56,090 bases of DNA from Elusimicrobiota bacterium (GTDB lineage: Bacteria; Elusimicrobiota; Elusimicrobia; UBA1565; UBA9628): NCBI GenBank assembly GCA_030696455.1, contig JAUYSH010000070.1, positions 1-56,090 on the forward strand. Reading direction: 5' to 3'. Below, piece after piece: positions 1-56,090 of this stretch. The notes beneath the pieces are model-generated. The model was not told the origin of the DNA. It ran no database searches and saw only the letters and a list, made by a program, of their open reading frames with translations. Made by a program: the position numbers and the translations under genes. Every line of letters begins with the position of its first letter. The first letter of the stretch is position 1.

Positions 1-30
1 CAAAGTCCCTGCTTGGCAGGAGTTCGCGTA

Positions 31-85
31 TGAGAGTTCGTTCTCAGGTTTTCGCGAAGCGAAAACCCTGGCGCCGCAGGCGCCA
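31..85. repeat. Three consecutive short hairpins
   Basis: The first 150 bases hold no gene. Three inverted repeats follow each other: TGAGA/TCTCA (31-46), GGTTTTCGC/GCGAAAACC with a 3-nt loop (47-67) and TGGCGCC/GGCGCCA with a 3-nt loop (69-85). They could end transcription from a gene left of the window or be a REP-like element. There is no T-tract and no second copy in the window. Confidence 0.4.
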
Positions 86-150
86 TTCCGTTCGTGTCAG
101 TGCTCGTTCCAGGACGTTTCAAAACCCCATGAACTGGGAGCCGGTGGGCC

Positions 151-179
151 TTGACGCTCGACGGTGGCGGGTCTATACT
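151..179 (+). promoter_or_regulatory. Sigma70-type promoter of the 204-737 gene
   Basis: TTGACG (151-156), 17-nt spacer, TATACT (174-179). The expected transcription start is near 186, leaving about 18 nt before the ATG at 204 without a clear Shine-Dalgarno sequence. Confidence 0.7.
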
Positions 180-203
180 GGGACTTAGGTCCCGCCCCGC
201 GCC

Positions 204-737
204 ATGATCAAGACGAGCCGCTCCCGCTTCGAAATCCGCCAGGAACCCGACACGACCGCCGCCATGGCCGGCCTCGCGCTGGTCTGCTTCGGTTTCGTCG
301 AGATGCTCTTCACCTTCGCGACGGCGGTCGCCGCCTACGCGCTGAGCAATCCCGTGCCTCTGCTCGTGCCCGCCGTGCGCTTCGTCCTCGGCGCCGCGTT
401 CGTCGCGTCGGGCTGGCTGTTCCTGCGCGGCCGCTCGCGCGTCGTGATCGACCGGGAGCACCGCATGGTCGCCCGCTACCTCGGCGTCGGCGGGCACTCC
501 GTCGGCGGGAACGCGACCTGGGACCTTGACGAGTTCCGGGCCGTCATCCTCGTCAGCCGCGAGCGGCGTCGCCTGCTCGTCGGGTCGAGCCGGCGGGCCT
601 ACGTGGTGTGCCTGCGGCGCTTCGACGGGGGCGACCTCGAGGTGTACTGGGCCCGCGACGCGGAGGACGGAGCGCGCGCGGCGGCCGGCGCGGCGGAGTT
701 CGCGGGCCTGCCCTATTACGGCCGTGAGCCGGTCTAA
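204..737 (+). CDS. Hypothetical membrane protein with two N-terminal TM helices
   Basis: A 177-residue protein of unrecognised family. Residues about 21-47 and 53-75 form two hydrophobic helices separated by a short loop. The rest (about 76-177) is a soluble, Arg-rich, beta-strand-like region beginning SRVVIDREHRMVARYLG, probably cytoplasmic. This resembles small membrane-anchored PH-like/DUF proteins, but no family can be named from motifs. The ATG is chosen because a good promoter ends 24 nt upstream and the hydrophobic segments follow directly. Its last four bases overlap the stop region of the convergent gene at 734-1870. An overlapping frame at 164-529 is an Arg-rich shadow. Confidence 0.7.
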   Translation: MIKTSRSRFEIRQEPDTTAAMAGLALVCFGFVEMLFTFATAVAAYALSNPVPLLVPAVRFVLGAAFVASGWLFLRGRSRVVIDREHRMVARYLGVGGHSVGGNATWDLDEFRAVILVSRERRRLLVGSSRRAYVVCLRRFDGGDLEVYWARDAEDGARAAAGAAEFAGLPYYGREPV

Positions 738-1870
738 CGCGGGCGCAGCGGGGACGGCTTGCCGTCCTTCATCGCGAAGACGCCGCGCAGGGCGCGCGCG
801 GTCGGCGGGGCGGCGGGCTTGTTGAGCGGCACCTTGAGCTCCGCTCCGATGCGGCAAACGCCCTCGAAGCGCGTATCGTACATGACGCGGTAAAGCTCGC
901 AGCCCGCGTCGAGCGCCTTGTTGCCGAGCTCGCTGACGAGATCGAGCACCATGTCGGTGGCGCAGAAGCACCACGGACAGGAACGGTTGGCCACCGAGAG
1001 GTGCCCGCACTTCGGGCAGGCCCGGCCAATCTTCGTGTAGCCGTCGCGCACGAGCACGCGCGCCGCGGCGCCTTGCTGGACCGCGGCCGTCACGGCGTCG
1101 AGGCCGGTCACGGCGCCGCCCCGGCGGGCCTCGTCGAGGAGCCGGTGGACCAGGACGCTTTCGCGGACGCTGCGGGCCTGGCGCTCGTTGTGCAGGACGC
1201 GCTCGAGCACCGCCTCGATGGGCCGCTCCGGCCCCATCACCGGCTCGAGAATGAGGTCTTTTTGAAGGGCGGGGTCGAGCAAGGGGATGAACCCCGCCTC
1301 GAGCGCCGGGGGCGCTCCCAGGATGAGGCGGTCGTAGCGGCGCTCGCGGGAGAGCGTCGCCGCGTGAAGGGCGACGGCGCCGAGGCCGTCGACGCCCTCG
1401 AAATCCCCCGTCATCGGCTCGAGCTCGACGGCCTGTCCCATGTGCAGCTCGATGAAGCGCGCCTTCACTGGACCGAGCAAAAGGGCCATGTAGCGGTTGT
1501 ATTGTCCCGCGAGGGCGGCGAGCGGGCGCAGGTCGAGGGTCTCCCCGGCCGTCAGCGCGCTCTTGAAGGGCTGGGGCAGGACGAAGGTCTCGAACAGGCC
1601 GCGCTTGGCGCAGGAATACACCGCGGCCAGGCGGTGCGGGCCGGGGATGAACTCCGAGGCGATGAACTTCTCGATGCGGTCGAGGTCCCGGCCGAGGGAC
1701 TTCATGCGCGGGTCGCGCCTCGCCTCGCCCGCGAGCTGGTGGAACGTGGACGGATACAGCCCGCCGGCGTCGACGGCGAGGTGCAAGGTGACCGCGTCGG
1801 GCTCGAGGGAGCGAAAAGCCGCGAGGGCTTCGATCCTTGCGGCGCTCAGGTACAAGGGTGTGGGCGGCAT
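734..1870 (-). CDS. Bacterial eRF1/Vms1-like release-factor-family protein (baeRF type)
   Basis: A 378-residue soluble protein. The middle (about 110-250) has the look of the eRF1 domain-2/Vms1 fold: a segment on cell-surface or ribosome-derived partners (FIELHMGQAVELE), then a domain with RRYDRLILGAPPALE, followed by a conserved helix RPIEAVLERVLHNERQARS. The C-terminal part has a zinc ribbon CPKCG...CPWC at about residues 287-304, as in archaeo-eukaryotic release factors. Bacterial members of this family (baeRF) are thought to act on stalled ribosomes or peptidyl-tRNA, but their substrates are mostly unproven. It stands alone behind its own promoter (1888-1916). Family assignment rests on pattern recognition, so I hold it with moderate confidence. 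Confidence 0.6.
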   Translation of the reverse strand: MPPTPLYLSAARIEALAAFRSLEPDAVTLHLAVDAGGLYPSTFHQLAGEARRDPRMKSLGRDLDRIEKFIASEFIPGPHRLAAVYSCAKRGLFETFVLPQPFKSALTAGETLDLRPLAALAGQYNRYMALLLGPVKARFIELHMGQAVELEPMTGDFEGVDGLGAVALHAATLSRERRYDRLILGAPPALEAGFIPLLDPALQKDLILEPVMGPERPIEAVLERVLHNERQARSVRESVLVHRLLDEARRGGAVTGLDAVTAAVQQGAAARVLVRDGYTKIGRACPKCGHLSVANRSCPWCFCATDMVLDLVSELGNKALDAGCELYRVMYDTRFEGVCRIGAELKVPLNKPAAPPTARALRGVFAMKDGKPSPLRPR

Positions 1871-1887
1871 GGGAGGTTCCTGCCTTA

Positions 1888-1916
1888 AGAGTAGCCCCGG
1901 AATCCGTTTTCGTCAA
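1888..1916 (-). promoter_or_regulatory. Promoter of the baeRF-like gene
   Basis: On the minus strand: TTGACG (1916-1911), 17-nt spacer, TACTCT (1893-1888), then a 17-nt leader before the ATG at 1870. Confidence 0.7.
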
Positions 1917-2008
1917 GGAAACACCGGGTGAAGCCGGGCGGGGTCAAGGTCCGATCATAATCTCTTTGCGCCTCCTCCATGGGAGTTTCCGCGCGCGGGT
2001 GCTATCCT

Positions 2009-2053
2009 AAAAACGTCGGGGCGCGCGGTTCTCTGAGGGGGGGGCCGCGCGCC
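2009..2053 (-). terminator. Intrinsic terminator of the GntR-ABC operon
   Basis: Just after the permease stop, a 9-bp stem GGCGCGCGG/CCGCGCGCC (2020-2028 and 2045-2053) is followed on the minus strand by a T5 tract (complement of 2009-2013). Confidence 0.6.
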
Positions 2054-2059
2054 GATCGT

Positions 2060-3901
2060 TTATCGGGGATTCTCGACGCGGCGCAGCTTCCCGTTCCAGT
2101 CCGAGAAATAGGCTGAGCGCCTGGTCGTGATCACGAAGCCATCTTTGAGCGGGATCGCGTCCTCGATGTCCTCGGGAAGGGGGCGCGTGAGCACGGCGCG
2201 CCCGGCGGCGTCGACGACCGTGAGCTTCCCCCGCGAAACGAGCCAGGCCTTGCCTTCCGCTATGCGCATCGGCTTCTGAGTTGAGTCCGGCAGCGGCGGA
2301 TCCAAGCCGACCGGAGCGGCGACCGTGCCATCGGGGCCGATGGACCACAGCGTGCCTTTCCAGAGAGAAAAGATCGTCCCGTCCGGCAGCGAATTCAATG
2401 AATGATAGCCGGGCCAGGCGGCGACCGTCGAGCCGTCGGCCCGGCATAGAGCCATGCTCAAATTATCGCCGTTGCGAACCGGAACGAGATAGGCGCGGCG
2501 GCCGCCGAATTCGCGAGGGAACACCGCATCGCGATCGTTGGAAATTCCCGGCAGCTTCCAGCGGCGCCCTTCCGCCTCGAAACATTTGCCCCCGCAGGCG
2601 ACACGCCCGGCCCCTGCCTCGCGGCGGCGCATGGCGACGATATCCCTGTAGCCCTCGAACCAGGCCGCTTTGTCGCCGCGCCGGAAATAATCCTCCACGC
2701 GGGCGACCAGAAGGCGCTTGCCGCCGGGATAGCGGTGCATCAGCGGCGTTCCGGCGACCATCGAGATCGAGCCGTAGCCGGTCAGGCGCAGGCTTTCGAC
2801 CTTGGAACCTTCGACGCGCCAGAGCTCGGTGTTGGGGCTGACGTAGCGCTCGACCCAAAGGACGCCTTGATCGTCCCGCCAGGCGCTGCGTATCCAGGTC
2901 TTGAACGGCTCCAGCAGCACGTAGGACAGGCCCGCGCTTTGCTCCGGGATGAGGACGCGAACGCCCGCGGCTCCGGCGAGCACGACTCCGCCGCGCAGGG
3001 TTTTGAATACAGCGCCTTCTCCGGCGGCGGCCCCGCTTCCCATCTCGGGCGCCGTGTAGCCGCGGATGTTCTCGAAGGAGTGTCCGTGGCCGATGGGGGC
3101 GAGCTTGGCGTCGAGCATCCGCATCTCCGCTCCCGCCCTTCCCCAGATCATGAGCCCCGGAAGGACGAGAAGCGCGAGAGCACGAGCTAAGATGCGCGCG
3201 CCGCAACGCCGCTCGGCCCAGCGCGCCGCGAGCGCGCCGGCCCAGACCTTGGCCAGCGCGCCGAAGGAGGCGATCGCCACCGCCGAGGCATAGCAGGAGG
3301 CGCCCCATTGGTTGTGCAGGAGCTCGAGGCCGAAGCACGCGGCGACGCCGGCGCCCGACGCCGCCGTCAGGAGGAGGGCGAGCAGGCCTCCGGCCACGCC
3401 GTGGCCGATGAGGCGCGACAGCGCCCAGGCTCCGGCGAGGACGTCGAACGACGCCAGGGCCAGAACCGGGGTCAACGGGAGGTTGTGCCAGAACGACGCG
3501 CCCCAGGCCATTTGCTCCGGCGAACGGATGCCTGCCGGGGGCTTGCCGAGAAGGGCTCCGACGGCGAGCACGAAGGCGGCGAAGGCCGCGGTGAGCAGAA
3601 GCGAGGCCGTCATCGCCGAGAGCGCGCGCCGGCCGGGGGAGGGGGGGAGGAGCCCTTCGGCTTCGAGCGCGTCGCGCGAGCCCGACGCCGCCCCGGAGGC
3701 CGCGCCGATCAGCGCGGCGGCCAGCGGGACGCCGAGGAGCACCCACCCCGTCAGCGCCGCGTCCAGGCTCAGCCTCAGCTCAAGCCCCGTGGCCGACGAT
3801 ACGAGGCGGCACACCGGCAAGGTGACGAGGAAGGCCGCGGCGGCGCTCGCGGCGGCGAGGCGGTTCTTGCGCAGTTCGAGACGGATCAGCGGGATGTTCA
3901 T
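2060..3901 (-). CDS. ABC transporter permease with large C-terminal propeller-like domain
   Basis: A 613-residue membrane protein. The first ~265 residues hold about six hydrophobic helices of an ABC-2-type permease (starting MNIPLIRLELRKNRLAAASA). The remaining ~340 residues are soluble, with repeated short beta-strand blocks (VLWVERYV, LLVARVEDY, TIFSLWKGTLWSIG, AWLVSRGKLTVVD) like a beta-propeller, probably extracytoplasmic. The start is the ATG at 3901, which overlaps the ATPase stop as ATGA; the frame stays open to 4441 but the upstream part is a shadow of the ATPase. With the ATPase and the GntR regulator it forms a tightly coupled operon. The substrate is unknown; YtrA-type systems often answer cell-envelope or antibiotic stress. 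The propeller tail is unusual for this class. Confidence 0.75.
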   Translation of the reverse strand: MNIPLIRLELRKNRLAAASAAAAFLVTLPVCRLVSSATGLELRLSLDAALTGWVLLGVPLAAALIGAASGAASGSRDALEAEGLLPPSPGRRALSAMTASLLLTAAFAAFVLAVGALLGKPPAGIRSPEQMAWGASFWHNLPLTPVLALASFDVLAGAWALSRLIGHGVAGGLLALLLTAASGAGVAACFGLELLHNQWGASCYASAVAIASFGALAKVWAGALAARWAERRCGARILARALALLVLPGLMIWGRAGAEMRMLDAKLAPIGHGHSFENIRGYTAPEMGSGAAAGEGAVFKTLRGGVVLAGAAGVRVLIPEQSAGLSYVLLEPFKTWIRSAWRDDQGVLWVERYVSPNTELWRVEGSKVESLRLTGYGSISMVAGTPLMHRYPGGKRLLVARVEDYFRRGDKAAWFEGYRDIVAMRRREAGAGRVACGGKCFEAEGRRWKLPGISNDRDAVFPREFGGRRAYLVPVRNGDNLSMALCRADGSTVAAWPGYHSLNSLPDGTIFSLWKGTLWSIGPDGTVAAPVGLDPPLPDSTQKPMRIAEGKAWLVSRGKLTVVDAAGRAVLTRPLPEDIEDAIPLKDGFVITTRRSAYFSDWNGKLRRVENPR

Positions 3902-4782
3902 CGGAGTTCGTCTCCTTTGAGCGAGAGCAGATGCGAGAAGGCCCGGTCGAGAGGCAGGGGCTCGACCGAGGGGGAGAGCAGGGCGCCGCAGCCGAGCAGG
4001 CGCTCGCGGGCGGCGCGGTCGAGGACGGCCCAGGAGCGCACGAGCCCCTCGCCTCCGAGCGCGATCGCCCCCGGCACCGCTGGCGGTGCGTCGGCGGAGC
4101 GCAGACGCCCGCCGACCACGCAGGCGTCGGCGCGCAGCGCGTCGAGCGCGTGCACCGCGACGATGCGCCCTCCCGCCATCACCCACACCTCGTCGAGCAG
4201 GCCCGCGAGCTCGTCCATGCGGTGGCTGCTGACAAGGACGGTTTTTCCGGCCTCGCCCAGCTCGTTCACGAGGCCGGATAAAACCTCCTCGCGCACGAGC
4301 GCGTCGAGGCCGGAGGTCGGCTCGTCGAGCAGATACAGGGCGGGATCGTGCGCGGCGGCGCACACCCAGGCGAGCTTGCCGAGCGTGCCCTTGCTCGCGC
4401 CCTCGAGGCGCGTCGCCGGGTCGAGGCCGAGCCGCTTGCACAACCCCGCCGCTCGGGCCGCGTCCCAGCGATGGTAAAGGCTCGAGCGAAGCTCGAGGAC
4501 CTCGGCGACGCTCATGAAGGAATGAAAGGAGGGCCGCTCCGGGATATAGCCGGCGGCCTGACGTATGCGCCCGGAGCCGTCGGGGCGCAGGCCCAGGACC
4601 TCGACCTCGTCGGAGTCCGCGGCGAGGAGGTCGAGCAGGATCTTGAACAAGGTGGTCTTGCCCTCGCCGTTGCGGCCGAGCAGGCCGATCACCTTGCCTT
4701 TCTCGGCCGAGCCCGAGGCGCCATCGAGGACGCGGCGGCCGCCGAAGACCTTCGTGACGTTTCGGAAGCTCAAGGCGTTCAT
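3898..4782 (-). CDS. ABC transporter ATP-binding protein
   Basis: A 294-residue ATPase that would power the permease encoded next to it. Walker A is GRNGEGKT (about residues 35-42). The region before Walker B reads SKGTLGKLAWV in place of a textbook LSGGQ, as in YtrB/EcsA-like subunits where the motif is often SKGM. Walker B with catalytic Glu is LYLLDEPTSGLD, and the switch His is in VLVSSHRMDEL. The C-terminal 90 residues are a divergent extension. Its ATG overlaps the stop of the GntR gene (ATGA at 4779-4782), so translation is probably coupled. Confidence 0.9.
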   Translation of the reverse strand: MNALSFRNVTKVFGGRRVLDGASGSAEKGKVIGLLGRNGEGKTTLFKILLDLLAADSDEVEVLGLRPDGSGRIRQAAGYIPERPSFHSFMSVAEVLELRSSLYHRWDAARAAGLCKRLGLDPATRLEGASKGTLGKLAWVCAAAHDPALYLLDEPTSGLDALVREEVLSGLVNELGEAGKTVLVSSHRMDELAGLLDEVWVMAGGRIVAVHALDALRADACVVGGRLRSADAPPAVPGAIALGGEGLVRSWAVLDRAARERLLGCGALLSPSVEPLPLDRAFSHLLSLKGDELR

Positions 4783-5150
4783 AGGTTCTCCTTCTCCGCT
4801 CGCCGCACGAGCAAGGTGATATCGTCCCAGTCGAGCCCTCCGCGCCGGGCCTGGCGCAGGGCTTCGCGCAGGCCGTCGCGGATCTCGGCCAATCCGTCCG
4901 ACGCCTTGCGGGGGGCGCCGGCCGCGACCACCGTGCCCTCCCCGCGCTTGGTCTCGAGCACGCCCTCGAGCACGAGCTCGCGGATCGCGCGGGCGACCGT
5001 GTTCGGGTTGACCTTGAGCGCCTCGGCGAGCGGCCGGATGGTTGGCGCCGGCTCGCCGGGCTTGAGGGCGCCGCGGGCGATGAGGCCGCGCAGGCCGGAC
5101 TTGATCTGCTCGTTGAGGGGCGTCGGCGACAGGGGATCGATCCGGATCAT
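4779..5150 (-). CDS. GntR-family transcriptional regulator, YtrA type
   Basis: A 123-residue regulator. Residues 1-75 are a winged helix-turn-helix of the GntR class (PLNEQIKSGLRGLIARGALKPGEPAPTIRPLAEALKVNPNTVARAIRELVLEGVL). The C-terminal part is a short helical tail without a ligand-binding domain, which defines the YtrA subfamily normally paired with ABC transporters. It is first in the operon GntR-ATPase-permease, with ATGA overlaps at both junctions. A perfect inverted repeat between its -10 box and start codon indicates autorepression. The inducer cannot be read from sequence. Confidence 0.9.
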   Translation of the reverse strand: MIRIDPLSPTPLNEQIKSGLRGLIARGALKPGEPAPTIRPLAEALKVNPNTVARAIRELVLEGVLETKRGEGTVVAAGAPRKASDGLAEIRDGLREALRQARRGGLDWDDITLLVRRAEKENL

Positions 5151-5156
5151 GTTAAG

Positions 5157-5176
5157 TGTACTAGTGAACTAGTACA
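5157..5176 (-). promoter_or_regulatory. GntR(YtrA) operator, perfect inverted repeat
   Basis: TGTACTAGT-GA-ACTAGTACA: two perfect 9-bp arms with a 2-nt centre, lying between the -10 box and the GntR start codon. Position and symmetry suit binding by the dimeric regulator to block transcript initiation or clearance. Confidence 0.75.
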
Positions 5177-5181
5177 GTAGT

Positions 5182-5210
5182 ATTCTAGCCCCGCTCCTCG
5201 GTTTTGTCAA
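5182..5210 (-). promoter_or_regulatory. Promoter of the GntR-ABC operon
   Basis: Minus strand TTGACA (5210-5205), 17-nt spacer, TAGAAT (5187-5182), immediately upstream of the operator. Confidence 0.8.
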
Positions 5211-5225
5211 GGGGTGAGCCGGAAG

Positions 5226-5241
5226 CCGTTTCAGGAAACAG
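5226..5241. repeat. Degenerate copy of the CTGTTTCCGGAAACAG palindrome
   Basis: CCGTTTCAGGAAACAG matches 14 of 16 positions of the intergenic palindrome seen six more times (one as a half copy) in this window. It lies between the divergent GntR and 5289 promoters. Confidence 0.5.
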
Positions 5242-5253
5242 CCATGAGGGCCC

Positions 5254-5282
5254 TTGACGGAGGGGGTTCCTGGCTTTACGCT
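5254..5282 (+). promoter_or_regulatory. Promoter giving a probably leaderless mRNA for 5289
   Basis: TTGACG (5254-5259), 17-nt spacer, TACGCT (5277-5282), then exactly 6 nt to the ATG at 5289. Transcription would start at or next to the start codon. Confidence 0.6.
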
Positions 5283-5288
5283 GAACTT

Positions 5289-5528
5289 ATGGAAGGCTTG
5301 ATCGTCCCGATCGCGGCGGCCGTTTTTCTCTTCCCGATCCTGTTCATGGTCGTGCCTCCGGCGGTGTCCGCCTGGCGGCGCCGTCACGAGGTCAGGCGCG
5401 GCTTCAAGCCAAGCCGCCGTCCCGACGAACCGCTCCGGATCCCGGAGGCCGATGAGACGGCGGCGTGCGTGCAGCGCTTTCGCGCGGCCGTGAGCCATTC
5501 CGACCTTTCGGATTACCTGAGATCCTGA
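5289..5528 (+). CDS. Small single-pass membrane protein (hypothetical)
   Basis: A 79-residue protein starting MEGLIVPIAAAVFLFPILFMVV, with one N-terminal TM helix (about 4-28) and a basic, then mixed cytoplasmic tail ending SDLSDYLRS. I chose ATG 5289 over the in-frame codon at 5214 because a promoter with correct spacing lies just upstream and would exclude the longer form. No family recognised. Confidence 0.55.
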   Translation: MEGLIVPIAAAVFLFPILFMVVPPAVSAWRRRHEVRRGFKPSRRPDEPLRIPEADETAACVQRFRAAVSHSDLSDYLRS

Positions 5529-5535
5529 GCGGGCC

Positions 5536-5564
5536 TTGACGGAACCGGGTTCGCGGGCTATCCT
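5536..5564 (+). promoter_or_regulatory. Promoter of the 44-aa ORF at 5591
   Basis: TTGACG (5536-5541), 17-nt spacer, TATCCT (5559-5564). Confidence 0.65.
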
Positions 5565-5590
5565 CCGTCGACGCCCTTCCGGAGAACCCG

Positions 5591-5725
5591 ATGACCCTCG
5601 CCATTTTGGCCGCCGCCGCGATCATGACCGCGAAGTTTTTTTATGAGAGGCGGCGTCCGCTCCTCCCGCTGAAGGCGCGCGCGGCGCGCTCGACGCTCAA
5701 CAACGCGCTTCGCGGCCGGCGCTGA
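5591..5725 (+). CDS. Tiny membrane protein, 44 residues (hypothetical)
   Basis: The reading frame MTLAILAAAAIMTAKFFYER... has one short hydrophobic helix followed by a strongly basic tail ending ALRGRR. Support comes from the preceding promoter (5536-5564) and a GGAG ribosome-binding site about 6 nt before the ATG. It ends five bases before the convergent mutM stop. No known family; function unknown. Confidence 0.5.
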   Translation: MTLAILAAAAIMTAKFFYERRRPLLPLKARAARSTLNNALRGRR

Positions 5726-5729
5726 GCGC

Positions 5730-6512
5730 CTACCTCTGGCAGGACGGGCAGTAGGCGCTGGCGCGCCCGCCGATGCTCTTGCGCGTGCCGATGACGGGGC
5801 CCCCGCACGCGCCGCAGGTCTTTCGCCCGTAGACCATCACGCCCATCTGCATGCGCCCCGGGCGGCCGAGGGGGTCGAGGAAGGCCTCGTCGTCGAGCGT
5901 GGCGCCTCCCGCCTCCACGCCGCGAACGAGGATGACGCGGCACGCTTCGGCCAGCCTGCAGGATTCGGCCCGGCTTAAAGACTTGCCCGCGCGCCCGGGC
6001 CGTATGCCCGCCGCGTGCAGGGCCTCCGTGGCGTAGATGTTCCCGAGCCCCGCGATGAGCTTCTGGTCCATGATCAGGGCCTTGACCGGCGCGGTGCGCT
6101 TGCGCAGAATCCTCCAGAGATAGTCCGGCGTGAACTCCGGGTCCATCGGCTCGGGGCCGAGGTCGGGCAGCGCGCAGCCGACGCGGCCGAAGCGCCGGGA
6201 GTCGTGGAAGCGCACGGCCTCGGTGCCGATCCACATCTGGAAGCGCACGTGCGGGCTCTCGCCGCCGACGGTGATGCGGCCGGACATGCCGAGGTGAAAG
6301 ATCACCTCGCCGCGATCCTCGATGACGACGATCAGGTACTTGCCCCGGCGCTTGAAGGAGGAGATGACGCCGCCCGCGAGGATCTTGATGGCCGCCGCCG
6401 GCGGCGCGCGATAGAAGGTGGGCTTGCCGAGAGCGACGGCGGTGATGGTGAGCCCGGCGAACCTTTCCTGCAGGACCCGGCGGACGGTCTCGACCTCGGG
6501 AAGCTCGGGCAT
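5730..6512 (-). CDS. mutM: Formamidopyrimidine-DNA glycosylase (Fpg/MutM)
   Basis: A 260-residue bifunctional DNA glycosylase/AP lyase that excises 8-oxoguanine and other oxidised purines. The mature N-terminus PELPEVETVRR carries catalytic Pro2 and Glu3, the conserved RRGKYLIV lysine segment is present, and the C-terminus has the zinc finger CGACGG...YCPSC. The true ATG is at 6512; the longer open frame to 6863 is not coding. It is the last gene of the cysM-JAMM-UBL/E1 operon, and its ATG shares one base with the stop of the rhodanese/DUF2892 gene. Oxidative DNA repair downstream of an IscR-type operator suggests joint response to oxidative or Fe-S stress. Confidence 0.93.
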   Translation of the reverse strand: MPELPEVETVRRVLQERFAGLTITAVALGKPTFYRAPPAAAIKILAGGVISSFKRRGKYLIVVIEDRGEVIFHLGMSGRITVGGESPHVRFQMWIGTEAVRFHDSRRFGRVGCALPDLGPEPMDPEFTPDYLWRILRKRTAPVKALIMDQKLIAGLGNIYATEALHAAGIRPGRAGKSLSRAESCRLAEACRVILVRGVEAGGATLDDEAFLDPLGRPGRMQMGVMVYGRKTCGACGGPVIGTRKSIGGRASAYCPSCQR

Positions 6513-7063
6513 CAGCGCCCGCAGGAGCCGCCGGAGCCCCTGTTCCACGGCAGGCGGCCCAGCACGAGAGCCATGCCGCACGTGTCGGTCACCGCGGAGA
6601 ACATCAGGCCCGCGCTCACGAAGCCCGGGAGGAGCAGCCAGCGCGGATCGACGGCGAAGCCCAGCGCCGTCCCCGTGAACACCATCGAGCCGGCGGCGAA
6701 GCGCACCTGGCGCTCCAGGCTCCACACCCGCGAGGCCCCGCGCACGACCGGCTTGCCCGCGGCGGTCCACGCCTCGAGGCCGCCGCGCACGACGAGGATG
6801 TCCCGATGGCCGAGCGCATCGAGCTTGGCGGCCGCCTCGGCGGCGCGGGAGCCGGAGCGGCACAGCAGGTAGACGGGCGCGCCGCGGTCGAGGCGGGCGG
6901 CGAGCTCGCCCAGGCGGGAGAGCGGGATGTTCATCGCGCCCTCGACGCGCAGGGCGTCCACCTCGGACACCTCCCGCACGTCGACGAGCTGCCCGGGGGC
7001 CTTGGATGCGAGGACGCGGTGGGCGGCCTCGGCGTCGATGAGATCGTAGGTTTTGTCGCTCAC
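6512..7063 (-). CDS. Rhodanese domain plus DUF2892 membrane protein
   Basis: A 183-residue protein. Residues 1-105 are a rhodanese domain with the active-site loop CRSGSR. Residues about 115-170 form a DUF2892 region with two hydrophobic helices (MVFTGTALGFAVDPRWLLLPGFVSAGLMF) and a downstream TDTCGMALVLGRLPWNR segment. Such fusions put persulfide sulfur handling at the inner membrane. It uses a GTG start at 7063, one base after the stop of the lipoprotein rhodanese gene. Role inferred: sulfur carrier in the same operon. Confidence 0.85.
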   Translation of the reverse strand: MSDKTYDLIDAEAAHRVLASKAPGQLVDVREVSEVDALRVEGAMNIPLSRLGELAARLDRGAPVYLLCRSGSRAAEAAAKLDALGHRDILVVRGGLEAWTAAGKPVVRGASRVWSLERQVRFAAGSMVFTGTALGFAVDPRWLLLPGFVSAGLMFSAVTDTCGMALVLGRLPWNRGSGGSCGR

Positions 7064-7064
7064 T

Positions 7065-7445
7065 TTAATACCTCGGAACGGACGGGTCTATCCGCGCGGA
7101 CCAGGCGTCGATGCCGCCGGCGAGGCTGACGGCGTCGAAGCCCTGCTCGCGAAGGAAATTCACGGCGCTCGCCGAGCGGCCGCCGATCTTGCAGAGCACG
7201 ACGAGCTTGGCGCCCTTGTCGAGCTCGCCGAGGCGGGCCTTGAGGAAGCCGAGGGGGATCAAGGTCGAGCCCGCGATCCGCGCCTTCTCGTATTCCCGCG
7301 GCTCGCGCACGTCGAGGAGGACGAGCTCCTCCTTGCGGTCCCGCATGGCCTTCAGCTCCTGGACCGTGATCTCAGGCGCCTCCGGGCGGGGCTTGCAGGC
7401 GCTCGCCGCGAGGAGCAGGACCGCGAGGACCGCTCGGGCCGTCAT
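7065..7445 (-). CDS. Periplasmic rhodanese lipoprotein
   Basis: A 126-residue protein: signal peptide ending in the lipobox-like LLAASAC (Cys at about 17), then one rhodanese domain with active-site CKIGGRS. Along its length it closely resembles the C-terminal rhodanese domain of the preceding UBL-E1-rhodanese protein, including the shared ending IDPSVP[R/Q]Y. It therefore looks like a tandem duplicate that gained a lipoprotein signal. The ATG at 7445 follows the upstream stop by one base. It would move or detoxify sulfur outside the cytoplasmic membrane. Confidence 0.85.
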   Translation of the reverse strand: MTARAVLAVLLLAASACKPRPEAPEITVQELKAMRDRKEELVLLDVREPREYEKARIAGSTLIPLGFLKARLGELDKGAKLVVLCKIGGRSASAVNFLREQGFDAVSLAGGIDAWSARIDPSVPRY

Positions 7446-7446
7446 C

Positions 7447-8862
7447 TTAGTACTGCGGCACCGACGGGTCGATCGACTCCGACCAGGCGTTGATGCCGCC
7501 CGCCACGTTGGTCGCGTCGTAGCCCTTCTCCCGGAGGAACTTCACGGCGTTCGCCGAGCGGCCGCCCATCTTGCAGTGCACGATGAGCTTGGCGCCTTTG
7601 TCGAGCTCGCCGAAGCGCTCGGGCAGCTTGCCCAGCGGGATGAGGGTGGAGCCGGGGATCTTCGCTATCTCGTGCTCGTGGGGCTCGCGCACGTCGAGGA
7701 GGACGAACTTGTCCTTTTTGTCGAGCATCGCCTTGAGATCCTGCACGGAAATTTCTGGGATGGTCACGGTGTTCTCCTTGAGGCCGCAGAAGGCCTCGTA
7801 ATCGATCGGCGCCTTGATGGTCGGATTTTCCGAGCACATGGGGCACCCCGGGTTTTTCTTTATTTTCAGAGTGCGCCAGCTCTGCTCGAGCGCGTCGTAC
7901 AGCATCAAGCGGCCCGAGAGGGGGCGGCCGATGCCGAGGATGAGCTTGAGGGCCTCGACGGCCTGCATGGTGCCGATGACGCCGGGAAGCACGCCGAGGA
8001 CGCCCGCCTCGGCGCAGCTGGGCACGAGGCCGGGGGGCGGGGGCTCAGGATAGAGGCAGCGGTAGCAGGGGCCGTCCTTGAGGCCGAACACGGACAATTG
8101 ACCTTCAAAACGGAAGATGGAGCCGTACGCGTTGGGCTTGCCGGTCAGGACGCAGGCGTCGTTGACGAGATAGCGCGTGGCGAAGTTGTCGGTGCCGTCG
8201 GCGATCACGTCGTATCGTTTGAACAGGTCGACGGCGTTCGCGGAGGTCAGCTTGGTTTCGTGCAGTTCGACCCGGACATTGGGATTGAGCCCCTTCAGGC
8301 GCTTCTCGGCCGATTTTAATTTCGAGGTCCCCACCGAGGCGGTGTCATGAATGATCTGTCGCTGAAGATTCGACTCGTCCACCGTGTCGAAGTCCACGAT
8401 GCCGATGCGCCCCACGCCGGCCGCGGCCAGGTACAGCGCCAGCGGCGAGCCGAGGCCGCCCGCCCCGACGCACAGCACCGACGCGTTCTTGAGCTTCTTC
8501 TGACCCTCGGCGCCGACCTCGGGCATGATCAGGTGGCGGTGGTAGCGGGCCTTCTCCGCCGTGGTGAGTTCGAGTTCCAGCACGGCCGAGCCGCCCGCGA
8601 TGGCGGGGACGATGAGGATGGTGTCCCCGTCCTTGACCGGGGTGGCGAGGCCTTGCCTGTCGCGGGCGTCGTCGTCGTTCACATACACATTGACGAAGGA
8701 ACGAAGCTTCCCCTCGGGCGACATCAATTGTTGCCGTAGGCGCTCGTGCTTGGTGAATAGCTGCTCCAGCGCTTCGCCCACGGTTGCCGCGTCTACGCCT
8801 ATCTTCTCTTGCTTATCGGCGAACGCGCGAAGCGCGGTCGGCAGCCTGATCTCTATGCTCAT
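7447..8862 (-). CDS. MoaD/ThiS-like UBL + MoeB/ThiF-like E1 + rhodanese fusion
   Basis: A 471-residue three-domain protein. Residues 1-95 are a ubiquitin-fold sulfur carrier whose Gly90-Gly91 (IVPAIAGG) would be its processed C-terminus. Residues ~100-350 are an adenylating E1 with nucleotide loop GAGGLGSP (133-140), zinc ligands CYRC (266-269) and CPMC (340-343), and the conserved PSCAEAGVLG cysteine (283). Residues ~365-471 are a rhodanese with active Cys430 (HCKMGGRS). The E1-rhodanese part matches MOCS3/Uba4. The Gly-Gly lies inside the chain, so thiocarboxylation needs cleavage, most likely by the JAMM peptidase encoded just upstream. Start 8862 (MSIEIRLP) lies 2 nt after that gene's stop; the longer open frame to 9408 is non-coding. 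Confidence 0.9.
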   Translation of the reverse strand: MSIEIRLPTALRAFADKQEKIGVDAATVGEALEQLFTKHERLRQQLMSPEGKLRSFVNVYVNDDDARDRQGLATPVKDGDTILIVPAIAGGSAVLELELTTAEKARYHRHLIMPEVGAEGQKKLKNASVLCVGAGGLGSPLALYLAAAGVGRIGIVDFDTVDESNLQRQIIHDTASVGTSKLKSAEKRLKGLNPNVRVELHETKLTSANAVDLFKRYDVIADGTDNFATRYLVNDACVLTGKPNAYGSIFRFEGQLSVFGLKDGPCYRCLYPEPPPPGLVPSCAEAGVLGVLPGVIGTMQAVEALKLILGIGRPLSGRLMLYDALEQSWRTLKIKKNPGCPMCSENPTIKAPIDYEAFCGLKENTVTIPEISVQDLKAMLDKKDKFVLLDVREPHEHEIAKIPGSTLIPLGKLPERFGELDKGAKLIVHCKMGGRSANAVKFLREKGYDATNVAGGINAWSESIDPSVPQY

Positions 8863-8864
8863 GA

Positions 8865-9311
8865 TTATCCTTCGAGAATGATCTCTTCTTCGATAAACGA
8901 CCGGCCGTCCTCGGTTCTTTGCCATGACCGCGAGTCGACGGCTTTCCCATCTTTGACCTGCAGGATCCAATAGCTGCAGCACGGCATCGCCATGGTCAGG
9001 TCGAAGGGAGAGGGCCAGGCCGGCACGGTCGGATGCGAGTGAAAGAAGCCCACCACGCCGCGCCCGCTCCCCGACAGCTCGGCCTCCACCTTGGCCATGG
9101 TCTTCGGGTCGATGAGATACTTGTTGGTCTTCGCCGAGGCGTCCCAGCCGTTGGGCAAGGGGCGGGCCTCGTCGATCGCGAGGACGCGGCCAGGGGCTTC
9201 GAAGTTCTCGGGTATCGGCCCGATGAGAAGCCCGCAGCCCTCCTCGGGGAAGGCCTTCTCGCAGGTCCGGACCGCGATCGCCTCGACGGCGCGATTGAGC
9301 TTCAGGCTCAT
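8865..9311 (-). CDS. JAMM/MPN+ metallopeptidase (Mec+-like)
   Basis: A 148-residue zinc peptidase of the JAB1/MPN+ family. The full JAMM motif is visible: catalytic Glu in PEEGCGLL (23/24), then H91-S-H93 and S101-P-F-D104 (HxH-x7-SxxD). Known relatives (Mycobacterium Mec+) release cysteine from the sulfur-carrier CysO after CysM has built it; others trim ThiS/MoaD-like carriers after Gly-Gly. Its neighbours, CysM (ATGA overlap at 9308-9311) and the UBL-E1-rhodanese fusion, fit both jobs: maturing the internal Gly-Gly and hydrolysing the UBL-cysteine adduct. Confidence 0.92.
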   Translation of the reverse strand: MSLKLNRAVEAIAVRTCEKAFPEEGCGLLIGPIPENFEAPGRVLAIDEARPLPNGWDASAKTNKYLIDPKTMAKVEAELSGSGRGVVGFFHSHPTVPAWPSPFDLTMAMPCCSYWILQVKDGKAVDSRSWQRTEDGRSFIEEEIILEG

Positions 9312-10237
9312 GGCTGCCAGAACCTCTCGCCCAGGTAGCGCTCGCCCGAGTCGCAGAACATGGTGGCGATGACCGCCTCGCGGCCCTGCGCGACCAGGTC
9401 TCGTCCAAGGCGAAGGGCCGCGGCGAGGTTGGCGCCGCCTGACGGCCCGAGGAGGATCCCGCCGGACCGTCCGAGCGTTCGCGCGGCGGCTTGCGCCTCT
9501 TCCGTGGCGATCTGGATGCGGCTGTCGGCCACGGAATCGTCGTAGATCGCGGGGATGATCGAGGTTTCCATATGCTTGAGCCCTTCGAGCCCGTGCATGG
9601 GGCCGTCCGGCTCCATGGAGATCAAACGGATGTTTTTGTTCAGCTCGCGCAGACGGCGGCCCGCGCCGACGAAGGTCCCGCTCGTGCCCAGGCCGGCGAC
9701 GAAGTGGGTGACCTTGCCTCCGGTCTGCTCGAAGATCTCGGCGCCGGTCGTCTCGAAATGCGCCCGCCAGGTCATCGGGTTCGAGTACTGGTCGGCGTAC
9801 CAGTAGCGGCCCGGCTCGGCCTTGAGCATGAGGCGCACCTCGCGGATGGCGCCATCGGAGCCCTCGAGCGGGTCAGTGAAGAACAGCTCCACGCCGTAGG
9901 CTTCCAAAATCGCGCGCCGCTGCTTGGCGATGGAGCCCGGCACCGCCAAGGCCACCTTGACCCCCAGGCGAGCGCCCAGCCACGCGTAGGCGATGCCGGT
10001 GTTGCCCGACGAGGAGTCGAGCAGGACCTTTCCGCCGTCGAGCTTGCCCGTTTCCAGGGCGTCCTTGATGATGAAATACGCGGCTCGATCCTTGACCGAC
10101 CCGCCCGGGTTGGCCCATTCGGCCTTGGCGACGATCTTGACCTTTTCGCCGAGTTCCGGGAAGGCGAAGGAGACGTCGAGGAGGGGGGTGTTTCCGACCT
10201 TGATTCCCTCGAAGGAAAGCGTGGACGCGGCGGGCAT
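9308..10237 (-). CDS. cysM: Cysteine synthase, CysM type (sulfur-carrier dependent, inferred)
   Basis: A 309-residue PLP enzyme of the O-acetyl/O-phosphoserine sulfhydrylase family. The PLP lysine is K49 in NPGGSVKDRAA, with substrate loop SSGNTG, phosphate loop GTSGT and late motif GPSGGAN. The C-terminal stretch ATMFCDSGERYLGERFW resembles CysO-dependent CysM. The JAMM peptidase and UBL-E1 fusion downstream imply that the sulfur donor is a protein thiocarboxylate rather than free sulfide. I prefer the second ATG (10237) because a promoter with 17-nt spacing ends exactly 6 nt before it; the first ATG at 10243 would sit against the -10 box. It leads the six-gene operon. Confidence 0.9.
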   Translation of the reverse strand: MPAASTLSFEGIKVGNTPLLDVSFAFPELGEKVKIVAKAEWANPGGSVKDRAAYFIIKDALETGKLDGGKVLLDSSSGNTGIAYAWLGARLGVKVALAVPGSIAKQRRAILEAYGVELFFTDPLEGSDGAIREVRLMLKAEPGRYWYADQYSNPMTWRAHFETTGAEIFEQTGGKVTHFVAGLGTSGTFVGAGRRLRELNKNIRLISMEPDGPMHGLEGLKHMETSIIPAIYDDSVADSRIQIATEEAQAAARTLGRSGGILLGPSGGANLAAALRLGRDLVAQGREAVIATMFCDSGERYLGERFWQP

Positions 10238-10243
10238 GGTCAT

Positions 10244-10272
10244 AGTTTAATATACCTGACTAAATCAGTCAA
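10244..10272 (-). promoter_or_regulatory. Promoter of the cysM-JAMM-UBL/E1 operon
   Basis: Minus strand TTGACT (10272-10267), 17-nt spacer, TAAACT (10249-10244), 6 nt to the ATG at 10237, a leaderless layout. Confidence 0.6.
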
Positions 10273-10276
10273 GTAT
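10252..10276 (-). promoter_or_regulatory. IscR/Rrf2-type operator (type 1 motif)
   Basis: A 25-bp near-palindrome reading on the plus strand ATACCTGACT, AAATC, AGTCAAGTAT. It matches every position of the published IscR type-1 consensus (ATASYYGACT, five degenerate positions, AGTCRRSTAT). It covers the -35 box and spacer, so binding of an IscR-like Rrf2 protein should repress the operon. A cysteine-sensing Rrf2 relative is an alternative. No Rrf2 gene lies in the window. Confidence 0.75.
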
Positions 10277-10302
10277 ACGTGGCCGAGTCGACCCGATAAA
10301 AA

Positions 10303-10365
10303 GGTGTCAGGCATATCGTTCTTTGCATAAGTCCGACTTATGCAAAGAACGATATGCCTGACACC
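10303..10365. repeat. 31-bp perfect inverted repeat tipped by GGTGTCAGGC
   Basis: Arms 10303-10333 and 10335-10365 are perfectly complementary around one central base. The outer 10 bases GGTGTCAGGC recur at 29850, where the inner arms differ but again pair. It lies between nrdB and cysM. There is no T-tract. It could be a REP/Y1-transposase-type element or a transcription-blocking hairpin. Confidence 0.8.
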
Positions 10366-10376
10366 GCTGTTTCCGT

Positions 10377-11375
10377 TTAAAACTCTTCGCTGAACGCGAC
10401 GGCGCCCGTCACGCCGGTCTGGTACGCGGACACGCGGCGCTCGAAGAAGTTGGCCAGCTCCTGCACGTCCTGGAGCTCCATGAAGTTGAACGGGTTCTTG
10501 GAGCCGTACACGGGCTTGATGCCGAGGTTGGCGAGGCGCTGGTCGGCCACGCACTGGAGATATTGCCTCATGCCGTTGACCGAGAAGCCGGCGATGCCGC
10601 CGCCCAGGAGGTCCTCGGCGAAGGCCATCTCGCACTCGATGGCTTCCTGCATCATGACGATGACGTCTTGCTCCATCTTGGGCGTGAACAACGTCGGGTC
10701 CTCGGCGCGGGCCGTCTTGATGATCTCCATCGCCGCGGCGATGTGCATGGACTCGTCGCGGAACACCCAGTTGGTGCCGCCCGCCAAGCCGTTGAGCAGC
10801 CCCTTCGAGCGCAGGAAGTAGACATAGGCGAAGGCGGCGAAGAAGAAGAGGCCCTCGACGCATGAGGCGAAGCAGATCAGGTTCATCATGAACTGGCGCT
10901 TCTGCTCCTGCGTCTCCGTCCGCTCCAGTTTATTGATCGAGTCGATCCACTTGAACATGAACTCGCCCTTCCGCTTGATGGAGGGGATGTTGTCGATGGC
11001 GGCGAACGCCAGCTCGCGCTCGGCGGGATCGGGGATATAGGTGTCGAGCAAGGTCAGGTAGAACTCGACGTGCACGGCCTCCTCGAAGAGCTGGCGCGAG
11101 AGGTACACGCGCGCCTCGGGAGAGTTGACGTGCTTGTACAGGTTCAGGACGAGGTTGTTGCTGACGATCGAGTCGCCGGTCGCGAAGAACGCGACGAGGC
11201 GGTGGATCAGGTGGCGCTCGGCGGGGGTAAGCTTGCTCTTGAGATCGGTGACGTCGTGCGAGAAGTCGACCTCCTCGACGGTCCAGGTGTTCTTGATGGC
11301 GGCCTTGTACATCTCGAAGAACACGGGGTACTTCATCGGGCGCAAAGTCAGGTTGAAGCCGGGGTCGAGGATCAT
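10377..11375 (-). CDS. nrdB: Ribonucleoside-diphosphate reductase, beta subunit (class Ia)
   Basis: A 332-residue diiron/tyrosyl-radical subunit that generates the radical for ribonucleotide reduction. The metal-ligand segments are visible: GDSIV (Asp ligand), and EAVHVEFY, where Glu, His and the Tyr four residues later match the E/H/radical-Tyr arrangement of class Ia R2. A later ECEMAFAEDLL segment supplies Glu ligands. It starts at ATG 11375 with AGGAG about 8 nt upstream. It follows nrdA after an 84-nt gap containing a strong hairpin (11410-11447), which could lower nrdB expression relative to nrdA. Confidence 0.93.
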   Translation of the reverse strand: MILDPGFNLTLRPMKYPVFFEMYKAAIKNTWTVEEVDFSHDVTDLKSKLTPAERHLIHRLVAFFATGDSIVSNNLVLNLYKHVNSPEARVYLSRQLFEEAVHVEFYLTLLDTYIPDPAERELAFAAIDNIPSIKRKGEFMFKWIDSINKLERTETQEQKRQFMMNLICFASCVEGLFFFAAFAYVYFLRSKGLLNGLAGGTNWVFRDESMHIAAAMEIIKTARAEDPTLFTPKMEQDVIVMMQEAIECEMAFAEDLLGGGIAGFSVNGMRQYLQCVADQRLANLGIKPVYGSKNPFNFMELQDVQELANFFERRVSAYQTGVTGAVAFSEEF

Positions 11376-11409
11376 GAGGGGGTCTCCTAAAGAGCGAACG
11401 GCAAATTGA

Positions 11410-11447
11410 GGGGCGGGAAGGATCCTTTCGGATCTCCTTCCCGCCCC
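11410..11447 (-). terminator. Strong hairpin between nrdA and nrdB
   Basis: GGGGCGGGAAGG...CCTTCCCGCCCC with a 4-bp inner stem, a 2-nt bulge and a small loop, located after the nrdA stop. The minus-strand sequence after it (TCAATTTG) is only weakly T-rich. It may be an attenuator or an mRNA-stabilising structure. Confidence 0.55.
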
Positions 11448-11459
11448 ACGCGGGTTATC

Positions 11460-13874
11460 TTACTGGCAGGCCTCGCAGCTCTCCGGGTTCTCCAGGGAGC
11501 AGGCGACCGCTTCGGCGCCGGTGACGGCCGGCGTCGGCGTCGGGGCCGTTTGAGCGGCGCTTGCCGATATCGTCGTCTTGGCGATCTTGGTCGCCGGGCG
11601 CGAGCGCAGGTAATAGGACGTCTTGAGCCCCTTCTTCCACGCGTACATGTACATGGAGGAGAGCTTGCCGATGTTCGGGCTCTCCATGAAGAGGTTCAGG
11701 GACTGGCTCTGGTCGATGTACGCGCCGCGGTCGGCGGCCATGTCGATCAAGGAGCGCATCGGGATCTCCCAGACGGTGCGGTAGGTCGCCCGGACGGCCT
11801 CGGGGATCTCGGCGATGTCCTGAATGGAGCCCTCGGCCATCATGATGCGCGCGCGCATCTCCTCGTTCCAGAGCCCGAGCTTCTTGAGCTCCAGGCATAG
11901 ATACTTGTTCACCTGAAGGAACTCGCCGGACAGGGTCTCGCGCTTGAACAGATTCGAGATCTGCGGCTCGGTAGCCTCGTAGGAGCCGACGATCGAGGCG
12001 ATCGTCGCGGTCGGAGCGATCGCCAGCAGCAGCGAGTTGCGCAGGCCCTTCTTGGTCATCTCCGCTCGCAGCTTCTCCCACCGGGTCATGTCCGACGGGG
12101 TCACGCCCCACAGCTCGAACTGGAACACGCCCTTCGCGGCCTTGGTCTCGGGGAAGGCCAGGTGAGGGCCCTTCACCGAGGACAGCTCGACGGACGCCGA
12201 CAGCGCGTGGAAGTAGATCTCTTCCGAGATTTTCTTCGACAGCTCGCGGGCCTCGGCGGAGTCGAACGGCAGGCCGAGCTGGAAGAACGCGTCCTGCACG
12301 CCCATGACGCCGAGGCCGACGGGCCGCCACTTGGCGTTGCTGGCCTTCGCCGCTTGCGTGGGGTAAAAATTAATGTCGATGACCCGGTCGAGGTACTTGA
12401 CCGCGGTGCGCACGTTCGCCGCGAGCTTGACGAAGTCGAAGCGGCCGTCCTCGACGTACTTGCTCAGGTTGATCGAGCCGAGGTTGCAGACCGCGGTCTC
12501 GCCCTGGTTGGTGACCTCGATGATCTCGGTGCACAGGTTCGAGGAGTGCACGACGTTGGCGGGGGAGCCGGTCTGGTTCGCCTTGAGGTTGCTGGCGTCC
12601 TTCCAGTTCATCCAGCCGTTGCCGGTCTCGGCGAGGGCCTTCATCATGCGGGCGTACAGCTCGCGGGCCTTCACCTGGCGCACGAACAGCTTCTTCTCCT
12701 CGCCTTCGAGGTAAGCTTCTTCAAAAGCCTTGCCGTACAGGTCGGTGAGCTGGGGCATGGTCTTGGGGTCGAACAGGGACCAGACGCCGTCCTCCTCGGC
12801 CCGCTTCATGAACAGGTCCGGGATCCAGTGCGCGAGGTGCAGGTTGTGCGCGCGCCGGGCCGGGTCGCCGGTGTTGTCGCGCAGCTCGAGGAACTCCTCG
12901 ATGTCCGCGTGCCACGTCTCGAGATAGACGGCGCAGGCGCCCTTGCGCTTGCCGCCCTGGTTGACGGCCACGACGGAGCTGTCGAGCGTCTTGAGCCACG
13001 GGATGATCCCGTTGGACTGGCCGTTGGTCGAGCGGATCAAAGACCCGCGCGCGCGCACGCGCGAGTAGGACACGCCGATGCCGCCGGAGAACTTGGACAG
13101 CAGGGCGATGTCGGTGTAGCGGTTGTAGATCGCCTCGAGGTCGTCGACGGGGGAATCGAGCAGATAGCACGAGCTCATCTGCGGGTGCTTGGTGCCCGAG
13201 TTGAACAAGGTCGGCGAGCTCGGCATGTGCTCAAACCGGGAGATCAGATTGTATAGCTCGACGGCCTCCTGCACGGTGTCGGCGAGGCCGCAGGCCACGC
13301 GCATGAAGAAGTACTGCGGGGCCTCGAGGACCTCGCGGGTCTCGGGGTTCTTAAGGAGGTAGCGGTCGTAGACCGTGCGCAGGCCGAAGTACTCGAAGAG
13401 CTCGTTGCGCTGCATCTCGATGGCGTCGTTGAGCTTGCGTGAGTTCGTCTGCACGAACTGGCCGACCTTCTCGGAGATCAGGCCGTGGCGCACGCCCGCG
13501 CCGATGGACTGGGAAAAAGAGTGGATGTCCTGGTTCTCGACTTCTTTCATGATGTATGTCGAGAGGAGGCGAGCGGCCAAGCGGGAGTACTCGGGCTCCT
13601 CGGCGATCAAAAGGGCCGAGGTCTGGATGGAAAGGTTGTCCAGCTCCTTCGTGGTGGCGCCGTCGTACAGGCCTCCGATGGTCTTGGTGGCGATCTTCAG
13701 CACGTCGATGTTCTCGAGGCCCTGGCCGGAGCGGGCGACGGCGCGGACGATCTTGTTGACATCGACGGACTCGAGGGAGCCGTCGCGCTTGCGGACCTGC
13801 ATCGTGGTCGCGTTCGCGTCCTCGTTCACGTCGGTTCCGGCGGGGGTGACAGGCGTCTTGGCAGCCGTGTTCAT
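11460..13874 (-). CDS. nrdA: Ribonucleoside-diphosphate reductase, alpha subunit (class Ia)
   Basis: An 804-residue catalytic subunit that reduces NDPs to dNDPs. Residues ~27-115 form an ATP-cone (QVRKRDGSLESVDVNKIVRA) for allosteric activity control. The ten-stranded barrel follows with SSCYLLDSPVDDLEAIYN (first redox Cys), NLCTEI (thiyl Cys), CNLGSINLS (second redox Cys) and PTATIASIVGS. The C-terminal ESCEACQ carries the shuttle cysteines. ATG 13874 is chosen for its preceding GGAGAAAAGG; a longer frame reaches 14000 but crosses the promoter. nrdB lies downstream. Confidence 0.95.
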   Translation of the reverse strand: MNTAAKTPVTPAGTDVNEDANATTMQVRKRDGSLESVDVNKIVRAVARSGQGLENIDVLKIATKTIGGLYDGATTKELDNLSIQTSALLIAEEPEYSRLAARLLSTYIMKEVENQDIHSFSQSIGAGVRHGLISEKVGQFVQTNSRKLNDAIEMQRNELFEYFGLRTVYDRYLLKNPETREVLEAPQYFFMRVACGLADTVQEAVELYNLISRFEHMPSSPTLFNSGTKHPQMSSCYLLDSPVDDLEAIYNRYTDIALLSKFSGGIGVSYSRVRARGSLIRSTNGQSNGIIPWLKTLDSSVVAVNQGGKRKGACAVYLETWHADIEEFLELRDNTGDPARRAHNLHLAHWIPDLFMKRAEEDGVWSLFDPKTMPQLTDLYGKAFEEAYLEGEEKKLFVRQVKARELYARMMKALAETGNGWMNWKDASNLKANQTGSPANVVHSSNLCTEIIEVTNQGETAVCNLGSINLSKYVEDGRFDFVKLAANVRTAVKYLDRVIDINFYPTQAAKASNAKWRPVGLGVMGVQDAFFQLGLPFDSAEARELSKKISEEIYFHALSASVELSSVKGPHLAFPETKAAKGVFQFELWGVTPSDMTRWEKLRAEMTKKGLRNSLLLAIAPTATIASIVGSYEATEPQISNLFKRETLSGEFLQVNKYLCLELKKLGLWNEEMRARIMMAEGSIQDIAEIPEAVRATYRTVWEIPMRSLIDMAADRGAYIDQSQSLNLFMESPNIGKLSSMYMYAWKKGLKTSYYLRSRPATKIAKTTISASAAQTAPTPTPAVTGAEAVACSLENPESCEACQ

Positions 13875-13952
13875 CCTTTTCTCCATGAGATTTTGTAGCG
13901 TTCTTTTGCTCGGATCCGCGTCGAGGCTCGCGCGCGTTTTCGAGGAGGCAGT

Positions 13953-13981
13953 AGAATAACCGATGGATATATTTTTGTAAA
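13953..13981 (-). promoter_or_regulatory. Promoter of nrdA-nrdB
   Basis: Minus strand TTTACA (13981-13976), 17-nt spacer containing AAAATATATCC, TATTCT (13958-13953). The AT-rich spacer is only partly like an NrdR box, so NrdR control is not claimed. Confidence 0.7.
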
Positions 13982-14019
13982 GACCCAGATGGACGCGCAA
14001 AACCGTTAAGGAGTTTCTA

Positions 14020-14580
14020 GTGTTGATACGTAGCGTCTTCTACATCGTCATTTTGCTCATCTCCGGCTGCCGGCCCGCGCCGAAGCCGGTGAAGCCGCTG
14101 CCCGACTTCGCGCTGACCGCCGTCACCATCGACGGCACCTCGCCCTTCGATCTGCAGACCATGCGCGGCCGAGTCTGGATCGCCGATTTCGTGTTCACGC
14201 GCTGCGCGGGGCCGTGCCCGATGCTCACCGCGAACATGGCCGGCCTGCAGAAGCGCCTGCCGAGATCCACCGGCCTTCTCTCCTTCACGGTGGACCCCGA
14301 CCACGACTCGCCCGAGGTCCTCACGCTGTACGCGCGCAAGTTCTCCGCGGACCCTCAGCGCTGGTTCTTCCTCACCGGCGAGAAGACGGAGCTGATCCGC
14401 CTCGTGCGCGACGGGTTCCTCCTGCCGATCGTCGAGAACGCCGCCGCCTCGCCCGGGGAGCGCTTCACGCACTCGACGAAGTTCGTCCTCGTCGACGCGG
14501 AGGGGAACGTGCGCGGGTGGTACGACGGCCTGGACGACAAGGAGCTCGACAGGCTCTCCGCCGACGCCGCCCGTCTCTGA
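14020..14580 (+). CDS. SCO1/SenC/PrrC family lipoprotein
   Basis: A 186-residue thioredoxin-fold protein with an N-terminal lipoprotein signal (IVILLISGC, Cys17). It contains the copper/redox motif TRCAGPC (Cys62, Cys66) and the conserved downstream His in FTHSTKF (about 152), the three ligands of SCO-type copper chaperones for CuA of cytochrome oxidase. It starts at GTG 14020, preceded by AAGGAG with 7-nt spacing. No oxidase genes are in the window, so the partner is elsewhere. A perfect hairpin follows the stop. Confidence 0.88.
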   Translation: MLIRSVFYIVILLISGCRPAPKPVKPLPDFALTAVTIDGTSPFDLQTMRGRVWIADFVFTRCAGPCPMLTANMAGLQKRLPRSTGLLSFTVDPDHDSPEVLTLYARKFSADPQRWFFLTGEKTELIRLVRDGFLLPIVENAAASPGERFTHSTKFVLVDAEGNVRGWYDGLDDKELDRLSADAARL

Positions 14581-14602
14581 CCCTCCGGCGCTGCTGAAAT
14601 AG

Positions 14603-14640
14603 CGATCCCCGGCGCTTCGTCGGAGAAGCGCCGGGGATCG
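14603..14640. terminator. Bidirectional hairpin between convergent genes
   Basis: A 16-bp perfect stem (CGATCCCCGGCGCTTC and its complement) with a 6-nt loop between the SCO1 stop and the ferritin-like stop. There is no T-tract on either side, but the placement suits termination from both sides. Confidence 0.65.
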
Positions 14641-14656
14641 TGCTGGACCGCGGTCG

Positions 14657-15112
14657 TTACTTCGTGAAGCGCTCGAGCTCGCCGGGCTTGCGCAGCATCT
14701 TGTTGACCTCGTCGAGGTGCATCTCCTCGCTGACGATCATCTCGCGCGCGTACTCCTCGAGCAGGACGGAGCGGCCCTCGGACACCTTGAGCAGGTCGTG
14801 GTAGGCCTTGAGCGCGGCGTTCTCGTGGTCGAGGCTCTCGCGCAGGATGTCGCCGATGTCGTGCTTCTCGGTCTCGAGCAGGGGCCCGATCTTGAGCGAG
14901 GGGTGCCCGCCGAACAAGGTCACGAGCTCTCCGGCCTTGTGCGCGTGCGCGAGGCTCTCGTCGGCGTTGCCCTTGAGCCAGGAGACGATGGGCAGGCGGT
15001 TGTAGCCGTACACCATCAGCGAGTAGTGGGTGTAGCGCACGACGCCGGCCAGCTCGAGCTCCATGATCCGGTTGAGTATGACCACCGACTTCTTCTTGTC
15101 CTGATCGTTCAT
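14657..15112 (-). CDS. Bacterioferritin/ferritin-like diiron protein
   Basis: A 151-residue all-helical protein with ferritin-type diiron ligand patterns: ELELAGVVRYTHYS (helix A Glu), ADESLAHAHKAGEL (Glu with His), ESLDHENAALKAYHDLL and SEEMHLDEV (Glu/ExxH). It probably oxidises or stores iron, or belongs to the wider ferritin-like oxidoreductases. ATG 15112 has AAGGAG at 7-nt spacing; the longer frame to 15148 overlaps the preceding gene. It is the last gene of the exbB-exbD-tonB-TBDR operon, placing iron handling after uptake. Confidence 0.8.
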   Translation of the reverse strand: MNDQDKKKSVVILNRIMELELAGVVRYTHYSLMVYGYNRLPIVSWLKGNADESLAHAHKAGELVTLFGGHPSLKIGPLLETEKHDIGDILRESLDHENAALKAYHDLLKVSEGRSVLLEEYAREMIVSEEMHLDEVNKMLRKPGELERFTK

Positions 15113-15128
15113 TGAGGGTCTCCTTGCT

Positions 15129-16004
15129 TCACGCTGTTGGGCCGGCACCGACTCTAGAATTTCTCGAGTCGCTGAGTCGAGCGATAATCGGCGCTGAAAC
15201 CTTGCGAGCCGCCTCCGCCGCCGCGTTGCGGGCCCGGGCCTGGCGCCGCGCCATCCAGGGGCGATACCAGATATAGACGCCCGAGAGCGACAGCGCGATC
15301 AGCGCCAGGCCCGTCAGGTCGACGAAGAGGAAGAACCACGGGCCGAAGAACTCCCCGGTGTGGAGGTCCAGGACCAGCTTACCCAGGTCCATGCGATTCT
15401 TCCCGGCCTCGAGCGGCAGGGTCGTCGTCGTCACCCGTCCGCCCGCGTCGAGGATGAGCACTCCCTCCTTGGCGGCGAGGATCATGCCTTCTCCGGCCGG
15501 AAGCAGGTCGCGAACGTTCGGATCCCTCTCGAACGCGGCAAGCCGCTCCCACCGGCCCTCGCGGCGGGCATAGACGCCGTCCGCCGTCGCCGCCGCGAGT
15601 CCGCGCGGCGTCATGGCCGCCGCGCGCGCCTCGCTTCCCGCCAGCTCGGCCGTCCACGTGCGGCCGCCGTCCCGGCTCGAGAAAAGGCCTTCCTTCGCGA
15701 AGGCGAGATGCTCTCCGCCGACGGCGCTCAGGCGGTTGGCGGACGCGTCCAGCACGAGCCGCCACCCCTCTTCTTCTTGGAGGAAAACCCCCTGCTTCGT
15801 GGCGCTCAGCATGCCGGCGGGAGCCGCCAGAAGGTCGAAAGCGTCGGCCGTCCGCGGAGCCGCGGCGCCGGGCAGGCGAAACGTCGTTTTCTTGAGGTTC
15901 AGCGATTTGGCGTGCACGAGCAGGACGCCGGTCGCCGAGACGAGAAGGACGGTCAGCGTCGCGAACAGCCCGAAGTACTTGTGGATCTTGAGGATGAGCT
16001 TCAT
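15129..16004 (-). CDS. PepSY-TM-like membrane protein with propeller-like insert
   Basis: A 291-residue protein with two ends typical of PepSY_TM proteins: KIHKYFGLFATLTVLLVSATGVLLVH (TM1) and LDLHTGEFFGPWFFLFVDLTGLALIALSLSGVYIWYRP (last TM). The periplasmic middle (~45-220) lacks recognisable PepSY repeats. It contains BNR/propeller-like strands instead (GLFSSRDGGRTWTAEL, DGVYARREGRWERL, EGMILAAKEGVLIL). PepSY_TM proteins near TonB receptors often act in ferric-siderophore reduction. Its ATG abuts the receptor stop (TAA-ATG), so expression is coupled. A reductase role is inferred. Confidence 0.75.
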   Translation of the reverse strand: MKLILKIHKYFGLFATLTVLLVSATGVLLVHAKSLNLKKTTFRLPGAAAPRTADAFDLLAAPAGMLSATKQGVFLQEEEGWRLVLDASANRLSAVGGEHLAFAKEGLFSSRDGGRTWTAELAGSEARAAAMTPRGLAAATADGVYARREGRWERLAAFERDPNVRDLLPAGEGMILAAKEGVLILDAGGRVTTTTLPLEAGKNRMDLGKLVLDLHTGEFFGPWFFLFVDLTGLALIALSLSGVYIWYRPWMARRQARARNAAAEAARKVSAPIIARLSDSRNSRVGAGPTA

Positions 16005-18131
16005 TTAGAACTCCATGCTGAGGCCGAAGTAGAATGTGCGTCCCGCCCTTTCTTCCTCGCGTCTCAGGCCGTCGTCCTTGACCTTGAGCTCGTCGAAGAG
16101 GTTCAGCACGCTGGCGTAAACGCTGACACCCCGTCCCAGGCGCTGCTTGACCGAGGCGTCCCACTGCAGGAACGGGGCGGTCACCTTGGTCGGGGCGATC
16201 GTCTCGTCCACCATCTCTCCGACGTAGTTGAGGCCCACGGAAGCCGAGAATCCGGATCCGGCCGCGTCCCAGCGCCCGATGAGGTTCGCGATGTCCTCCG
16301 GGTTGTCCTTGAGTCGGCGGCGTTGGCCCGTGGCCGCGTCCTTGACGTGGGCGTATTGGCGGGTATAGTTGGCCAGCACGGTGGCCTCCGGCAGGCCGAT
16401 GAGCTCGAGCGTCGTCTTCGCCTCGAACTCGGCTCCCACCACGTCGGCCGCGCCGGCGTTTCGAGGCCTCACGAGCGGCAGGCCCGTCGGCGCGTCGATG
16501 CCGGTCGTCTGCTTCTCGATGACGCCGTTGATGCGCTTATAGAAGCCGCCAGCGGCGATGAGCCCGTTCTTGCCCAGGTACTGCTCCAGGCCCGCCTCGA
16601 CGTTGACCGAGCGGGCCGCGTCCAGGTCGGGATTGCCTTCCTCGACCTTGTCGGCCTTGACCGAGCGGGTCGGGACCTTGTCCCGGAACGCCGGCCGGCT
16701 GATGGTCCGGCCGGCCGAGGCGCGCGCCTGAAGAGAGTCGCGCACGCGGTACAGGGCGTGGATCGACGGGTTCCAGTCGACGAAGTCTCCGCGGGCGGAA
16801 CGCCCGCCGCCGCTTCGGTAGCCCCCGTCCGTGGCCTCGACGCGCACGCCCGGGGTCAGCACGAGCTTCTCGGTCAAGGAGGCCTCGTCCATGATGAAGG
16901 CGGCGACGATGGTCTCATCGACGCGATAGCTGTCGTCGGCGACGGTCTTGTCCGTCCGCACGCCCGCCGGGCTGATTTCCCAGTTGCTCTTGTTGACCCT
17001 GCGGTCCTTGTCCCGCCACTTGAGCCCCATGGACAGCGCGTGCTCGGTCCGCCACGGGCCGCTCCATGGCGATTTGAGCTCCACGGCGGCCGTCCGATCC
17101 CGGTCCTGCTTGCGCTCGTCCTCGAACAGGTCCTTGGTGAAGGGCAGCGCGGCCCCGGTGAACTGCGCCGTCTTCTTCTCCTTGTTCTCCTCGTTCATCG
17201 CCCAGGAGCCTTCCAGCTTCAGCACGGAGCCTCCCTTGAAGCGGTGCTCCCAGTCGGCGGCGAAGCTCTCGAGCGTCGCGTATTTGACCTCGCGCTCGCG
17301 GTTGAGGCTCTTGTTGGCTCCGGTCGCGCGGTTCTTCACGAGCCGGTCCTTGTCCTTGCTCTCGGTCTGGTCGCTGAGCAGCGGATGAAGCGACAGGCGG
17401 TCGCGCTCCCCGAGCCGGAGCTCGAGGTCGAGCAGGCCCGAGGTCGTCAAAGTCCGGACCACCTCGGTCTCGCTCTCGGTTTCATTGCGGGCGGAGTCGG
17501 AGACGGTCTTGTCCTTGCCGCGGAACTCGTCGTTCCTGGTCCCTCCGGCCTGCAGGCCGAGGGGGCCGAACCGGTCGCCGAAGCCGGCCGTCAGCTTGTC
17601 GCCGAGCCTGCGGGCGCGGTCGTTGAGAGACCCGCCGGCCGAGACGCTGATCGAGCGCTCCTGGGGGGGACGCTTGAGGATGATGTTGACGAAGCCGGCC
17701 ACCGCGTCGGCGTCGTGGGAGGCGTTGGGGCTCTTGTACACCTCCATGCGCTCGATCTGCTCGACGGGGATGCGGTCGAGCGCGAACTCCCGCTTCTCGC
17801 CTCCGCCGGGGGGGCGGTTGCCGTTGATCAGGATGTTCTGGAATTCCTTGTCGAGCCCGTTCATCCTGATATCCTTGTTCGTGGACGGCGGGCCCGAGAA
17901 AAAGAGCCTCGGCAGGCGCCGCAGGACGTCGGCCGCGGTCTGTCCGCCGAGTTCGCCCATCTCCTTGCGGGTGATGACCGTCTTCGAGGTGGCGCTCTCC
18001 CGCCTTTCCTCGAGGGCGCGGGCCTCGGCGTCGACGGCGACGACGACCTCGTCCAGCATCACTTCTTGGGCGTAAGCCCCCGCGGGCTCCAGCATCATCG
18101 CGGCCGTCAGCAGCAGACGAATCGTAGTCAC
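16005..18131 (-). CDS. TonB-dependent outer-membrane receptor
   Basis: A 708-residue receptor: signal peptide to AYAQ (about 22), then TonB-box-like EVMLDEVVVAVDA. The plug domain contains GGQTAADVLRRLPRLFFSG, MNGLDKEFQNILINGNRPPGG and VEVYKSPNASHDADAVAGFVNIILK. A long 22-strand-type barrel ends in FYFGLSMEF with terminal Phe. It starts at GTG 18131 with AAGGAG upstream. It would import an iron chelate or similar ligand using the TonB-ExbB-ExbD complex encoded upstream in the same operon. The ligand cannot be inferred. Confidence 0.93.
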   Translation of the reverse strand: MTTIRLLLTAAMMLEPAGAYAQEVMLDEVVVAVDAEARALEERRESATSKTVITRKEMGELGGQTAADVLRRLPRLFFSGPPSTNKDIRMNGLDKEFQNILINGNRPPGGGEKREFALDRIPVEQIERMEVYKSPNASHDADAVAGFVNIILKRPPQERSISVSAGGSLNDRARRLGDKLTAGFGDRFGPLGLQAGGTRNDEFRGKDKTVSDSARNETESETEVVRTLTTSGLLDLELRLGERDRLSLHPLLSDQTESKDKDRLVKNRATGANKSLNREREVKYATLESFAADWEHRFKGGSVLKLEGSWAMNEENKEKKTAQFTGAALPFTKDLFEDERKQDRDRTAAVELKSPWSGPWRTEHALSMGLKWRDKDRRVNKSNWEISPAGVRTDKTVADDSYRVDETIVAAFIMDEASLTEKLVLTPGVRVEATDGGYRSGGGRSARGDFVDWNPSIHALYRVRDSLQARASAGRTISRPAFRDKVPTRSVKADKVEEGNPDLDAARSVNVEAGLEQYLGKNGLIAAGGFYKRINGVIEKQTTGIDAPTGLPLVRPRNAGAADVVGAEFEAKTTLELIGLPEATVLANYTRQYAHVKDAATGQRRRLKDNPEDIANLIGRWDAAGSGFSASVGLNYVGEMVDETIAPTKVTAPFLQWDASVKQRLGRGVSVYASVLNLFDELKVKDDGLRREEERAGRTFYFGLSMEF

Positions 18132-18143
18132 GTTAAGTCTCCT

Positions 18144-18815
18144 TCATAATGAGCCGAGCGCGTTCGCCGCGCCCCGCAGTTCGAAGCGGATCGGCAAGGT
18201 CACTTCGCAGGCCACGGCCTGCCCGAGCTTGTCGTACGCCGGCGCGAAGATCGCCTTGCGCACCTTGCGCAGGGCGACCTCGTTGAGCGCGCCGTAGGCG
18301 CCATGAAGCAACCGGGCGTCGCGCACTTTTCCTTCCTCGTCGATCATGACCGTCAAGACGACCCGGCCGTCCTTCCCGGCCTCGCGCGCCACGCGCGGAT
18401 AGTCCTGTGGGCCGATGAAATTGCGCAGCCAGCGCGGCTTGCGCGCGGTCTGCGCGGCGGGGATATAGACGCCCCGGCCTTCTCCGGTGCCCCCGCCGCC
18501 GCCGTTCTCGGCGCAGGGAGCCGCGCAGGGCGCCTGCGGGACGGCCTCGGCTTCGGGCGGCGCGGCCGGGACGGGCTCCGCGGCGGAGGGGGCCGGCGCC
18601 GGACCTCGCGCGGGGGCGGTCCAGGCCGGAGCGGGCAGGGCGCGGCCGCCGCCGGGATTCGGCGCGGCCTGCGCCAGGGAGGCGAACGACAGATCGAGAT
18701 CCGCCACGATGGGCGAAGACGCGCCGGTATGAAACCAGCCCCAGAGCGCGGTCGCGGCGACGGCGTGGAGCGCCGCCGACAGCAGGACGCCGCGCGGGAG
18801 CGTGGCTTCAGGCAC
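18144..18815 (-). CDS. tonB: TonB family protein
   Basis: A 223-residue energy transducer: N-terminal TM anchor (about 8-27), a Pro/Ala-rich periplasmic spacer (~45-115) with a poly-Gly stretch, and a C-terminal TonB domain (DYPRVAREAGKDGRVVLTVMIDEEGKVRDARLL...RKAIFAPA). It links the ExbBD motor to the outer-membrane receptor. The ATG lies inside the end of exbD (8-nt overlap). Two cysteines in the spacer (APCAAPC) are unusual for this region. Confidence 0.92.
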   Translation of the reverse strand: MPEATLPRGVLLSAALHAVAATALWGWFHTGASSPIVADLDLSFASLAQAAPNPGGGRALPAPAWTAPARGPAPAPSAAEPVPAAPPEAEAVPQAPCAAPCAENGGGGGTGEGRGVYIPAAQTARKPRWLRNFIGPQDYPRVAREAGKDGRVVLTVMIDEEGKVRDARLLHGAYGALNEVALRKVRKAIFAPAYDKLGQAVACEVTLPIRFELRGAANALGSL

Positions 18816-19221
18816 CGGAATGCTCCCCGGCCAGGGCCACGCGCGTCACGCCCGCCTTCCGGATCGAGTCGAGGATGTCCACGACCCGCTGGTAAGGCAG
18901 GCGGCCGTCGGCGGCCACGGTGACGCGCACCCCGGGGTTCGCCGCCGCCTCGCTGCGAAGGGCGGAGATCAGCCCATCGAGGTCGACCGGCGACCGCATC
19001 AGCCGCAGCGCGCCCTCCTCGTCCACGGTGACCGTCAGGCCGGGGGTCGCGGTCGCCGCCGCGGCCGCGGTCTTGGGCAGCTGTATCTTCAGCTCCGAGC
19101 CGGACGTCAGGTGCGCCGTCACCATGAAGACGACCAGGAGCACGAGCATGATGTCCACGAGCGGGGTGACGTTGATGCCCGTGACGGTCCCGTCGTCGGC
19201 CGCGTCGAGGGAGGCGCTCAC
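18808..19221 (-). CDS. exbD: Biopolymer transport protein ExbD
   Basis: A 137-residue proton-channel subunit: short cytoplasmic N-terminus ending INVTPLVDIMLVLLVVFMV with the essential TM Asp, then a periplasmic domain (VTVDEEGALRLMRSPVDLDGL...GRLPYQRVVDILDSIRKAGV). It uses a GTG start at 19221 overlapping the exbB stop as GTGA. The longer open frame to 19818 is a shadow of exbB. Confidence 0.93.
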   Translation of the reverse strand: MSASLDAADDGTVTGINVTPLVDIMLVLLVVFMVTAHLTSGSELKIQLPKTAAAAATATPGLTVTVDEEGALRLMRSPVDLDGLISALRSEAAANPGVRVTVAADGRLPYQRVVDILDSIRKAGVTRVALAGEHSGA

Positions 19222-19868
19222 GCCGCGGCCTCTTCGCGCGAGAGCTCGGCGCGACGCTCGCGCAGATGGCTTTGGAGAAGGTGGATCAGGCTTTGGGCGT
19301 TCGTGACCTTCTTCTTGAGCCGCGTCTGGAAGACGTTGTTGGCCGCCACCGCGGGGATGGCGACGAGGATGCCGAAGGCCGTCGCGACCAGGGCCGACGA
19401 TATCCCCGCCATGACGATCGACGAGCCTCCGGCCCCCGAGAGCGCCAGGTCGTTGAAGGCCTTGATGATCCCCAGCACGGTGCCGAAGAGGCCGATGAAC
19501 GGGGCGTTGTTGCCCAGGGTCGCCAGCACGATCAGGCCGCTCTCGAGGTGGGAGCGCTCGAGGAGGAGCCGCGACAGCATCGCCTGCTCGGCGGAGGCCG
19601 CGCCCTTGCCCGCGCTCTCCAGCCCGGCGAGCGCGACGCGCGCCTCGAGGCCGCGCTCGCCCTCGGCGAACCGGCGCGCTCCGCCCCGGTCGCCCCGGTC
19701 GAGCCTTTCGCGAAGCCCCCCGAGCAGCGACGCGAAATCCCCGCCGTCGGCGCGGAAGACCCACCACCGCTCGAGCATGATCCCGAGCGAGCCCACGCTG
19801 GCGGCGACGAGCAGCCACAAGACCCAGACGTCTCCGATCAGCGCGGCCTTCTTGAAAAGCTCGATCAT
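19218..19868 (-). CDS. exbB: Biopolymer transport protein ExbB (MotA/TolQ/ExbB)
   Basis: A 216-residue three-TM proton-channel subunit. TM1 is VWVLWLLVAASVGSLGIML. The conserved core GLIVLATLGNNAPFIGLFGTVLGIIKAFNDLA carries the TM2 signature. TM3 is GISSALVATAFGILVAIPAVAANN. I use ATG 19868 with AAGGAG 6 nt upstream rather than the earlier in-frame codon at 19898. It is first in the iron-uptake operon, with two copies of the shared 23-bp operator between it and the divergent gene. Confidence 0.93.
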   Translation of the reverse strand: MIELFKKAALIGDVWVLWLLVAASVGSLGIMLERWWVFRADGGDFASLLGGLRERLDRGDRGGARRFAEGERGLEARVALAGLESAGKGAASAEQAMLSRLLLERSHLESGLIVLATLGNNAPFIGLFGTVLGIIKAFNDLALSGAGGSSIVMAGISSALVATAFGILVAIPAVAANNVFQTRLKKKVTNAQSLIHLLQSHLRERRAELSREEAAA

Positions 19869-19878
19869 GGCGTTCTCC

Positions 19879-19901
19879 TTATTGAAACTAAATCTCAATA
19901 A
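19879..19901. promoter_or_regulatory. Fur-type operator copy 1, TTATTGA-N9-TCAATAA
   Basis: A 23-bp inverted repeat between exbB and the divergent OMP gene, downstream of the exbB -10 box. It has 7-bp arms identical to the copies at 19919 and 24040. Confidence 0.7.
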
Positions 19902-19902
19902 G

Positions 19903-19932
19903 AATATAGCATGAGTCCTTATTGAAATGCAA
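19903..19932 (-). promoter_or_regulatory. Promoter of the exbB operon
   Basis: Minus strand TTGCAT (19932-19927), 18-nt spacer, TATATT (19908-19903). The -35 lies inside operator copy 2. The apbE promoter has the same layout and much of the same sequence. Confidence 0.65.
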
Positions 19933-19941
19933 TCTCAATAA
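19919..19941. promoter_or_regulatory. Fur-type operator copy 2, TTATTGA-N9-TCAATAA
   Basis: The second 23-bp box, covering the exbB -35. The divergent gene at 19969 starts 28 nt away, so both directions may be controlled. Confidence 0.7.
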
Positions 19942-19968
19942 CGGTTGGAGCGTTGCAGGGTTGTGTTC

Positions 19969-20733
19969 ATGATGAACGGAAAATATGTTCGCGCCGTCCT
20001 GCTCGCCTGCCTCGCCGCGCCCGCCTCCGCGGAGCACCCCCTGATCACAGACGACGCCGGGACCCAGGGGCGGGGAAAGATCCAACTCGAGCTGGTCGCG
20101 GAGTACGCCCGCTCGGAGGACGCCGGCACGGTCGAGAAGATCTTCGTCGGACCCACGATGCCGGTGCTGTCCATCGGCCTCTTGGACAGCGTGGACCTCG
20201 TTTCCGGCATCTCCTATCAGCGTACCTCCGTCGAGGACGGCGAGTCCCGCACAACCCAATCGGGCGCGGCGGATTTCGCGCTGGACGTCAAATGGCGCTT
20301 TTACGAGCGCGACGGCCTGGGCCTCGCCTTGAAGCCGGGCCTGACCTTGCCGACGGGAGACGAGACGAAGGGCTTGGGCGCCGGAAAATCCACCCAACGT
20401 CTCTTCGCCATCGCCACGAAGGAGGCCGGCCCATGGGCTTTCCATGGGAATGTCGGATATACGAGGAACGCCAACCGAGCCGGCGACCGCGAGACCTTGT
20501 GGCATGCCTCGGCGGCGGTGACGCGGGACGTCGTCCGAGATCTCAAGGCGACCGCCAACGTCGGCGTGGAAACAGACTCGGATCCTCACTCCCGCCGGAT
20601 GCCGGCCTACGCGCTGGCCGGGCTCGTCTATAGCGTTTCGGACCGTTTGGCCTTGGACGTCGGTGCGAGGAGGAGCTTCAACGTATCCGGTACGGCCTAC
20701 GCCGTCCTGGCGGGGATGACCATACGGCTGTAG
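19969..20733 (+). CDS. Outer-membrane beta-barrel protein (MetA-pathway/transporter type)
   Basis: A 254-residue exported protein: signal peptide to AAPASAE (about 20), then EHPLITDDAGTQGRGKIQLELVAEY, which is typical of the Phenol_MetA_deg-like outer-membrane family, and a series of amphipathic strands (PTMPVLSIGLLDSVDLVSGISY, GLTLPTGDETKGLG, FHGNVGYTRN) ending GMTIRL. Function is unknown; the family consists of small barrels often annotated as transporters. It is divergent from exbB across the double operator, so iron-responsive expression is likely. Either of two adjacent ATGs (19969, 19972) could be used. Confidence 0.8.
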   Translation: MMNGKYVRAVLLACLAAPASAEHPLITDDAGTQGRGKIQLELVAEYARSEDAGTVEKIFVGPTMPVLSIGLLDSVDLVSGISYQRTSVEDGESRTTQSGAADFALDVKWRFYERDGLGLALKPGLTLPTGDETKGLGAGKSTQRLFAIATKEAGPWAFHGNVGYTRNANRAGDRETLWHASAAVTRDVVRDLKATANVGVETDSDPHSRRMPAYALAGLVYSVSDRLALDVGARRSFNVSGTAYAVLAGMTIRL

Positions 20734-20785
20734 GAATCCTCGCCCCTCGACGGCCGCCCCTCTCGCCGTTTTTATTTCCGGATGG

Positions 20786-20831
20786 GGACTTATCCACGCT
20801 GTTCACAGCGGCACTGTCGTCAACGACAGTG
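20786..20831. repeat. 46-bp intergenic repeat with DnaA-box-like core, copy 1
   Basis: Matches 42892-42937 (reverse orientation) at 45 of 46 positions. It contains TTATCCACG (one off the DnaA box TTATNCACA), CTGTTCACAG and the inverted repeat ACTGTCGT-CA-ACGACAGT. It lies between convergent genes. Confidence 0.85.
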
Positions 20832-20852
20832 GACAGGGAGGCGAAGGTTGGG

Positions 20853-21350
20853 CTAGGCGCGGCGGTGGTGGCCGCGACCGGCCTTATAAAGGAACGTCGC
20901 GAGGACGACGATGAGCAGGGCGAGCACGGCCTGGAAGGTCAGGAAGCAGGCGATCTTCAGGACGGCGAAGGACGGCGAGACGAAGCGCACCAGCCAGCCC
21001 GAGGCCTCGCCCAGGAACGCCGAGCCGAAGCCGAGGCCGATGATCCAGCGCTTGGCGCGGTCCTCCCACGGCGCGAAGATCGCCAGATGCGTGAGCAGGA
21101 GGATCATGACGCCCATCGTGGCGAGGTGGGCGTGGCTGACCTCGAGCATCGAGGCGGCGCTGCGCGGCTGGGAATACTCCTCGGCGTCGCCCAGGTAGTA
21201 GGCCTGCACCGAGGCGGGGGTGAGGCTCATGCGCTTGAGGTACATCGCGCCGTTCGTGAACCAGAGGCCGCCGGCGAACAGCAAGGTCCAGGATAAGGTC
21301 AGCCTCATCAGAGGATTGTTCTGGAAGCCGCCGCCCTGCATGTATTTCAC
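20853..21350 (-). CDS. Four-TM membrane protein with conserved-looking histidines
   Basis: A 165-residue integral membrane protein with four hydrophobic helices (about 15-35, 70-95, 100-125, 130-155). The second carries EVSHAHLATMGVMILLLTHLAIFA, whose spaced His residues could bind b-type heme. I do not recognise the family with certainty. It is the last gene of the apbE-porin-FMN-binding operon, where such a protein could pass electrons from the quinone pool to the flavoprotein. GTG 21350 is used; an ATG at 21341 is an alternative. Confidence 0.65.
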   Translation of the reverse strand: MKYMQGGGFQNNPLMRLTLSWTLLFAGGLWFTNGAMYLKRMSLTPASVQAYYLGDAEEYSQPRSAASMLEVSHAHLATMGVMILLLTHLAIFAPWEDRAKRWIIGLGFGSAFLGEASGWLVRFVSPSFAVLKIACFLTFQAVLALLIVVLATFLYKAGRGHHRRA

Positions 21351-21363
21351 GGGCGAGAGTCTA

Positions 21364-21909
21364 TCACTTCGCGGGCGGCGCGTTAAGCACCTGGTGGACG
21401 GCCAGGACGCGGCGCACGGAGCGGGTCACCGACTCGGCGGTCAACGTGGCCCCGGTGATGTTGCGCAGGCCGCGGCGGATGACAAGCTCGTCGTCGAGCT
21501 TGCGGCCCTGGAGCTGCGCCAGCCAGCGGTCGGAGGCCATGAAGTCGTCGGGCTCGGCGAAGGAGAGCACCTCGACGAAGGCGACCGTGCCGCCGGCCCC
21601 CACCACGATCATCACCGTCTCGTTCATCGTGCGCACGAGATGGGACTCGAAATACGCGGTCGTGGAGCCCGAGACGTAGTAGGTCCAGACCTTGGTGTCG
21701 AGCTTGGCCTGAGCGGTCTGCTCGACGGCCTTGGCCTGCGCGTCGGTCAGGAACGCCGTGCGGCGCTCCGGGGGCGCTTTGGGGAAGGCGACGGCGAGGG
21801 CGTCCTTCTGCGACATCAGCACGCGCGCCCGCGCCGGGGCCGCCCCGAGAAGGGCGGCCCCGGCCAGGACGGCGGCGGCTAGAAGATGTACGCGAGCCCC
21901 ATGTTCCAT
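21364..21909 (-). CDS. Secreted FMN-binding domain protein (ApbE substrate)
   Basis: A 181-residue protein with an Ala-rich signal peptide (to about 28) and an FMN-binding domain like NqrC/RnfG. The flavinylation motif is in RNITGATLTAESV, where the Thr after Gly-Ala would receive FMN through a phosphoester bond. It would act as a periplasmic or outer-membrane electron carrier. The gene starts inside the 3' end of the porin gene (31-nt overlap, different frame) and sits in one operon with the flavin transferase ApbE that would modify it. Confidence 0.85.
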   Translation of the reverse strand: MEHGARVHLLAAAVLAGAALLGAAPARARVLMSQKDALAVAFPKAPPERRTAFLTDAQAKAVEQTAQAKLDTKVWTYYVSGSTTAYFESHLVRTMNETVMIVVGAGGTVAFVEVLSFAEPDDFMASDRWLAQLQGRKLDDELVIRRGLRNITGATLTAESVTRSVRRVLAVHQVLNAPPAK

Positions 21910-23183
21910 TGATTGGTGCCGGTGCGGGCCTGGTTGAGCATCCACTGGTGGTCGGCCTTGATCGCGATCTGCGGGATCGGCTTGTACGTCAGGCCGGCCG
22001 TGTACTCCACCCGGCTGTTCTGCGGATTCTTGGCGAACGCCGACGGCGTGTCCGCCTGGGTATCATACCTCTCGTAGCGGAAGAACGGGGCGAGGTAGTG
22101 GCCCTTGTTGTTCTTGACGATCGAGAGCACGTCATAGGCGCCTTCCACGTAGCCGCCGAACTGCTTGCTGCCGACGGAGGTCCGTCCCGCGTTGGTGAAG
22201 CCCTGCGTGATGTTGACCAGGTCCGCGTTGCCGACGCGGCCCTCGGCGTACAGCGCCCGGAACTCGGCGCCGCGGTACTCGGCCTTCAAGTGGCCCTCCC
22301 ACATCGTCACGGGCACGGAGTTGACGACCAGGCTCTGGTCGGCCTGGCCGACGTAGAACGAGCCGCCGACCATGACGCCCTGGACGGGCTTGTAGTCGAG
22401 GCGCGTGACCGAGGCGAAGTCCTCGGCGAAGCTCCTGGCGCCCGAGGAGCGCCCGCTGCGCAGGCCGGTCGAGGAACTGAAGCCGGTCACGCCGGTGTTC
22501 GTCGTGGACTGCAGGCCCGTCACGACGTACGACCGGTAGGAGACGGGGCCGATGTCGCCGAATACACCCGCGCCGTTCTCACGCCAGGTCGTGGGGATGA
22601 CGTTGCGCTCGACGCTGGTGCGCTGGACGCCGTGGAAGGTCGTGGGCTCGTGGATCTCGTTCTGCAGGCCCATGGGCACGAGCAGCGTTCCCGCGCGCAC
22701 GCCGATCTCGGGGAGGAAGCGGAAGTCCACGTAAGCCTGCTCGACGGAGACTTCGCCGCGCGCGCCCGCGTTGGCGGTGGTCCCGTGCTCGAACTCGAGC
22801 TCGGAGTTGAAGACGATCCAGTCGTTGAACTTGTAGCCCACGTACAGGATCGCGCGGAGGAAGTCGACCGTGTCCTTCGTCGTCGCCGGGGAGGCGTTCT
22901 GTCGGCGCTTGGAGAGGTTCGTGTAGACCATCTCGCCGTAGCCGCCGAAGGAGACCTTGTTGGCGCGGGAGCGGTAGACCTTGGACGCGGCGGGAGCGAC
23001 GTCCAGGGCGGTCGCCTCGGCGATGGGATCGGCGGCCTCGCCGAGCTTGAGCTTCTCGATCTCCTGGGTCAGGACGTCGACCTTGCGCTCGAGCTCGCCG
23101 AACTTGGCGGCGTCCTGGGCGAAGGCGGGGGCGGACGACAGGGCGAGGCAGACGGCGAGCGACGCGCGGATGAGGGGCTTCAT
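21879..23183 (-). CDS. Outer-membrane porin with N-terminal coiled-coil segment
   Basis: A 434-residue exported protein: signal peptide to AFAQ (about 23), then a short coiled coil (FGELERKVDVLTQEIEKLKLGE) as in OprP/OprO-like and DcaP-like porins, and a 16-strand-type barrel (VSFGGYGEMVYTN...) ending in WNMGLAYIF with terminal Phe. It shares ATGA with the apbE stop and has a GGAGGT site. In this operon it may anchor or expose the flavoprotein, or import phosphate or another anion; the ligand is not readable from sequence. Confidence 0.85.
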   Translation of the reverse strand: MKPLIRASLAVCLALSSAPAFAQDAAKFGELERKVDVLTQEIEKLKLGEAADPIAEATALDVAPAASKVYRSRANKVSFGGYGEMVYTNLSKRRQNASPATTKDTVDFLRAILYVGYKFNDWIVFNSELEFEHGTTANAGARGEVSVEQAYVDFRFLPEIGVRAGTLLVPMGLQNEIHEPTTFHGVQRTSVERNVIPTTWRENGAGVFGDIGPVSYRSYVVTGLQSTTNTGVTGFSSSTGLRSGRSSGARSFAEDFASVTRLDYKPVQGVMVGGSFYVGQADQSLVVNSVPVTMWEGHLKAEYRGAEFRALYAEGRVGNADLVNITQGFTNAGRTSVGSKQFGGYVEGAYDVLSIVKNNKGHYLAPFFRYERYDTQADTPSAFAKNPQNSRVEYTAGLTYKPIPQIAIKADHQWMLNQARTGTNQWNMGLAYIF

Positions 23184-24010
23184 GAACGACCTCCTTTGGC
23201 TGTCACGGCGGTTTTGTTGTCTTCTTCGAAGAACGACCGCCCTCGGAAGGACGGGGGAGCCTTTCCGAGGACGAATAAAGCGGTGGACCAGGCGTCGGCC
23301 TCGGCCGCGCCGGGCAGGACGGCGGCGACGGCGCCGGGGCGGCGCACCGGGGCGCCGTCGAAAGGGGAGATGATGTGGCCCGGGCGTTCGGCGTCGCCCG
23401 AGACGGCGACCGAGGCGTCGTTCAGGAGCAGGGGCTCCGCGCGCCCCGGGATCATGACGGGCCACTCGCCGAGGGCGAGGACCTGGCCGCCGAAGTTGAA
23501 CCGGGCGCGCGTCACGCCCGCCTTCCGGAGGACCGCCGCGGCGAAGTCGAGCGCGCGGCCTTTGCCGATGCCGCCGAAGTCGAGGCTCATGCCTGCGGGG
23601 AGTTCGATCGTCCGGGCCGCAGCGTCCAAGCGGACCTTGGCCCAGCCCGCGGGGGAACGGGTGGGGTCGAAGGCCCCGCCGGTCTCGCGGGCCAGGCGCA
23701 GGGCTTCCTCGACCGCGGCGTACAGGTCGGCGGAGACCTTCACCGGGCCGGCTCCGGCGGCGCGGTTGAGGGCCGAAGCGTCGCTTTCCTTTTTATAGGT
23801 GCTCAGGATTCGGTCCCAGCGCTCGAGCTCGGCGAAGGCGGCGCTGACGGCCGCCTCCGGCGCGCCGGGGGCGTCGAGCTCGCACAAGGTCCCCATGACC
23901 CAGCGAACGCGCTCGGAGCGGCGCTCCTGGGAGGGCGCCGCGCCGAGCGCGTTCGCCGCGAGCGGGAACGCGAGCAGGGCGAGGAGCGGCGTATTGATAT
24001 TGAGATTCAT
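23180..24010 (-). CDS. apbE: FAD:protein FMN transferase (ApbE)
   Basis: A 276-residue exported enzyme that links FMN covalently to Thr/Ser of target proteins. Visible family motifs: VMGTLCELDAPG near the N-terminus, SLDFGGIGKGRALD, ARFNFGGQVLALGEW and EADAWSTALFVLG (metal/FAD-binding ADA-ST-A). The N-terminal hydrophobic segment (about 5-25) is a signal peptide. It is first in the operon and its likely substrate is two genes downstream. I use ATG 24010; an in-frame TTG at 24019 lies nearer the -10. A Fur-type box covers its -35. Confidence 0.92.
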   Translation of the reverse strand: MNLNINTPLLALLAFPLAANALGAAPSQERRSERVRWVMGTLCELDAPGAPEAAVSAAFAELERWDRILSTYKKESDASALNRAAGAGPVKVSADLYAAVEEALRLARETGGAFDPTRSPAGWAKVRLDAAARTIELPAGMSLDFGGIGKGRALDFAAAVLRKAGVTRARFNFGGQVLALGEWPVMIPGRAEPLLLNDASVAVSGDAERPGHIISPFDGAPVRRPGAVAAVLPGAAEADAWSTALFVLGKAPPSFRGRSFFEEDNKTAVTAKGGRS

Positions 24011-24023
24011 TTTCAACAAGGAT

Positions 24024-24053
24024 AATGTAGCACACGTCCTTATTGAAATGCAA
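24024..24053 (-). promoter_or_regulatory. Promoter of the apbE operon
   Basis: Minus strand TTGCAT (24053-24048), 18-nt spacer, TACATT (24029-24024), matching the exbB promoter in spacing and in the TTCAATAAGGAC segment of the spacer. Confidence 0.6.
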
Positions 24054-24062
24054 CATCAATAA
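24040..24062. promoter_or_regulatory. Fur-type operator copy 3, TTATTGA-N9-TCAATAA
   Basis: The same 7-9-7 box as at 19879 and 19919, covering the apbE -35 box. Three copies at two iron/redox operons make a metalloregulator site likely. Confidence 0.7.
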
Positions 24063-24069
24063 GAAAATA

Positions 24070-24107
24070 ACCCGAAAAGAAGGAGGCCCGCCTTTCGGCG
24101 GGCCTCC
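24070..24107 (-). terminator. Intrinsic terminator after the dsbA-like gene
   Basis: An 11-bp GC stem GGAGGCCCGCC/GGCGGGCCTCC (24082-24107) with a 4-nt loop, followed on the minus strand by TTCTTTTC. Confidence 0.85.
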
Positions 24108-24124
24108 CGTCGGAGAAGGGCTTC

Positions 24125-24901
24125 TTACTTCTTCAGGATGCGGGCGATGATCTTCTCGAACTCCGCGACCGGGTACGCGCCGCGCAGCGGAACGCCGTTG
24201 ATCAGGTAGGCGGGCGTGCCCTCGATGCCGAAGCCCTTGGCTTCCTTGATGTCTGCCTCGATCTTCTTCTTGACCGCCTCGCTCTGCGCGTCCTTGGCCG
24301 CCTTGGCGACGTCGAGGCCGAGGTCCTTGGCCAGGGTCTTGAAGTAGTCCTCGCTCAGCTTGCTCTGGTTCTCGAAGAGCATGTCATGGAACGTCCAGGC
24401 CTTGTCCGGAGACTGCAGGTACAGGGCCTCGAACCACTGCGCCGCGGGCATGGCCATCGGGTGGAAGTTGAGGGGGAAGTTCTTGAACACCACGCGCAGC
24501 TTATCGCCGTGGTTCTTGCGCAGCACCTCGATGTTCTTGTGGCCCTGCGTGCAGTAGGGGCACTGGAAGTCCGAGTACTCGACGATGGTGATCGGGGCGT
24601 CCGCCTTGCCGCGCGCGCGCGCCGAGGCGCCGACGTCGGCCTTGAGCGGATTCTTGAAGGCGTTGTCCCGCTCTTCCTGCTCGCGCTTGGCCTCTTCCTT
24701 GGCCTTGCTGCGCTGGTACTCCTGCTGGGATTCGACGACCATCTCGAAGAACTTCATCTTGTCGGCCTTCTTCAGGGCGGAGAGCACGAGGTCGGGATTG
24801 GCCTCGAGGGCCTTCCGGAGGTCTTCCCGGGAGATGGCGGCGGCGGCCGGCACGGCGAGCAGCACGGCGAGAAGCATGGTCGTCACGCGAGCGAGGTTCA
24901 T
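24125..24901 (-). CDS. DsbA-family thiol:disulfide oxidoreductase
   Basis: A 258-residue exported protein: signal peptide (about 1-22), a helical segment, then a DsbA/DsbG-type thioredoxin domain with active-site CPYC (114-117) in SDFQCPYCTQGHKN and the cis-Pro loop GIEGTPAYLINGVPL. The layout (charged N-terminal helix plus Trx domain) matches the DsbA-like proteins of delta-proteobacteria and Elusimicrobia-type genomes (Thioredoxin_4). It follows the TlpA-like gene by 9 nt with an AGGAG site, so the pair probably forms a periplasmic thiol oxidation/reduction unit. A strong terminator follows. Confidence 0.9.
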   Translation of the reverse strand: MNLARVTTMLLAVLLAVPAAAAISREDLRKALEANPDLVLSALKKADKMKFFEMVVESQQEYQRSKAKEEAKREQEERDNAFKNPLKADVGASARARGKADAPITIVEYSDFQCPYCTQGHKNIEVLRKNHGDKLRVVFKNFPLNFHPMAMPAAQWFEALYLQSPDKAWTFHDMLFENQSKLSEDYFKTLAKDLGLDVAKAAKDAQSEAVKKKIEADIKEAKGFGIEGTPAYLINGVPLRGAYPVAEFEKIIARILKK

Positions 24902-24910
24902 GAAGGTCTC

Positions 24911-25378
24911 CTATTTGAGAAGGGCCAGAATATCATTTTCCACCGCGTGGACGTCCACCGCGCCGACCCAGCGGCGGGCGATGCGCCCCTCGGGGTCGAT
25001 CAGGTAGGCGGCGGGCAGGCCGCGCACCGCGTAGGCGGCGGAGACCTTGCGATCGGAGAGCAGGATGGGGAAGGTGAGCCCATACTCCTTGACGAACGGA
25101 GGCACGGCCGAGAGGTTCTCGTCCATCGAGACGCCGAGGACGGCGAACCGTCCGTCCGCGCGCTTATGCAGCGCCTCGAGGTCGGGCATCTCGACGCGGC
25201 AGGTGTCGCACCACGTGGCCCAGAAGTTGACGAGCACGGGCTTGCCCCGGAAGGACTCGAGGCTCACGGTCTTGCCGGCGAGGTCCGGCAGGACGAGGTC
25301 GGGCGCGCGGCGCGAGCCGGCGGGTTCGCCGCAGGCGGCCAGGCCGAGAACGAGCGCGGCGAGGATTAGTTTATTCAT
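24911..25378 (-). CDS. TlpA/ResA-like thioredoxin lipoprotein
   Basis: A 155-residue lipoprotein (LVLGLAAC, Cys16) with a TlpA-type domain: GKPVLVNFWATWCDTC (Cys57-Cys60), VLGVSMDENL and cis-Pro loop AVRGLPAAYLIDPEGRI. It probably reduces disulfides or apocytochrome cysteines outside the membrane. ATG 25378 gives a proper lipoprotein signal; the longer frame to 25414 does not. Confidence 0.9.
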   Translation of the reverse strand: MNKLILAALVLGLAACGEPAGSRRAPDLVLPDLAGKTVSLESFRGKPVLVNFWATWCDTCRVEMPDLEALHKRADGRFAVLGVSMDENLSAVPPFVKEYGLTFPILLSDRKVSAAYAVRGLPAAYLIDPEGRIARRWVGAVDVHAVENDILALLK

Positions 25379-25414
25379 GTTGGGGTATGGACAAGCATAA
25401 CATAAGCCGCCCAC

Positions 25415-25432
25415 CGCCCCCCGAAGGGGGCG
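25415..25432 (-). terminator. Short GC hairpin upstream of the TlpA-like gene
   Basis: A 7-bp stem CGCCCCC/GGGGGCG with loop CGAA, between the short peptide ORF at 25457-25486 and the tlpA-like gene. It may attenuate read-through. Confidence 0.4.
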
Positions 25433-25456
25433 ATGAGCGGTTGTTGCGTTGACGGC

Positions 25457-25486
25457 TTAGCAGCCGCAGGGAGTTTTCGGACCCAT
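25457..25486 (-). CDS. Nine-residue Cys-ending peptide MGPKTPCGC (possible)
   Basis: ATG 25486 is preceded by a strong AGGAGG at 8-nt spacing and followed by nine codons ending CGC, then TAA. It lies between the TetR regulator and the tlpA/dsbA genes on the same strand. The quality of the ribosome-binding site argues for real translation: a leader peptide or a small cysteine peptide. The frame is too short to judge by composition. Confidence 0.35.
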   Translation of the reverse strand: MGPKTPCGC

Positions 25487-25527
25487 GTGAATGCCCTCCT
25501 GTAATTACGACTTGATGCGGACTAAGA

Positions 25528-26127
25528 TCAAACGGATTTTTGCTGCACTAAAATCTGCTTCGCGACCTTCCCGACCCGGGCGAACACCGTCGCGTCGCGG
25601 CGGGAACGGGCCAGCATCATCGCGCCTTCGTAGAGCGCCACGATGGCCTCGGCCGTGGCGCGCGCGTCGAGGTCCGGCTTGAAATAGCCCTTCGACTTGC
25701 AGCGCTCGAGGCAGGCGGACAGCCCCGCGGCCCACTCGTCGAAGAAGCCCGCCACCTTCAGGCGGAACGTCTCGTCCAGGTCGCTCATCTCGAGGGCGAT
25801 GTTGCCCACGAAGCACCCCGCCTTGCAGCCGTTTCCGTCGAAAACCCGCCCGGCCGCCGCGAACATCTCCAGAACCGCGTCCTCGGGCACCGCCTGCGCG
25901 CAGGCCGGCTCGACCTTGCGCGATTGGAACTCCTTGATCTTGTAGTCGAGCACCGCCAACGCCAGCTCGGATTTAGAGCCGTAGTGATGGATCAGGTTGC
26001 CCTTGGTCATCCCGCAAGCCTCGGCGATCTCATCTAAGCAGGCATGGTTGTACCCCTTGAGGTGGATGATGTGCTCTGCCTCTTGGAGGATGCGTTCGCG
26101 GACGGCTGGGTCTGCTTTTCGGGCCAT
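25528..26127 (-). CDS. TetR/AcrR-family regulator (NemR/AcuR-like)
   Basis: A 199-residue repressor. Residues 10-60 are the TetR helix-turn-helix (RERILQEAEHIIHLKGYNHACLDEIAEACGMTKGNLIHHYGSKSEL). The ligand domain contains NGCKAGCFVGNIALEMSD, where NemR/AcuR-like regulators carry a reactive cysteine, so sensing of electrophiles or oxidants is plausible. Its own promoter is followed directly by a palindromic operator, indicating autoregulation. Downstream thiol genes may be targets. Confidence 0.88.
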   Translation of the reverse strand: MARKADPAVRERILQEAEHIIHLKGYNHACLDEIAEACGMTKGNLIHHYGSKSELALAVLDYKIKEFQSRKVEPACAQAVPEDAVLEMFAAAGRVFDGNGCKAGCFVGNIALEMSDLDETFRLKVAGFFDEWAAGLSACLERCKSKGYFKPDLDARATAEAIVALYEGAMMLARSRRDATVFARVGKVAKQILVQQKSV

Positions 26128-26137
26128 AAATTGATTG

Positions 26138-26187
26138 ACTGACCGTTCAGTTAGTTAATTGTACCAGGATATCGCGGCCGCTGTCAA
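26138..26187 (-). promoter_or_regulatory. TetR promoter with palindromic operator
   Basis: Minus strand TTGACA (26187-26182), 18-nt spacer, TACAAT (26163-26158). The palindrome ACTGA-CCGT-TCAGT (26138-26151, imperfect extension to 26131-26158) lies between the -10 and the start codon. Confidence 0.75.
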
Positions 26188-26259
26188 GGGGTCCATTGTA
26201 AAGGAAGTGTGACGAACGAAGTTGCAGGACCGTTACCGCCGGGGGCGTCTTACCTGGGC

Positions 26260-26265
26260 TATACT
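26260..26265 (+). promoter_or_regulatory. -10 box (TATACT) of the YtxH-like gene
   Basis: A consensus-like hexamer 28 nt before the ATG at 26294; no convincing -35 at 16-18 nt. Confidence 0.45.
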
Positions 26266-26293
26266 GGCCCTCGTCAGTAAGGCAGGAGGGGCC

Positions 26294-26767
26294 ATGAGAC
26301 AGCGTCACAAGGACGAGCGAAAGCTCGAGGACGACCGGCGCGTGGAAGAGGCGCTCGAAGAGACGTTTCCGGCGAGCGATGCTCCGTCCTACAACCGCGG
26401 CATCGACTCGCGCGACACCGGTTTCACCCGTCCGGACGAATTGAAATGGACATCGATGGGAGGAGGCAAAGCGATGAGAGAAGATGAGGGCAAGAAGACG
26501 TCCTCGTTCGTTTACCTGATCGGCGGTTTCGCCGTGGGCGCCGTGTGCGGCCTGCTGTTCGCGCCGAAGAAAGGCAGCGAGCTGATCGAAGACATCGGCG
26601 ATTGGGGGCGGGAGACCAAGGAGCGCGGCCGGGATCTGTATTCGCGCGCCAAGGATTACATCCCGCACCGCGTCCGCTCGGTGTCCGACGGCGTCCGGGC
26701 CGCGCGCGAGGCCGGGGGAAAAGCGTATGACCGCGTCAAGGACAAGGTCGAACGCTACGAGTCCTGA
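26294..26767 (+). CDS. YtxH-domain protein with N-terminal ETFPASD segment
   Basis: A 157-residue protein. The N-terminal ~60 residues are polar and contain VEEALEETFPASDAPSYN, a motif known from small stand-alone stress-associated proteins. Residues ~70-115 are a YtxH domain: one TM helix GGFAVGAVCGLLFAPKKGSELIEDI. The C-terminus is amphipathic. SD GGAGG lies 6 nt before the ATG. A second GGAGG precedes an in-frame ATG at 26474 (MREDEGKK), so the YtxH part may also be made separately. Likely a general-stress protein; no mechanism known. Confidence 0.8.
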   Translation: MRQRHKDERKLEDDRRVEEALEETFPASDAPSYNRGIDSRDTGFTRPDELKWTSMGGGKAMREDEGKKTSSFVYLIGGFAVGAVCGLLFAPKKGSELIEDIGDWGRETKERGRDLYSRAKDYIPHRVRSVSDGVRAAREAGGKAYDRVKDKVERYES

Positions 26768-26807
26768 CGGGGGGGCGGAGCGGCCCGCGCTCGCGGGCCG
26801 CTCCGTT

Positions 26808-27905
26808 CTAGCCGTCGAGGGGCACGACGCCGATGCCGGCCTTGACGCCGGAAAGATCATAAACGCCGCCGCGTCCGAAGCCGACGCCGCGGGTCGGGTT
26901 CCTTGAGAGCCAGAGAGGCGTGTCGAGATCGACGAATTCGACGCCGCCGAGGCCGGCCGCGAGATGCGCGGCCGCGCCCATCGCCAGGGGCGTCTCCACC
27001 ATTCCTCCGACCATGAGCCGCAGCCCCGAGGCCCGCGCGATCAGACCGCAGTCCCACGCCTCGAGCACCCCCATCTTCATGAGCTTGAGGTTGAGCACCT
27101 GCGCGGCGCCCGCGCGCGCGAGCGTCCGCGCGTCCGCGCGGCCGCGCAGGGACTCGTCGGCCGCGACCGGAACGCCGCACCCGCGGTGGAAGGCGATCAG
27201 CCCCTTGAGGTCGTCGGCCTCGGCCGGCTGCTCGAAGAGGACGGGGCGGATGCCTCGCGCGCGCAGCCTCCGTACGAGCTCGAGCGAGTGCGACGGCCCA
27301 TAGCCCTGGTTGGCGTCGAGCAGGAGGTCGGCGCGGGGATGGGCCTTCGCGACGGCCGCCGCGCGGTCGGCGTCCTCCCGGGCGGTGAAGCCCACCTTGA
27401 GCTTGACCACCCCCACGCCGAGCTCCCGAATGCGCCGGGCCGCGGCGTAGGCCTCCTCGGGGCTTCCGAGGGTGACGGTCACGTCGGAGACGACGCGGTC
27501 GCGCGCGCCGCCGAACAGGGTCCTCAGGGGCAGGCCGGCGCGGCGCGTCCACGCGTCGAGCAGGGCGACCCCGAGCGCGGCCCGGGCGGCGCCGGCGCGC
27601 TCCGGCAGATGATCCTCGAGCTCCTCGAGGCGGGCGCGCCAGGCCCCCGCGTCCCGCCCGAGCCAGCGCGCGCCCGCGCGCTCGATCTGGAGCTCGGACT
27701 TGGCGGCGGTCTCGCCGTTGAACGCGGGGAAAGGGGACGCCTCTCCGTGGCCCGCCGTCCCATCGGCCAAGGTCAGCCGGACGAAGACGGTCTCGAGCTC
27801 GGCGGAAGCGCCGCCCGCGATGGCGAACGGCTCTTTCATCGGCACGATAACGCGGCGGGCGTCGATCCCGGCGATCTCGGCGCCGCCGCGGCGGGGCGTC
27901 TTCAC
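26808..27905 (-). CDS. Dipeptide epimerase (enolase superfamily, YcjG/AEE-like)
   Basis: A 365-residue enolase-superfamily enzyme. Catalytic lysines are in VVKLKVGF (KxK) and NLKLMKMG; metal ligands are DANQGY (Asp), LFEQP (Glu) and AADES (Asp). The late EFVDLDTPLWL motif is characteristic of L-Ala-D/L-Glu and related dipeptide epimerases acting in muropeptide recycling. It uses GTG 27905 overlapping the upstream stop as GTGA. Exact dipeptide specificity is not readable. Confidence 0.88.
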   Translation of the reverse strand: MKTPRRGGAEIAGIDARRVIVPMKEPFAIAGGASAELETVFVRLTLADGTAGHGEASPFPAFNGETAAKSELQIERAGARWLGRDAGAWRARLEELEDHLPERAGAARAALGVALLDAWTRRAGLPLRTLFGGARDRVVSDVTVTLGSPEEAYAAARRIRELGVGVVKLKVGFTAREDADRAAAVAKAHPRADLLLDANQGYGPSHSLELVRRLRARGIRPVLFEQPAEADDLKGLIAFHRGCGVPVAADESLRGRADARTLARAGAAQVLNLKLMKMGVLEAWDCGLIARASGLRLMVGGMVETPLAMGAAAHLAAGLGGVEFVDLDTPLWLSRNPTRGVGFGRGGVYDLSGVKAGIGVVPLDG

Positions 27906-28951
27906 GGAAGGGTCGTGACGAGGCAGGCGTCCGAGAACGACAGGCCGTGGACCGTGGCGCCTTGCTTCTCGGGGATCAGGAACAGCTCGTGGGGGGTGAA
28001 GATCGAGTCCCGGGTCAGGTCGTACAGGCGGGGGGAGTCGAGCACCACGAAACTGCGGCCGTCGTCGTCGAACTGGATGTCGCGGCCCTTGTTGCCCTCG
28101 TGCAGCCAGAGATCGTCCTGTTTGACGAAGACGCGGGTGGAGCCCGTCTCGGGTGGAGACATCACCACCAGCGCCTGCGCGGCTCGGTAGACGATGCGCA
28201 CGAAAGCCGATTGGGTCAGGTTGGCCTGAGCCAGGCGCATTCCGTCGGGCTCCGTCTCCCAGCGTCCGTGGACGGCGGCTTCGCCGTCCCGGGAGTCGAC
28301 GATGATCGAGCGGCGCATCGAGATGTCCTTGTCGAGGACGAGCGCCCGCTTCGTGGAGCGCGCCCCGAGGCTGATCTCGCCGGTCGCGGCGCCGCAGTCC
28401 CGGCGGGGGACGTCGGCGACTCCGGTCGGGGCAGGAAGGGCCTTGGCGCCGATGAGGTCGGCCAGGGCGAGGCGGATCTCGGACTCGAACTCGCGATAGC
28501 CGCCCTCGCCGAGGCGGTCGAAGACGATGCGCCCGCGCCGGTCGATCACGTACAGCGCCGGCCAGCCCTCGTTGGCGAAGGCCTTCCAGAGCCGGCGGTC
28601 GCTGTCGAGGATGACCGGGTACTCGATGCCGTAGCGGCTCACGAGCTTCTTGGCCCAGACGGCCTCGCGATGAAAGTCGAGGTCCGGCGTCAGCACGCCG
28701 ATCACCATGACCTGCGAGAGAGCGTAGCGGTCGAACCAGGCGGTCAGCGCGGGAAGCACGCGCACCGAGTTGATCGAGGTCGGATTGATGAAAGCGACGA
28801 CGACGACCTTACGGTCGCGCATTCGCCGCAGGGACAGCTCGGTCGCGTTCAGCCAGGCGCTGACGGGCGGAAATTCCGGCGCGGGGGGATTGATCGGCCT
28901 CTCGGCGCGGGCGGCCGAGGCGGCGAGCAGGAGCAGAAGCAGGACTCTCAT
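27902..28951 (-). CDS. Exported thioredoxin-fold protein lacking redox cysteines (NHLRC2/TlpA-like)
   Basis: A 349-residue exported protein (signal peptide to ARAE, about 17). Residues ~40-165 are a thioredoxin fold resembling the NHLRC2-type domain, where KVVVVAFINPTSINSVRVLPAL aligns with the usual W-CxNC-HVLP active site. Both cysteines are Ser here (S-I-N-S). YPVILDSDRRLWKAFANEGWPALYVIDRRGRI completes the fold. The C-terminal ~150 residues are an unrecognised beta-rich domain. Probably a binding rather than a redox protein. It is in an operon with the SirB1-like gene (ATGA overlap) and the epimerase. Confidence 0.8.
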   Translation of the reverse strand: MRVLLLLLLAASAARAERPINPPAPEFPPVSAWLNATELSLRRMRDRKVVVVAFINPTSINSVRVLPALTAWFDRYALSQVMVIGVLTPDLDFHREAVWAKKLVSRYGIEYPVILDSDRRLWKAFANEGWPALYVIDRRGRIVFDRLGEGGYREFESEIRLALADLIGAKALPAPTGVADVPRRDCGAATGEISLGARSTKRALVLDKDISMRRSIIVDSRDGEAAVHGRWETEPDGMRLAQANLTQSAFVRIVYRAAQALVVMSPPETGSTRVFVKQDDLWLHEGNKGRDIQFDDDGRSFVVLDSPRLYDLTRDSIFTPHELFLIPEKQGATVHGLSFSDACLVTTLP

Positions 28952-29805
28952 CCCGGCCCCGCGTCGCGTCCGGTCAGGACGATCTCGACCAAGGTCGAGA
29001 GGCGCTCGGCGCGGTCGAGCGCGCCGGTCTTCTGGTAGATGGATATGAGGTTTCTCAGCATGCGCGCCAGGATCTCCCGCGAGCCCACCGGCTTGCCGAG
29101 CTCCGGCCGCCAATCATACCCGTTGCGCACGAGCATGCGCTTGACCTCGGGCAAGGTCATCAGCTGGCCGCCGCGAAAGCAGTCCACGAACAGCGCCGAG
29201 CCGCTCTCCTTGAATCCCGCGAGGAAGTGCCCGGGCGTGCCCACCCCGTAGAGAGGCAGGCGCAGGCGGCGAGCCAGGAGGAGCGTCAGCACGGTCAAGG
29301 TGACGGGGATGCCGCGGCGGGTGTCGATGACCCTCGAGAGGTAGCTGTTGTCGGCGTCGTAGTAGCGCGTTTCGTTGCCCGTGAAGCCCAGGCCTTGGAA
29401 CAAATGGTTCGACAAGCGTCGCACCGACTCGCCGATGCCGGCGTCGGCGGGCATGTCGGCGGCGACGGCTCCGGCCACGCGATCGAGCCAGTCCCGGTAG
29501 ACGGCGGCGTCCACGTCGGCGAAGCCGAAGCGGGAGATCAGCATGGCCCCGTCCTCGAGGTCGGGCAGCTTCGCCAGGGAGAGCCTCACGAAGTCTCGGC
29601 GCAGGTCCTGGAAGCGCAGCTCGCCCGCCACCGACTCGAGCCGGACCGCCATCTCGGGCGTCGCCGCCTGCCGCAGCTCATCGAGGTAAGGCATGATGGC
29701 GGCGCCGACCCCGAGAATGCGGCTCCTCACGAGAGCCTGGCTGGCGGGGTCGTCTTCCTCTAATAATGTAACGAGGCTGCGCAAAGCCTTCTCGTCCAAG
29801 GTCAC
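28948..29805 (-). CDS. SirB1-family protein (transglutaminase-like core plus TPR)
   Basis: A 285-residue protein of the SirB1/transglutaminase-core-2 family: DADNSYLSRVIDTRRGIPVTLTVLTLLLARRLRLPLYGVGTPGHFLAG, then DCFRGGQLMT and a helical tail LRNLISIYQKTGALDRAERLSTLVEIVL. The Cys of classical transglutaminases is absent in the family core, so enzyme activity is uncertain. It uses GTG 29805, exactly 6 nt after a TACAAT box. First gene of a three-gene operon. Confidence 0.85.
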   Translation of the reverse strand: MTLDEKALRSLVTLLEEDDPASQALVRSRILGVGAAIMPYLDELRQAATPEMAVRLESVAGELRFQDLRRDFVRLSLAKLPDLEDGAMLISRFGFADVDAAVYRDWLDRVAGAVAADMPADAGIGESVRRLSNHLFQGLGFTGNETRYYDADNSYLSRVIDTRRGIPVTLTVLTLLLARRLRLPLYGVGTPGHFLAGFKESGSALFVDCFRGGQLMTLPEVKRMLVRNGYDWRPELGKPVGSREILARMLRNLISIYQKTGALDRAERLSTLVEIVLTGRDAGPG

Positions 29806-29811
29806 GCAGGC

Positions 29812-29840
29812 ATTGTAGCCGGGGAACCGGGCCTTTTCAA
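29812..29840 (-). promoter_or_regulatory. Promoter for a leaderless SirB1-like mRNA
   Basis: Minus strand TTGAAA (29840-29835), 17-nt spacer, TACAAT (29817-29812), 6 nt, GTG start. Confidence 0.7.
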
Positions 29841-29849
29841 GGCCGTATC

Positions 29850-29929
29850 GGTGTCAGGCTTGCCGTTGTTGCAGTATTACCTTTGGAAAATATCGATATA
29901 AATACTGCAACAACGGCAAGCCTGACCCC
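29850..29929. repeat. 29-bp inverted repeat tipped by GGTGTCAGGC, copy 2
   Basis: Arms 29850-29878 and 29901-29929 pair with one mismatch around a 22-nt AT-rich loop containing TATCGATA. The tip is shared with 10303-10365 but the inner arm sequence is different. Confidence 0.8.
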
Positions 29930-29971
29930 ATCCAATATGATTGAATTCCTCGACGGTATTACGACGAGAAA

Positions 29972-31693
29972 ATGAGCGCACCCCGCCCCCACGAAGTCTT
30001 AGCCGCCCTGCGCGCCCTCGAGGATCTCGCCTCCGGCGACCCTATGAGCGTCCGGGGCGTCCTGGCGACCCTCGTTTCCGTGGACGGCACCCTCGGAGAA
30101 CGCCCCGGCGCGTCCTGTGTGATCGCCGACGACACCGCCGCCGGGGGCGAAGGCGTCCTGGGGGCCTCCGCCGTTCCCGAGCCTCTGCGGGAGGCGGCCC
30201 TGGCCGCGATCGAGGCGCAGGCCCCGCGGCTGGCCGAGATGGACCTGGCCGAGGACGACGCCATCTTCGGTCCCGGCGGCCTGTCGGGCCGCGCCGAGGT
30301 CTGGCTCGAGCCCATCACGGGCGAGCTGCGCGAGCGCTTGCGCGAGGTCCGAGAGACCATGCTGCGCGGCGAGGGGCTCGTCATCGAGCTCGCCCTCTCC
30401 GGAGAGGACGCCGGCCGCCGCCGTCATTTCCCGCCCGATCATCCCTCGGTCAAGGCCTGTTACCAGGAAGGCGCGCCGGAGCTCGAGGAGGAAGCCCAGC
30501 GCGGCGGCGTGCGGCGCCTGCTGCGCTTCCCTCTGATTCCCATGGGCAAGGTTCTGATATTAGGTTCGAGCGAAGACTGCCGTCGGCTCGCGGAGCTGCT
30601 CGACCGCCTCGGCTTCGTCGTCACCGTCGCCGACCACCGCCCGGGGCGCCTGCACGGCGAGGGCTGGGACCGGGCGCGCTGGCAGCTCGTCGAAGGCGGC
30701 TGGGAGGCCGCGCGCGCCGCCTGCCGGCCCGACCTCGACACCTATGTCGTCGTCGCGACCCGAAGCTACTCCGCCGACCTGCGCGCCCTGAAGGGCGCGG
30801 TCCCGAGCCCCGCCCGCTATGTCGGCCTCGTCGGCGCCGCGGGCCGCGCGGCCAAGCTTTTGAGCGAGCTCCGCGAGAGCGGCGTCGAACCGCGCCCGGG
30901 CTCCTTCTCCGCTCCGGCCGGCCTCGACGTCGGCGCGGAAACCGCCGAGGAGCTCGCGCTTGCCGTGACCGCGGAGATCCTCGCCGTCCGCGCCGAGCGC
31001 AAGGGCGGCCGTCCCGCGCGCGCGCGCGCCGCCGGCTCCTCGCCGCTGCACCGCAAGGGCGGTGTCAGGATCCCCGGGCTCGTGCTCGCAGCCGGGCGCG
31101 GCAAGCGCTTCGGCGAAACCTCGAAGCTGCTCGCCGCCGTCGACGGCCGTCCCGTCCTGCGCCACGTCGTCGAGACCGCCCTGGCCGCGCGCCTCGATCC
31201 TGTCATCGTGGTCCTCGGCGCCGGCGCCGAGGACGGGCTCAAGGCCATCGAGGGCCTCGACGATCCCCGTCTGCGCGTCGTGTTCAACCCGGCCTGGTCC
31301 ACGGGCAAGGCCTCGTCCTTCGAGACCGGCCTGCGCGAGGTCCCCGCGGACGCCCCCGGGGTCGTGACCTTGCTCGGCGACATGCCGCGCGTGCCCGCCT
31401 GGCTCGTCGAGCGGGTCATCGCCGAGTTCGAGCTGACCGGCTCGCTGACCTTCCCGATATATCCCTCCGCCGAGGGCTCCGTCAAAGGCCATCCGACCGC
31501 GTATCCGCGCGAGCTGTTCGGCGAGGTCGGGCGGCTGGTCGGCGACGACACGGCGATGGCCGCCGTGCGCGCGCATTGGGGCGAGGCGGTGAAGATCCCG
31601 CTCGACGACGACTTCACGCAGGCCGACATCGACACCGCGCAGGACCTCGAGCTGCTCAACGTGAAGCCGGAAACGCAAGGCCGCCTGCTTTAG
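29972..31693 (+). CDS. XdhC/CoxI-type protein fused to MobA-like nucleotidyltransferase
   Basis: A 573-residue fusion. Residues ~1-140 are an XdhC/CoxI N-domain (GVLATLVSVDGTLGERPGASCVI). Residues ~190-335 are the XdhC Rossmann domain (VLILGSSEDCRRLAELLDRLGF..., ARYVGLVGAAGRAAKLL, APAGLDVGAETAEELALA). Residues ~360-565 are a MobA/MocA-like transferase (GLVLAAGRGKRFGETSKLLA, LLGDMPRVP). Together they would make and insert cytidylated or sulfurated molybdopterin for a xanthine-dehydrogenase-type enzyme that is not in this window. The two proteins are usually separate. ATG 29972 has only a weak upstream TATTAC. Confidence 0.88.
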   Translation: MSAPRPHEVLAALRALEDLASGDPMSVRGVLATLVSVDGTLGERPGASCVIADDTAAGGEGVLGASAVPEPLREAALAAIEAQAPRLAEMDLAEDDAIFGPGGLSGRAEVWLEPITGELRERLREVRETMLRGEGLVIELALSGEDAGRRRHFPPDHPSVKACYQEGAPELEEEAQRGGVRRLLRFPLIPMGKVLILGSSEDCRRLAELLDRLGFVVTVADHRPGRLHGEGWDRARWQLVEGGWEAARAACRPDLDTYVVVATRSYSADLRALKGAVPSPARYVGLVGAAGRAAKLLSELRESGVEPRPGSFSAPAGLDVGAETAEELALAVTAEILAVRAERKGGRPARARAAGSSPLHRKGGVRIPGLVLAAGRGKRFGETSKLLAAVDGRPVLRHVVETALAARLDPVIVVLGAGAEDGLKAIEGLDDPRLRVVFNPAWSTGKASSFETGLREVPADAPGVVTLLGDMPRVPAWLVERVIAEFELTGSLTFPIYPSAEGSVKGHPTAYPRELFGEVGRLVGDDTAMAAVRAHWGEAVKIPLDDDFTQADIDTAQDLELLNVKPETQGRLL

Positions 31694-31712
31694 ACAGTTT
31701 CCGGAAGCAGTT
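31693..31712. repeat. CTGTTTCCGGAAACAG-family palindrome between convergent stops
   Basis: GACAGTTTCCGGAAGCAGTT matches 17 of 20 positions of the extended palindrome. It fills exactly the gap between the stop codons of the XdhC-MobA and GreA/B-like genes. Confidence 0.65.
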
Positions 31713-32206
31713 CAGTACGTGATCGACACGACGGACCACTTCTCGGCGCCCGCTTCGGTTTCCCAGTACAGCACCTGCCCCGCCTTGAGGCCGAACAGGG
31801 TCTGCGCGAAGGGCGCGGCCCAGGATAAGGTCTGGCCGCCCTCCTCGGCCTCGTCCTCTCCGACGATGCGGACCGATTTCTTCTCGCCATCCTCGCGCTC
31901 AAGTATGACCGAGGCGCCGAATCGAATCTGCTCCTTGGGCTGCACGGCGGGGTCGACGGGTATCGCGGACTCAAGGCGCGCGCGCACGTAGCGCAGGTCG
32001 CGCTCGAGTTCCCGCTTCTTCTTTTTTTTCAACGGATCGTCTTGCGCGCCCTCGAACTCCTTCAATTCCGCGAGCAGCGCCTCCTCGGAGTCCTGAAGCG
32101 TCTTCAGGCCGCGCGGCGTGACGTAGTTGGGCTGGGGGGAGACCGGACGCTCGGGCGGATCCTCGTCGGGGCCCTGCGCGTCTTCCTTGACGAACGCCCG
32201 GCTCAT
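31712..32206 (-). CDS. GreA/GreB-family elongation factor, divergent N-terminal hairpin
   Basis: A 164-residue protein. The C-terminal half (FGASVILEREDGEKKSVRIVGEDEAEEGGQTLSWAAPFAQTLFGLKAGQVLYW) is the FKBP-like domain of GreA/GreB. The N-terminus NYVTPRGLKTLQDSEEALLAEL starts a coiled coil. The usual tip motif (SENADY with catalytic acidic residues) is replaced by EGAQDDPLKKKKKRELERDL, so transcript-cleavage activity is doubtful. It follows hisS by 4 nt. An A8 run in the Lys codons is a possible slippage site. Confidence 0.82.
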   Translation of the reverse strand: MSRAFVKEDAQGPDEDPPERPVSPQPNYVTPRGLKTLQDSEEALLAELKEFEGAQDDPLKKKKKRELERDLRYVRARLESAIPVDPAVQPKEQIRFGASVILEREDGEKKSVRIVGEDEAEEGGQTLSWAAPFAQTLFGLKAGQVLYWETEAGAEKWSVVSITY

Positions 32207-32210
32207 CGCC

Positions 32211-33488
32211 CTAGTGCTTGCCGGCGATGAGGGCGCAGGCCTCGTCGAGCGTCAGCGCCTGCTCCTCGCCGGTGGCCAGCGCCTTGACCTGCATGGCGCC
32301 GCGGCCCGCCTCGTCGGGGCCGATGACGATGGCGTAGCCGGCCTTCTTCTGGTCGGCGTACTTGAACTGGGCCTTGAGCTTGCCGGTGCCCGGGTACACG
32401 TCGACGGCGAGGCCCTTGGCGCGCAGCGCCGCGCCGACCTCGAGCGAGCGGCCGCGCAGGTCGTCGGAGAACACGGTCACGACGGCGTCGGGGGCGGCGT
32501 GGTCGCCGCCCTTGCCCTTTTCCTCGAGGATCAGCATGAGGCGCTCGAAGCCGATCGAGCCGCCGCAGGCGGGGGTGTCCGGGCCGCCGAACTTCGCGGT
32601 GAGCTTGTCGTAGCGGCCGCCGCCGCCGAGCGAGCCGGACAAGGACGGGTGGCGGAACTCGAAGACGGGCCCCGTGTAATAGCCCATGCCGCGCATGAGG
32701 CTCGGGTCCACGACGAGGGAGGACGCGGGGACGAGCGCGGACACGGCGGCGATGATCTTGTCGAGCGGCTCCGCCGCCGTGCCGTTTTCGGCCAGCAAGG
32801 TCTTGACCAAGGCGGCGCTCACTCCTTCGCCGACCAACGTCGTGAGCTCGGTGATGACCGCGTCCCGCCCGATCTTGTCGAGCTTGTCCACCGCGACGCA
32901 CACCGCGCCGCGCTTGTCCTCCGGCACCCCCGCGGCGCTCAGGGCCTGGTCGACGAGTCGCCGGTCGTTGAGGTGCACCTTCACGCCCTCGAGGCCGAAC
33001 TCCTTGAAAACGGCCAGGATCGCCGCGATGATCTCGACCTCGGCGCCCCAGGAGTCGGAGCCGATGATGTCGACGTCGCATTGCGTGAACTCGCGGTAGC
33101 GGCCCTTCTGGGCGCGCTCGGCGCGCCACACGGGGCCTATCGCGAAGGCCTTGAACGGGTGGGGGAGCTGGGAGCCGTGCTTGGAGTACCAGCGGGCGAG
33201 CGGCAAGGTGAGGTCGAAGCGCAGGCCCAGGTCGGCGAGGTCCAAGCGCTCTTCGAGCGCTCTCGATAAGGCCTCGCCGCGCTTCATGATCTTGAAGATG
33301 AGCTTCTCGTTCTCGCCGCCGCCCTGGCCGGTCAGGACCGAGAGATCCTCGACGGCGGGCGTCGCCACGGGCTGAAAGCCGTAGGAGCGGTAGACGCTGG
33401 TGATGAGCTCGACGGCGCGGGCGCGGGCCGCGACCTGATCGGGCAAAAAGTCGCGGAAGCCCGACGGCGGCGTCGTGGGGATGGTCAT
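32211..33488 (-). CDS. hisS: Histidine--tRNA ligase
   Basis: A 425-residue class II aminoacyl-tRNA synthetase. Motif regions: GFRDFLPDQV near the N-terminus, LRFDLTLPLARW, PFKAFAIGPVWRAERAQKGRYREFTQCDVDIIGS (motif 2), GGGGRYDKL and CGGSIGFERLML (motif 3). The C-terminal anticodon-binding domain ends at residue 425. ATG 33488 is only 38 bp from the divergent addB-like start; a TACTCT box (complement of 33499-33504) serves hisS. Confidence 0.95.
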   Translation of the reverse strand: MTIPTTPPSGFRDFLPDQVAARARAVELITSVYRSYGFQPVATPAVEDLSVLTGQGGGENEKLIFKIMKRGEALSRALEERLDLADLGLRFDLTLPLARWYSKHGSQLPHPFKAFAIGPVWRAERAQKGRYREFTQCDVDIIGSDSWGAEVEIIAAILAVFKEFGLEGVKVHLNDRRLVDQALSAAGVPEDKRGAVCVAVDKLDKIGRDAVITELTTLVGEGVSAALVKTLLAENGTAAEPLDKIIAAVSALVPASSLVVDPSLMRGMGYYTGPVFEFRHPSLSGSLGGGGRYDKLTAKFGGPDTPACGGSIGFERLMLILEEKGKGGDHAAPDAVVTVFSDDLRGRSLEVGAALRAKGLAVDVYPGTGKLKAQFKYADQKKAGYAIVIGPDEAGRGAMQVKALATGEEQALTLDEACALIAGKH

Positions 33489-33526
33489 GGCGAGAAAGAG
33501 AGTAGCAAAATTGATACTTTGGCTAA

Positions 33527-36500
33527 ATGAGCCCCCGTCCCGGAGGTCTTCGCGTCGTTCACGGTCCCTTCGAGGCGCTCGAGGACGCCTTCGTCGAACG
33601 TGTCCGCGCGCTCAAGCCAGGCCCCGGGGCGAAGCCGCTCCTCGTCGTCGCTCCCTCGCGCGTGCTGGCCGACCGCCTCGAGCGCCTGCTGGCGGTCGAG
33701 AAGGGCCTTCCCCTGCTCGGCGTCCACTTCCACACCTTCCACTCGCTCGCCGCCCTCGTCGTGGAGGAGGCGGGCTTCCCCGACGCGGCTTTGATCTCCG
33801 ACCCGGTCTTCCACGACGCCGTCGTCGACCGCGCGCTCGACCTGGCCCCCGTCCTCGGCGTCGCCCGCGAGCTGCGCCCCAAGGCCCTCGCCTGCGCCGT
33901 GCGGTCCAGCCTTCGCGACCTTAGCGACGCGGGCGTGGATGCAAAACAGGTGGCCGAACATTTCGGGTCAACGTTGATAAAAGATGAGGAGGAGGCCGCA
34001 AGGTTCAATGCCCTGCTGGCTTTGTTGGCGCTCTATGAAAAAGAGCTCGCTCGCCTCGGCGTGCTCGCGCCGTCGGCGCTCGTCAAGCGCGCCGCCGAAT
34101 CGGCAGCCGCTTCTGAGTTTCTTTCGGGCTTTTCCGAGATCATCTACTACGGCTTTTACGATCTGACGGGACTCCAGCTCGACTTCTTCGAAGCGGTCAC
34201 CGCCACGCGTCCCTCTCAATTATTCTTTCCGTTCCGGCAAGGTCACCCCGCCTTTCGTTTTTCCGAGGAACTGTTCACCCAAAAATTTTCCGGCATCTCG
34301 TCGAGCGCGGCCGCCGGCGCAGCCGGCGGCACCGCGCTCGGAGAAGCCCTCGATGCGTTGTTCGATCCGTCCAAACCGCCTTCGGCGGTTGAGCATGGTC
34401 GAGTCGTCGTGGTCTCGGCGTCAGGCGCGAGAGACGAGTCCTGGGCCGCCGCCAAAGAAGCCCTCCGCCTGCTGAACGACGGAATCCCCGCGCACGAGAT
34501 CGCCATCGTCGCCCGCGCCCTCGAGCCCTACCGCCCCGCCCTCGCCGAGGCCTTCGCCGCCGAGGGCTTGCCCCTGGACCTCTCCTGCGGCGAGCCCATC
34601 CTCCGCCACCCCGCCGCGAAGGCCGCTCTCGACCTCCTGACTTTGCGCGAGCGCGACTTCCCCGCCCGTACGGTGGAAGACCTCGCGTCCTCGCCGTACT
34701 TCATCGCCGCGACGCCCAAGCGCGCCCGGACCTGGCGCCGCCTCGTGGACGTCCTCGGCATACGCGCCGGCTGGCTGCAGTGGCGCGGCAAGCTCGAGCC
34801 GTGCGCGGGCGGCCCCGTCGAACTGCGCGTCCACCGCGTGCGCGAGGGCCTTCCCGGGGAGCTCGTCCCCGTCGAGGACGTAAGCGCGCTATGGGCGTTC
34901 GTCTCCGGCCTGCGCGCGGCGCTGGGCTCCCCGGAGGCCGCCTGGTCGGCGCGCGCCGCCGAGGCGCGGGCCCTGCTCGCCGCGCATCTCGCCCTTCCGG
35001 CGAAGCCCTCGGCGGCCGAGCGCGACGCCTTCGCCGCCGTCGAGACGGCGCTCGAGGAGCTCGCGGCCTTCGACCGGCTGCGCCGGCCCTGCGCGTGGGA
35101 GGACTTTCTCGACGCCTTCGAGCGCAAGCTCGTCCGCTCCTCTCGCGACGCGGGCGACGGCCTGCTGGGCGTGCGCGCGCTCGACGCGATGGACGCCCGC
35201 GGCCAGCGCTTCCGCGCGGTGGTCCTTCTCGGCCTCAAGGAAAAGCTGTTCCCGCGCCAGGTCCTCGAGGACCCCCTGCTGCGCGACGCCGCCCGTTCCG
35301 CGCTGCGCCACCCCGCCGGCTACTGGATCGGGCGCAAGGCCGCGGGCCATGAGGAAGAGCGCCTGCTGTTCTATCTCGTCTGCGCGTCGGCCAAGGAGCG
35401 GCTCGTCCTGATCTATCCCCGCTCCGACGAGGCTGGCAAGGCCTCGGTGCCGTCGACTTATCTGCGCGAGCTCTGCCGGGCGGCGGGCCTGCCCGCCCCC
35501 GGTGAGGGGGACGCGCGGCGCGTGCCGCGCCAGCCGGCCGAGCGCCTTCGCGCCACGCCGCCCGCGCTGCTGACGCCGCGCGAGGCGTCCTTGCTCGCCG
35601 TCCTCCAGGGCGGCGCGCCCCATCCGGCGCTCGGCGAGGCGGATTCGCGGACGGCGCCGCTGCCCGAGGAGCTCACGCGCGTCGCGGCGCTCAACGAGCG
35701 CGGCGCGCCTTCCGGGCACGACGGGCTCACGCGCCCCATCGCGGCGGAGCTCGCGCGGCTCAAGCAGAACGGCCTCTCGCCCACGGCCATCGACATGTAC
35801 GCGGCCTGCCCGTTCCGCTTCTTCGCCGCGCGCGTGCTCAACCTCGGGGAGCGCGAGGAGGCCTCCGGTCGGGGCGAGCTCACGCCCCAGGAGCGCGGCC
35901 GCGTCTATCACGCCGTGCTGGAGCGGTTCTACGCCTCGCTGACGCCCGGCGCCTGGTCCGGAGTCGAAGACTGGGAGCACGCATATGCCGCCGCCGACGC
36001 GGCCGTCTTCGCCGAGAACGACTGGCGCGCGCTGGGCGTGTACCCGCTGCTGTGGGAGGCGGCGCGCCTCGACATGGGCCGGCGCCTGCGCTCCTTCGTC
36101 GCCTGGGACCTGGACCGCCTGCGCGCGGCCGGCCTGCGGCCCCGGCTCTTCGAGACCCGCCTGCAGGGCGCGCCCGCCGAGGGCGCCCCCGGCGGCGTGC
36201 CCTGGAGGGGCGTGGCGGACCGCATCGACGCGGACGCGGCGGCGCGCGAGTTCCACGTCGTCGACTACAAGACCCGCGAGAACGCGCGCTCCAAGAAGCT
36301 GGCCGAGAAAGCCGCGCAGGGAAAGGTGCACCAGCTCCCGTTTTACGCGGAACTCGGCGGCGCCGCGCTCGGCGAAGGCTGGAAGTTCGCCGGGGCTTCG
36401 CTGCTTTTCCTCGAGGTCGAGGAGGGAGAAGCCCGGTCGGCGGAGCTGACCGCCGAGGACTGGGGGGTGGCGCGCGGGCCCTTCCTGGAGATCCTGGCCG

Positions 36501-36658
36501 CCCGCGTCGACGCGATCGCGTCGGGACGCTTCCCGATGCGCCCCGACGACGGCGAGCGCGGGCACTGCTCCTGGTGCGAGTTCCCCACGGTGTGCCGCAA
36601 GGGCCACGCGCCCTCGCGCGCGCGAGCCCTGAAGGCCGCTGTGCCGGGCGAGCAGTAA
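33527..36658 (+). CDS. AddB/RexB-like helicase-nuclease subunit
   Basis: A 1043-residue subunit of a recombinational double-strand-break repair enzyme. The N-terminus (LLVVAPSRVLADRLERLL) is an inactivated helicase-like domain lacking a clear Walker A. The C-terminus is a RecB-type PD-(D/E)XK nuclease with DYKTRE (about residue 912). Iron-sulfur cysteines of the AddB kind are placed as expected: one in YAACPFRFF (about 760) and three in CSWCEFPTVC (about 1013-1022). AddA-like 39626-42880 is its partner, three genes downstream. The ATG follows a TACTTT/GATACT box by 6-8 nt, so the mRNA is probably leaderless. Confidence 0.85.
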   Translation: MSPRPGGLRVVHGPFEALEDAFVERVRALKPGPGAKPLLVVAPSRVLADRLERLLAVEKGLPLLGVHFHTFHSLAALVVEEAGFPDAALISDPVFHDAVVDRALDLAPVLGVARELRPKALACAVRSSLRDLSDAGVDAKQVAEHFGSTLIKDEEEAARFNALLALLALYEKELARLGVLAPSALVKRAAESAAASEFLSGFSEIIYYGFYDLTGLQLDFFEAVTATRPSQLFFPFRQGHPAFRFSEELFTQKFSGISSSAAAGAAGGTALGEALDALFDPSKPPSAVEHGRVVVVSASGARDESWAAAKEALRLLNDGIPAHEIAIVARALEPYRPALAEAFAAEGLPLDLSCGEPILRHPAAKAALDLLTLRERDFPARTVEDLASSPYFIAATPKRARTWRRLVDVLGIRAGWLQWRGKLEPCAGGPVELRVHRVREGLPGELVPVEDVSALWAFVSGLRAALGSPEAAWSARAAEARALLAAHLALPAKPSAAERDAFAAVETALEELAAFDRLRRPCAWEDFLDAFERKLVRSSRDAGDGLLGVRALDAMDARGQRFRAVVLLGLKEKLFPRQVLEDPLLRDAARSALRHPAGYWIGRKAAGHEEERLLFYLVCASAKERLVLIYPRSDEAGKASVPSTYLRELCRAAGLPAPGEGDARRVPRQPAERLRATPPALLTPREASLLAVLQGGAPHPALGEADSRTAPLPEELTRVAALNERGAPSGHDGLTRPIAAELARLKQNGLSPTAIDMYAACPFRFFAARVLNLGEREEASGRGELTPQERGRVYHAVLERFYASLTPGAWSGVEDWEHAYAAADAAVFAENDWRALGVYPLLWEAARLDMGRRLRSFVAWDLDRLRAAGLRPRLFETRLQGAPAEGAPGGVPWRGVADRIDADAAAREFHVVDYKTRENARSKKLAEKAAQGKVHQLPFYAELGGAALGEGWKFAGASLLFLEVEEGEARSAELTAEDWGVARGPFLEILAARVDAIASGRFPMRPDDGERGHCSWCEFPTVCRKGHAPSRARALKAAVPGEQ

Positions 36659-36670
36659 GCCCTCTCCTGA

Positions 36671-36686
36671 CTGTTTCCGGAAACAG
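36671..36686. repeat. CTGTTTCCGGAAACAG palindrome
   Basis: A perfect 16-bp palindrome 12 nt after the addB-like stop. The following 60 bases hold further short inverted repeats (CGGTCC/GGACCG; ACCTTCG/CGAAGGT). Confidence 0.8.
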
Positions 36687-36753
36687 CTGGGGGACCTTCG
36701 CTTCATCTGCCCGGATCGGTCCCGGACCGAGCTGCCGAAGGTGAGAAGCCCCC

Positions 36754-36782
36754 TTGACGGGGCTGCTCCTCCCCTTTACACT
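36754..36782 (+). promoter_or_regulatory. Promoter for a leaderless zinc-ribbon gene mRNA
   Basis: TTGACG (36754-36759), 17-nt spacer, TACACT (36777-36782), 6 nt, ATG at 36789. Confidence 0.75.
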
Positions 36783-36788
36783 CCCCTC

Positions 36789-37124
36789 ATGGCCGAGCGC
36801 GATTGCCCGAAATGCCCGTTCTCACCGATGGAAGATATCGTCGCCGGCGAGATGACGCTCGACGAATGCCCGAAGTGCAAGGGGCGCTGGTACGATTTCG
36901 ACGAGTTGGCCAAGGTGGTGACGGATCCGGCCGCCTTCACCGCGGCCGTCGCGAAGGGACCTCTGCGCCCGCGCCAAGGCACGGCGAAGTGCCCCGTCTG
37001 CCTCGAGGACATGATGAACGGCGGCTTCGGAAACGAGCTGCTGCGCGTCGATCAGTGCGCCGGGCACGGCCTTTGGCTCGACGCCAATGAGCTGCGCCTG
37101 CTCAACACGCTGATGGCGTCCTAG
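36789..37124 (+). CDS. Double zf-TFIIB zinc-ribbon protein
   Basis: A 111-residue protein made of two TFIIB-type zinc-ribbon modules: CPKC...CPKCKGRWYDFDELAKV (residues ~6-45) and CPVC...QCAGHGLWLDANELRLL (~68-106). The W/Y-x-D-x-x-E-L helix after each ribbon is the family signature. Function in bacteria is unknown; nucleic-acid or protein binding is assumed. ATG 36789 fits the promoter; the longer frame to 36741 spans it. Its stop overlaps the convergent kinase stop by 4 nt (CTAG). Confidence 0.85.
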   Translation: MAERDCPKCPFSPMEDIVAGEMTLDECPKCKGRWYDFDELAKVVTDPAAFTAAVAKGPLRPRQGTAKCPVCLEDMMNGGFGNELLRVDQCAGHGLWLDANELRLLNTLMAS

Positions 37125-38614
37125 GCGCGCAGGTCCGCCGCGGCGGCGAGGCCCTCGCGGCCCGGCAGGCTGAAGGAGAAGCGCGAGCCCTTGCCCTGCT
37201 CCGTCTCGAGCTCGAGATCCGTGCCGTGCGCCTCGAGGATCATGCGCGACAGCGCGAGCCCGACGCCGAAGCCCTTCGCCTCGCGCTTGCCTTCCTCCGT
37301 GCGGTAGTAGCCGCCGAAGATCTTCTCCCGGTCCTCGGGGGCCACGCCGATGCCGGTGTCGGCGACGAAAAGCTCCACGCGTCCGCCGGGAACCTTGCGC
37401 GCGCCGAGCGTCACCGTCCCACCCTCGTGGGTGTACTTGACCGCGTTGGAGAAAAGGTTGGCGACGACGAGGGAGAGCGCGTCGGGGTCGCCGGCGCAGG
37501 GAAGCTCGGTCTCCGGCGCCTCGAGCCGCACCGCGAGCTTCTTGCGCGTCGCCAGGATCTCGAGGCGGGCGACCGCGCCGCGCAGCAGGGCCGCGGCGTC
37601 CACGCGCTGGATGTCGACGGAGAACTTTCCCGCCTCGAGCCGTCCGAGGTTGAGCAGGTTCGTGGCCATCGTCGACAGCGCGCGGATGTTCGCGGCGAGC
37701 ATGTCGTGCCAGGGGGCGGCCGCGGCCGTGGCGGGCTCGTTCTCCTGAAGCAAAGCGTGGGCCGTGTGGATGACGGCCAGGGCGTTGTTGAACTCGTGGC
37801 TGACGCCGGAGACGAGCTGGGATTTGAGGCGCCCCGCCTGGCGTTCCCTTTCGAACTGCGCGTTGAGCTGCGCGGCCATCGAGCTCATCGCGCCCAGAAG
37901 CTCGAGAATCTCCGGCGGCCCGTCCTTCATGGTCAAGGTCCAGGGCTCTCCGAGCTTCCACGAGGAGGCCTGCGCGCGCAGGACGCGCACGGGCGCCACG
38001 ATGATGCGGGAGACGGCGGCGGCGACGGCGACGCTGCCGAACAGCCCGAAGCCCAGCACCGCCGCGAAGGTGAGCAGGGCCGCCTCGCGCGCCGCGCGCC
38101 GCTGGGCGTCGAGGCGGGCGAAGCTCAGCCGTCCGAAGTGCGACATGCGCTCGACGAGCCGGTCGATGACCTCGTTGTCGATGGCGCGGCGGATGGCCTC
38201 GGCGCGGCTGAGCCCGCCGCTCTGGACCCGCTGAAAGATCCGGTTTTGGTCGGCGTCGTGCGCGGCGAAATCGAGCGCGATATCCTGCCATTCCCCGAGC
38301 TCCTCCGGATCGCGGATCAGCGAGGCGATGCGGAAGTGGGTCGAGAGGAATTCGCGGGCGGCCGCGGCGCGGCGGTCGAGCCACGCCGGGTCGCGCGTGG
38401 TCAGGTAATTGTCGGCGAACGCGTCGACCCGCCGTATCTCGTTGCGGTGCGCCGGGAGCTCGGTCAGCACCATGAGCTGGTCGGCGAAGCCGCTGCCGAG
38501 GCGGTCCTCGGCCCGGCTGTGCGTCAGGTACGCCACGGTCGAGATCACGGCGAACATGCTCAAGGTGGTGGCGAGGACGGCGGTCAGGCGCGCGCGCAGG
38601 GACCAACGCTTCAT
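37121..38614 (-). CDS. Sensor histidine kinase, orphan
   Basis: A 497-residue membrane kinase. TM1 is about 9-30, followed by a ~150-residue helical periplasmic domain of four-helix-bundle type and TM2 (LLTFAAVLGFGLFGSVAVAAAVS, ~188-210). A HAMP-like segment comes next, then HisKA with phospho-acceptor SGVSHEFNNALAVI. The ATPase has N-box NLFSNAVKYT, DTGIGVAPEDREKIF and GFGVGLALSRMI. No response regulator is adjacent, so its partner is unknown. Start and promoter fit a leaderless transcript. Confidence 0.92.
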   Translation of the reverse strand: MKRWSLRARLTAVLATTLSMFAVISTVAYLTHSRAEDRLGSGFADQLMVLTELPAHRNEIRRVDAFADNYLTTRDPAWLDRRAAAAREFLSTHFRIASLIRDPEELGEWQDIALDFAAHDADQNRIFQRVQSGGLSRAEAIRRAIDNEVIDRLVERMSHFGRLSFARLDAQRRAAREAALLTFAAVLGFGLFGSVAVAAAVSRIIVAPVRVLRAQASSWKLGEPWTLTMKDGPPEILELLGAMSSMAAQLNAQFERERQAGRLKSQLVSGVSHEFNNALAVIHTAHALLQENEPATAAAAPWHDMLAANIRALSTMATNLLNLGRLEAGKFSVDIQRVDAAALLRGAVARLEILATRKKLAVRLEAPETELPCAGDPDALSLVVANLFSNAVKYTHEGGTVTLGARKVPGGRVELFVADTGIGVAPEDREKIFGGYYRTEEGKREAKGFGVGLALSRMILEAHGTDLELETEQGKGSRFSFSLPGREGLAAAADLRA

Positions 38615-38620
38615 GGTTTT

Positions 38621-38649
38621 ATGATGCTTTTTCCGGAGAAGGGGCGCAA
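38621..38649 (-). promoter_or_regulatory. Promoter of the histidine kinase
   Basis: Minus strand TTGCGC (38649-38644), 17-nt spacer, CATCAT (38626-38621), 6 nt, ATG. The hexamers are weak but the spacing is exact. Confidence 0.45.
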
Positions 38650-38730
38650 TCCGGCGAAATACCGACAGGCGTCCGGAGGGCCCAGGCGCGAGGGGACCTT
38701 CGCCTCAGGCGGCCGGGGGCCGGGAGCGAA

Positions 38731-38736
38731 TATACT
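38731..38736 (+). promoter_or_regulatory. -10 box (TATACT) 6 nt before GTG 38743
   Basis: Leaderless arrangement; no clear -35. Confidence 0.6.
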
Positions 38737-38742
38737 GTTATC

Positions 38743-39609
38743 GTGAAAATTCCGGCGCTCCGGCTTTTGCTGGCCCTGGCCCTCGGGGCCGTTTCGGCGC
38801 GCGCCGCGGTCCCGGCGCGGCTCGTGGTCCCGGGCCTGCGGGCCGCGCCGGCGTTCTCGCCTCTCGGCCTTCCCGCCGCGTCCGCCGCCTTCGCGCCCGC
38901 GCGGGCCGCCGCTCCGGCGAGTCTCGCCCCGTCCTTGCTGCCGGTCCCCGTTCCCATCGTCATCGCGGGGCCCGCGCCCGCGAACGCGAGCGTCGCCGAC
39001 GAAGCCCGGCGCTACGCCGACTTCTTCGACGGCGCCGCGCCCGCCGTGGAGGACGAGCCCGTCTCCGCCCGGCTGGCCCTCGGCCCCGGCCCGGCCTTGC
39101 GCCGGCCGCTGCAGCTCGACGCGGTGCGCGGCGCGGTGGCGCGCGCGCTGCCGGCGCTGCGCGAGAGCGTGGCGCTCGGAGCCTGGAACGGCCTTCGCAC
39201 GACGCTCGACGGGTCCTGCTGCGGCGACGCCGCGCCGAAGCTCGCCTTGCTTCTGCGAGCGCAAGGCGTCCCCGCGCGGCTCGTCGAGGCCGAGCTTCAT
39301 TTTTACGTCCTCCTCGACCTGCCGGACGGACAGATCGTCATCGACCCGACCGTGCGGCAGTTCTTCGGCAAGGATCTCGCCCCGAAGGCGATCCCCCACG
39401 TGTTCGTCGGGGACCTTGCCGAGCTGGCTGACTTTTACCGGCGCCACGCGGCCGCGAAGACGACGAGCTTCGACCCGCCGCGCATCTATTTCCGGGACGC
39501 CGCCGTCCGCGAGCACGCGCTGCGCGCTCTCGAGGCGGAGGTCCGCGCCGGCTCCGCCGCCGAGCACGAGCCGCTGCGCCTCTTCCTCTCCCGCCTGAAC
39601 CGCCCCTAA
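38743..39609 (+). CDS. Exported transglutaminase-like protein
   Basis: A 288-residue exported protein: signal peptide (MKIPALRLLLALALGAVSARA), an Ala/Pro-rich leader to about 85, then a domain with a papain/transglutaminase-fold triad pattern. Cys is in LDGSCCGDAAPKLALLLRAQGVPARLVEA, His in ELHFYVLLDLPDGQ and Asp in IVIDPTVRQFF. It may crosslink or cleave envelope proteins. The GTG start is supported by a TATACT box 6 nt upstream. The low-complexity leader resembles that of the CPBP protease at 48510. Confidence 0.65.
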   Translation: MKIPALRLLLALALGAVSARAAVPARLVVPGLRAAPAFSPLGLPAASAAFAPARAAAPASLAPSLLPVPVPIVIAGPAPANASVADEARRYADFFDGAAPAVEDEPVSARLALGPGPALRRPLQLDAVRGAVARALPALRESVALGAWNGLRTTLDGSCCGDAAPKLALLLRAQGVPARLVEAELHFYVLLDLPDGQIVIDPTVRQFFGKDLAPKAIPHVFVGDLAELADFYRRHAAAKTTSFDPPRIYFRDAAVREHALRALEAEVRAGSAAEHEPLRLFLSRLNRP

Positions 39610-39613
39610 GTCC

Positions 39614-39619
39614 TATAAT
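39614..39619 (+). promoter_or_regulatory. -10 box (TATAAT) 6 nt before addA-like ATG
   Basis: A perfect consensus -10 immediately after the preceding stop, 6 nt before the ATG at 39626; -35 not obvious. Confidence 0.6.
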
Positions 39620-39625
39620 GGGGGC

Positions 39626-42600
39626 ATGACCGAGGCCCCCGACAAAGCCGACCGCGACCGCGCGCGACTGAGCCTCGAGGCGAGCGTCGTCGTCGAGGCC
39701 GGCGCGGGCACCGGCAAGACGACTTTGCTGACGGACCGGATCCTCTTCCTGGTCCTCGCGGGGGAGAATCCCGCGCGCGTAGAGGAGGTCGTGGCGCTGA
39801 CCTTCACGGAGAAGGCGGCCGGCGAGATCAAGGTGCGCCTCTCGGAGCGCCTCGCAGAGCTCGCGGCGCGCCTGTCGGGCGGCGTCCTGGCGCCCGAGGC
39901 CGAGGAGCGGGCTTCGCGGACCTTGGGCGAGCTTACGGGCCATTTTCGGACGCCGGAGCCGGACATCCTCGCCCGGGCACGCGCCGCCCTCGAAGACCTC
40001 GACAAGGCCCCGATCGGCACGATTCATTCCTTCTGCTCTCAGATCCTCCGGCTTTATCCCGTCGAAGCCGGGGTGGATCCGGCGTTTCGCGTGGACGCCG
40101 ACGAGAGGGCCATGAAGGAGCTCTTCGCCTCGCAATGGCCGCGCTGGCTCGATGACGAGCTCGGGGAGCGGCCTCCGCGCCGCCAGGACTGGCTCTCCGT
40201 GCTCGCGGCGGTTTCCCTGGATGAGCTCGAGGGGCTCGCGCGCGGCCTGTGCTCCGAGCGCGTCGAGCCCGGCTCGGCCGGCGGCCCGGACCCGCGCGCG
40301 GCGGCGGAGCTGCGCGCGCTCGCCGAGCGGACCCGCGAGCTGCGCATGAGCAAGGCTCACCCGAAGGGGACGAGCCGGATCATGGAAGCGCTCGAGACGG
40401 CCGAGAAGCGCCTGCTCGCCGCGGCGGAGGCGGCCGAGGCCGCGCAGCCCTCCCTCGACGCGCCGGAGCCGCCCGAGCTCAATAAGTCGGCCTGGCCCAA
40501 GGCTTGGGCCGAGGATGAGGCGGGTGCGGCGTTCTACGCGGCCATGTGTCCCGTGGCGAAGGCCGTCTCCCCGCGGGGCGAGGCCGTCGCGCGCCTGGCG
40601 GCCCGCCTGCTGCGCCCGTTCGCCGCGCGGTTCCGTCTCGAGTTCTCCCGCCGCGGCTGGGTGTCCAACGACGGCCTGCTGCACCGCGCCCGCAGCCTCC
40701 TGCGCGACGCGCCGCGCCCCCGCGAGGAGCTCAAGCGCCGCTGCAAGACGCTGCTGATCGACGAGTTTCAGGACACCGACCCCGTGCAGGGCGAGCTCCT
40801 GCTTTATCTGTCGGAGGCGCCCGGGCGCTCGGCGAAGTCCTGGCAGGACGTCGTGCCCGCGCCCGGCCGGATCTTCATCGTCGGCGACCCGAAGCAGTCG
40901 ATCTACCGCTTCCGCGGCGCGGACATCTTCGCCTACGAGGGGTTCCTCGGCCGCCTGTCCGCCGCGAAGGCCCTGGCCTGCGACCTCACCGCCAATTTCC
41001 GGTCGGTGCCCGGGGTCATCCGCTCGGTCAACGACGTCTTCTCGCGCGTGATGACCTTGGAGGCGGGGGTCCAGCCCGTCTACAAGGGCATCCTGCCTGC
41101 GAAGGCCGAGCTTTCCTCAGAGCCGTGCGTCGAAGTCGTCGCCGTGACCGAGCCCGACGGGGGCCTGGCGCCGGCCAGCCACCGGACCGAGGCGCAGTGG
41201 ATCGCCCGCCGCATCCTCGAGGAGGGCCGGGCTTTCAAGGACTACGCCGTGCTCATGAGGTCGTCGACGGTCCTGCCCTACCTGCTGGAGTCGTTTAAAT
41301 CTAAAGGAATCCCGTACGCGGTCGATATAGAACGCGATTTCTACGAGGCCGCCGAGATCGGCGACCTGCTCAACCTCCTGAGCGCCGTCGACGAGCCCGA
41401 GGACCGCGTCGCCGTCGCGGGCCTGCTGCGCTCGCCGCTGGCGGCGTTGTCCGACGACTCGCTCCTGACCTTGGCCCGGGCGGGGGCGCTCGACTACCGC
41501 AAGGACCCCGCGCCCAAGCTCCTGCCCGAGGGCGAACGCCGCGCCGCCTCCCGCCTCTTCTTCGCGCTGCGCTCGCTGCGCGCGCGCGCGGGCCGCGCTC
41601 CGTTGGGCGAGCTGGTGACCGCCGCGCTCGCCGAGACCCGCCTGCCCGAGCTCGCCGCGCGCGCCTACCACGGCCAGCAGACCGTCTCCAATCTGCTCAA
41701 GCTCCAGCGCAAGGCGTCCGAGGCTTCCGAGATATGGGGTTCTACCTTAAAGGGCTTCATCGCCGAGGTCCTCGAGGCCTCCGAGGAGACGCGGGGGGAG
41801 GGGGAGAGCCCGCTCGCCGACGAGCACCTCGACGCGGTGCGCGTGATGACCATGCACAAGTCCAAGGGGCTCGAGTTCCCCGTCGTGTTCGCGATGAGCC
41901 TCTCCTCGCCGCCGCGGGCGGGCGCCAAGGCGTCTTTGCGGACCGACTGGAAGGCGGGCGGCTTCTCCCTGCGCGCCGGCGATTGCGCCTCCTCGGCGGC
42001 GGTCCTCGCCGAGGTCCGTGAGAAGTACATGGAGTCGCGGGAGTCGGTCCGCGTGCTCTACGTCGCGATGACGCGCGCCAAGGAGAAGCTCTACCTCGTC
42101 GGACGGGAGGCCGTCGGCGCCGGCTCCCTCTCGGCGCACCTGGAGACGGCCGGCGCGTGGCCCGTCGGCGGCGTCGCCGGCATGTTCCCCGCGGCGTTCG
42201 TCCCGTCGGGGTCCTTACCGGCGCACGAGGGCGCCGCCGTCGAGCGCCCGGAGACGGGCGAGGAGGCGCGCTCGACGGCCAAGGCCTGGGCGGCGCGGCC
42301 GGCCCTGAGCGCGGGCGCCGATAAGCCGCGCTCGCGGGCGGCCACGGGCTACCTCGCCGAGGCCCCGCGCCGGCCCGCGGCCCCCGATGAGCCCTCCGGC
42401 GGCCCCGCGGGCGCCGAGGTCGGCCAGCTCTGCCATCTCGTCCTGCAGGGCTGGGACTTCGCGGCCCGCGGCGACGCCGCCGCCGCGTGCGCGCGCGCGC
42501 GCGTGCTCCTCGAGCGGCGCGCGCCCGGCCCGCGCTGGGCCGAGGCGGAGGGCGAGGCGGCCGGCGTTCTGAAGTCCTTCCTCGCCTCCCCGGCCGCGGC

Positions 42601-42880
42601 CGAGCTGGCCTCGGCGGAGATCCTGGGCCGAGAGGTCCCCTTCGCCTACGCCGACGGCCCGACCGCGGTGCGCGGGGCCATCGACCTCGTCTACCGGTTG
42701 AAGGGAAGCCTCGTCGTCGCCGACTTCAAGAGCGAGCGCATCGACGAAAAATCCGCCGCGAAGGTCCGCGAGAAGTACGCCCGGCAAGGCCGCGCCTACC
42801 TCGAGGCGGTGAAGCTCGCCTGGGGCGGCGACGCCGAGTTCCGCCTGCTCTTCCTGCGCCGCCCCGACCTGTCGGTCTAA
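39626..42880 (+). CDS. AddA/RecB-like UvrD-family helicase-nuclease
   Basis: A 1084-residue helicase-nuclease for double-strand-break processing. Walker A is EAGAGTGKTTLL (~24-32), then ALTFTEKAAGEI (Ia), LIDEFQDTDPVQ (~377, Walker B), GDPKQSIYRFRGAD (III), VMTMHKSKGLEFPVVF (~742, V) and YVAMTRAKEKLYL (VI). The C-terminal nuclease has GAIDLVYRLKGSLVVADFKSERID (~1032). It pairs with the AddB-like protein at 33527-36658. Confidence 0.9.
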   Translation: MTEAPDKADRDRARLSLEASVVVEAGAGTGKTTLLTDRILFLVLAGENPARVEEVVALTFTEKAAGEIKVRLSERLAELAARLSGGVLAPEAEERASRTLGELTGHFRTPEPDILARARAALEDLDKAPIGTIHSFCSQILRLYPVEAGVDPAFRVDADERAMKELFASQWPRWLDDELGERPPRRQDWLSVLAAVSLDELEGLARGLCSERVEPGSAGGPDPRAAAELRALAERTRELRMSKAHPKGTSRIMEALETAEKRLLAAAEAAEAAQPSLDAPEPPELNKSAWPKAWAEDEAGAAFYAAMCPVAKAVSPRGEAVARLAARLLRPFAARFRLEFSRRGWVSNDGLLHRARSLLRDAPRPREELKRRCKTLLIDEFQDTDPVQGELLLYLSEAPGRSAKSWQDVVPAPGRIFIVGDPKQSIYRFRGADIFAYEGFLGRLSAAKALACDLTANFRSVPGVIRSVNDVFSRVMTLEAGVQPVYKGILPAKAELSSEPCVEVVAVTEPDGGLAPASHRTEAQWIARRILEEGRAFKDYAVLMRSSTVLPYLLESFKSKGIPYAVDIERDFYEAAEIGDLLNLLSAVDEPEDRVAVAGLLRSPLAALSDDSLLTLARAGALDYRKDPAPKLLPEGERRAASRLFFALRSLRARAGRAPLGELVTAALAETRLPELAARAYHGQQTVSNLLKLQRKASEASEIWGSTLKGFIAEVLEASEETRGEGESPLADEHLDAVRVMTMHKSKGLEFPVVFAMSLSSPPRAGAKASLRTDWKAGGFSLRAGDCASSAAVLAEVREKYMESRESVRVLYVAMTRAKEKLYLVGREAVGAGSLSAHLETAGAWPVGGVAGMFPAAFVPSGSLPAHEGAAVERPETGEEARSTAKAWAARPALSAGADKPRSRAATGYLAEAPRRPAAPDEPSGGPAGAEVGQLCHLVLQGWDFAARGDAAAACARARVLLERRAPGPRWAEAEGEAAGVLKSFLASPAAAELASAEILGREVPFAYADGPTAVRGAIDLVYRLKGSLVVADFKSERIDEKSAAKVREKYARQGRAYLEAVKLAWGGDAEFRLLFLRRPDLSV

Positions 42881-42891
42881 GCCGGAGTTTA

Positions 42892-42937
42892 CACTGTCGT
42901 TGACGACAGTGCCGCTGTGAACAGTGTGGATAAGTCC
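42892..42937. repeat. 46-bp intergenic repeat with DnaA box, copy 2
   Basis: The inverse copy of 20786-20831 with one mismatch. Here the 9-mer TGTGGATAA is a perfect DnaA box. Again between convergent genes. Confidence 0.85.
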
Positions 42938-43033
42938 GTAGGCGAGGGGGTTCTCCGCTCTTTTCTGTTTTTAATTCTCCCGACAATGCTTTTGAGCGGG
43001 AATTTGCTCAAAACCCCGGAGGGGGGAACGGAA

Positions 43034-43129
43034 AACCACAGAGACACGAAGTCACGGAGAACGGCTGAAAGGTAACAGCGAACGGCTCACCCTCGCTGGT
43101 CTCTGTGTCTCTTGGGCTCTGTGGTTAAA
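43034..43129. repeat. AACCACAGAG-type inverted repeat
   Basis: AACCACAGAGACAC at 43034-43047 and CTCTGTGGTT at 43117-43126, with additional CTCTGTGTCTCTTGG inside. It forms a long imperfect hairpin of a type seen in many environmental genomes. It occupies most of the 273-base gap 42881-43153, which holds no gene. Confidence 0.65.
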
Positions 43130-43153
43130 CGCATTTGATCGCGTTCGCGGCGT

Positions 43154-46100
43154 TTAGGCGCCGGACTTGCGGCGGTTCTCGAGGTCGCGCAGCTTCTGCT
43201 CGTAATCCTTGCGCAGGGCCTCGCGCTCCTCGGCGAGCTTGCGCAGCTTGTCGTCGAACTGGGAGGCGTACTCGATCTTCGCCATGTTGAGCTCCTGGCG
43301 AAGGCGCCGCTCCTGCTCGCCGTAGCGCTCCGAGATCTCGGCCTCCTTCTGCGCGAGCAATGAGCCCTGGCGGGTCTTCTCGGCCTCGAGCTCCTTGACG
43401 CGCGCCTCGTGAGCGGCGAGCAGGGACTCGCGCTCCGAGCCGAGCCCGCTCTCGAGCTCCCGGCGGCGGCGCTCGAAGTCGTCCTCGAGCTTGGCGCGGC
43501 GCTCGACGAAGGACTTCTCCAGGTCGCGGCGGCGCAGCTCGGCGGCGGCCTCGCGGCGCTCGGACTCCTCGCGCAGCGCGGTCGTCTCGCGTTCGGTGGC
43601 CTCGCGGACCTTGAGGCGCAGCGCCTCCTCGCGCTCGCGCAGGGAATGCTCGAACTCGGCGCGCGCCCTCGCGGCCTGCTCCTCGTAGGCCGCGATCAGC
43701 TCGCGCTCCTTGGCGATCAGCGCGGCGTCGGTCTCCTTCATCCGGCCGCGCAGCGCCTCCTCCACCAGCCGCTCTCGCTGCGCGAGAGCCGCCTCTAACT
43801 CGCGGCGGCGCTGCTGCAGCTCCACGTCGCGCTCGTCCTCCCACTGCTTGCGCTCGCGCTCCATCTGGTCGCGCTGGGCCTTGAGCCAGCTCGCCTCGCG
43901 GCGGCTGAGCTCCTCCTGCAGCTCGCTCTCCTTGCGGATCCAGGCCTGCTGCAAGGCGGACTCGGCGCGGGCGAGCTCGGCCATGCGCTCGTCGATGGCC
44001 TTCTGCATGCGCCCCTCGATGTCGGCGCGCATGGCCTGCGCGGCGGCTTCGCGGTCGCGCGCCTCGATCTGCAGCTGCAGGCGCTGCGTGTCGAGCTCAA
44101 CCTGGCGGCGCTTCCAGGACTCCTCCTGGGTCGCGGCCTTGCGGGCCTGCTGGGCGTCGAGCTCGGAGACGCGCAGCTCGAAGCGCTGCTCGAGCTCCAG
44201 GCGCAGGGCGGCGACGGCCGCCTCCTTCTCGCGGAAGGACGCCTCCAAGCGCTCCCGCTCGGAGCGGAAGATGGTCTCGCGCTGGGCGGACCACTCCTTG
44301 TCGCGGGCCGTCCACGCCTGCTGCAGGGCGGCCTGCTCCCGGGCGAATTTGTCCTTGAGCGAAGCCTCCAAGGCGGCGGCGCGCTCCGCGAGCACGGCGC
44401 GCTCGCGGGCGATGGCCTCCTCGTACGTCTTGCGGTAGCGCTCCTCCTGGGCGGCGGCCTCGCTCTTCACCTGCGCCTCGCGGGCGAATGCCGCGTCGCG
44501 CAGCGCGCGCTCCTTCTCCGCGTAGGCTGACTCCAGGCGCGTCTGGGTCTCGGCCGCCTGGCGGCGCAGCGTCTCGCGCTCCTCCTCCAGCGCCGTCCGC
44601 TTGGCGTCGAGCTCGGCGGCGGCGACCTCCTCGGCATGCGCTCGCTCGGCGCGGGCGCGGCCCTCGGCCTCGCGCGCCAGCGACCCCTGCTTGGCCTCCT
44701 GGCGCTTGAGCTCGTCGTTGAGCCGCCGGCGGAACTGCTCCTCGAGGGCCTGCAGCTTGGCGTCGTGCTGGGCCTCGTGCTGGGCCTCCTGCTTGAGCGC
44801 CTGGTCGAGCAGCTGCTGCTGCAGGGCCTGGGCGGCGTCGTCGTGGGCCTTCTTCCAGCGCGTCTGCTCCGCGGTGAGCACCCGGCGCAGCTCGCCCTCG
44901 CGGGCCATGAAGCCCAGGGACAGCTCCTCCTCGCGCTTGGACGCGGCGGACTCCATCGCCCGGCGCTCGGCGGCGACCTGCTCGCCGAACTCCGTGCGCG
45001 CCCGCTCGAGCGAGCCGCGGTGTTCCTGCTGCAGCCGGCGTTCGCGCTCGGCCCAGCGGCCGGAGAACGAGGCGTCGATCTCCGCCTGGCGGCGGGCGAG
45101 CTCTCCCTCGAGCTCGGCCCGGGCCTTCTCGGCGGCCTGGATATCGGCGGCGCGCACGGCGGCCAGCTCCTCCTCCTTGACCCGGTAGCGGGCCTCGAGC
45201 TCTCCGCGCTCGTCCTCGAGGCGCTGGCGGCTCTGGGCGAGGCTCTCGCGCAGCTTGGCCTGATGGGCCTCCCACTGCTGCTTCTCGCGCTCGGTCCACT
45301 CCGTCTGCATCTGCAGGAAGCGCCGCCCGAGCTCCTCTTCCTTGGCGCGGTAATGGTCCTGCAGCTCCTGCTGCCGGCGGAAGAGCTCCTCCTCCTTCTT
45401 CTGGTTGGCTCCCTCCATCTCGCGCAGGCGCTCGTTAAGCGCGGCGTCGCGGGCGGCGTACTCGGCCTCCATCTCGGCGCGTTGGCCGGCCAGCTCGGCG
45501 CGGTTCTTGGCGAGGATGTCCTCGATGCGCTTCTGCTGCTGCTTCCAGACCTCCTTTTCCTTGAGAACCAGCTGATCTTGGAGCTGGTGGTATCTGGCGA
45601 CGAGCTCAGCTTCCTGCTTTTCGTGGTGGGCCAGAACGGCCTTATGCCTTTCCTGCAGCGACTCGTCGAGCTTGGTCTCCTTCTCGCGATAGTGCTCCTC
45701 GAGAAAGCGGCGCTCGGCTTCCAGGCGCTCCTGCAGCCGGCCCCATTCCTGCTCGTTCTTGTGCTGATAGACGCGGTCGAGCTCGGCCGTCCGCTTGGCA
45801 TGCTCTTCGTCGAGATGCCGGCGGCGGTCCTCGAGCGTATGCTCCTTCTGGCGCAGGCGCGCCTCGAACTGGGCGATCTTCGCCTCGAACTTCTCGCCGA
45901 GCGCGTGCTCCTCGCGGGCCAGGGCCTCGCGGTTGTGCTTGAGGAGGTCCTCGATGTCGCGCTCGTAGCGCCGCCGGAACTCGCCCTCCTTCGTCTTGAT
46001 CTGCTCGTCGAGCAGGCGCTGCTGGCTCTCGAGGTCCTTTTCCTTGGCGCGGATCGCGTCGGTCTGGATATTCAGGCGCTCGAGGAGCGAAGCCTTCGTG

Positions 46101-46621
46101 TCCGAGAGCGCCTTCTCCTGGTGGGCCAGCGCGGCCTGCAACTCGCGCTCGGCGTCCTGGCGGGCGGTCTTGACCGCGTCGATGACCTCCCGGCGCAGGC
46201 CGCCGATCGAGGCCTCGCGCGCGGCGATCTCGCGCTTGAGCGCGTCGATCTGCATCGTGAGCTGGAGGCGCTCCTCCTTTACATGCGCGTCCTGCTCGCG
46301 GGCCATCTCGCGGCGCAGCTCCTCGCGGAGCTGCGCCTCCATCTTCTTGTGGTCCGAGATGGACGCTTCCCACGCCTTGACGGTCTCGCGCCAGCGCTTG
46401 ACCGTTTCGTCCTTCTCGCGAGCGTCTTGCGTGGCCTCGTCCCGCGATTTGAGGGCCTTGGCGGACTCCTGCCGGGCCTCGGTGAGCTCCGCGCCGAGCC
46501 GGTGCAGGCGCTCGAGCGCCCAGCGCAGGGCCAGGCGGGCGGTGTCGAGGTCGTTGACCGTGGAGGGATCGAAGCCGTTGGGCTGATCGGGGGGCTGAGG
46601 GGGCTCAGGGCGATTATCCAT
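43154..46621 (-). CDS. Giant Glu/Arg/Ala-rich coiled-coil protein
   Basis: A 1155-residue soluble protein with no signal peptide or TM helix. A short Pro-rich N-terminus (MDNRPEPPQPPDQPNGFDPS) is followed from about residue 30 to the end by almost uninterrupted heptad-like helix rich in E, R, A, Q and L. Recurrent blocks such as KEEEL..R..EL, REKEAAV and ERERKQWEDERD occur every 30-45 residues. Such a rod could be about 150 nm long and would act as a cytoskeletal, SMC-like or spacer protein, but no ATPase or partner domain is present. The antisense strand also stays open for long stretches because of codon bias. Confidence 0.8.
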   Translation of the reverse strand: MDNRPEPPQPPDQPNGFDPSTVNDLDTARLALRWALERLHRLGAELTEARQESAKALKSRDEATQDAREKDETVKRWRETVKAWEASISDHKKMEAQLREELRREMAREQDAHVKEERLQLTMQIDALKREIAAREASIGGLRREVIDAVKTARQDAERELQAALAHQEKALSDTKASLLERLNIQTDAIRAKEKDLESQQRLLDEQIKTKEGEFRRRYERDIEDLLKHNREALAREEHALGEKFEAKIAQFEARLRQKEHTLEDRRRHLDEEHAKRTAELDRVYQHKNEQEWGRLQERLEAERRFLEEHYREKETKLDESLQERHKAVLAHHEKQEAELVARYHQLQDQLVLKEKEVWKQQQKRIEDILAKNRAELAGQRAEMEAEYAARDAALNERLREMEGANQKKEEELFRRQQELQDHYRAKEEELGRRFLQMQTEWTEREKQQWEAHQAKLRESLAQSRQRLEDERGELEARYRVKEEELAAVRAADIQAAEKARAELEGELARRQAEIDASFSGRWAERERRLQQEHRGSLERARTEFGEQVAAERRAMESAASKREEELSLGFMAREGELRRVLTAEQTRWKKAHDDAAQALQQQLLDQALKQEAQHEAQHDAKLQALEEQFRRRLNDELKRQEAKQGSLAREAEGRARAERAHAEEVAAAELDAKRTALEEERETLRRQAAETQTRLESAYAEKERALRDAAFAREAQVKSEAAAQEERYRKTYEEAIARERAVLAERAAALEASLKDKFAREQAALQQAWTARDKEWSAQRETIFRSERERLEASFREKEAAVAALRLELEQRFELRVSELDAQQARKAATQEESWKRRQVELDTQRLQLQIEARDREAAAQAMRADIEGRMQKAIDERMAELARAESALQQAWIRKESELQEELSRREASWLKAQRDQMERERKQWEDERDVELQQRRRELEAALAQRERLVEEALRGRMKETDAALIAKERELIAAYEEQAARARAEFEHSLREREEALRLKVREATERETTALREESERREAAAELRRRDLEKSFVERRAKLEDDFERRRRELESGLGSERESLLAAHEARVKELEAEKTRQGSLLAQKEAEISERYGEQERRLRQELNMAKIEYASQFDDKLRKLAEEREALRKDYEQKLRDLENRRKSGA

Positions 46622-46702
46622 GGTCGTTCGACGCGTCGGCGCCGCGCAAAGGAATAGTGCCGTTTTGCTGTTACGAATTTATGCCGGGAAGGGGGGCGGC
46701 GG

Positions 46703-46718
46703 CTGTTTCTGGAAACAG
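46703..46718. repeat. CTGTTTCCGGAAACAG-family palindrome
   Basis: CTGTTTCTGGAAACAG, 15 of 16 matches, between the coiled-coil start and the SUMF1-like stop. Confidence 0.7.
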
Positions 46719-46738
46719 TTCTCCCCGGGGCATCATGC

Positions 46739-47530
46739 TCATCGGACGAGGCGCAAGCCGAGCCCGGGATCCGCAGCGTGATGCGTCGAGACGTTCCGCC
46801 ACGTCACGTGAAAATAGTCCTGTTGACCCCAGGCGCTCCCCCGGATGACCCGGTAGGAGAGTCCCTTGTCGAGGCGGGCGCTCCCATCGGTCGGCGCCCC
46901 GGCATAGGTGTTCTTGTACAAGTCCTTCGTCCATTGCTGGACGTTCCCGACCATGTCGCAGAGCCCCTGGGCGGTGTGGCCTTTCGGCTTGGAGCACACC
47001 GGCCACGACTCGCCGCTGCCGCACCCCGCGGCCCCGCCTTTGGGATGGATGACCGCGCGCTCGCAGTCGATCTTCTCGTCGTCCCACGGGTAGGTCCGAT
47101 CCTTGCCGGCGCTGCGCGCGGCGTACTCCCACTGCGCTTCGGTGGGGATAAAGCCGCCCGCCCATTCGGCGAAGCGGTCGGCCGCCGCCACGCTCATGCA
47201 CACGGCCGGTTGGTCGTCGCGGTCCAGGCGCTGCTTCCCGGGGTGGATGAGGCGCCGCTTGAGGCAGGCTGGTTCGGGCGTCTCGCACTTTCCGGCGGCC
47301 ACGCAGGCCTTCCATTGCTTGTTCGTCACCACGGACTTGGACATCTCGAAGGGCTTCAGCGTGACCTTGTGCGCCGGGCCCTCCATATCACCGGTGTCGG
47401 ATCCCATCATGAAGCTGCCTCCGGGGATCTTGACCCATTGGATGCCGGCGGGATTCGGAGCCGGCTTCGACGGGGCGGCTTGGACCGACTGCCAGGCGAG
47501 CAGAGGTATGAGCAATAAAACGGGGTTCAT
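46739..47530 (-). CDS. Exported SUMF1/formylglycine-generating-enzyme-like protein
   Basis: A 263-residue exported protein (signal peptide to VQAA, about 18) with an FGE-sulfatase domain: WVKIPGGSFMMGSDTGD, PFEMSKSVVTNKQWKACV, RDDQPAVCMSVAAADRFAEWAGGFIPTEAQWEYAARSAG, GLCDMVGNVQQWTKDLY, RVIRGSAW and DPGLGLRLVR. The copper-binding cysteine pair of true FGEs is not evident, so it is more likely a binding or structural member of the family. ATG 47530 has GAGGAGG upstream. Confidence 0.88.
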   Translation of the reverse strand: MNPVLLLIPLLAWQSVQAAPSKPAPNPAGIQWVKIPGGSFMMGSDTGDMEGPAHKVTLKPFEMSKSVVTNKQWKACVAAGKCETPEPACLKRRLIHPGKQRLDRDDQPAVCMSVAAADRFAEWAGGFIPTEAQWEYAARSAGKDRTYPWDDEKIDCERAVIHPKGGAAGCGSGESWPVCSKPKGHTAQGLCDMVGNVQQWTKDLYKNTYAGAPTDGSARLDKGLSYRVIRGSAWGQQDYFHVTWRNVSTHHAADPGLGLRLVR

Positions 47531-47621
47531 AGTGAGCCTCCTCGAGTCATTGGAATTGTTTTGGTCGCCGTACATTCAGGCGTGCGATGAGACAAATCTT
47601 CGCGGCATATTTTATGAGCTC

Positions 47622-47700
47622 GCTTAACGCCGAGGATCTGCCGCCGCGGCTACGCGAGTCCAACCAAACGAGGCCGCCGTCTGGTCAAGCCAATGGTTCG
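47622..47700 (-). other. attC-like recombination site 2
   Basis: Read on the minus strand: inverse core GCTTGAC (47700-47694), 79 bp in total, core GTTAAGC (47628-47622, matching GTTRRRY) preceded by ATCCTCGGC. Core and inverse core pair with one G-T wobble. The length and the ATCCTCGGCGTT context equal those of site 1. Confidence 0.6.
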
Positions 47701-47869
47701 GCAGAGGACAGGTGCCTACGCCGCCGTTTGTCGTGCTTGGCCGCCAACGAGGCCTAATCGCTCCAGTGCTCATTTCGAAACCGTTCCTCCGCGAGTGCTT
47801 CCGCCCAACTGTTTCCGGACACAGTTGTCGTTCAGCCTTAATGCCTTTGCCGTTAGCTGAGCTTCTTCC
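47701..47869 (-). other. Second cassette-like stretch, no convincing gene
   Basis: Between the two attC-like sites. It contains one palindrome copy and a 49-codon frame (start 47773) that runs through attC-like site 2 (MSTGAIRPRWRPS...). Such read-through frames are common in empty or decayed cassettes; I do not call it a gene. Confidence 0.35.
47807..47826. repeat. CTGTTTCCGGAAACAG-family palindrome inside the cassette region
   Basis: AACTGTTTCCGGACACAGTT, 19 of 20 matches. Confidence 0.75.
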
Positions 47870-47949
47870 GTCGAACGCCGAGGATGAGCGGCGGCGGCTA
47901 CTAAGATATTCCACATTGAGCCGCCGGCCGCTCTATCCATTAGTTAGGC
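47870..47949 (-). other. attC-like recombination site 1
   Basis: Minus strand: inverse core GCCTAAC (47949-47943) overlapping the cassette gene's stop. An internal hairpin GAGCGGC..GGCT/AGCCGCCGCTC has a 4-nt bulge. The right end is ATCCTCGGC plus GTTCGAC (47876-47870), a degenerate core. 80 bp in total. Confidence 0.6.
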
Positions 47950-48255
47950 GCCGCCGTTTCGCTGTGGACCGTTCTCATCCGTTTGAACGATGTTTCCGCC
48001 AAAAATGTCCGCCGTTGCTTCAGATTCAATTGGCTTCGGATGCCAATTCCAAACTCCTCGAACGCCTGCAAGATGAGTCAAAATAATTCGGTTGTCGAGC
48101 ATTTCGGTTAATGCCGTTTTGTCGTAATGCGCGAGGGCTTCCGCCTTCTGACAGACGTTTCGCAAAGCTTCCGTCGGAGTTTCTGCCGTCGTCTGCTCCA
48201 TGGCAAAAGTCCGATCTTCAAAATCGATTCGAACCGTAAATAAGTGCTTATTCAT
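47944..48255 (-). CDS. Cassette-encoded hypothetical protein
   Basis: A 103-residue soluble protein (MNKHLFTVRIDFEDRTFAMEQTTAETPTEALRNVCQ...) of no recognised family; it looks like a small alpha/beta protein. Its base composition is clearly lower in GC than all neighbouring genes. The ATG is 8 nt after a GTTAGGC core (48270-48264), and the stop TAA lies in the GCCTAAC of attC-like site 1. This is the normal layout of an integron gene cassette, so recent acquisition is likely. Confidence 0.7.
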   Translation of the reverse strand: MNKHLFTVRIDFEDRTFAMEQTTAETPTEALRNVCQKAEALAHYDKTALTEMLDNRIILTHLAGVRGVWNWHPKPIESEATADIFGGNIVQTDENGPQRNGGA

Positions 48256-48263
48256 TTAAGTGC

Positions 48264-48420
48264 GCCTAACGCCAATTCACTCGGTCAGTCTAACGCGGTT
48301 GGGTGAAAATTGTCACTGCTCGGATTATAAAGGGAAAATCAGCACTTCGCTAGGGCTACGCTAGGGGGAAAAGTCGTGAATCCTTGCAGGCTATGTCAGC
48401 CTAACCTAGCGCGGTTGGGC
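48264..48420 (-). other. Cassette boundary with paired direct repeats (attI-like?)
   Basis: GTTAGGC core at 48270-48264. Upstream (higher coordinates) are two copies of one motif, GTCAGTCTAACGCGGTTGGG (48284-48303) and GTCAGCCTAAC-CTAG-CGCGGTTGGGC (48395-48420, plus-strand reading), both containing core-like YYYAAC/GTTGGG pairs. No integrase gene lies on either side. Confidence 0.45.
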
Positions 48421-48497
48421 ATGGGACCCACGTTGAATGGGCCTTTCGTCAGCCGGCGTAGGGACCGAAGGCTCAGGTGCCCGATCGCCATCGGGGC

Positions 48498-48503
48498 TAT
48501 TCT
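48498..48503 (+). promoter_or_regulatory. -10 box (TATTCT) 6 nt before GTG 48510
   Basis: Leaderless arrangement for the CPBP gene; -35 not clear. Confidence 0.5.
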
Positions 48504-48509
48504 TAACCT

Positions 48510-50699
48510 GTGAAGCGAACCGCTGCCCTCTTCGCCCTCTGGCTGGCCCTCGACCCGCTCTCCGCCTCGGCCCAGGTCCGTGTCGGTGTCTCCGGGGCCG
48601 CCGCCGAAAGCTCCTCCGCCGTCAGCGCCGCCGCAGGCGGCGCAAGATCCAGCCCCATGCCGTTGATCCCCGCGGGCCTTTCTCTCCCTTCAGGCTCTCT
48701 TTCGCTGTCCCCGTCCCCAGTTCCTTCTATAAGCGTCACCCCGGTCGCCCTCCACGTCGCGCCCGTCTCCGCCCTCACAAAGCCGGTCTCCTCCGAGGTC
48801 CGGTCCCGCAAGGTCACCCCTTCCGTTGCCGTTCAAAAATCCGTCGCCGTTGCGTCCGTTCTTCAGATACCCGCCCGCACCGTCGCCGTTCCCCAGACCC
48901 GCTCGGAAAAGGCCGCCGCCGTCGTCCGCGACGAAGTCGCGAACTGGGGCTTAGCTCGTTCTCCACAGGACGGCGTCCTCGCTCCGTCATTCGCGTTATC
49001 CCAGACCTTGCTTTCGCCGAAAGCGGCGTCTACGCCCGACCAACGCCTCGACATCCCCGCGCCCAAGACCCCGGCTCTCGCCCCCGGCCGCCCGGCCCTG
49101 TCCAAGTCCCTGCTCATCACCGGCGCCGCCCTCGTCGGCGTCGCCGTGATCTCCGCCGCCGTCCCCGCTTTGATCCCCGCCGCCGTCGTCGCCTGGAAGG
49201 GCGCCTTCGCCTGGTCGGGCTTCGCCGCGATGGCCGCCTCCCGCTTCTGGCGCGCCCCCGGTACCGCCCCCGACGTGCCGCGCGGCCCTCCCGCGCCGTC
49301 CTCGGGCGCCCTGTCCTCGCTTAAGACCGCCTGGACCGCCGCGCGCGACAGCGCCGACGCCCAGAGCTCTTTTGAGAAACGCGTCGGCGGCTCCTCATGG
49401 TCGTCGTTCCGCGATTGGCTGTTCGGCGGCATCCGCACCGGCCTGTATTGGATGGGCCCCGCGCTTCTCGTGATGCTCGCCGGCGCCGCCGCCGCCAAAG
49501 GCGCCATCATGGCCTTCGGCATCAAGTTCGCGGGCACGGCCGGCGCCGCCGCCGGAGCCGCCGAGGCCGGCTTCGAGATGATTCCCATGAGCTACGTCCT
49601 CGGCAGCTTTCTTCCCATGGCCCTCGCCTCGCAGGCCGCGGGCCTCGCCTTGTTCTTCGGCGTGCGGGCCCTGGCGCGCAAGCTCGGCGCGGGCAAGGCC
49701 GCCCCCTGGCTCGGCGGGGCCGCGGCGCTGGGCCTGGCCGCGGGAGTCCTGCTCACGACGACCACGGCCCCATTCATCGTCGCCGCCACCTTGGCCCTCG
49801 AGGCGGGCGTGCTCTGGACCGCCGCCCGCTCCGATTCGTTCCTGGCCCCGCTCGTTCTGCGCGGCGTGCTGACCTTGTTCTCCATCGAGGCCGCCCGTCT
49901 CACGCTGTGGCTCGGCATGGGCTTCGGCGGCGCCCTCGCCGGCCTGCCCGCCGTGTGGGGCGGGGTCGCCGTCGCCGGACTCGTCGCCGTCGCCTTTCTG
50001 CTGAAGGCCCCCGGCCTGCGTCTGTCCGAGATCGGCAAGTGGTGGAACGCGGCGGAGCCCGGTCAGCGGCCCAAGTCGCCGTGGCGGGTCCTCTCGTCGG
50101 GACTGCTTTGGGGCATGATCGTCTACGCGGTCGGCGACCTGACCTTCGGGGCCGTCAACGCGCTCGCCCCCGGCGCCGAGCCCGCGCCCGACATCCTGGC
50201 GAAGATGCTGACCTCCGGCGTGGACCTCGTGCTCTACAACTTCGTCATCGTCGCCCTGCTCGAGGAGTACATCTTCCGCCGCGGCCTGTTCAAGATGATG
50301 AGCGAGCGCCTCGAGAAGTGGGGGCTGACCTTGGGCAAGGCCTTCTGGCTCGCGGCCGTCGGCTCGGCCCTGATCTTCTCCGGCGTGCACTACATCGACT
50401 GGGGAGTCCTGCTCGCCCGGTTCGGCATCGGCGACGCCGCGTCCGCCGCGGGCATGGGCGGCGCCTACGCGTTCTCGTGGGCCGGCTTCGCGGCGCGCTC
50501 GGTGCTCGGCGTGCTGCTCGCCTGGATGTACAAGCGCTCGGGCTTCCTGCTGATTCCCATCGTCGCCCACTTCTGGGCCAACACGATGGAGGGGCTCGGC
50601 CTCGCCTGGGGCTTCCCCGTCTTCCTCGCGCTCGCCGCCGGCGCGTTCCTCCTGTCGGTCTTCTACCGGCCGGGAACGCCTAAACCGAAGTTGTCCTGA
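48510..50699 (+). CDS. Exported CPBP-family intramembrane metalloprotease
   Basis: A 729-residue protein. A signal peptide (to ASAQ, about 22) is followed by a ~150-residue Ser/Pro/Val-rich low-complexity leader, then about a dozen hydrophobic helices. The CPBP (Abi/Rce1) catalytic motifs are near the end: LLEEYIFRRG (~584), FSGVHYIDWG (~626) and VAHFWANT (~686), supplying the Glu and His residues. The family cleaves prenylated or membrane peptides, often for bacteriocin self-immunity or signalling. The long secreted-type leader is atypical. Its last 20 bases overlap the convergent gene. Confidence 0.85.
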   Translation: MKRTAALFALWLALDPLSASAQVRVGVSGAAAESSSAVSAAAGGARSSPMPLIPAGLSLPSGSLSLSPSPVPSISVTPVALHVAPVSALTKPVSSEVRSRKVTPSVAVQKSVAVASVLQIPARTVAVPQTRSEKAAAVVRDEVANWGLARSPQDGVLAPSFALSQTLLSPKAASTPDQRLDIPAPKTPALAPGRPALSKSLLITGAALVGVAVISAAVPALIPAAVVAWKGAFAWSGFAAMAASRFWRAPGTAPDVPRGPPAPSSGALSSLKTAWTAARDSADAQSSFEKRVGGSSWSSFRDWLFGGIRTGLYWMGPALLVMLAGAAAAKGAIMAFGIKFAGTAGAAAGAAEAGFEMIPMSYVLGSFLPMALASQAAGLALFFGVRALARKLGAGKAAPWLGGAAALGLAAGVLLTTTTAPFIVAATLALEAGVLWTAARSDSFLAPLVLRGVLTLFSIEAARLTLWLGMGFGGALAGLPAVWGGVAVAGLVAVAFLLKAPGLRLSEIGKWWNAAEPGQRPKSPWRVLSSGLLWGMIVYAVGDLTFGAVNALAPGAEPAPDILAKMLTSGVDLVLYNFVIVALLEEYIFRRGLFKMMSERLEKWGLTLGKAFWLAAVGSALIFSGVHYIDWGVLLARFGIGDAASAAGMGGAYAFSWAGFAARSVLGVLLAWMYKRSGFLLIPIVAHFWANTMEGLGLAWGFPVFLALAAGAFLLSVFYRPGTPKPKLS

Positions 50700-51459
50700 A
50701 CAGCGGCTCGAGCAGGCGCTTGTAGCCCGCGCGCGAGAGCGCGTACACCGAGTACGACGTGAAGAACGCCGCGATCACGTCGACCGTGTAGTGGTTGCGC
50801 GAGAGCAGCACCCCGACCGCCATCACGATCGAGCCCGCGAGCATCAGGCGCTTGAGGCCCGGCGTTTTGAAGAAGAGGAAGAAGAGGAACGGGATCGCCG
50901 TGTGGCCGGAGAACACGAATTCGTTCATGAAGGTCCACGTGCCGAGTATGCGCGAGAAGATCGCGTCGTGCAGCCGCATGTCCACCATGTCCGCGGGCGC
51001 CCCGATCGGCGACAGGAACACGAACGCCGTGCGCACGACCATGTAAACCGTCAAGAGGAAGATCAGGAAGGGGATGCGCCGCGGATGATACGCCACCGCC
51101 GCGCCCGCCGCGTAAATGTGGAGCCCGAACCAGCCCCACGACAGGATCGGCAAGGTGTTGACGAGGGGAAGCCGCCTCAGCAGCCAGTCGTTGCCGATGG
51201 GCAAGGCCCGCTGATCGGCGACCCACCCGAGCTTCGTGTAGAGCGCGTAGCTCAGGCAAAACATGAACAAGGCGCCCGCCAAGGTGAAGATCCACCACTT
51301 GTAGTGGACCCCATGCCATTCGTCTTTTATTTCCGCGATCTCGCGCTGCGCCGCCTTGGGAAGAAGTTTGCGGAGTTCTTTTATTTCCTGGGCCGATTCG
51401 GTGAAGCGCCTTTCAAGCTCTTCCAGCTTTTGTTCGAGGAGATTCTCGGCCGGGGGCAT
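50680..51459 (-). CDS. PAP2/sphingomyelin-synthase-like membrane protein
   Basis: A 259-residue protein: an N-terminal coiled coil (LEQKLEELERRFTESAQEIKELRKLL), then about six TM helices. The catalytic triad regions of the PAP2_C/sphingomyelin-synthase group are visible as EFVFSGHTAIPFLFF (His) and LLSRNHYTVDVIAAFFTSY (His and Asp). It probably transfers or hydrolyses a phospho-head-group on lipids. The coiled-coil extension is unusual. It starts just upstream of, and divergent from, the YgjP-like gene. Confidence 0.8.
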   Translation of the reverse strand: MPPAENLLEQKLEELERRFTESAQEIKELRKLLPKAAQREIAEIKDEWHGVHYKWWIFTLAGALFMFCLSYALYTKLGWVADQRALPIGNDWLLRRLPLVNTLPILSWGWFGLHIYAAGAAVAYHPRRIPFLIFLLTVYMVVRTAFVFLSPIGAPADMVDMRLHDAIFSRILGTWTFMNEFVFSGHTAIPFLFFLFFKTPGLKRLMLAGSIVMAVGVLLSRNHYTVDVIAAFFTSYSVYALSRAGYKRLLEPLFRTTSV

Positions 51460-51471
51460 GGCTGGATGATA

Positions 51472-51477
51472 TAAAAT
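51472..51477 (+). promoter_or_regulatory. -10 box (TAAAAT within GATATAAAAT) 6 nt before GTG 51484
   Basis: Leaderless arrangement; -35 not clear. Confidence 0.45.
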
Positions 51478-51483
51478 CTCGTC

Positions 51484-52029
51484 GTGGACCCCACGACAAG
51501 CCCGTCTCTCCTAGGTGAAGTCCGCGACTTTCTATCTTCGTTAAAGATGGAATGGCCAGAGCTGTTTTTATCAGCCAAACGGCCGAAGGCCGAAGCTCCA
51601 GTTCCCGTAGCCGTTCCCCACACGCCCGTTCCCCGTAAGGCTCTCCCGTCTGTCCTCATCCCTTCCGTTGCCGTAGACGCTCCCATGAAAGACTGTCTGC
51701 CTTCGAATGATCTTTTGCCTTTGTTCCGTTCCCGCGCCGAGTACTGGGCCCCGTTTCTAGGCGTGACGTTCAACCGCCTAAGCGTCAAAGACCAGCGTAC
51801 TCTGTGGGGCTCGTGCACTCGCGAGGGAAACCTCAACTTCTCCTGGCGCCTCGCCCTCGCCCCCGATCCCGTCCTCGATTATTTGATCGTGCATGAGCTC
51901 TCCCACCGCGCCCAGATGAACCACTCCCGCCGCTTCTGGGAGGTCGTCGAAACCGTCTGCCCCGGCCATCGCTCCCACCGCCGCTGGCTGCGCAAGAACG
52001 GACGCGCCCTCCACCTCGCTCAACGTTAG
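51484..52029 (+). CDS. YgjP/DUF45-type zinc metallopeptidase
   Basis: A 181-residue protein. Its C-terminal half is a YgjP-like metallopeptidase: RTLWGSCTREGNLNFSWRLALAP, then HELSH (137-141) with the third ligand in NHSRRFWEVV. This matches the HExxH-type sites of DUF45/SprT-like proteins, except that HELSH is followed by RAQMNH. The N-terminal ~75 residues are a Pro/Val-rich linker. It uses GTG 51484. Substrate unknown. Confidence 0.85.
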   Translation: MDPTTSPSLLGEVRDFLSSLKMEWPELFLSAKRPKAEAPVPVAVPHTPVPRKALPSVLIPSVAVDAPMKDCLPSNDLLPLFRSRAEYWAPFLGVTFNRLSVKDQRTLWGSCTREGNLNFSWRLALAPDPVLDYLIVHELSHRAQMNHSRRFWEVVETVCPGHRSHRRWLRKNGRALHLAQR

Positions 52030-52052
52030 GCGCCGGCGCGCGGCGGTCAATG

Positions 52053-52092
52053 AACTGTTTCCGGAAACAGTTTGACTGACGGTACCGTCAGT
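52053..52092. repeat. Two adjacent palindromes between convergent genes
   Basis: AACTGTTTCCGGAAACAGTT (52053-52072) is the perfect extended form of the repeat family. It is followed by ACTGACGGTACCGTCAGT (52075-52092), which overlaps the RND gene stop. Likely a bidirectional 3'-end structure. Confidence 0.8.
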
Positions 52093-55000
52093 TGAGTCGG
52101 CCCAACAGGCGGTTCCAGCGTCCCTTGATGTGCGCGAGCCACCCGTCCATGGTCACGTACGCCGCCGGGATGAGGAACAGCGTCATCGGCATCGCGAAGG
52201 TCAGCCCCCACGCGAGCGACAGCGCCATGGGCGCCACGAAGGGCTCGTACCCGCCGAACCCATAAGCCGTCGGGAACAGCCCCAGCAAGGTCGTGATCGA
52301 GCTCGCCCAGATCGGCCGGAGCCGTTCGGCCCCCGCATCGATGGCGGCCTGCTCGACGGGGATGCCTTGGGCCCGCTTGTCGTTGATGAAGTTGACGAGC
52401 ACGATCGCGTTGTTGACGACGACGCCCGTCATCGCGATGACGCCGAGCATGGCCATGAAGGAGGCCGGCTGGCCGTGGACGAGCAGGGCGTAGACGACGC
52501 CGATGAGGCCGATGGGGATGGTGAGCAGGATGATGAAGGGCTGGGCGTAGGAGCCGAACAGCACGGCCAGGATCACGAAGTCGAGCATGATCGCGACGCC
52601 GAAGGAGCGGAACAGGGAGCGCATGGACTTCGCGGTCTCCTCCTCCTCGCCGCCGTAGATGAGCTCGTAGCCGGGGAAGCGCTTGGGCACGTCGGCGAAC
52701 TTCTCCTTGACGAGGCGGTTGGCCTCGCGGGAGGTGACGAGCTTCTCGTCGACGTCGGCGAAGACGCTGACGGCGGGCTTGTAGTTGTAGCGCGGCAGGA
52801 AGGGCGCCCCGCGGCGCTCCTCGACGCGGGCCACGCGGGAGAGGGGCACGGCCTGGCCGCGCGAGTTGAGCGCGTCGAGCTTGAGCAGGTCCTGCGGGGA
52901 GTCGCGCTGCTCGGGCTTGAGGCGAAGGCGGATCTCGACCTCCTCGTCGGGGCGCTGGATGCGGGACACCTTGAGGCCGTCGACGGCGTAGAACAGGTCG
53001 CGGGCGATGCTTTCGGCGTCGACGCCCGCGAAGGCGGCCTCGATCGCGTTGGGGATGACGCGCCACTGCCACTTGCCGTCCTCGAGGGAGTCGCGGACGT
53101 CGCTGACCCCGTGCAGCGACTCGAGGTAGGCCCGGATCTCGCCGGCGATCTCGCGGTTGACGGCGGGATCGCGGCCGCGCACGCGGACCATGATCGCCTC
53201 GCCCACGGGCGGGCCGGGTTGGAGTTCGTTGACCGTCACCTTCAGAGCGCCCGGGGGCAGGCCGATGCGCGCGCGCAGGCCGGCGACGATCTCCTTGGTG
53301 GGGCGGGGGCGGTTTTCCTCGGGCGTGAGGTAGACGTGCACCTGGCCGTACCCGGTGCTCAGGCGCTCCTGGTCCTCCTGCCCCTTGAGCCCGACGACGG
53401 AGGTCTGGACGTCGAGCTCGGAGGGGGGCAGCTCGGCGACGGCCTCCTCCGCGCGGCGCAGCGCGCGCTGGGTCGCCTCGAGGTTGGTGCCCGGAGGCAT
53501 CTCGACCTGGATGAAGAATTGATCGATGAGCCCTTCGGGGAAGAGGACGAACTTCAGGCGGACGTAGGCCAGGCCGGAGGTGAAGAGGAGGAAGGCGAGC
53601 AGCAGCAACGCGAACTTTCCGCGATGGGAGATCACCCAGGTCAGCATGCGGCGGTAGCCGTCCACGACGGCGCGGTACCAGCGGCCGCCCGCGCTCTCCT
53701 CGACGGGCTTGCCGAACGGGAGCAGCTCGAGGACGTGGCCGGGCAGGATGAAGAAGGCCTCGAACAGGCTCGCCGCGAAGCACATGACGACGACGACGGG
53801 GATCATCAGCAGGAACTTGCCCATGATCCCGCCCATCAGCGCGAAGGGGAGGAAGGCGCAGGAGGAGACCAGCACCGAGCCGAGCACGGGCCACATGACC
53901 TCCTTCGTGCCGTCCACGGCGGCGTCGAAGGGCTTCTTGCCCCGCTCGAGGTGCTTGTAGATGTTCTCCGCGACGACGACGGAGTCGTCGTCGAGCATGC
54001 CCAGCACGATGATGAAGGCGAGCAGAGACATCAGGTTGAAGGTGAACCCGAGGGGGACGGCGAAGACGAGGGCGGCGGCGAAGGAGATCGGCACCCCGAG
54101 GGCGGCGACCGCGGCCAGGCGCCAGTCGAGGAACAAAAACAACGCGGCGAGGATGAGGATGCCGCCCTGGAGCATGTTGCCGGTCATGACCTTGAGGCGG
54201 CGCTTGACGAAGAAGCTGACGTCGTTGGAGAGCACCAGCTCCAGGTCGAGCGCGGCCGCGCGCGCGGCGGCCTCGTCGCGCAGATTCATGACGCGTCCGG
54301 TCAGGTCGATGACGTCGGCGGATTTGTGCTTGCTGACGTGGAGCTCGATGGAGGGCTTGCCGTTGGCGCGGGTGCGGATGGCGCCCTCCGCGAAGCCCTC
54401 GGAAACGCGCGCGAGGTCGCTGACCCGCACGTTCTCGCGGGCCTCGTTGCCGCGCACGACGATGGAGCCGACCTCGGGCGCGGTGAAGACCGCGCCGCGG
54501 ACCCGGACCCAATTCTCGAGGTCCCCCGACCATGTCGAGCCGGCCGAGCGGTCCACGTTTCGCCCGCGGATCGCGGCGGCGAGCTCGCCCATCGTCAGGC
54601 GGTGGCGCGCGAGCTTCTCCCGGTCGGCCTCGACGAGGATCTCGCGCTCGCGGTCGCCCTTGAACGTGACGCGGGACACGCCGTCGACCTCCTCGATCTG
54701 GTCCTTGAGCTCCTCGGCGAAGCGGTCGCGGGCCTCGTCGGTGCCCCCGGCCACCGAGAGCGTGATCAGCGGCCGGTCGGCCGTCAGCTCCTGGACGATG
54801 GGCTTGTCGGCGAGCTCGGGGAGGTCCTCGACGCGCTGGGCGGCCTGATAAAGATCGTTGACCGCCTTGTCCTTCTCCCGCTCGGTCAGGTCCTCGTCGA
54901 TGCGCAGGACGACGATGGAGAGGTTCTCCAGCGACCAGCTCTCCGCGCGGTCGACGCCGGAGACGGCGCGCACCTGCTCCTCGATCTTGCGGGTGACGAG

Positions 55001-55177
55001 GGTCTCGACCTCGTCGGGCGAGGCGCCGGGGTAGGGGGTCGTGATGAGGACGATGTCGAACTTGATGTCGGGGAAGGCCTCCCGGCGCGAGGTGAAGAAG
55101 TGCCAGCCGCCGATCACGCACAGCACGAAAGTGATGAGGTTGGAGAGGACGGGGCGGCGCAGGAAGAACTCGATCAC
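52088..55177 (-). CDS. RND efflux transporter, AcrB/MexB-like (HAE family)
   Basis: A 1029-residue inner-membrane proton-drug antiporter: MIEFFLRRPVLSNLITFVLCVIGGWHFFTSRREAFPDI at TM1, two large porter loops and 12 TM helices. Proton-relay acidic residues are in TM4, VLGMLDDDSVVVAENIYKHLERG (~396). The mirror motif in the second half is GVVVNNAIVLVNFINDKRAQG. GTG 55177 overlaps the stop of the TolC-like gene (GTGA). No membrane-fusion protein gene is in the window; it is probably upstream. Substrates unknown. Confidence 0.93.
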   Translation of the reverse strand: MIEFFLRRPVLSNLITFVLCVIGGWHFFTSRREAFPDIKFDIVLITTPYPGASPDEVETLVTRKIEEQVRAVSGVDRAESWSLENLSIVVLRIDEDLTEREKDKAVNDLYQAAQRVEDLPELADKPIVQELTADRPLITLSVAGGTDEARDRFAEELKDQIEEVDGVSRVTFKGDREREILVEADREKLARHRLTMGELAAAIRGRNVDRSAGSTWSGDLENWVRVRGAVFTAPEVGSIVVRGNEARENVRVSDLARVSEGFAEGAIRTRANGKPSIELHVSKHKSADVIDLTGRVMNLRDEAAARAAALDLELVLSNDVSFFVKRRLKVMTGNMLQGGILILAALFLFLDWRLAAVAALGVPISFAAALVFAVPLGFTFNLMSLLAFIIVLGMLDDDSVVVAENIYKHLERGKKPFDAAVDGTKEVMWPVLGSVLVSSCAFLPFALMGGIMGKFLLMIPVVVVMCFAASLFEAFFILPGHVLELLPFGKPVEESAGGRWYRAVVDGYRRMLTWVISHRGKFALLLLAFLLFTSGLAYVRLKFVLFPEGLIDQFFIQVEMPPGTNLEATQRALRRAEEAVAELPPSELDVQTSVVGLKGQEDQERLSTGYGQVHVYLTPEENRPRPTKEIVAGLRARIGLPPGALKVTVNELQPGPPVGEAIMVRVRGRDPAVNREIAGEIRAYLESLHGVSDVRDSLEDGKWQWRVIPNAIEAAFAGVDAESIARDLFYAVDGLKVSRIQRPDEEVEIRLRLKPEQRDSPQDLLKLDALNSRGQAVPLSRVARVEERRGAPFLPRYNYKPAVSVFADVDEKLVTSREANRLVKEKFADVPKRFPGYELIYGGEEEETAKSMRSLFRSFGVAIMLDFVILAVLFGSYAQPFIILLTIPIGLIGVVYALLVHGQPASFMAMLGVIAMTGVVVNNAIVLVNFINDKRAQGIPVEQAAIDAGAERLRPIWASSITTLLGLFPTAYGFGGYEPFVAPMALSLAWGLTFAMPMTLFLIPAAYVTMDGWLAHIKGRWNRLLGRLN

Positions 55178-56090
55178 GGCGCCCCGAGCCGGCCGGCCTG
55201 GCGGGCGAGCTCGACGAGGGCCAGGGCCTCGTCGGCCTCGGCCCGCACGAGCTCGGCGCGCGCGCGCCGCAGGTCCTGATGGAAGCGCACGAGCAGGTCG
55301 GTGGTCGCGCGGCCGCTGCGGAAGTCGGATTCTCCCGCGGCGAGCTTGTCGCGCTCGATGGCCTCGAGGCGGCGGGCGGCGGCGAGGCGGCGGCGCGAAA
55401 GGAAGAGGCTCTCCCGGCCGTCGCGCCAGGCGCGGCGGGCGGCGTTCTCCGCCCCGGAGAGGTCCGCCTCGGCGGCGGCCAGCGCGAGGCCGGCCTGGCG
55501 GCGCGTCAGGCGCTCCTGGCGGAAGGTGAGGGGGACGACGACGCTCAGGCCGACCGAGGCGACGGGGTGGCGCCAGCCGCGCATGTCGCTCCACGCGCCG
55601 CCGTAGGTGGAGTCGAGCCCGCCGAAGGCGTACGAGGCGTCGAGCGAGAGGTCGGGCAAAGTGTCCAGGCGCGCGACGCGCGCGGCCCAGGTCAGGACGT
55701 CGCGCCGGCGCCGGTACGCGTCGAGGTCGGGGCGGCGCGCGAGCGCGTCGGCCTCGCTCGCGGGGAGGTCCACCTCGCCGGGCAGGCCCTGGAGGGCGGA
55801 GGTCGAGACCTCCAGCGTCTGCGCGGGCTCCTCCGCGCGCAGAGCCGAGGCGAGCGCGTGGCGGGCCCGCTCCCGCGCGGAAAGCGCCAGCAGCAGGTCC
55901 GTCTCGGCGGACTCGAGGGCGGCCTCGGCCTGGAGCTTGTCGGAGGCCTCGGCGGTGCCGTAGCGGCGTTTCTCCGCGGTCCTCTTGAGGAGGAGCTTGG
56001 CGTCCTCGACGGCTTCCTCGCGGATCGCCTGGAGCTGCCGGGCGGCGCGCAGCTCGACGACGGCGGCGGCGGCGGCCGCCGCGGCGGCGG
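55174..56090 (-). CDS. TolC-like outer-membrane efflux protein (partial)
   Basis: The frame is open from its stop at 55174 to the window end (305 codons), so the N-terminus and signal peptide are missing. The visible part is the long alternating helix-strand layout of the OEP family: coiled helices (LQAEAALESAETDLLLALSARERARHALAS), a strand pair LDTLPDLSLDASYAFGGL...ASVGLSVVVPL and a second helix pair (QAGLALAAAEADLSGAENAARRAWRDG). It is the outer-membrane duct of the RND pump encoded directly downstream. A (GCC)n run encodes a poly-Ala stretch at the window edge. Confidence 0.88.
   Translation of the reverse strand, partial: AAAAAAAAAVVELRAARQLQAIREEAVEDAKLLLKRTAEKRRYGTAEASDKLQAEAALESAETDLLLALSARERARHALASALRAEEPAQTLEVSTSALQGLPGEVDLPASEADALARRPDLDAYRRRRDVLTWAARVARLDTLPDLSLDASYAFGGLDSTYGGAWSDMRGWRHPVASVGLSVVVPLTFRQERLTRRQAGLALAAAEADLSGAENAARRAWRDGRESLFLSRRRLAAARRLEAIERDKLAAGESDFRSGRATTDLLVRFHQDLRRARAELVRAEADEALALVELARQAGRLGAP

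Follow-up and report, generated by a model that had tools for sequence, protein, structure and literature searches.

The window, the whole stretch of 56,090 nucleotides that was analysed, corresponds to contig C33 in the genome of an uncultured Elusimicrobiota bacterium (4.0 Mb, 147 contigs). Between two genes conserved as neighbours in relatives, one encoding a coiled-coil protein (43154-46621) and the other an Rce1-like membrane protease (48510-50699), it contains an inserted segment (46685-48422, ends approximate) whose flanks could be aligned with the corresponding, integron-free region in the related genome G015. The segment carries two attC sites, a gene encoding a 103-aa ORFan protein, a second cassette in which no convincing gene was found, a gene encoding an FGE-sulfatase-domain protein and, at the protease end, a putative attI site with a Pc-like promoter. 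Regarding the protease leader (48422-48510), a conserved block, TGGGCCTTTCG ... GGACCGAAGGCTCAGG, was present in all five aligned genus members and looks like a structured RNA leader; an Rfam search gave zero matches across the window and only a non-significant match for this leader.

The attC covariance model (R1), which provides for pairing of the arms and for two extrahelical positions, was trained on 16 attC sites from the genome itself and its relatives, with zero window sequence. Applied to the whole window (E<=10), it detected two matches only, both on the minus strand: attC1 (47870-47949; 80 bp; 78.4 bits, E 1.9e-19), with intact arms and two extrahelical bases, and attC2 (47622-47702; 81 bp; 57.0 bits, E 2.1e-13), with hybrid arms and many broken pairs. 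The sites are spaced 168 bp apart and share the attC right end ATCCTCGGCGTT, of which the window has exactly two copies (47626-47637 and 47874-47885, minus strand), while the pattern of the window attC ends has zero further copies in the genome. As single-stranded DNA, attC1 folds better than shuffled sequences (z -3.8 on one strand and -4.1 on the other; none of 200 shuffles equalled it), whereas attC2 folds no better than its shuffles (z +0.4 to +0.6) because its two arms come from different attC types (GACCAG-A-CGGCGGC for one arm, GCCGCGGCGGCAG for the other). Foldable R and L arms with extrahelical bases are hence found in attC1 and lacking in attC2, whose homologue on contig C40 has correctly pairing arms and folds better than shuffles. 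attC2 is a recognisable, though damaged, attC with hybrid arms, and it is probably non-functional.

The gene of cassette 1 (47944-48255, minus strand) starts at 48255, 8 nt past the sequence GTTAGGC (48270-48264), and its TAA stop codon falls within GCCTAAC (47949-47943), the R'' core of attC1. Its G+C content is 0.49, compared with 0.685 for the window. The 103-aa protein matched none of the Pfam or NCBIfam families, relatives were absent from the GTDB contig scan and from plasmids, and no counterpart was detected in the 340 other Elusimicrobiota genomes except one weak partial match; its predicted fold is of low confidence (mean pLDDT 50). The sequence-only reading, which had proposed two attC-like sites with a common right-end context, foldable arms in the first of them, and between the cores a low-GC gene positioned in just this way, is borne out in each of these respects. 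An attC covariance model, the kind of check that it had suggested, scored both sites well over background, and neither background-level attC scores nor a 103-aa gene collinear in relatives, the two outcomes it had named as contrary to it, were observed. Its sites are real, although their lengths, given as 79 and 80 bp, had to be corrected by 1 bp each.

Cassette 2 (47622-47869, minus strand) is spanned by a 96-aa ORF which extends through both attC1 and attC2 and matches no family. The segment 47626-47900 shares 83% identity over 277 bp with part of the array on C40, where an integrase is present. This gene-less cassette belongs to a family that is repeated on contigs C33, C22 and C40 (47622-47702; L090:8559-8633; L011:14685-14765) and whose attC sites show arms that are hybrid or truncated; the family may spread by a route other than attC recombination. 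The cassette also contains a palindrome (47808-47825), one copy of the sequence ACTGTTTCCGGAAACAGT, which is dispersed genome-wide at 79 sites (reversed pattern, 0) and occurs in the window at 31694, 36670, 46702, 47808 and 52054, two of these copies lying just past stop codons. The gene encoding the FGE-sulfatase-domain protein (46739-47575, minus strand; PF03781, E 6e-48) is within the inserted segment and does not occur at the corresponding position of G015 or of the related genome G016. It is at most a candidate for a third cassette, given that the attC model found zero sites on its 3' side and that its G+C content (0.656) is close to that of the chromosome.

Upstream of the 103-aa gene, about 165 bp of the window could be aligned to the intI-attI regions of contigs C40 and C117, with z-scores of 13.8 and 10.6, respectively, relative to shuffled sequences. 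A first attI profile contained an integrase-less site, that of the related genome G003; because circularity was to be avoided, it was dropped and replaced by a sequence-only model (R2) trained exclusively on intI-adjacent sites, namely six attI sites of the genus, with the window excluded. The sole match of this model in the window lies on the minus strand at 48264-48354 (39.8 bits, E 2.1e-11), with GTTAGGC at 48270-48264 as the crossover, and the same six-site training set run with nhmmer gave E 1.5e-9 for the window, compared with E 6.5 for the best match in the reversed-sequence control. A Pc-like promoter (48324-48352, minus strand), composed of TAGCGA (48352-48347), 17 nt and TATAAT (48329-48324), points into cassette 1, and a -10 box at an equivalent position, 57-59 nt upstream of the crossover, is shared by the window (TATAAT) and every one of the six training sites. 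The attI site is identified solely by its homology and position, and on these grounds the window element appears to carry an attI site, as a complete integron would. By eye, an apparent second copy of a TAxxCTGACC-like motif is seen about 110 bp upstream of the copy at the crossover, in the attI regions of loci L009, L010, L011, L057 and L063 and in the window at 48400-48420; this upstream motif may be an integrase-binding repeat.

Regarding the integrase, neither a gene (TIGR02249) nor an intI remnant (tblastn) was detected in the window, in agreement with the sequence-only reading, which had reported no integrase nearby and had proposed a search elsewhere in the genome. Three intact integron integrases, called with TIGR02249 above the curated cut-off, are present on other contigs (C54, C117 and C40), and at all three loci the cassettes are downstream of intI on the same strand. 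The genome's IntI and the copy of the complete chromosome G010 share 59-72% identity with the C54 copy, and the C40 IntI aligns with the Vibrio IntI structure PDB 2a3v (E 1e-74) over the full catalytic region. In the GTDB scan, the closest integrases outside Elusimicrobiota were those of Nitrospira MAGs (58-63% identity; L139, L141, L142 and L146), a likeness hinting at integron exchange between the two phyla. Toxin-antitoxin genes are found between intI and attI at two of the three integrase-bearing loci, one pair being BrnT with a CopG/BrnA-like partner and the other MazE with PemK (L009:4531-5056 and L011:10467-11083), and might stabilise the integrase region. An IS110-family element (PF02371 and PF01548) lies directly after the GTT of attC sites (L011:12152-13640 and L087:13320-14823), also occurs at contig ends of C54 and C117 and at the start of C68, and has several contigs terminating inside it; the IS1111-attC group targets attC sites and this element is positioned likewise.

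The window element thus lacks the intI gene next to attI that marks a complete integron, and shows both properties by which a CALIN is recognised, at least two attC sites close together and no nearby integrase. The assignment to the CALINs made by the sequence-only reading stands as far as cassettes with no nearby intI are concerned, whereas its picture of a lone attC cluster was incomplete: the attI and Pc-like promoter are kept, and the region holding them (48264-48420) had been overlooked. Judged by sequence, the element is a real gene-cassette integron without its own intI and not a bare attC cluster, because its attI and promoter region is homologous to intI-adjacent attI.

Comparison of the same chromosomal locus in relatives showed that in G015 the coiled-coil and Rce1-like protease genes are adjacent, with no integron sequence between them in the alignment, and that the attI-like block is missing from this empty site. 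The same gap contains one attI and one attC in G016, while in G003 the protease gene is preceded by an attI with seven arrayed attC sites that continue to the contig end. An intI gene was not found at this locus in the window genome, G003 or G016. Blast comparison of the three inserts revealed mainly attC sites in common, attC1 having 93% identity over 75 bp to an attC of the G003 locus, while the cassettes differ, which would reflect either turnover after intI loss or a separate loss of intI in each lineage. These comparisons also bear on whether the cassettes were inserted off-target at a genomic site of the attG type, with no attI involved. IntI encoded elsewhere in the genome and the small number of attC sites would suit such an event, and off-target insertion is among the origins proposed for CALINs (PMC8618304); however, homology to attI and promoter extends over about 150 bp ahead of the insertion point, where off-target insertion would call for just a short GTT-like site, and the empty site of G015 lacks the attI-like block, which argues against host promoter sequence as the source of the homology. 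We therefore regard off-target insertion as improbable.

Across the genus, the attI model (E<=1e-3) detected 52 attI-like sites in 19 genomes, of which 33 have a same-strand attC no more than 3 kb downstream, and none has attC upstream or on the opposite strand. This placement refutes the notion that the attC matches are a dispersed attC-like repeat or chance palindromes; the genome does have a dispersed palindrome, described above, but the attC E-values range from 1e-13 to 1e-19 and attC matches lie beside intI in the correct order and strand, which leaves that explanation with next to no credibility. Six of the 52 attI sites are adjoined by intI, and 27 platforms in the genus consist of attI and attC without intI; for at least 22 of them the sequence extends 1.5 kb or further beyond attI on its upstream side, which is enough for an integrase to have been revealed. 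In the complete chromosome G010, a single intI is accompanied by a long array, and attI and attC occur without intI at two further platforms (2.05 and 3.48 Mb); fragmented assembly is therefore not the cause. In the window genome, attI matches were found on contigs C22, C130 (weak) and C141 (weak), each with same-strand attC sites downstream. Among 341 Elusimicrobiota genomes, IntI was detected above the cut-off in 30 and the attI model matched 17, comprising 13 genomes from the genus and four from its family or order, all four of which carry IntI; nothing was found at E<=1e-4 in the remaining 324, which favours the attI model being specific. At two platforms, 3' ends of intI are situated directly upstream of attI (91 aa at G004:C188 and 29 aa at G001:C418), and these remnants look like steps in integrase loss.

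Taken together, we consider it very probable that 46685-48422 is an integron that has lost intI and otherwise kept its platform of attI, Pc-like promoter and cassettes. An ancestral complete 'inverse' integron, with intI, attI and cassettes on one strand, would have been situated between the coiled-coil and Rce1-like protease genes, and its intI would then have been deleted, as appears half-finished at the two platforms with remnants. Loss of intI at the window locus, which keeps no remnant, is most likely and is inferred from those other loci. Pc would be expected to still drive transcription of the array's leading gene, which encodes the 103-aa protein. attI and attC1 appear usable, unlike attC2, and the three intact IntI of the cell could excise or replace cassette 1 in trans.

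Whether the intI-less integron is still active can be weighed on the same observations. We see an even chance that it is an inert fossil, in which an ancient loss of intI ended recombination and the cassettes are decaying as ordinary chromosomal DNA. The broken attC2, the intI remnants at two other platforms and two precedents, Xanthomonas for decay of intI (PMC12444791) and Treponema phagedenis for its loss (PMC3607928), agree with this, but attC1, attI and the -10 box appear intact, the cell has integrases, and two related species have different cassettes at the locus. Alternatively, the intI-less attI sites may be live, maintained as additional docking points on which few IntI act in trans, and sites and enzymes together would make up one distributed integron. 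The three intact integrases of the genome, the presence of the same attI and attC families at integrase-bearing and integrase-less loci, cassettes that differ among three species at a single integrase-less locus and the large excess of platforms over integrases all favour live platforms; against them, the cassette differences may be older than the loss of intI, attC2 has decayed, and several platform-bearing genomes, some of them incomplete, have no detected IntI, and we hold this alternative to be possible though somewhat doubtful. Near-identical cassettes common to intI-less and intI-bearing arrays were not found in the window genome, where the closest had 83% and 77% identity, which argues against very recent traffic. 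In the complete chromosome, near-identical segments were considered as candidates for recent cassette exchange and rejected, as they recur at several places or lie inverted to the array and are insertion-sequence-like. For the intI-less integron of the window, recombination of attI with attC1 by an IntI encoded elsewhere stands at about even odds.

The usual picture of an integron is one integrase, one attI and one array. The dozens of intI-less platforms set against few integrases suggest that one enzyme may serve many sites. That many scattered platforms of attI and Pc are kept functional and loaded in trans by few IntI is the boldest form of this idea and rather unlikely; if true, the cassettes of a distributed integron would be expressible from many loci at once. 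The platforms that have attI and lack intI make integrase use in trans a testable idea.

Regarding known systems, a CALIN is a cluster of attC sites without intI, for which off-target insertion, loss of intI and rearrangement have been proposed as origins (PMC8618304), and the window element resembles it in having at least two attC sites, cassettes and no intI nearby (PMC9024848, PMC8618304). Unlike a CALIN, it adds an attI and a Pc-like promoter, which are ignored by the CALIN definition (PMC9024848); attI sites outside class 1 are poorly described and go undetected by IntegronFinder (PMC9024848). Comparison within the genus makes attI recognisable and shows that most platforms are attI and promoter without integrase, and recognition of attI provides a handle on whether a CALIN originated by intI loss, off-target insertion or rearrangement. 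Elusimicrobiota are missing from the integron-carrying phyla named in a 2021 review (PMC8618304), and no report of their integrons was found in titles and abstracts of the open-access literature, earlier reports elsewhere being possible. In Xanthomonas, the intI gene at ilvD has frequently been inactivated, and CALINs occur at conserved loci (PMC12444791); the fixed chromosomal position across species, the decay of intI and the presence of arrays elsewhere too are shared with the integrons described here (PMC12444791), although in Xanthomonas one main platform decays, whereas here there are 27 intI-less attI and attC platforms at many loci of one genus. The 'inverse' integrons of Treponema have intI transcribed toward attI in the direction of the cassettes, and in Treponema phagedenis intI has been lost with attC sites still in place (PMC3607928). 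The integrons described here share this orientation, seen at the three intI loci of the window genome, and the apparent loss of intI with attC retained (PMC3607928); they differ in belonging to another phylum, in the several integrases of one genome and in the recognition of attI at intI-less loci. The integron of the window is thus a known kind of element in a new proportion, with many attI-bearing platforms per integrase.
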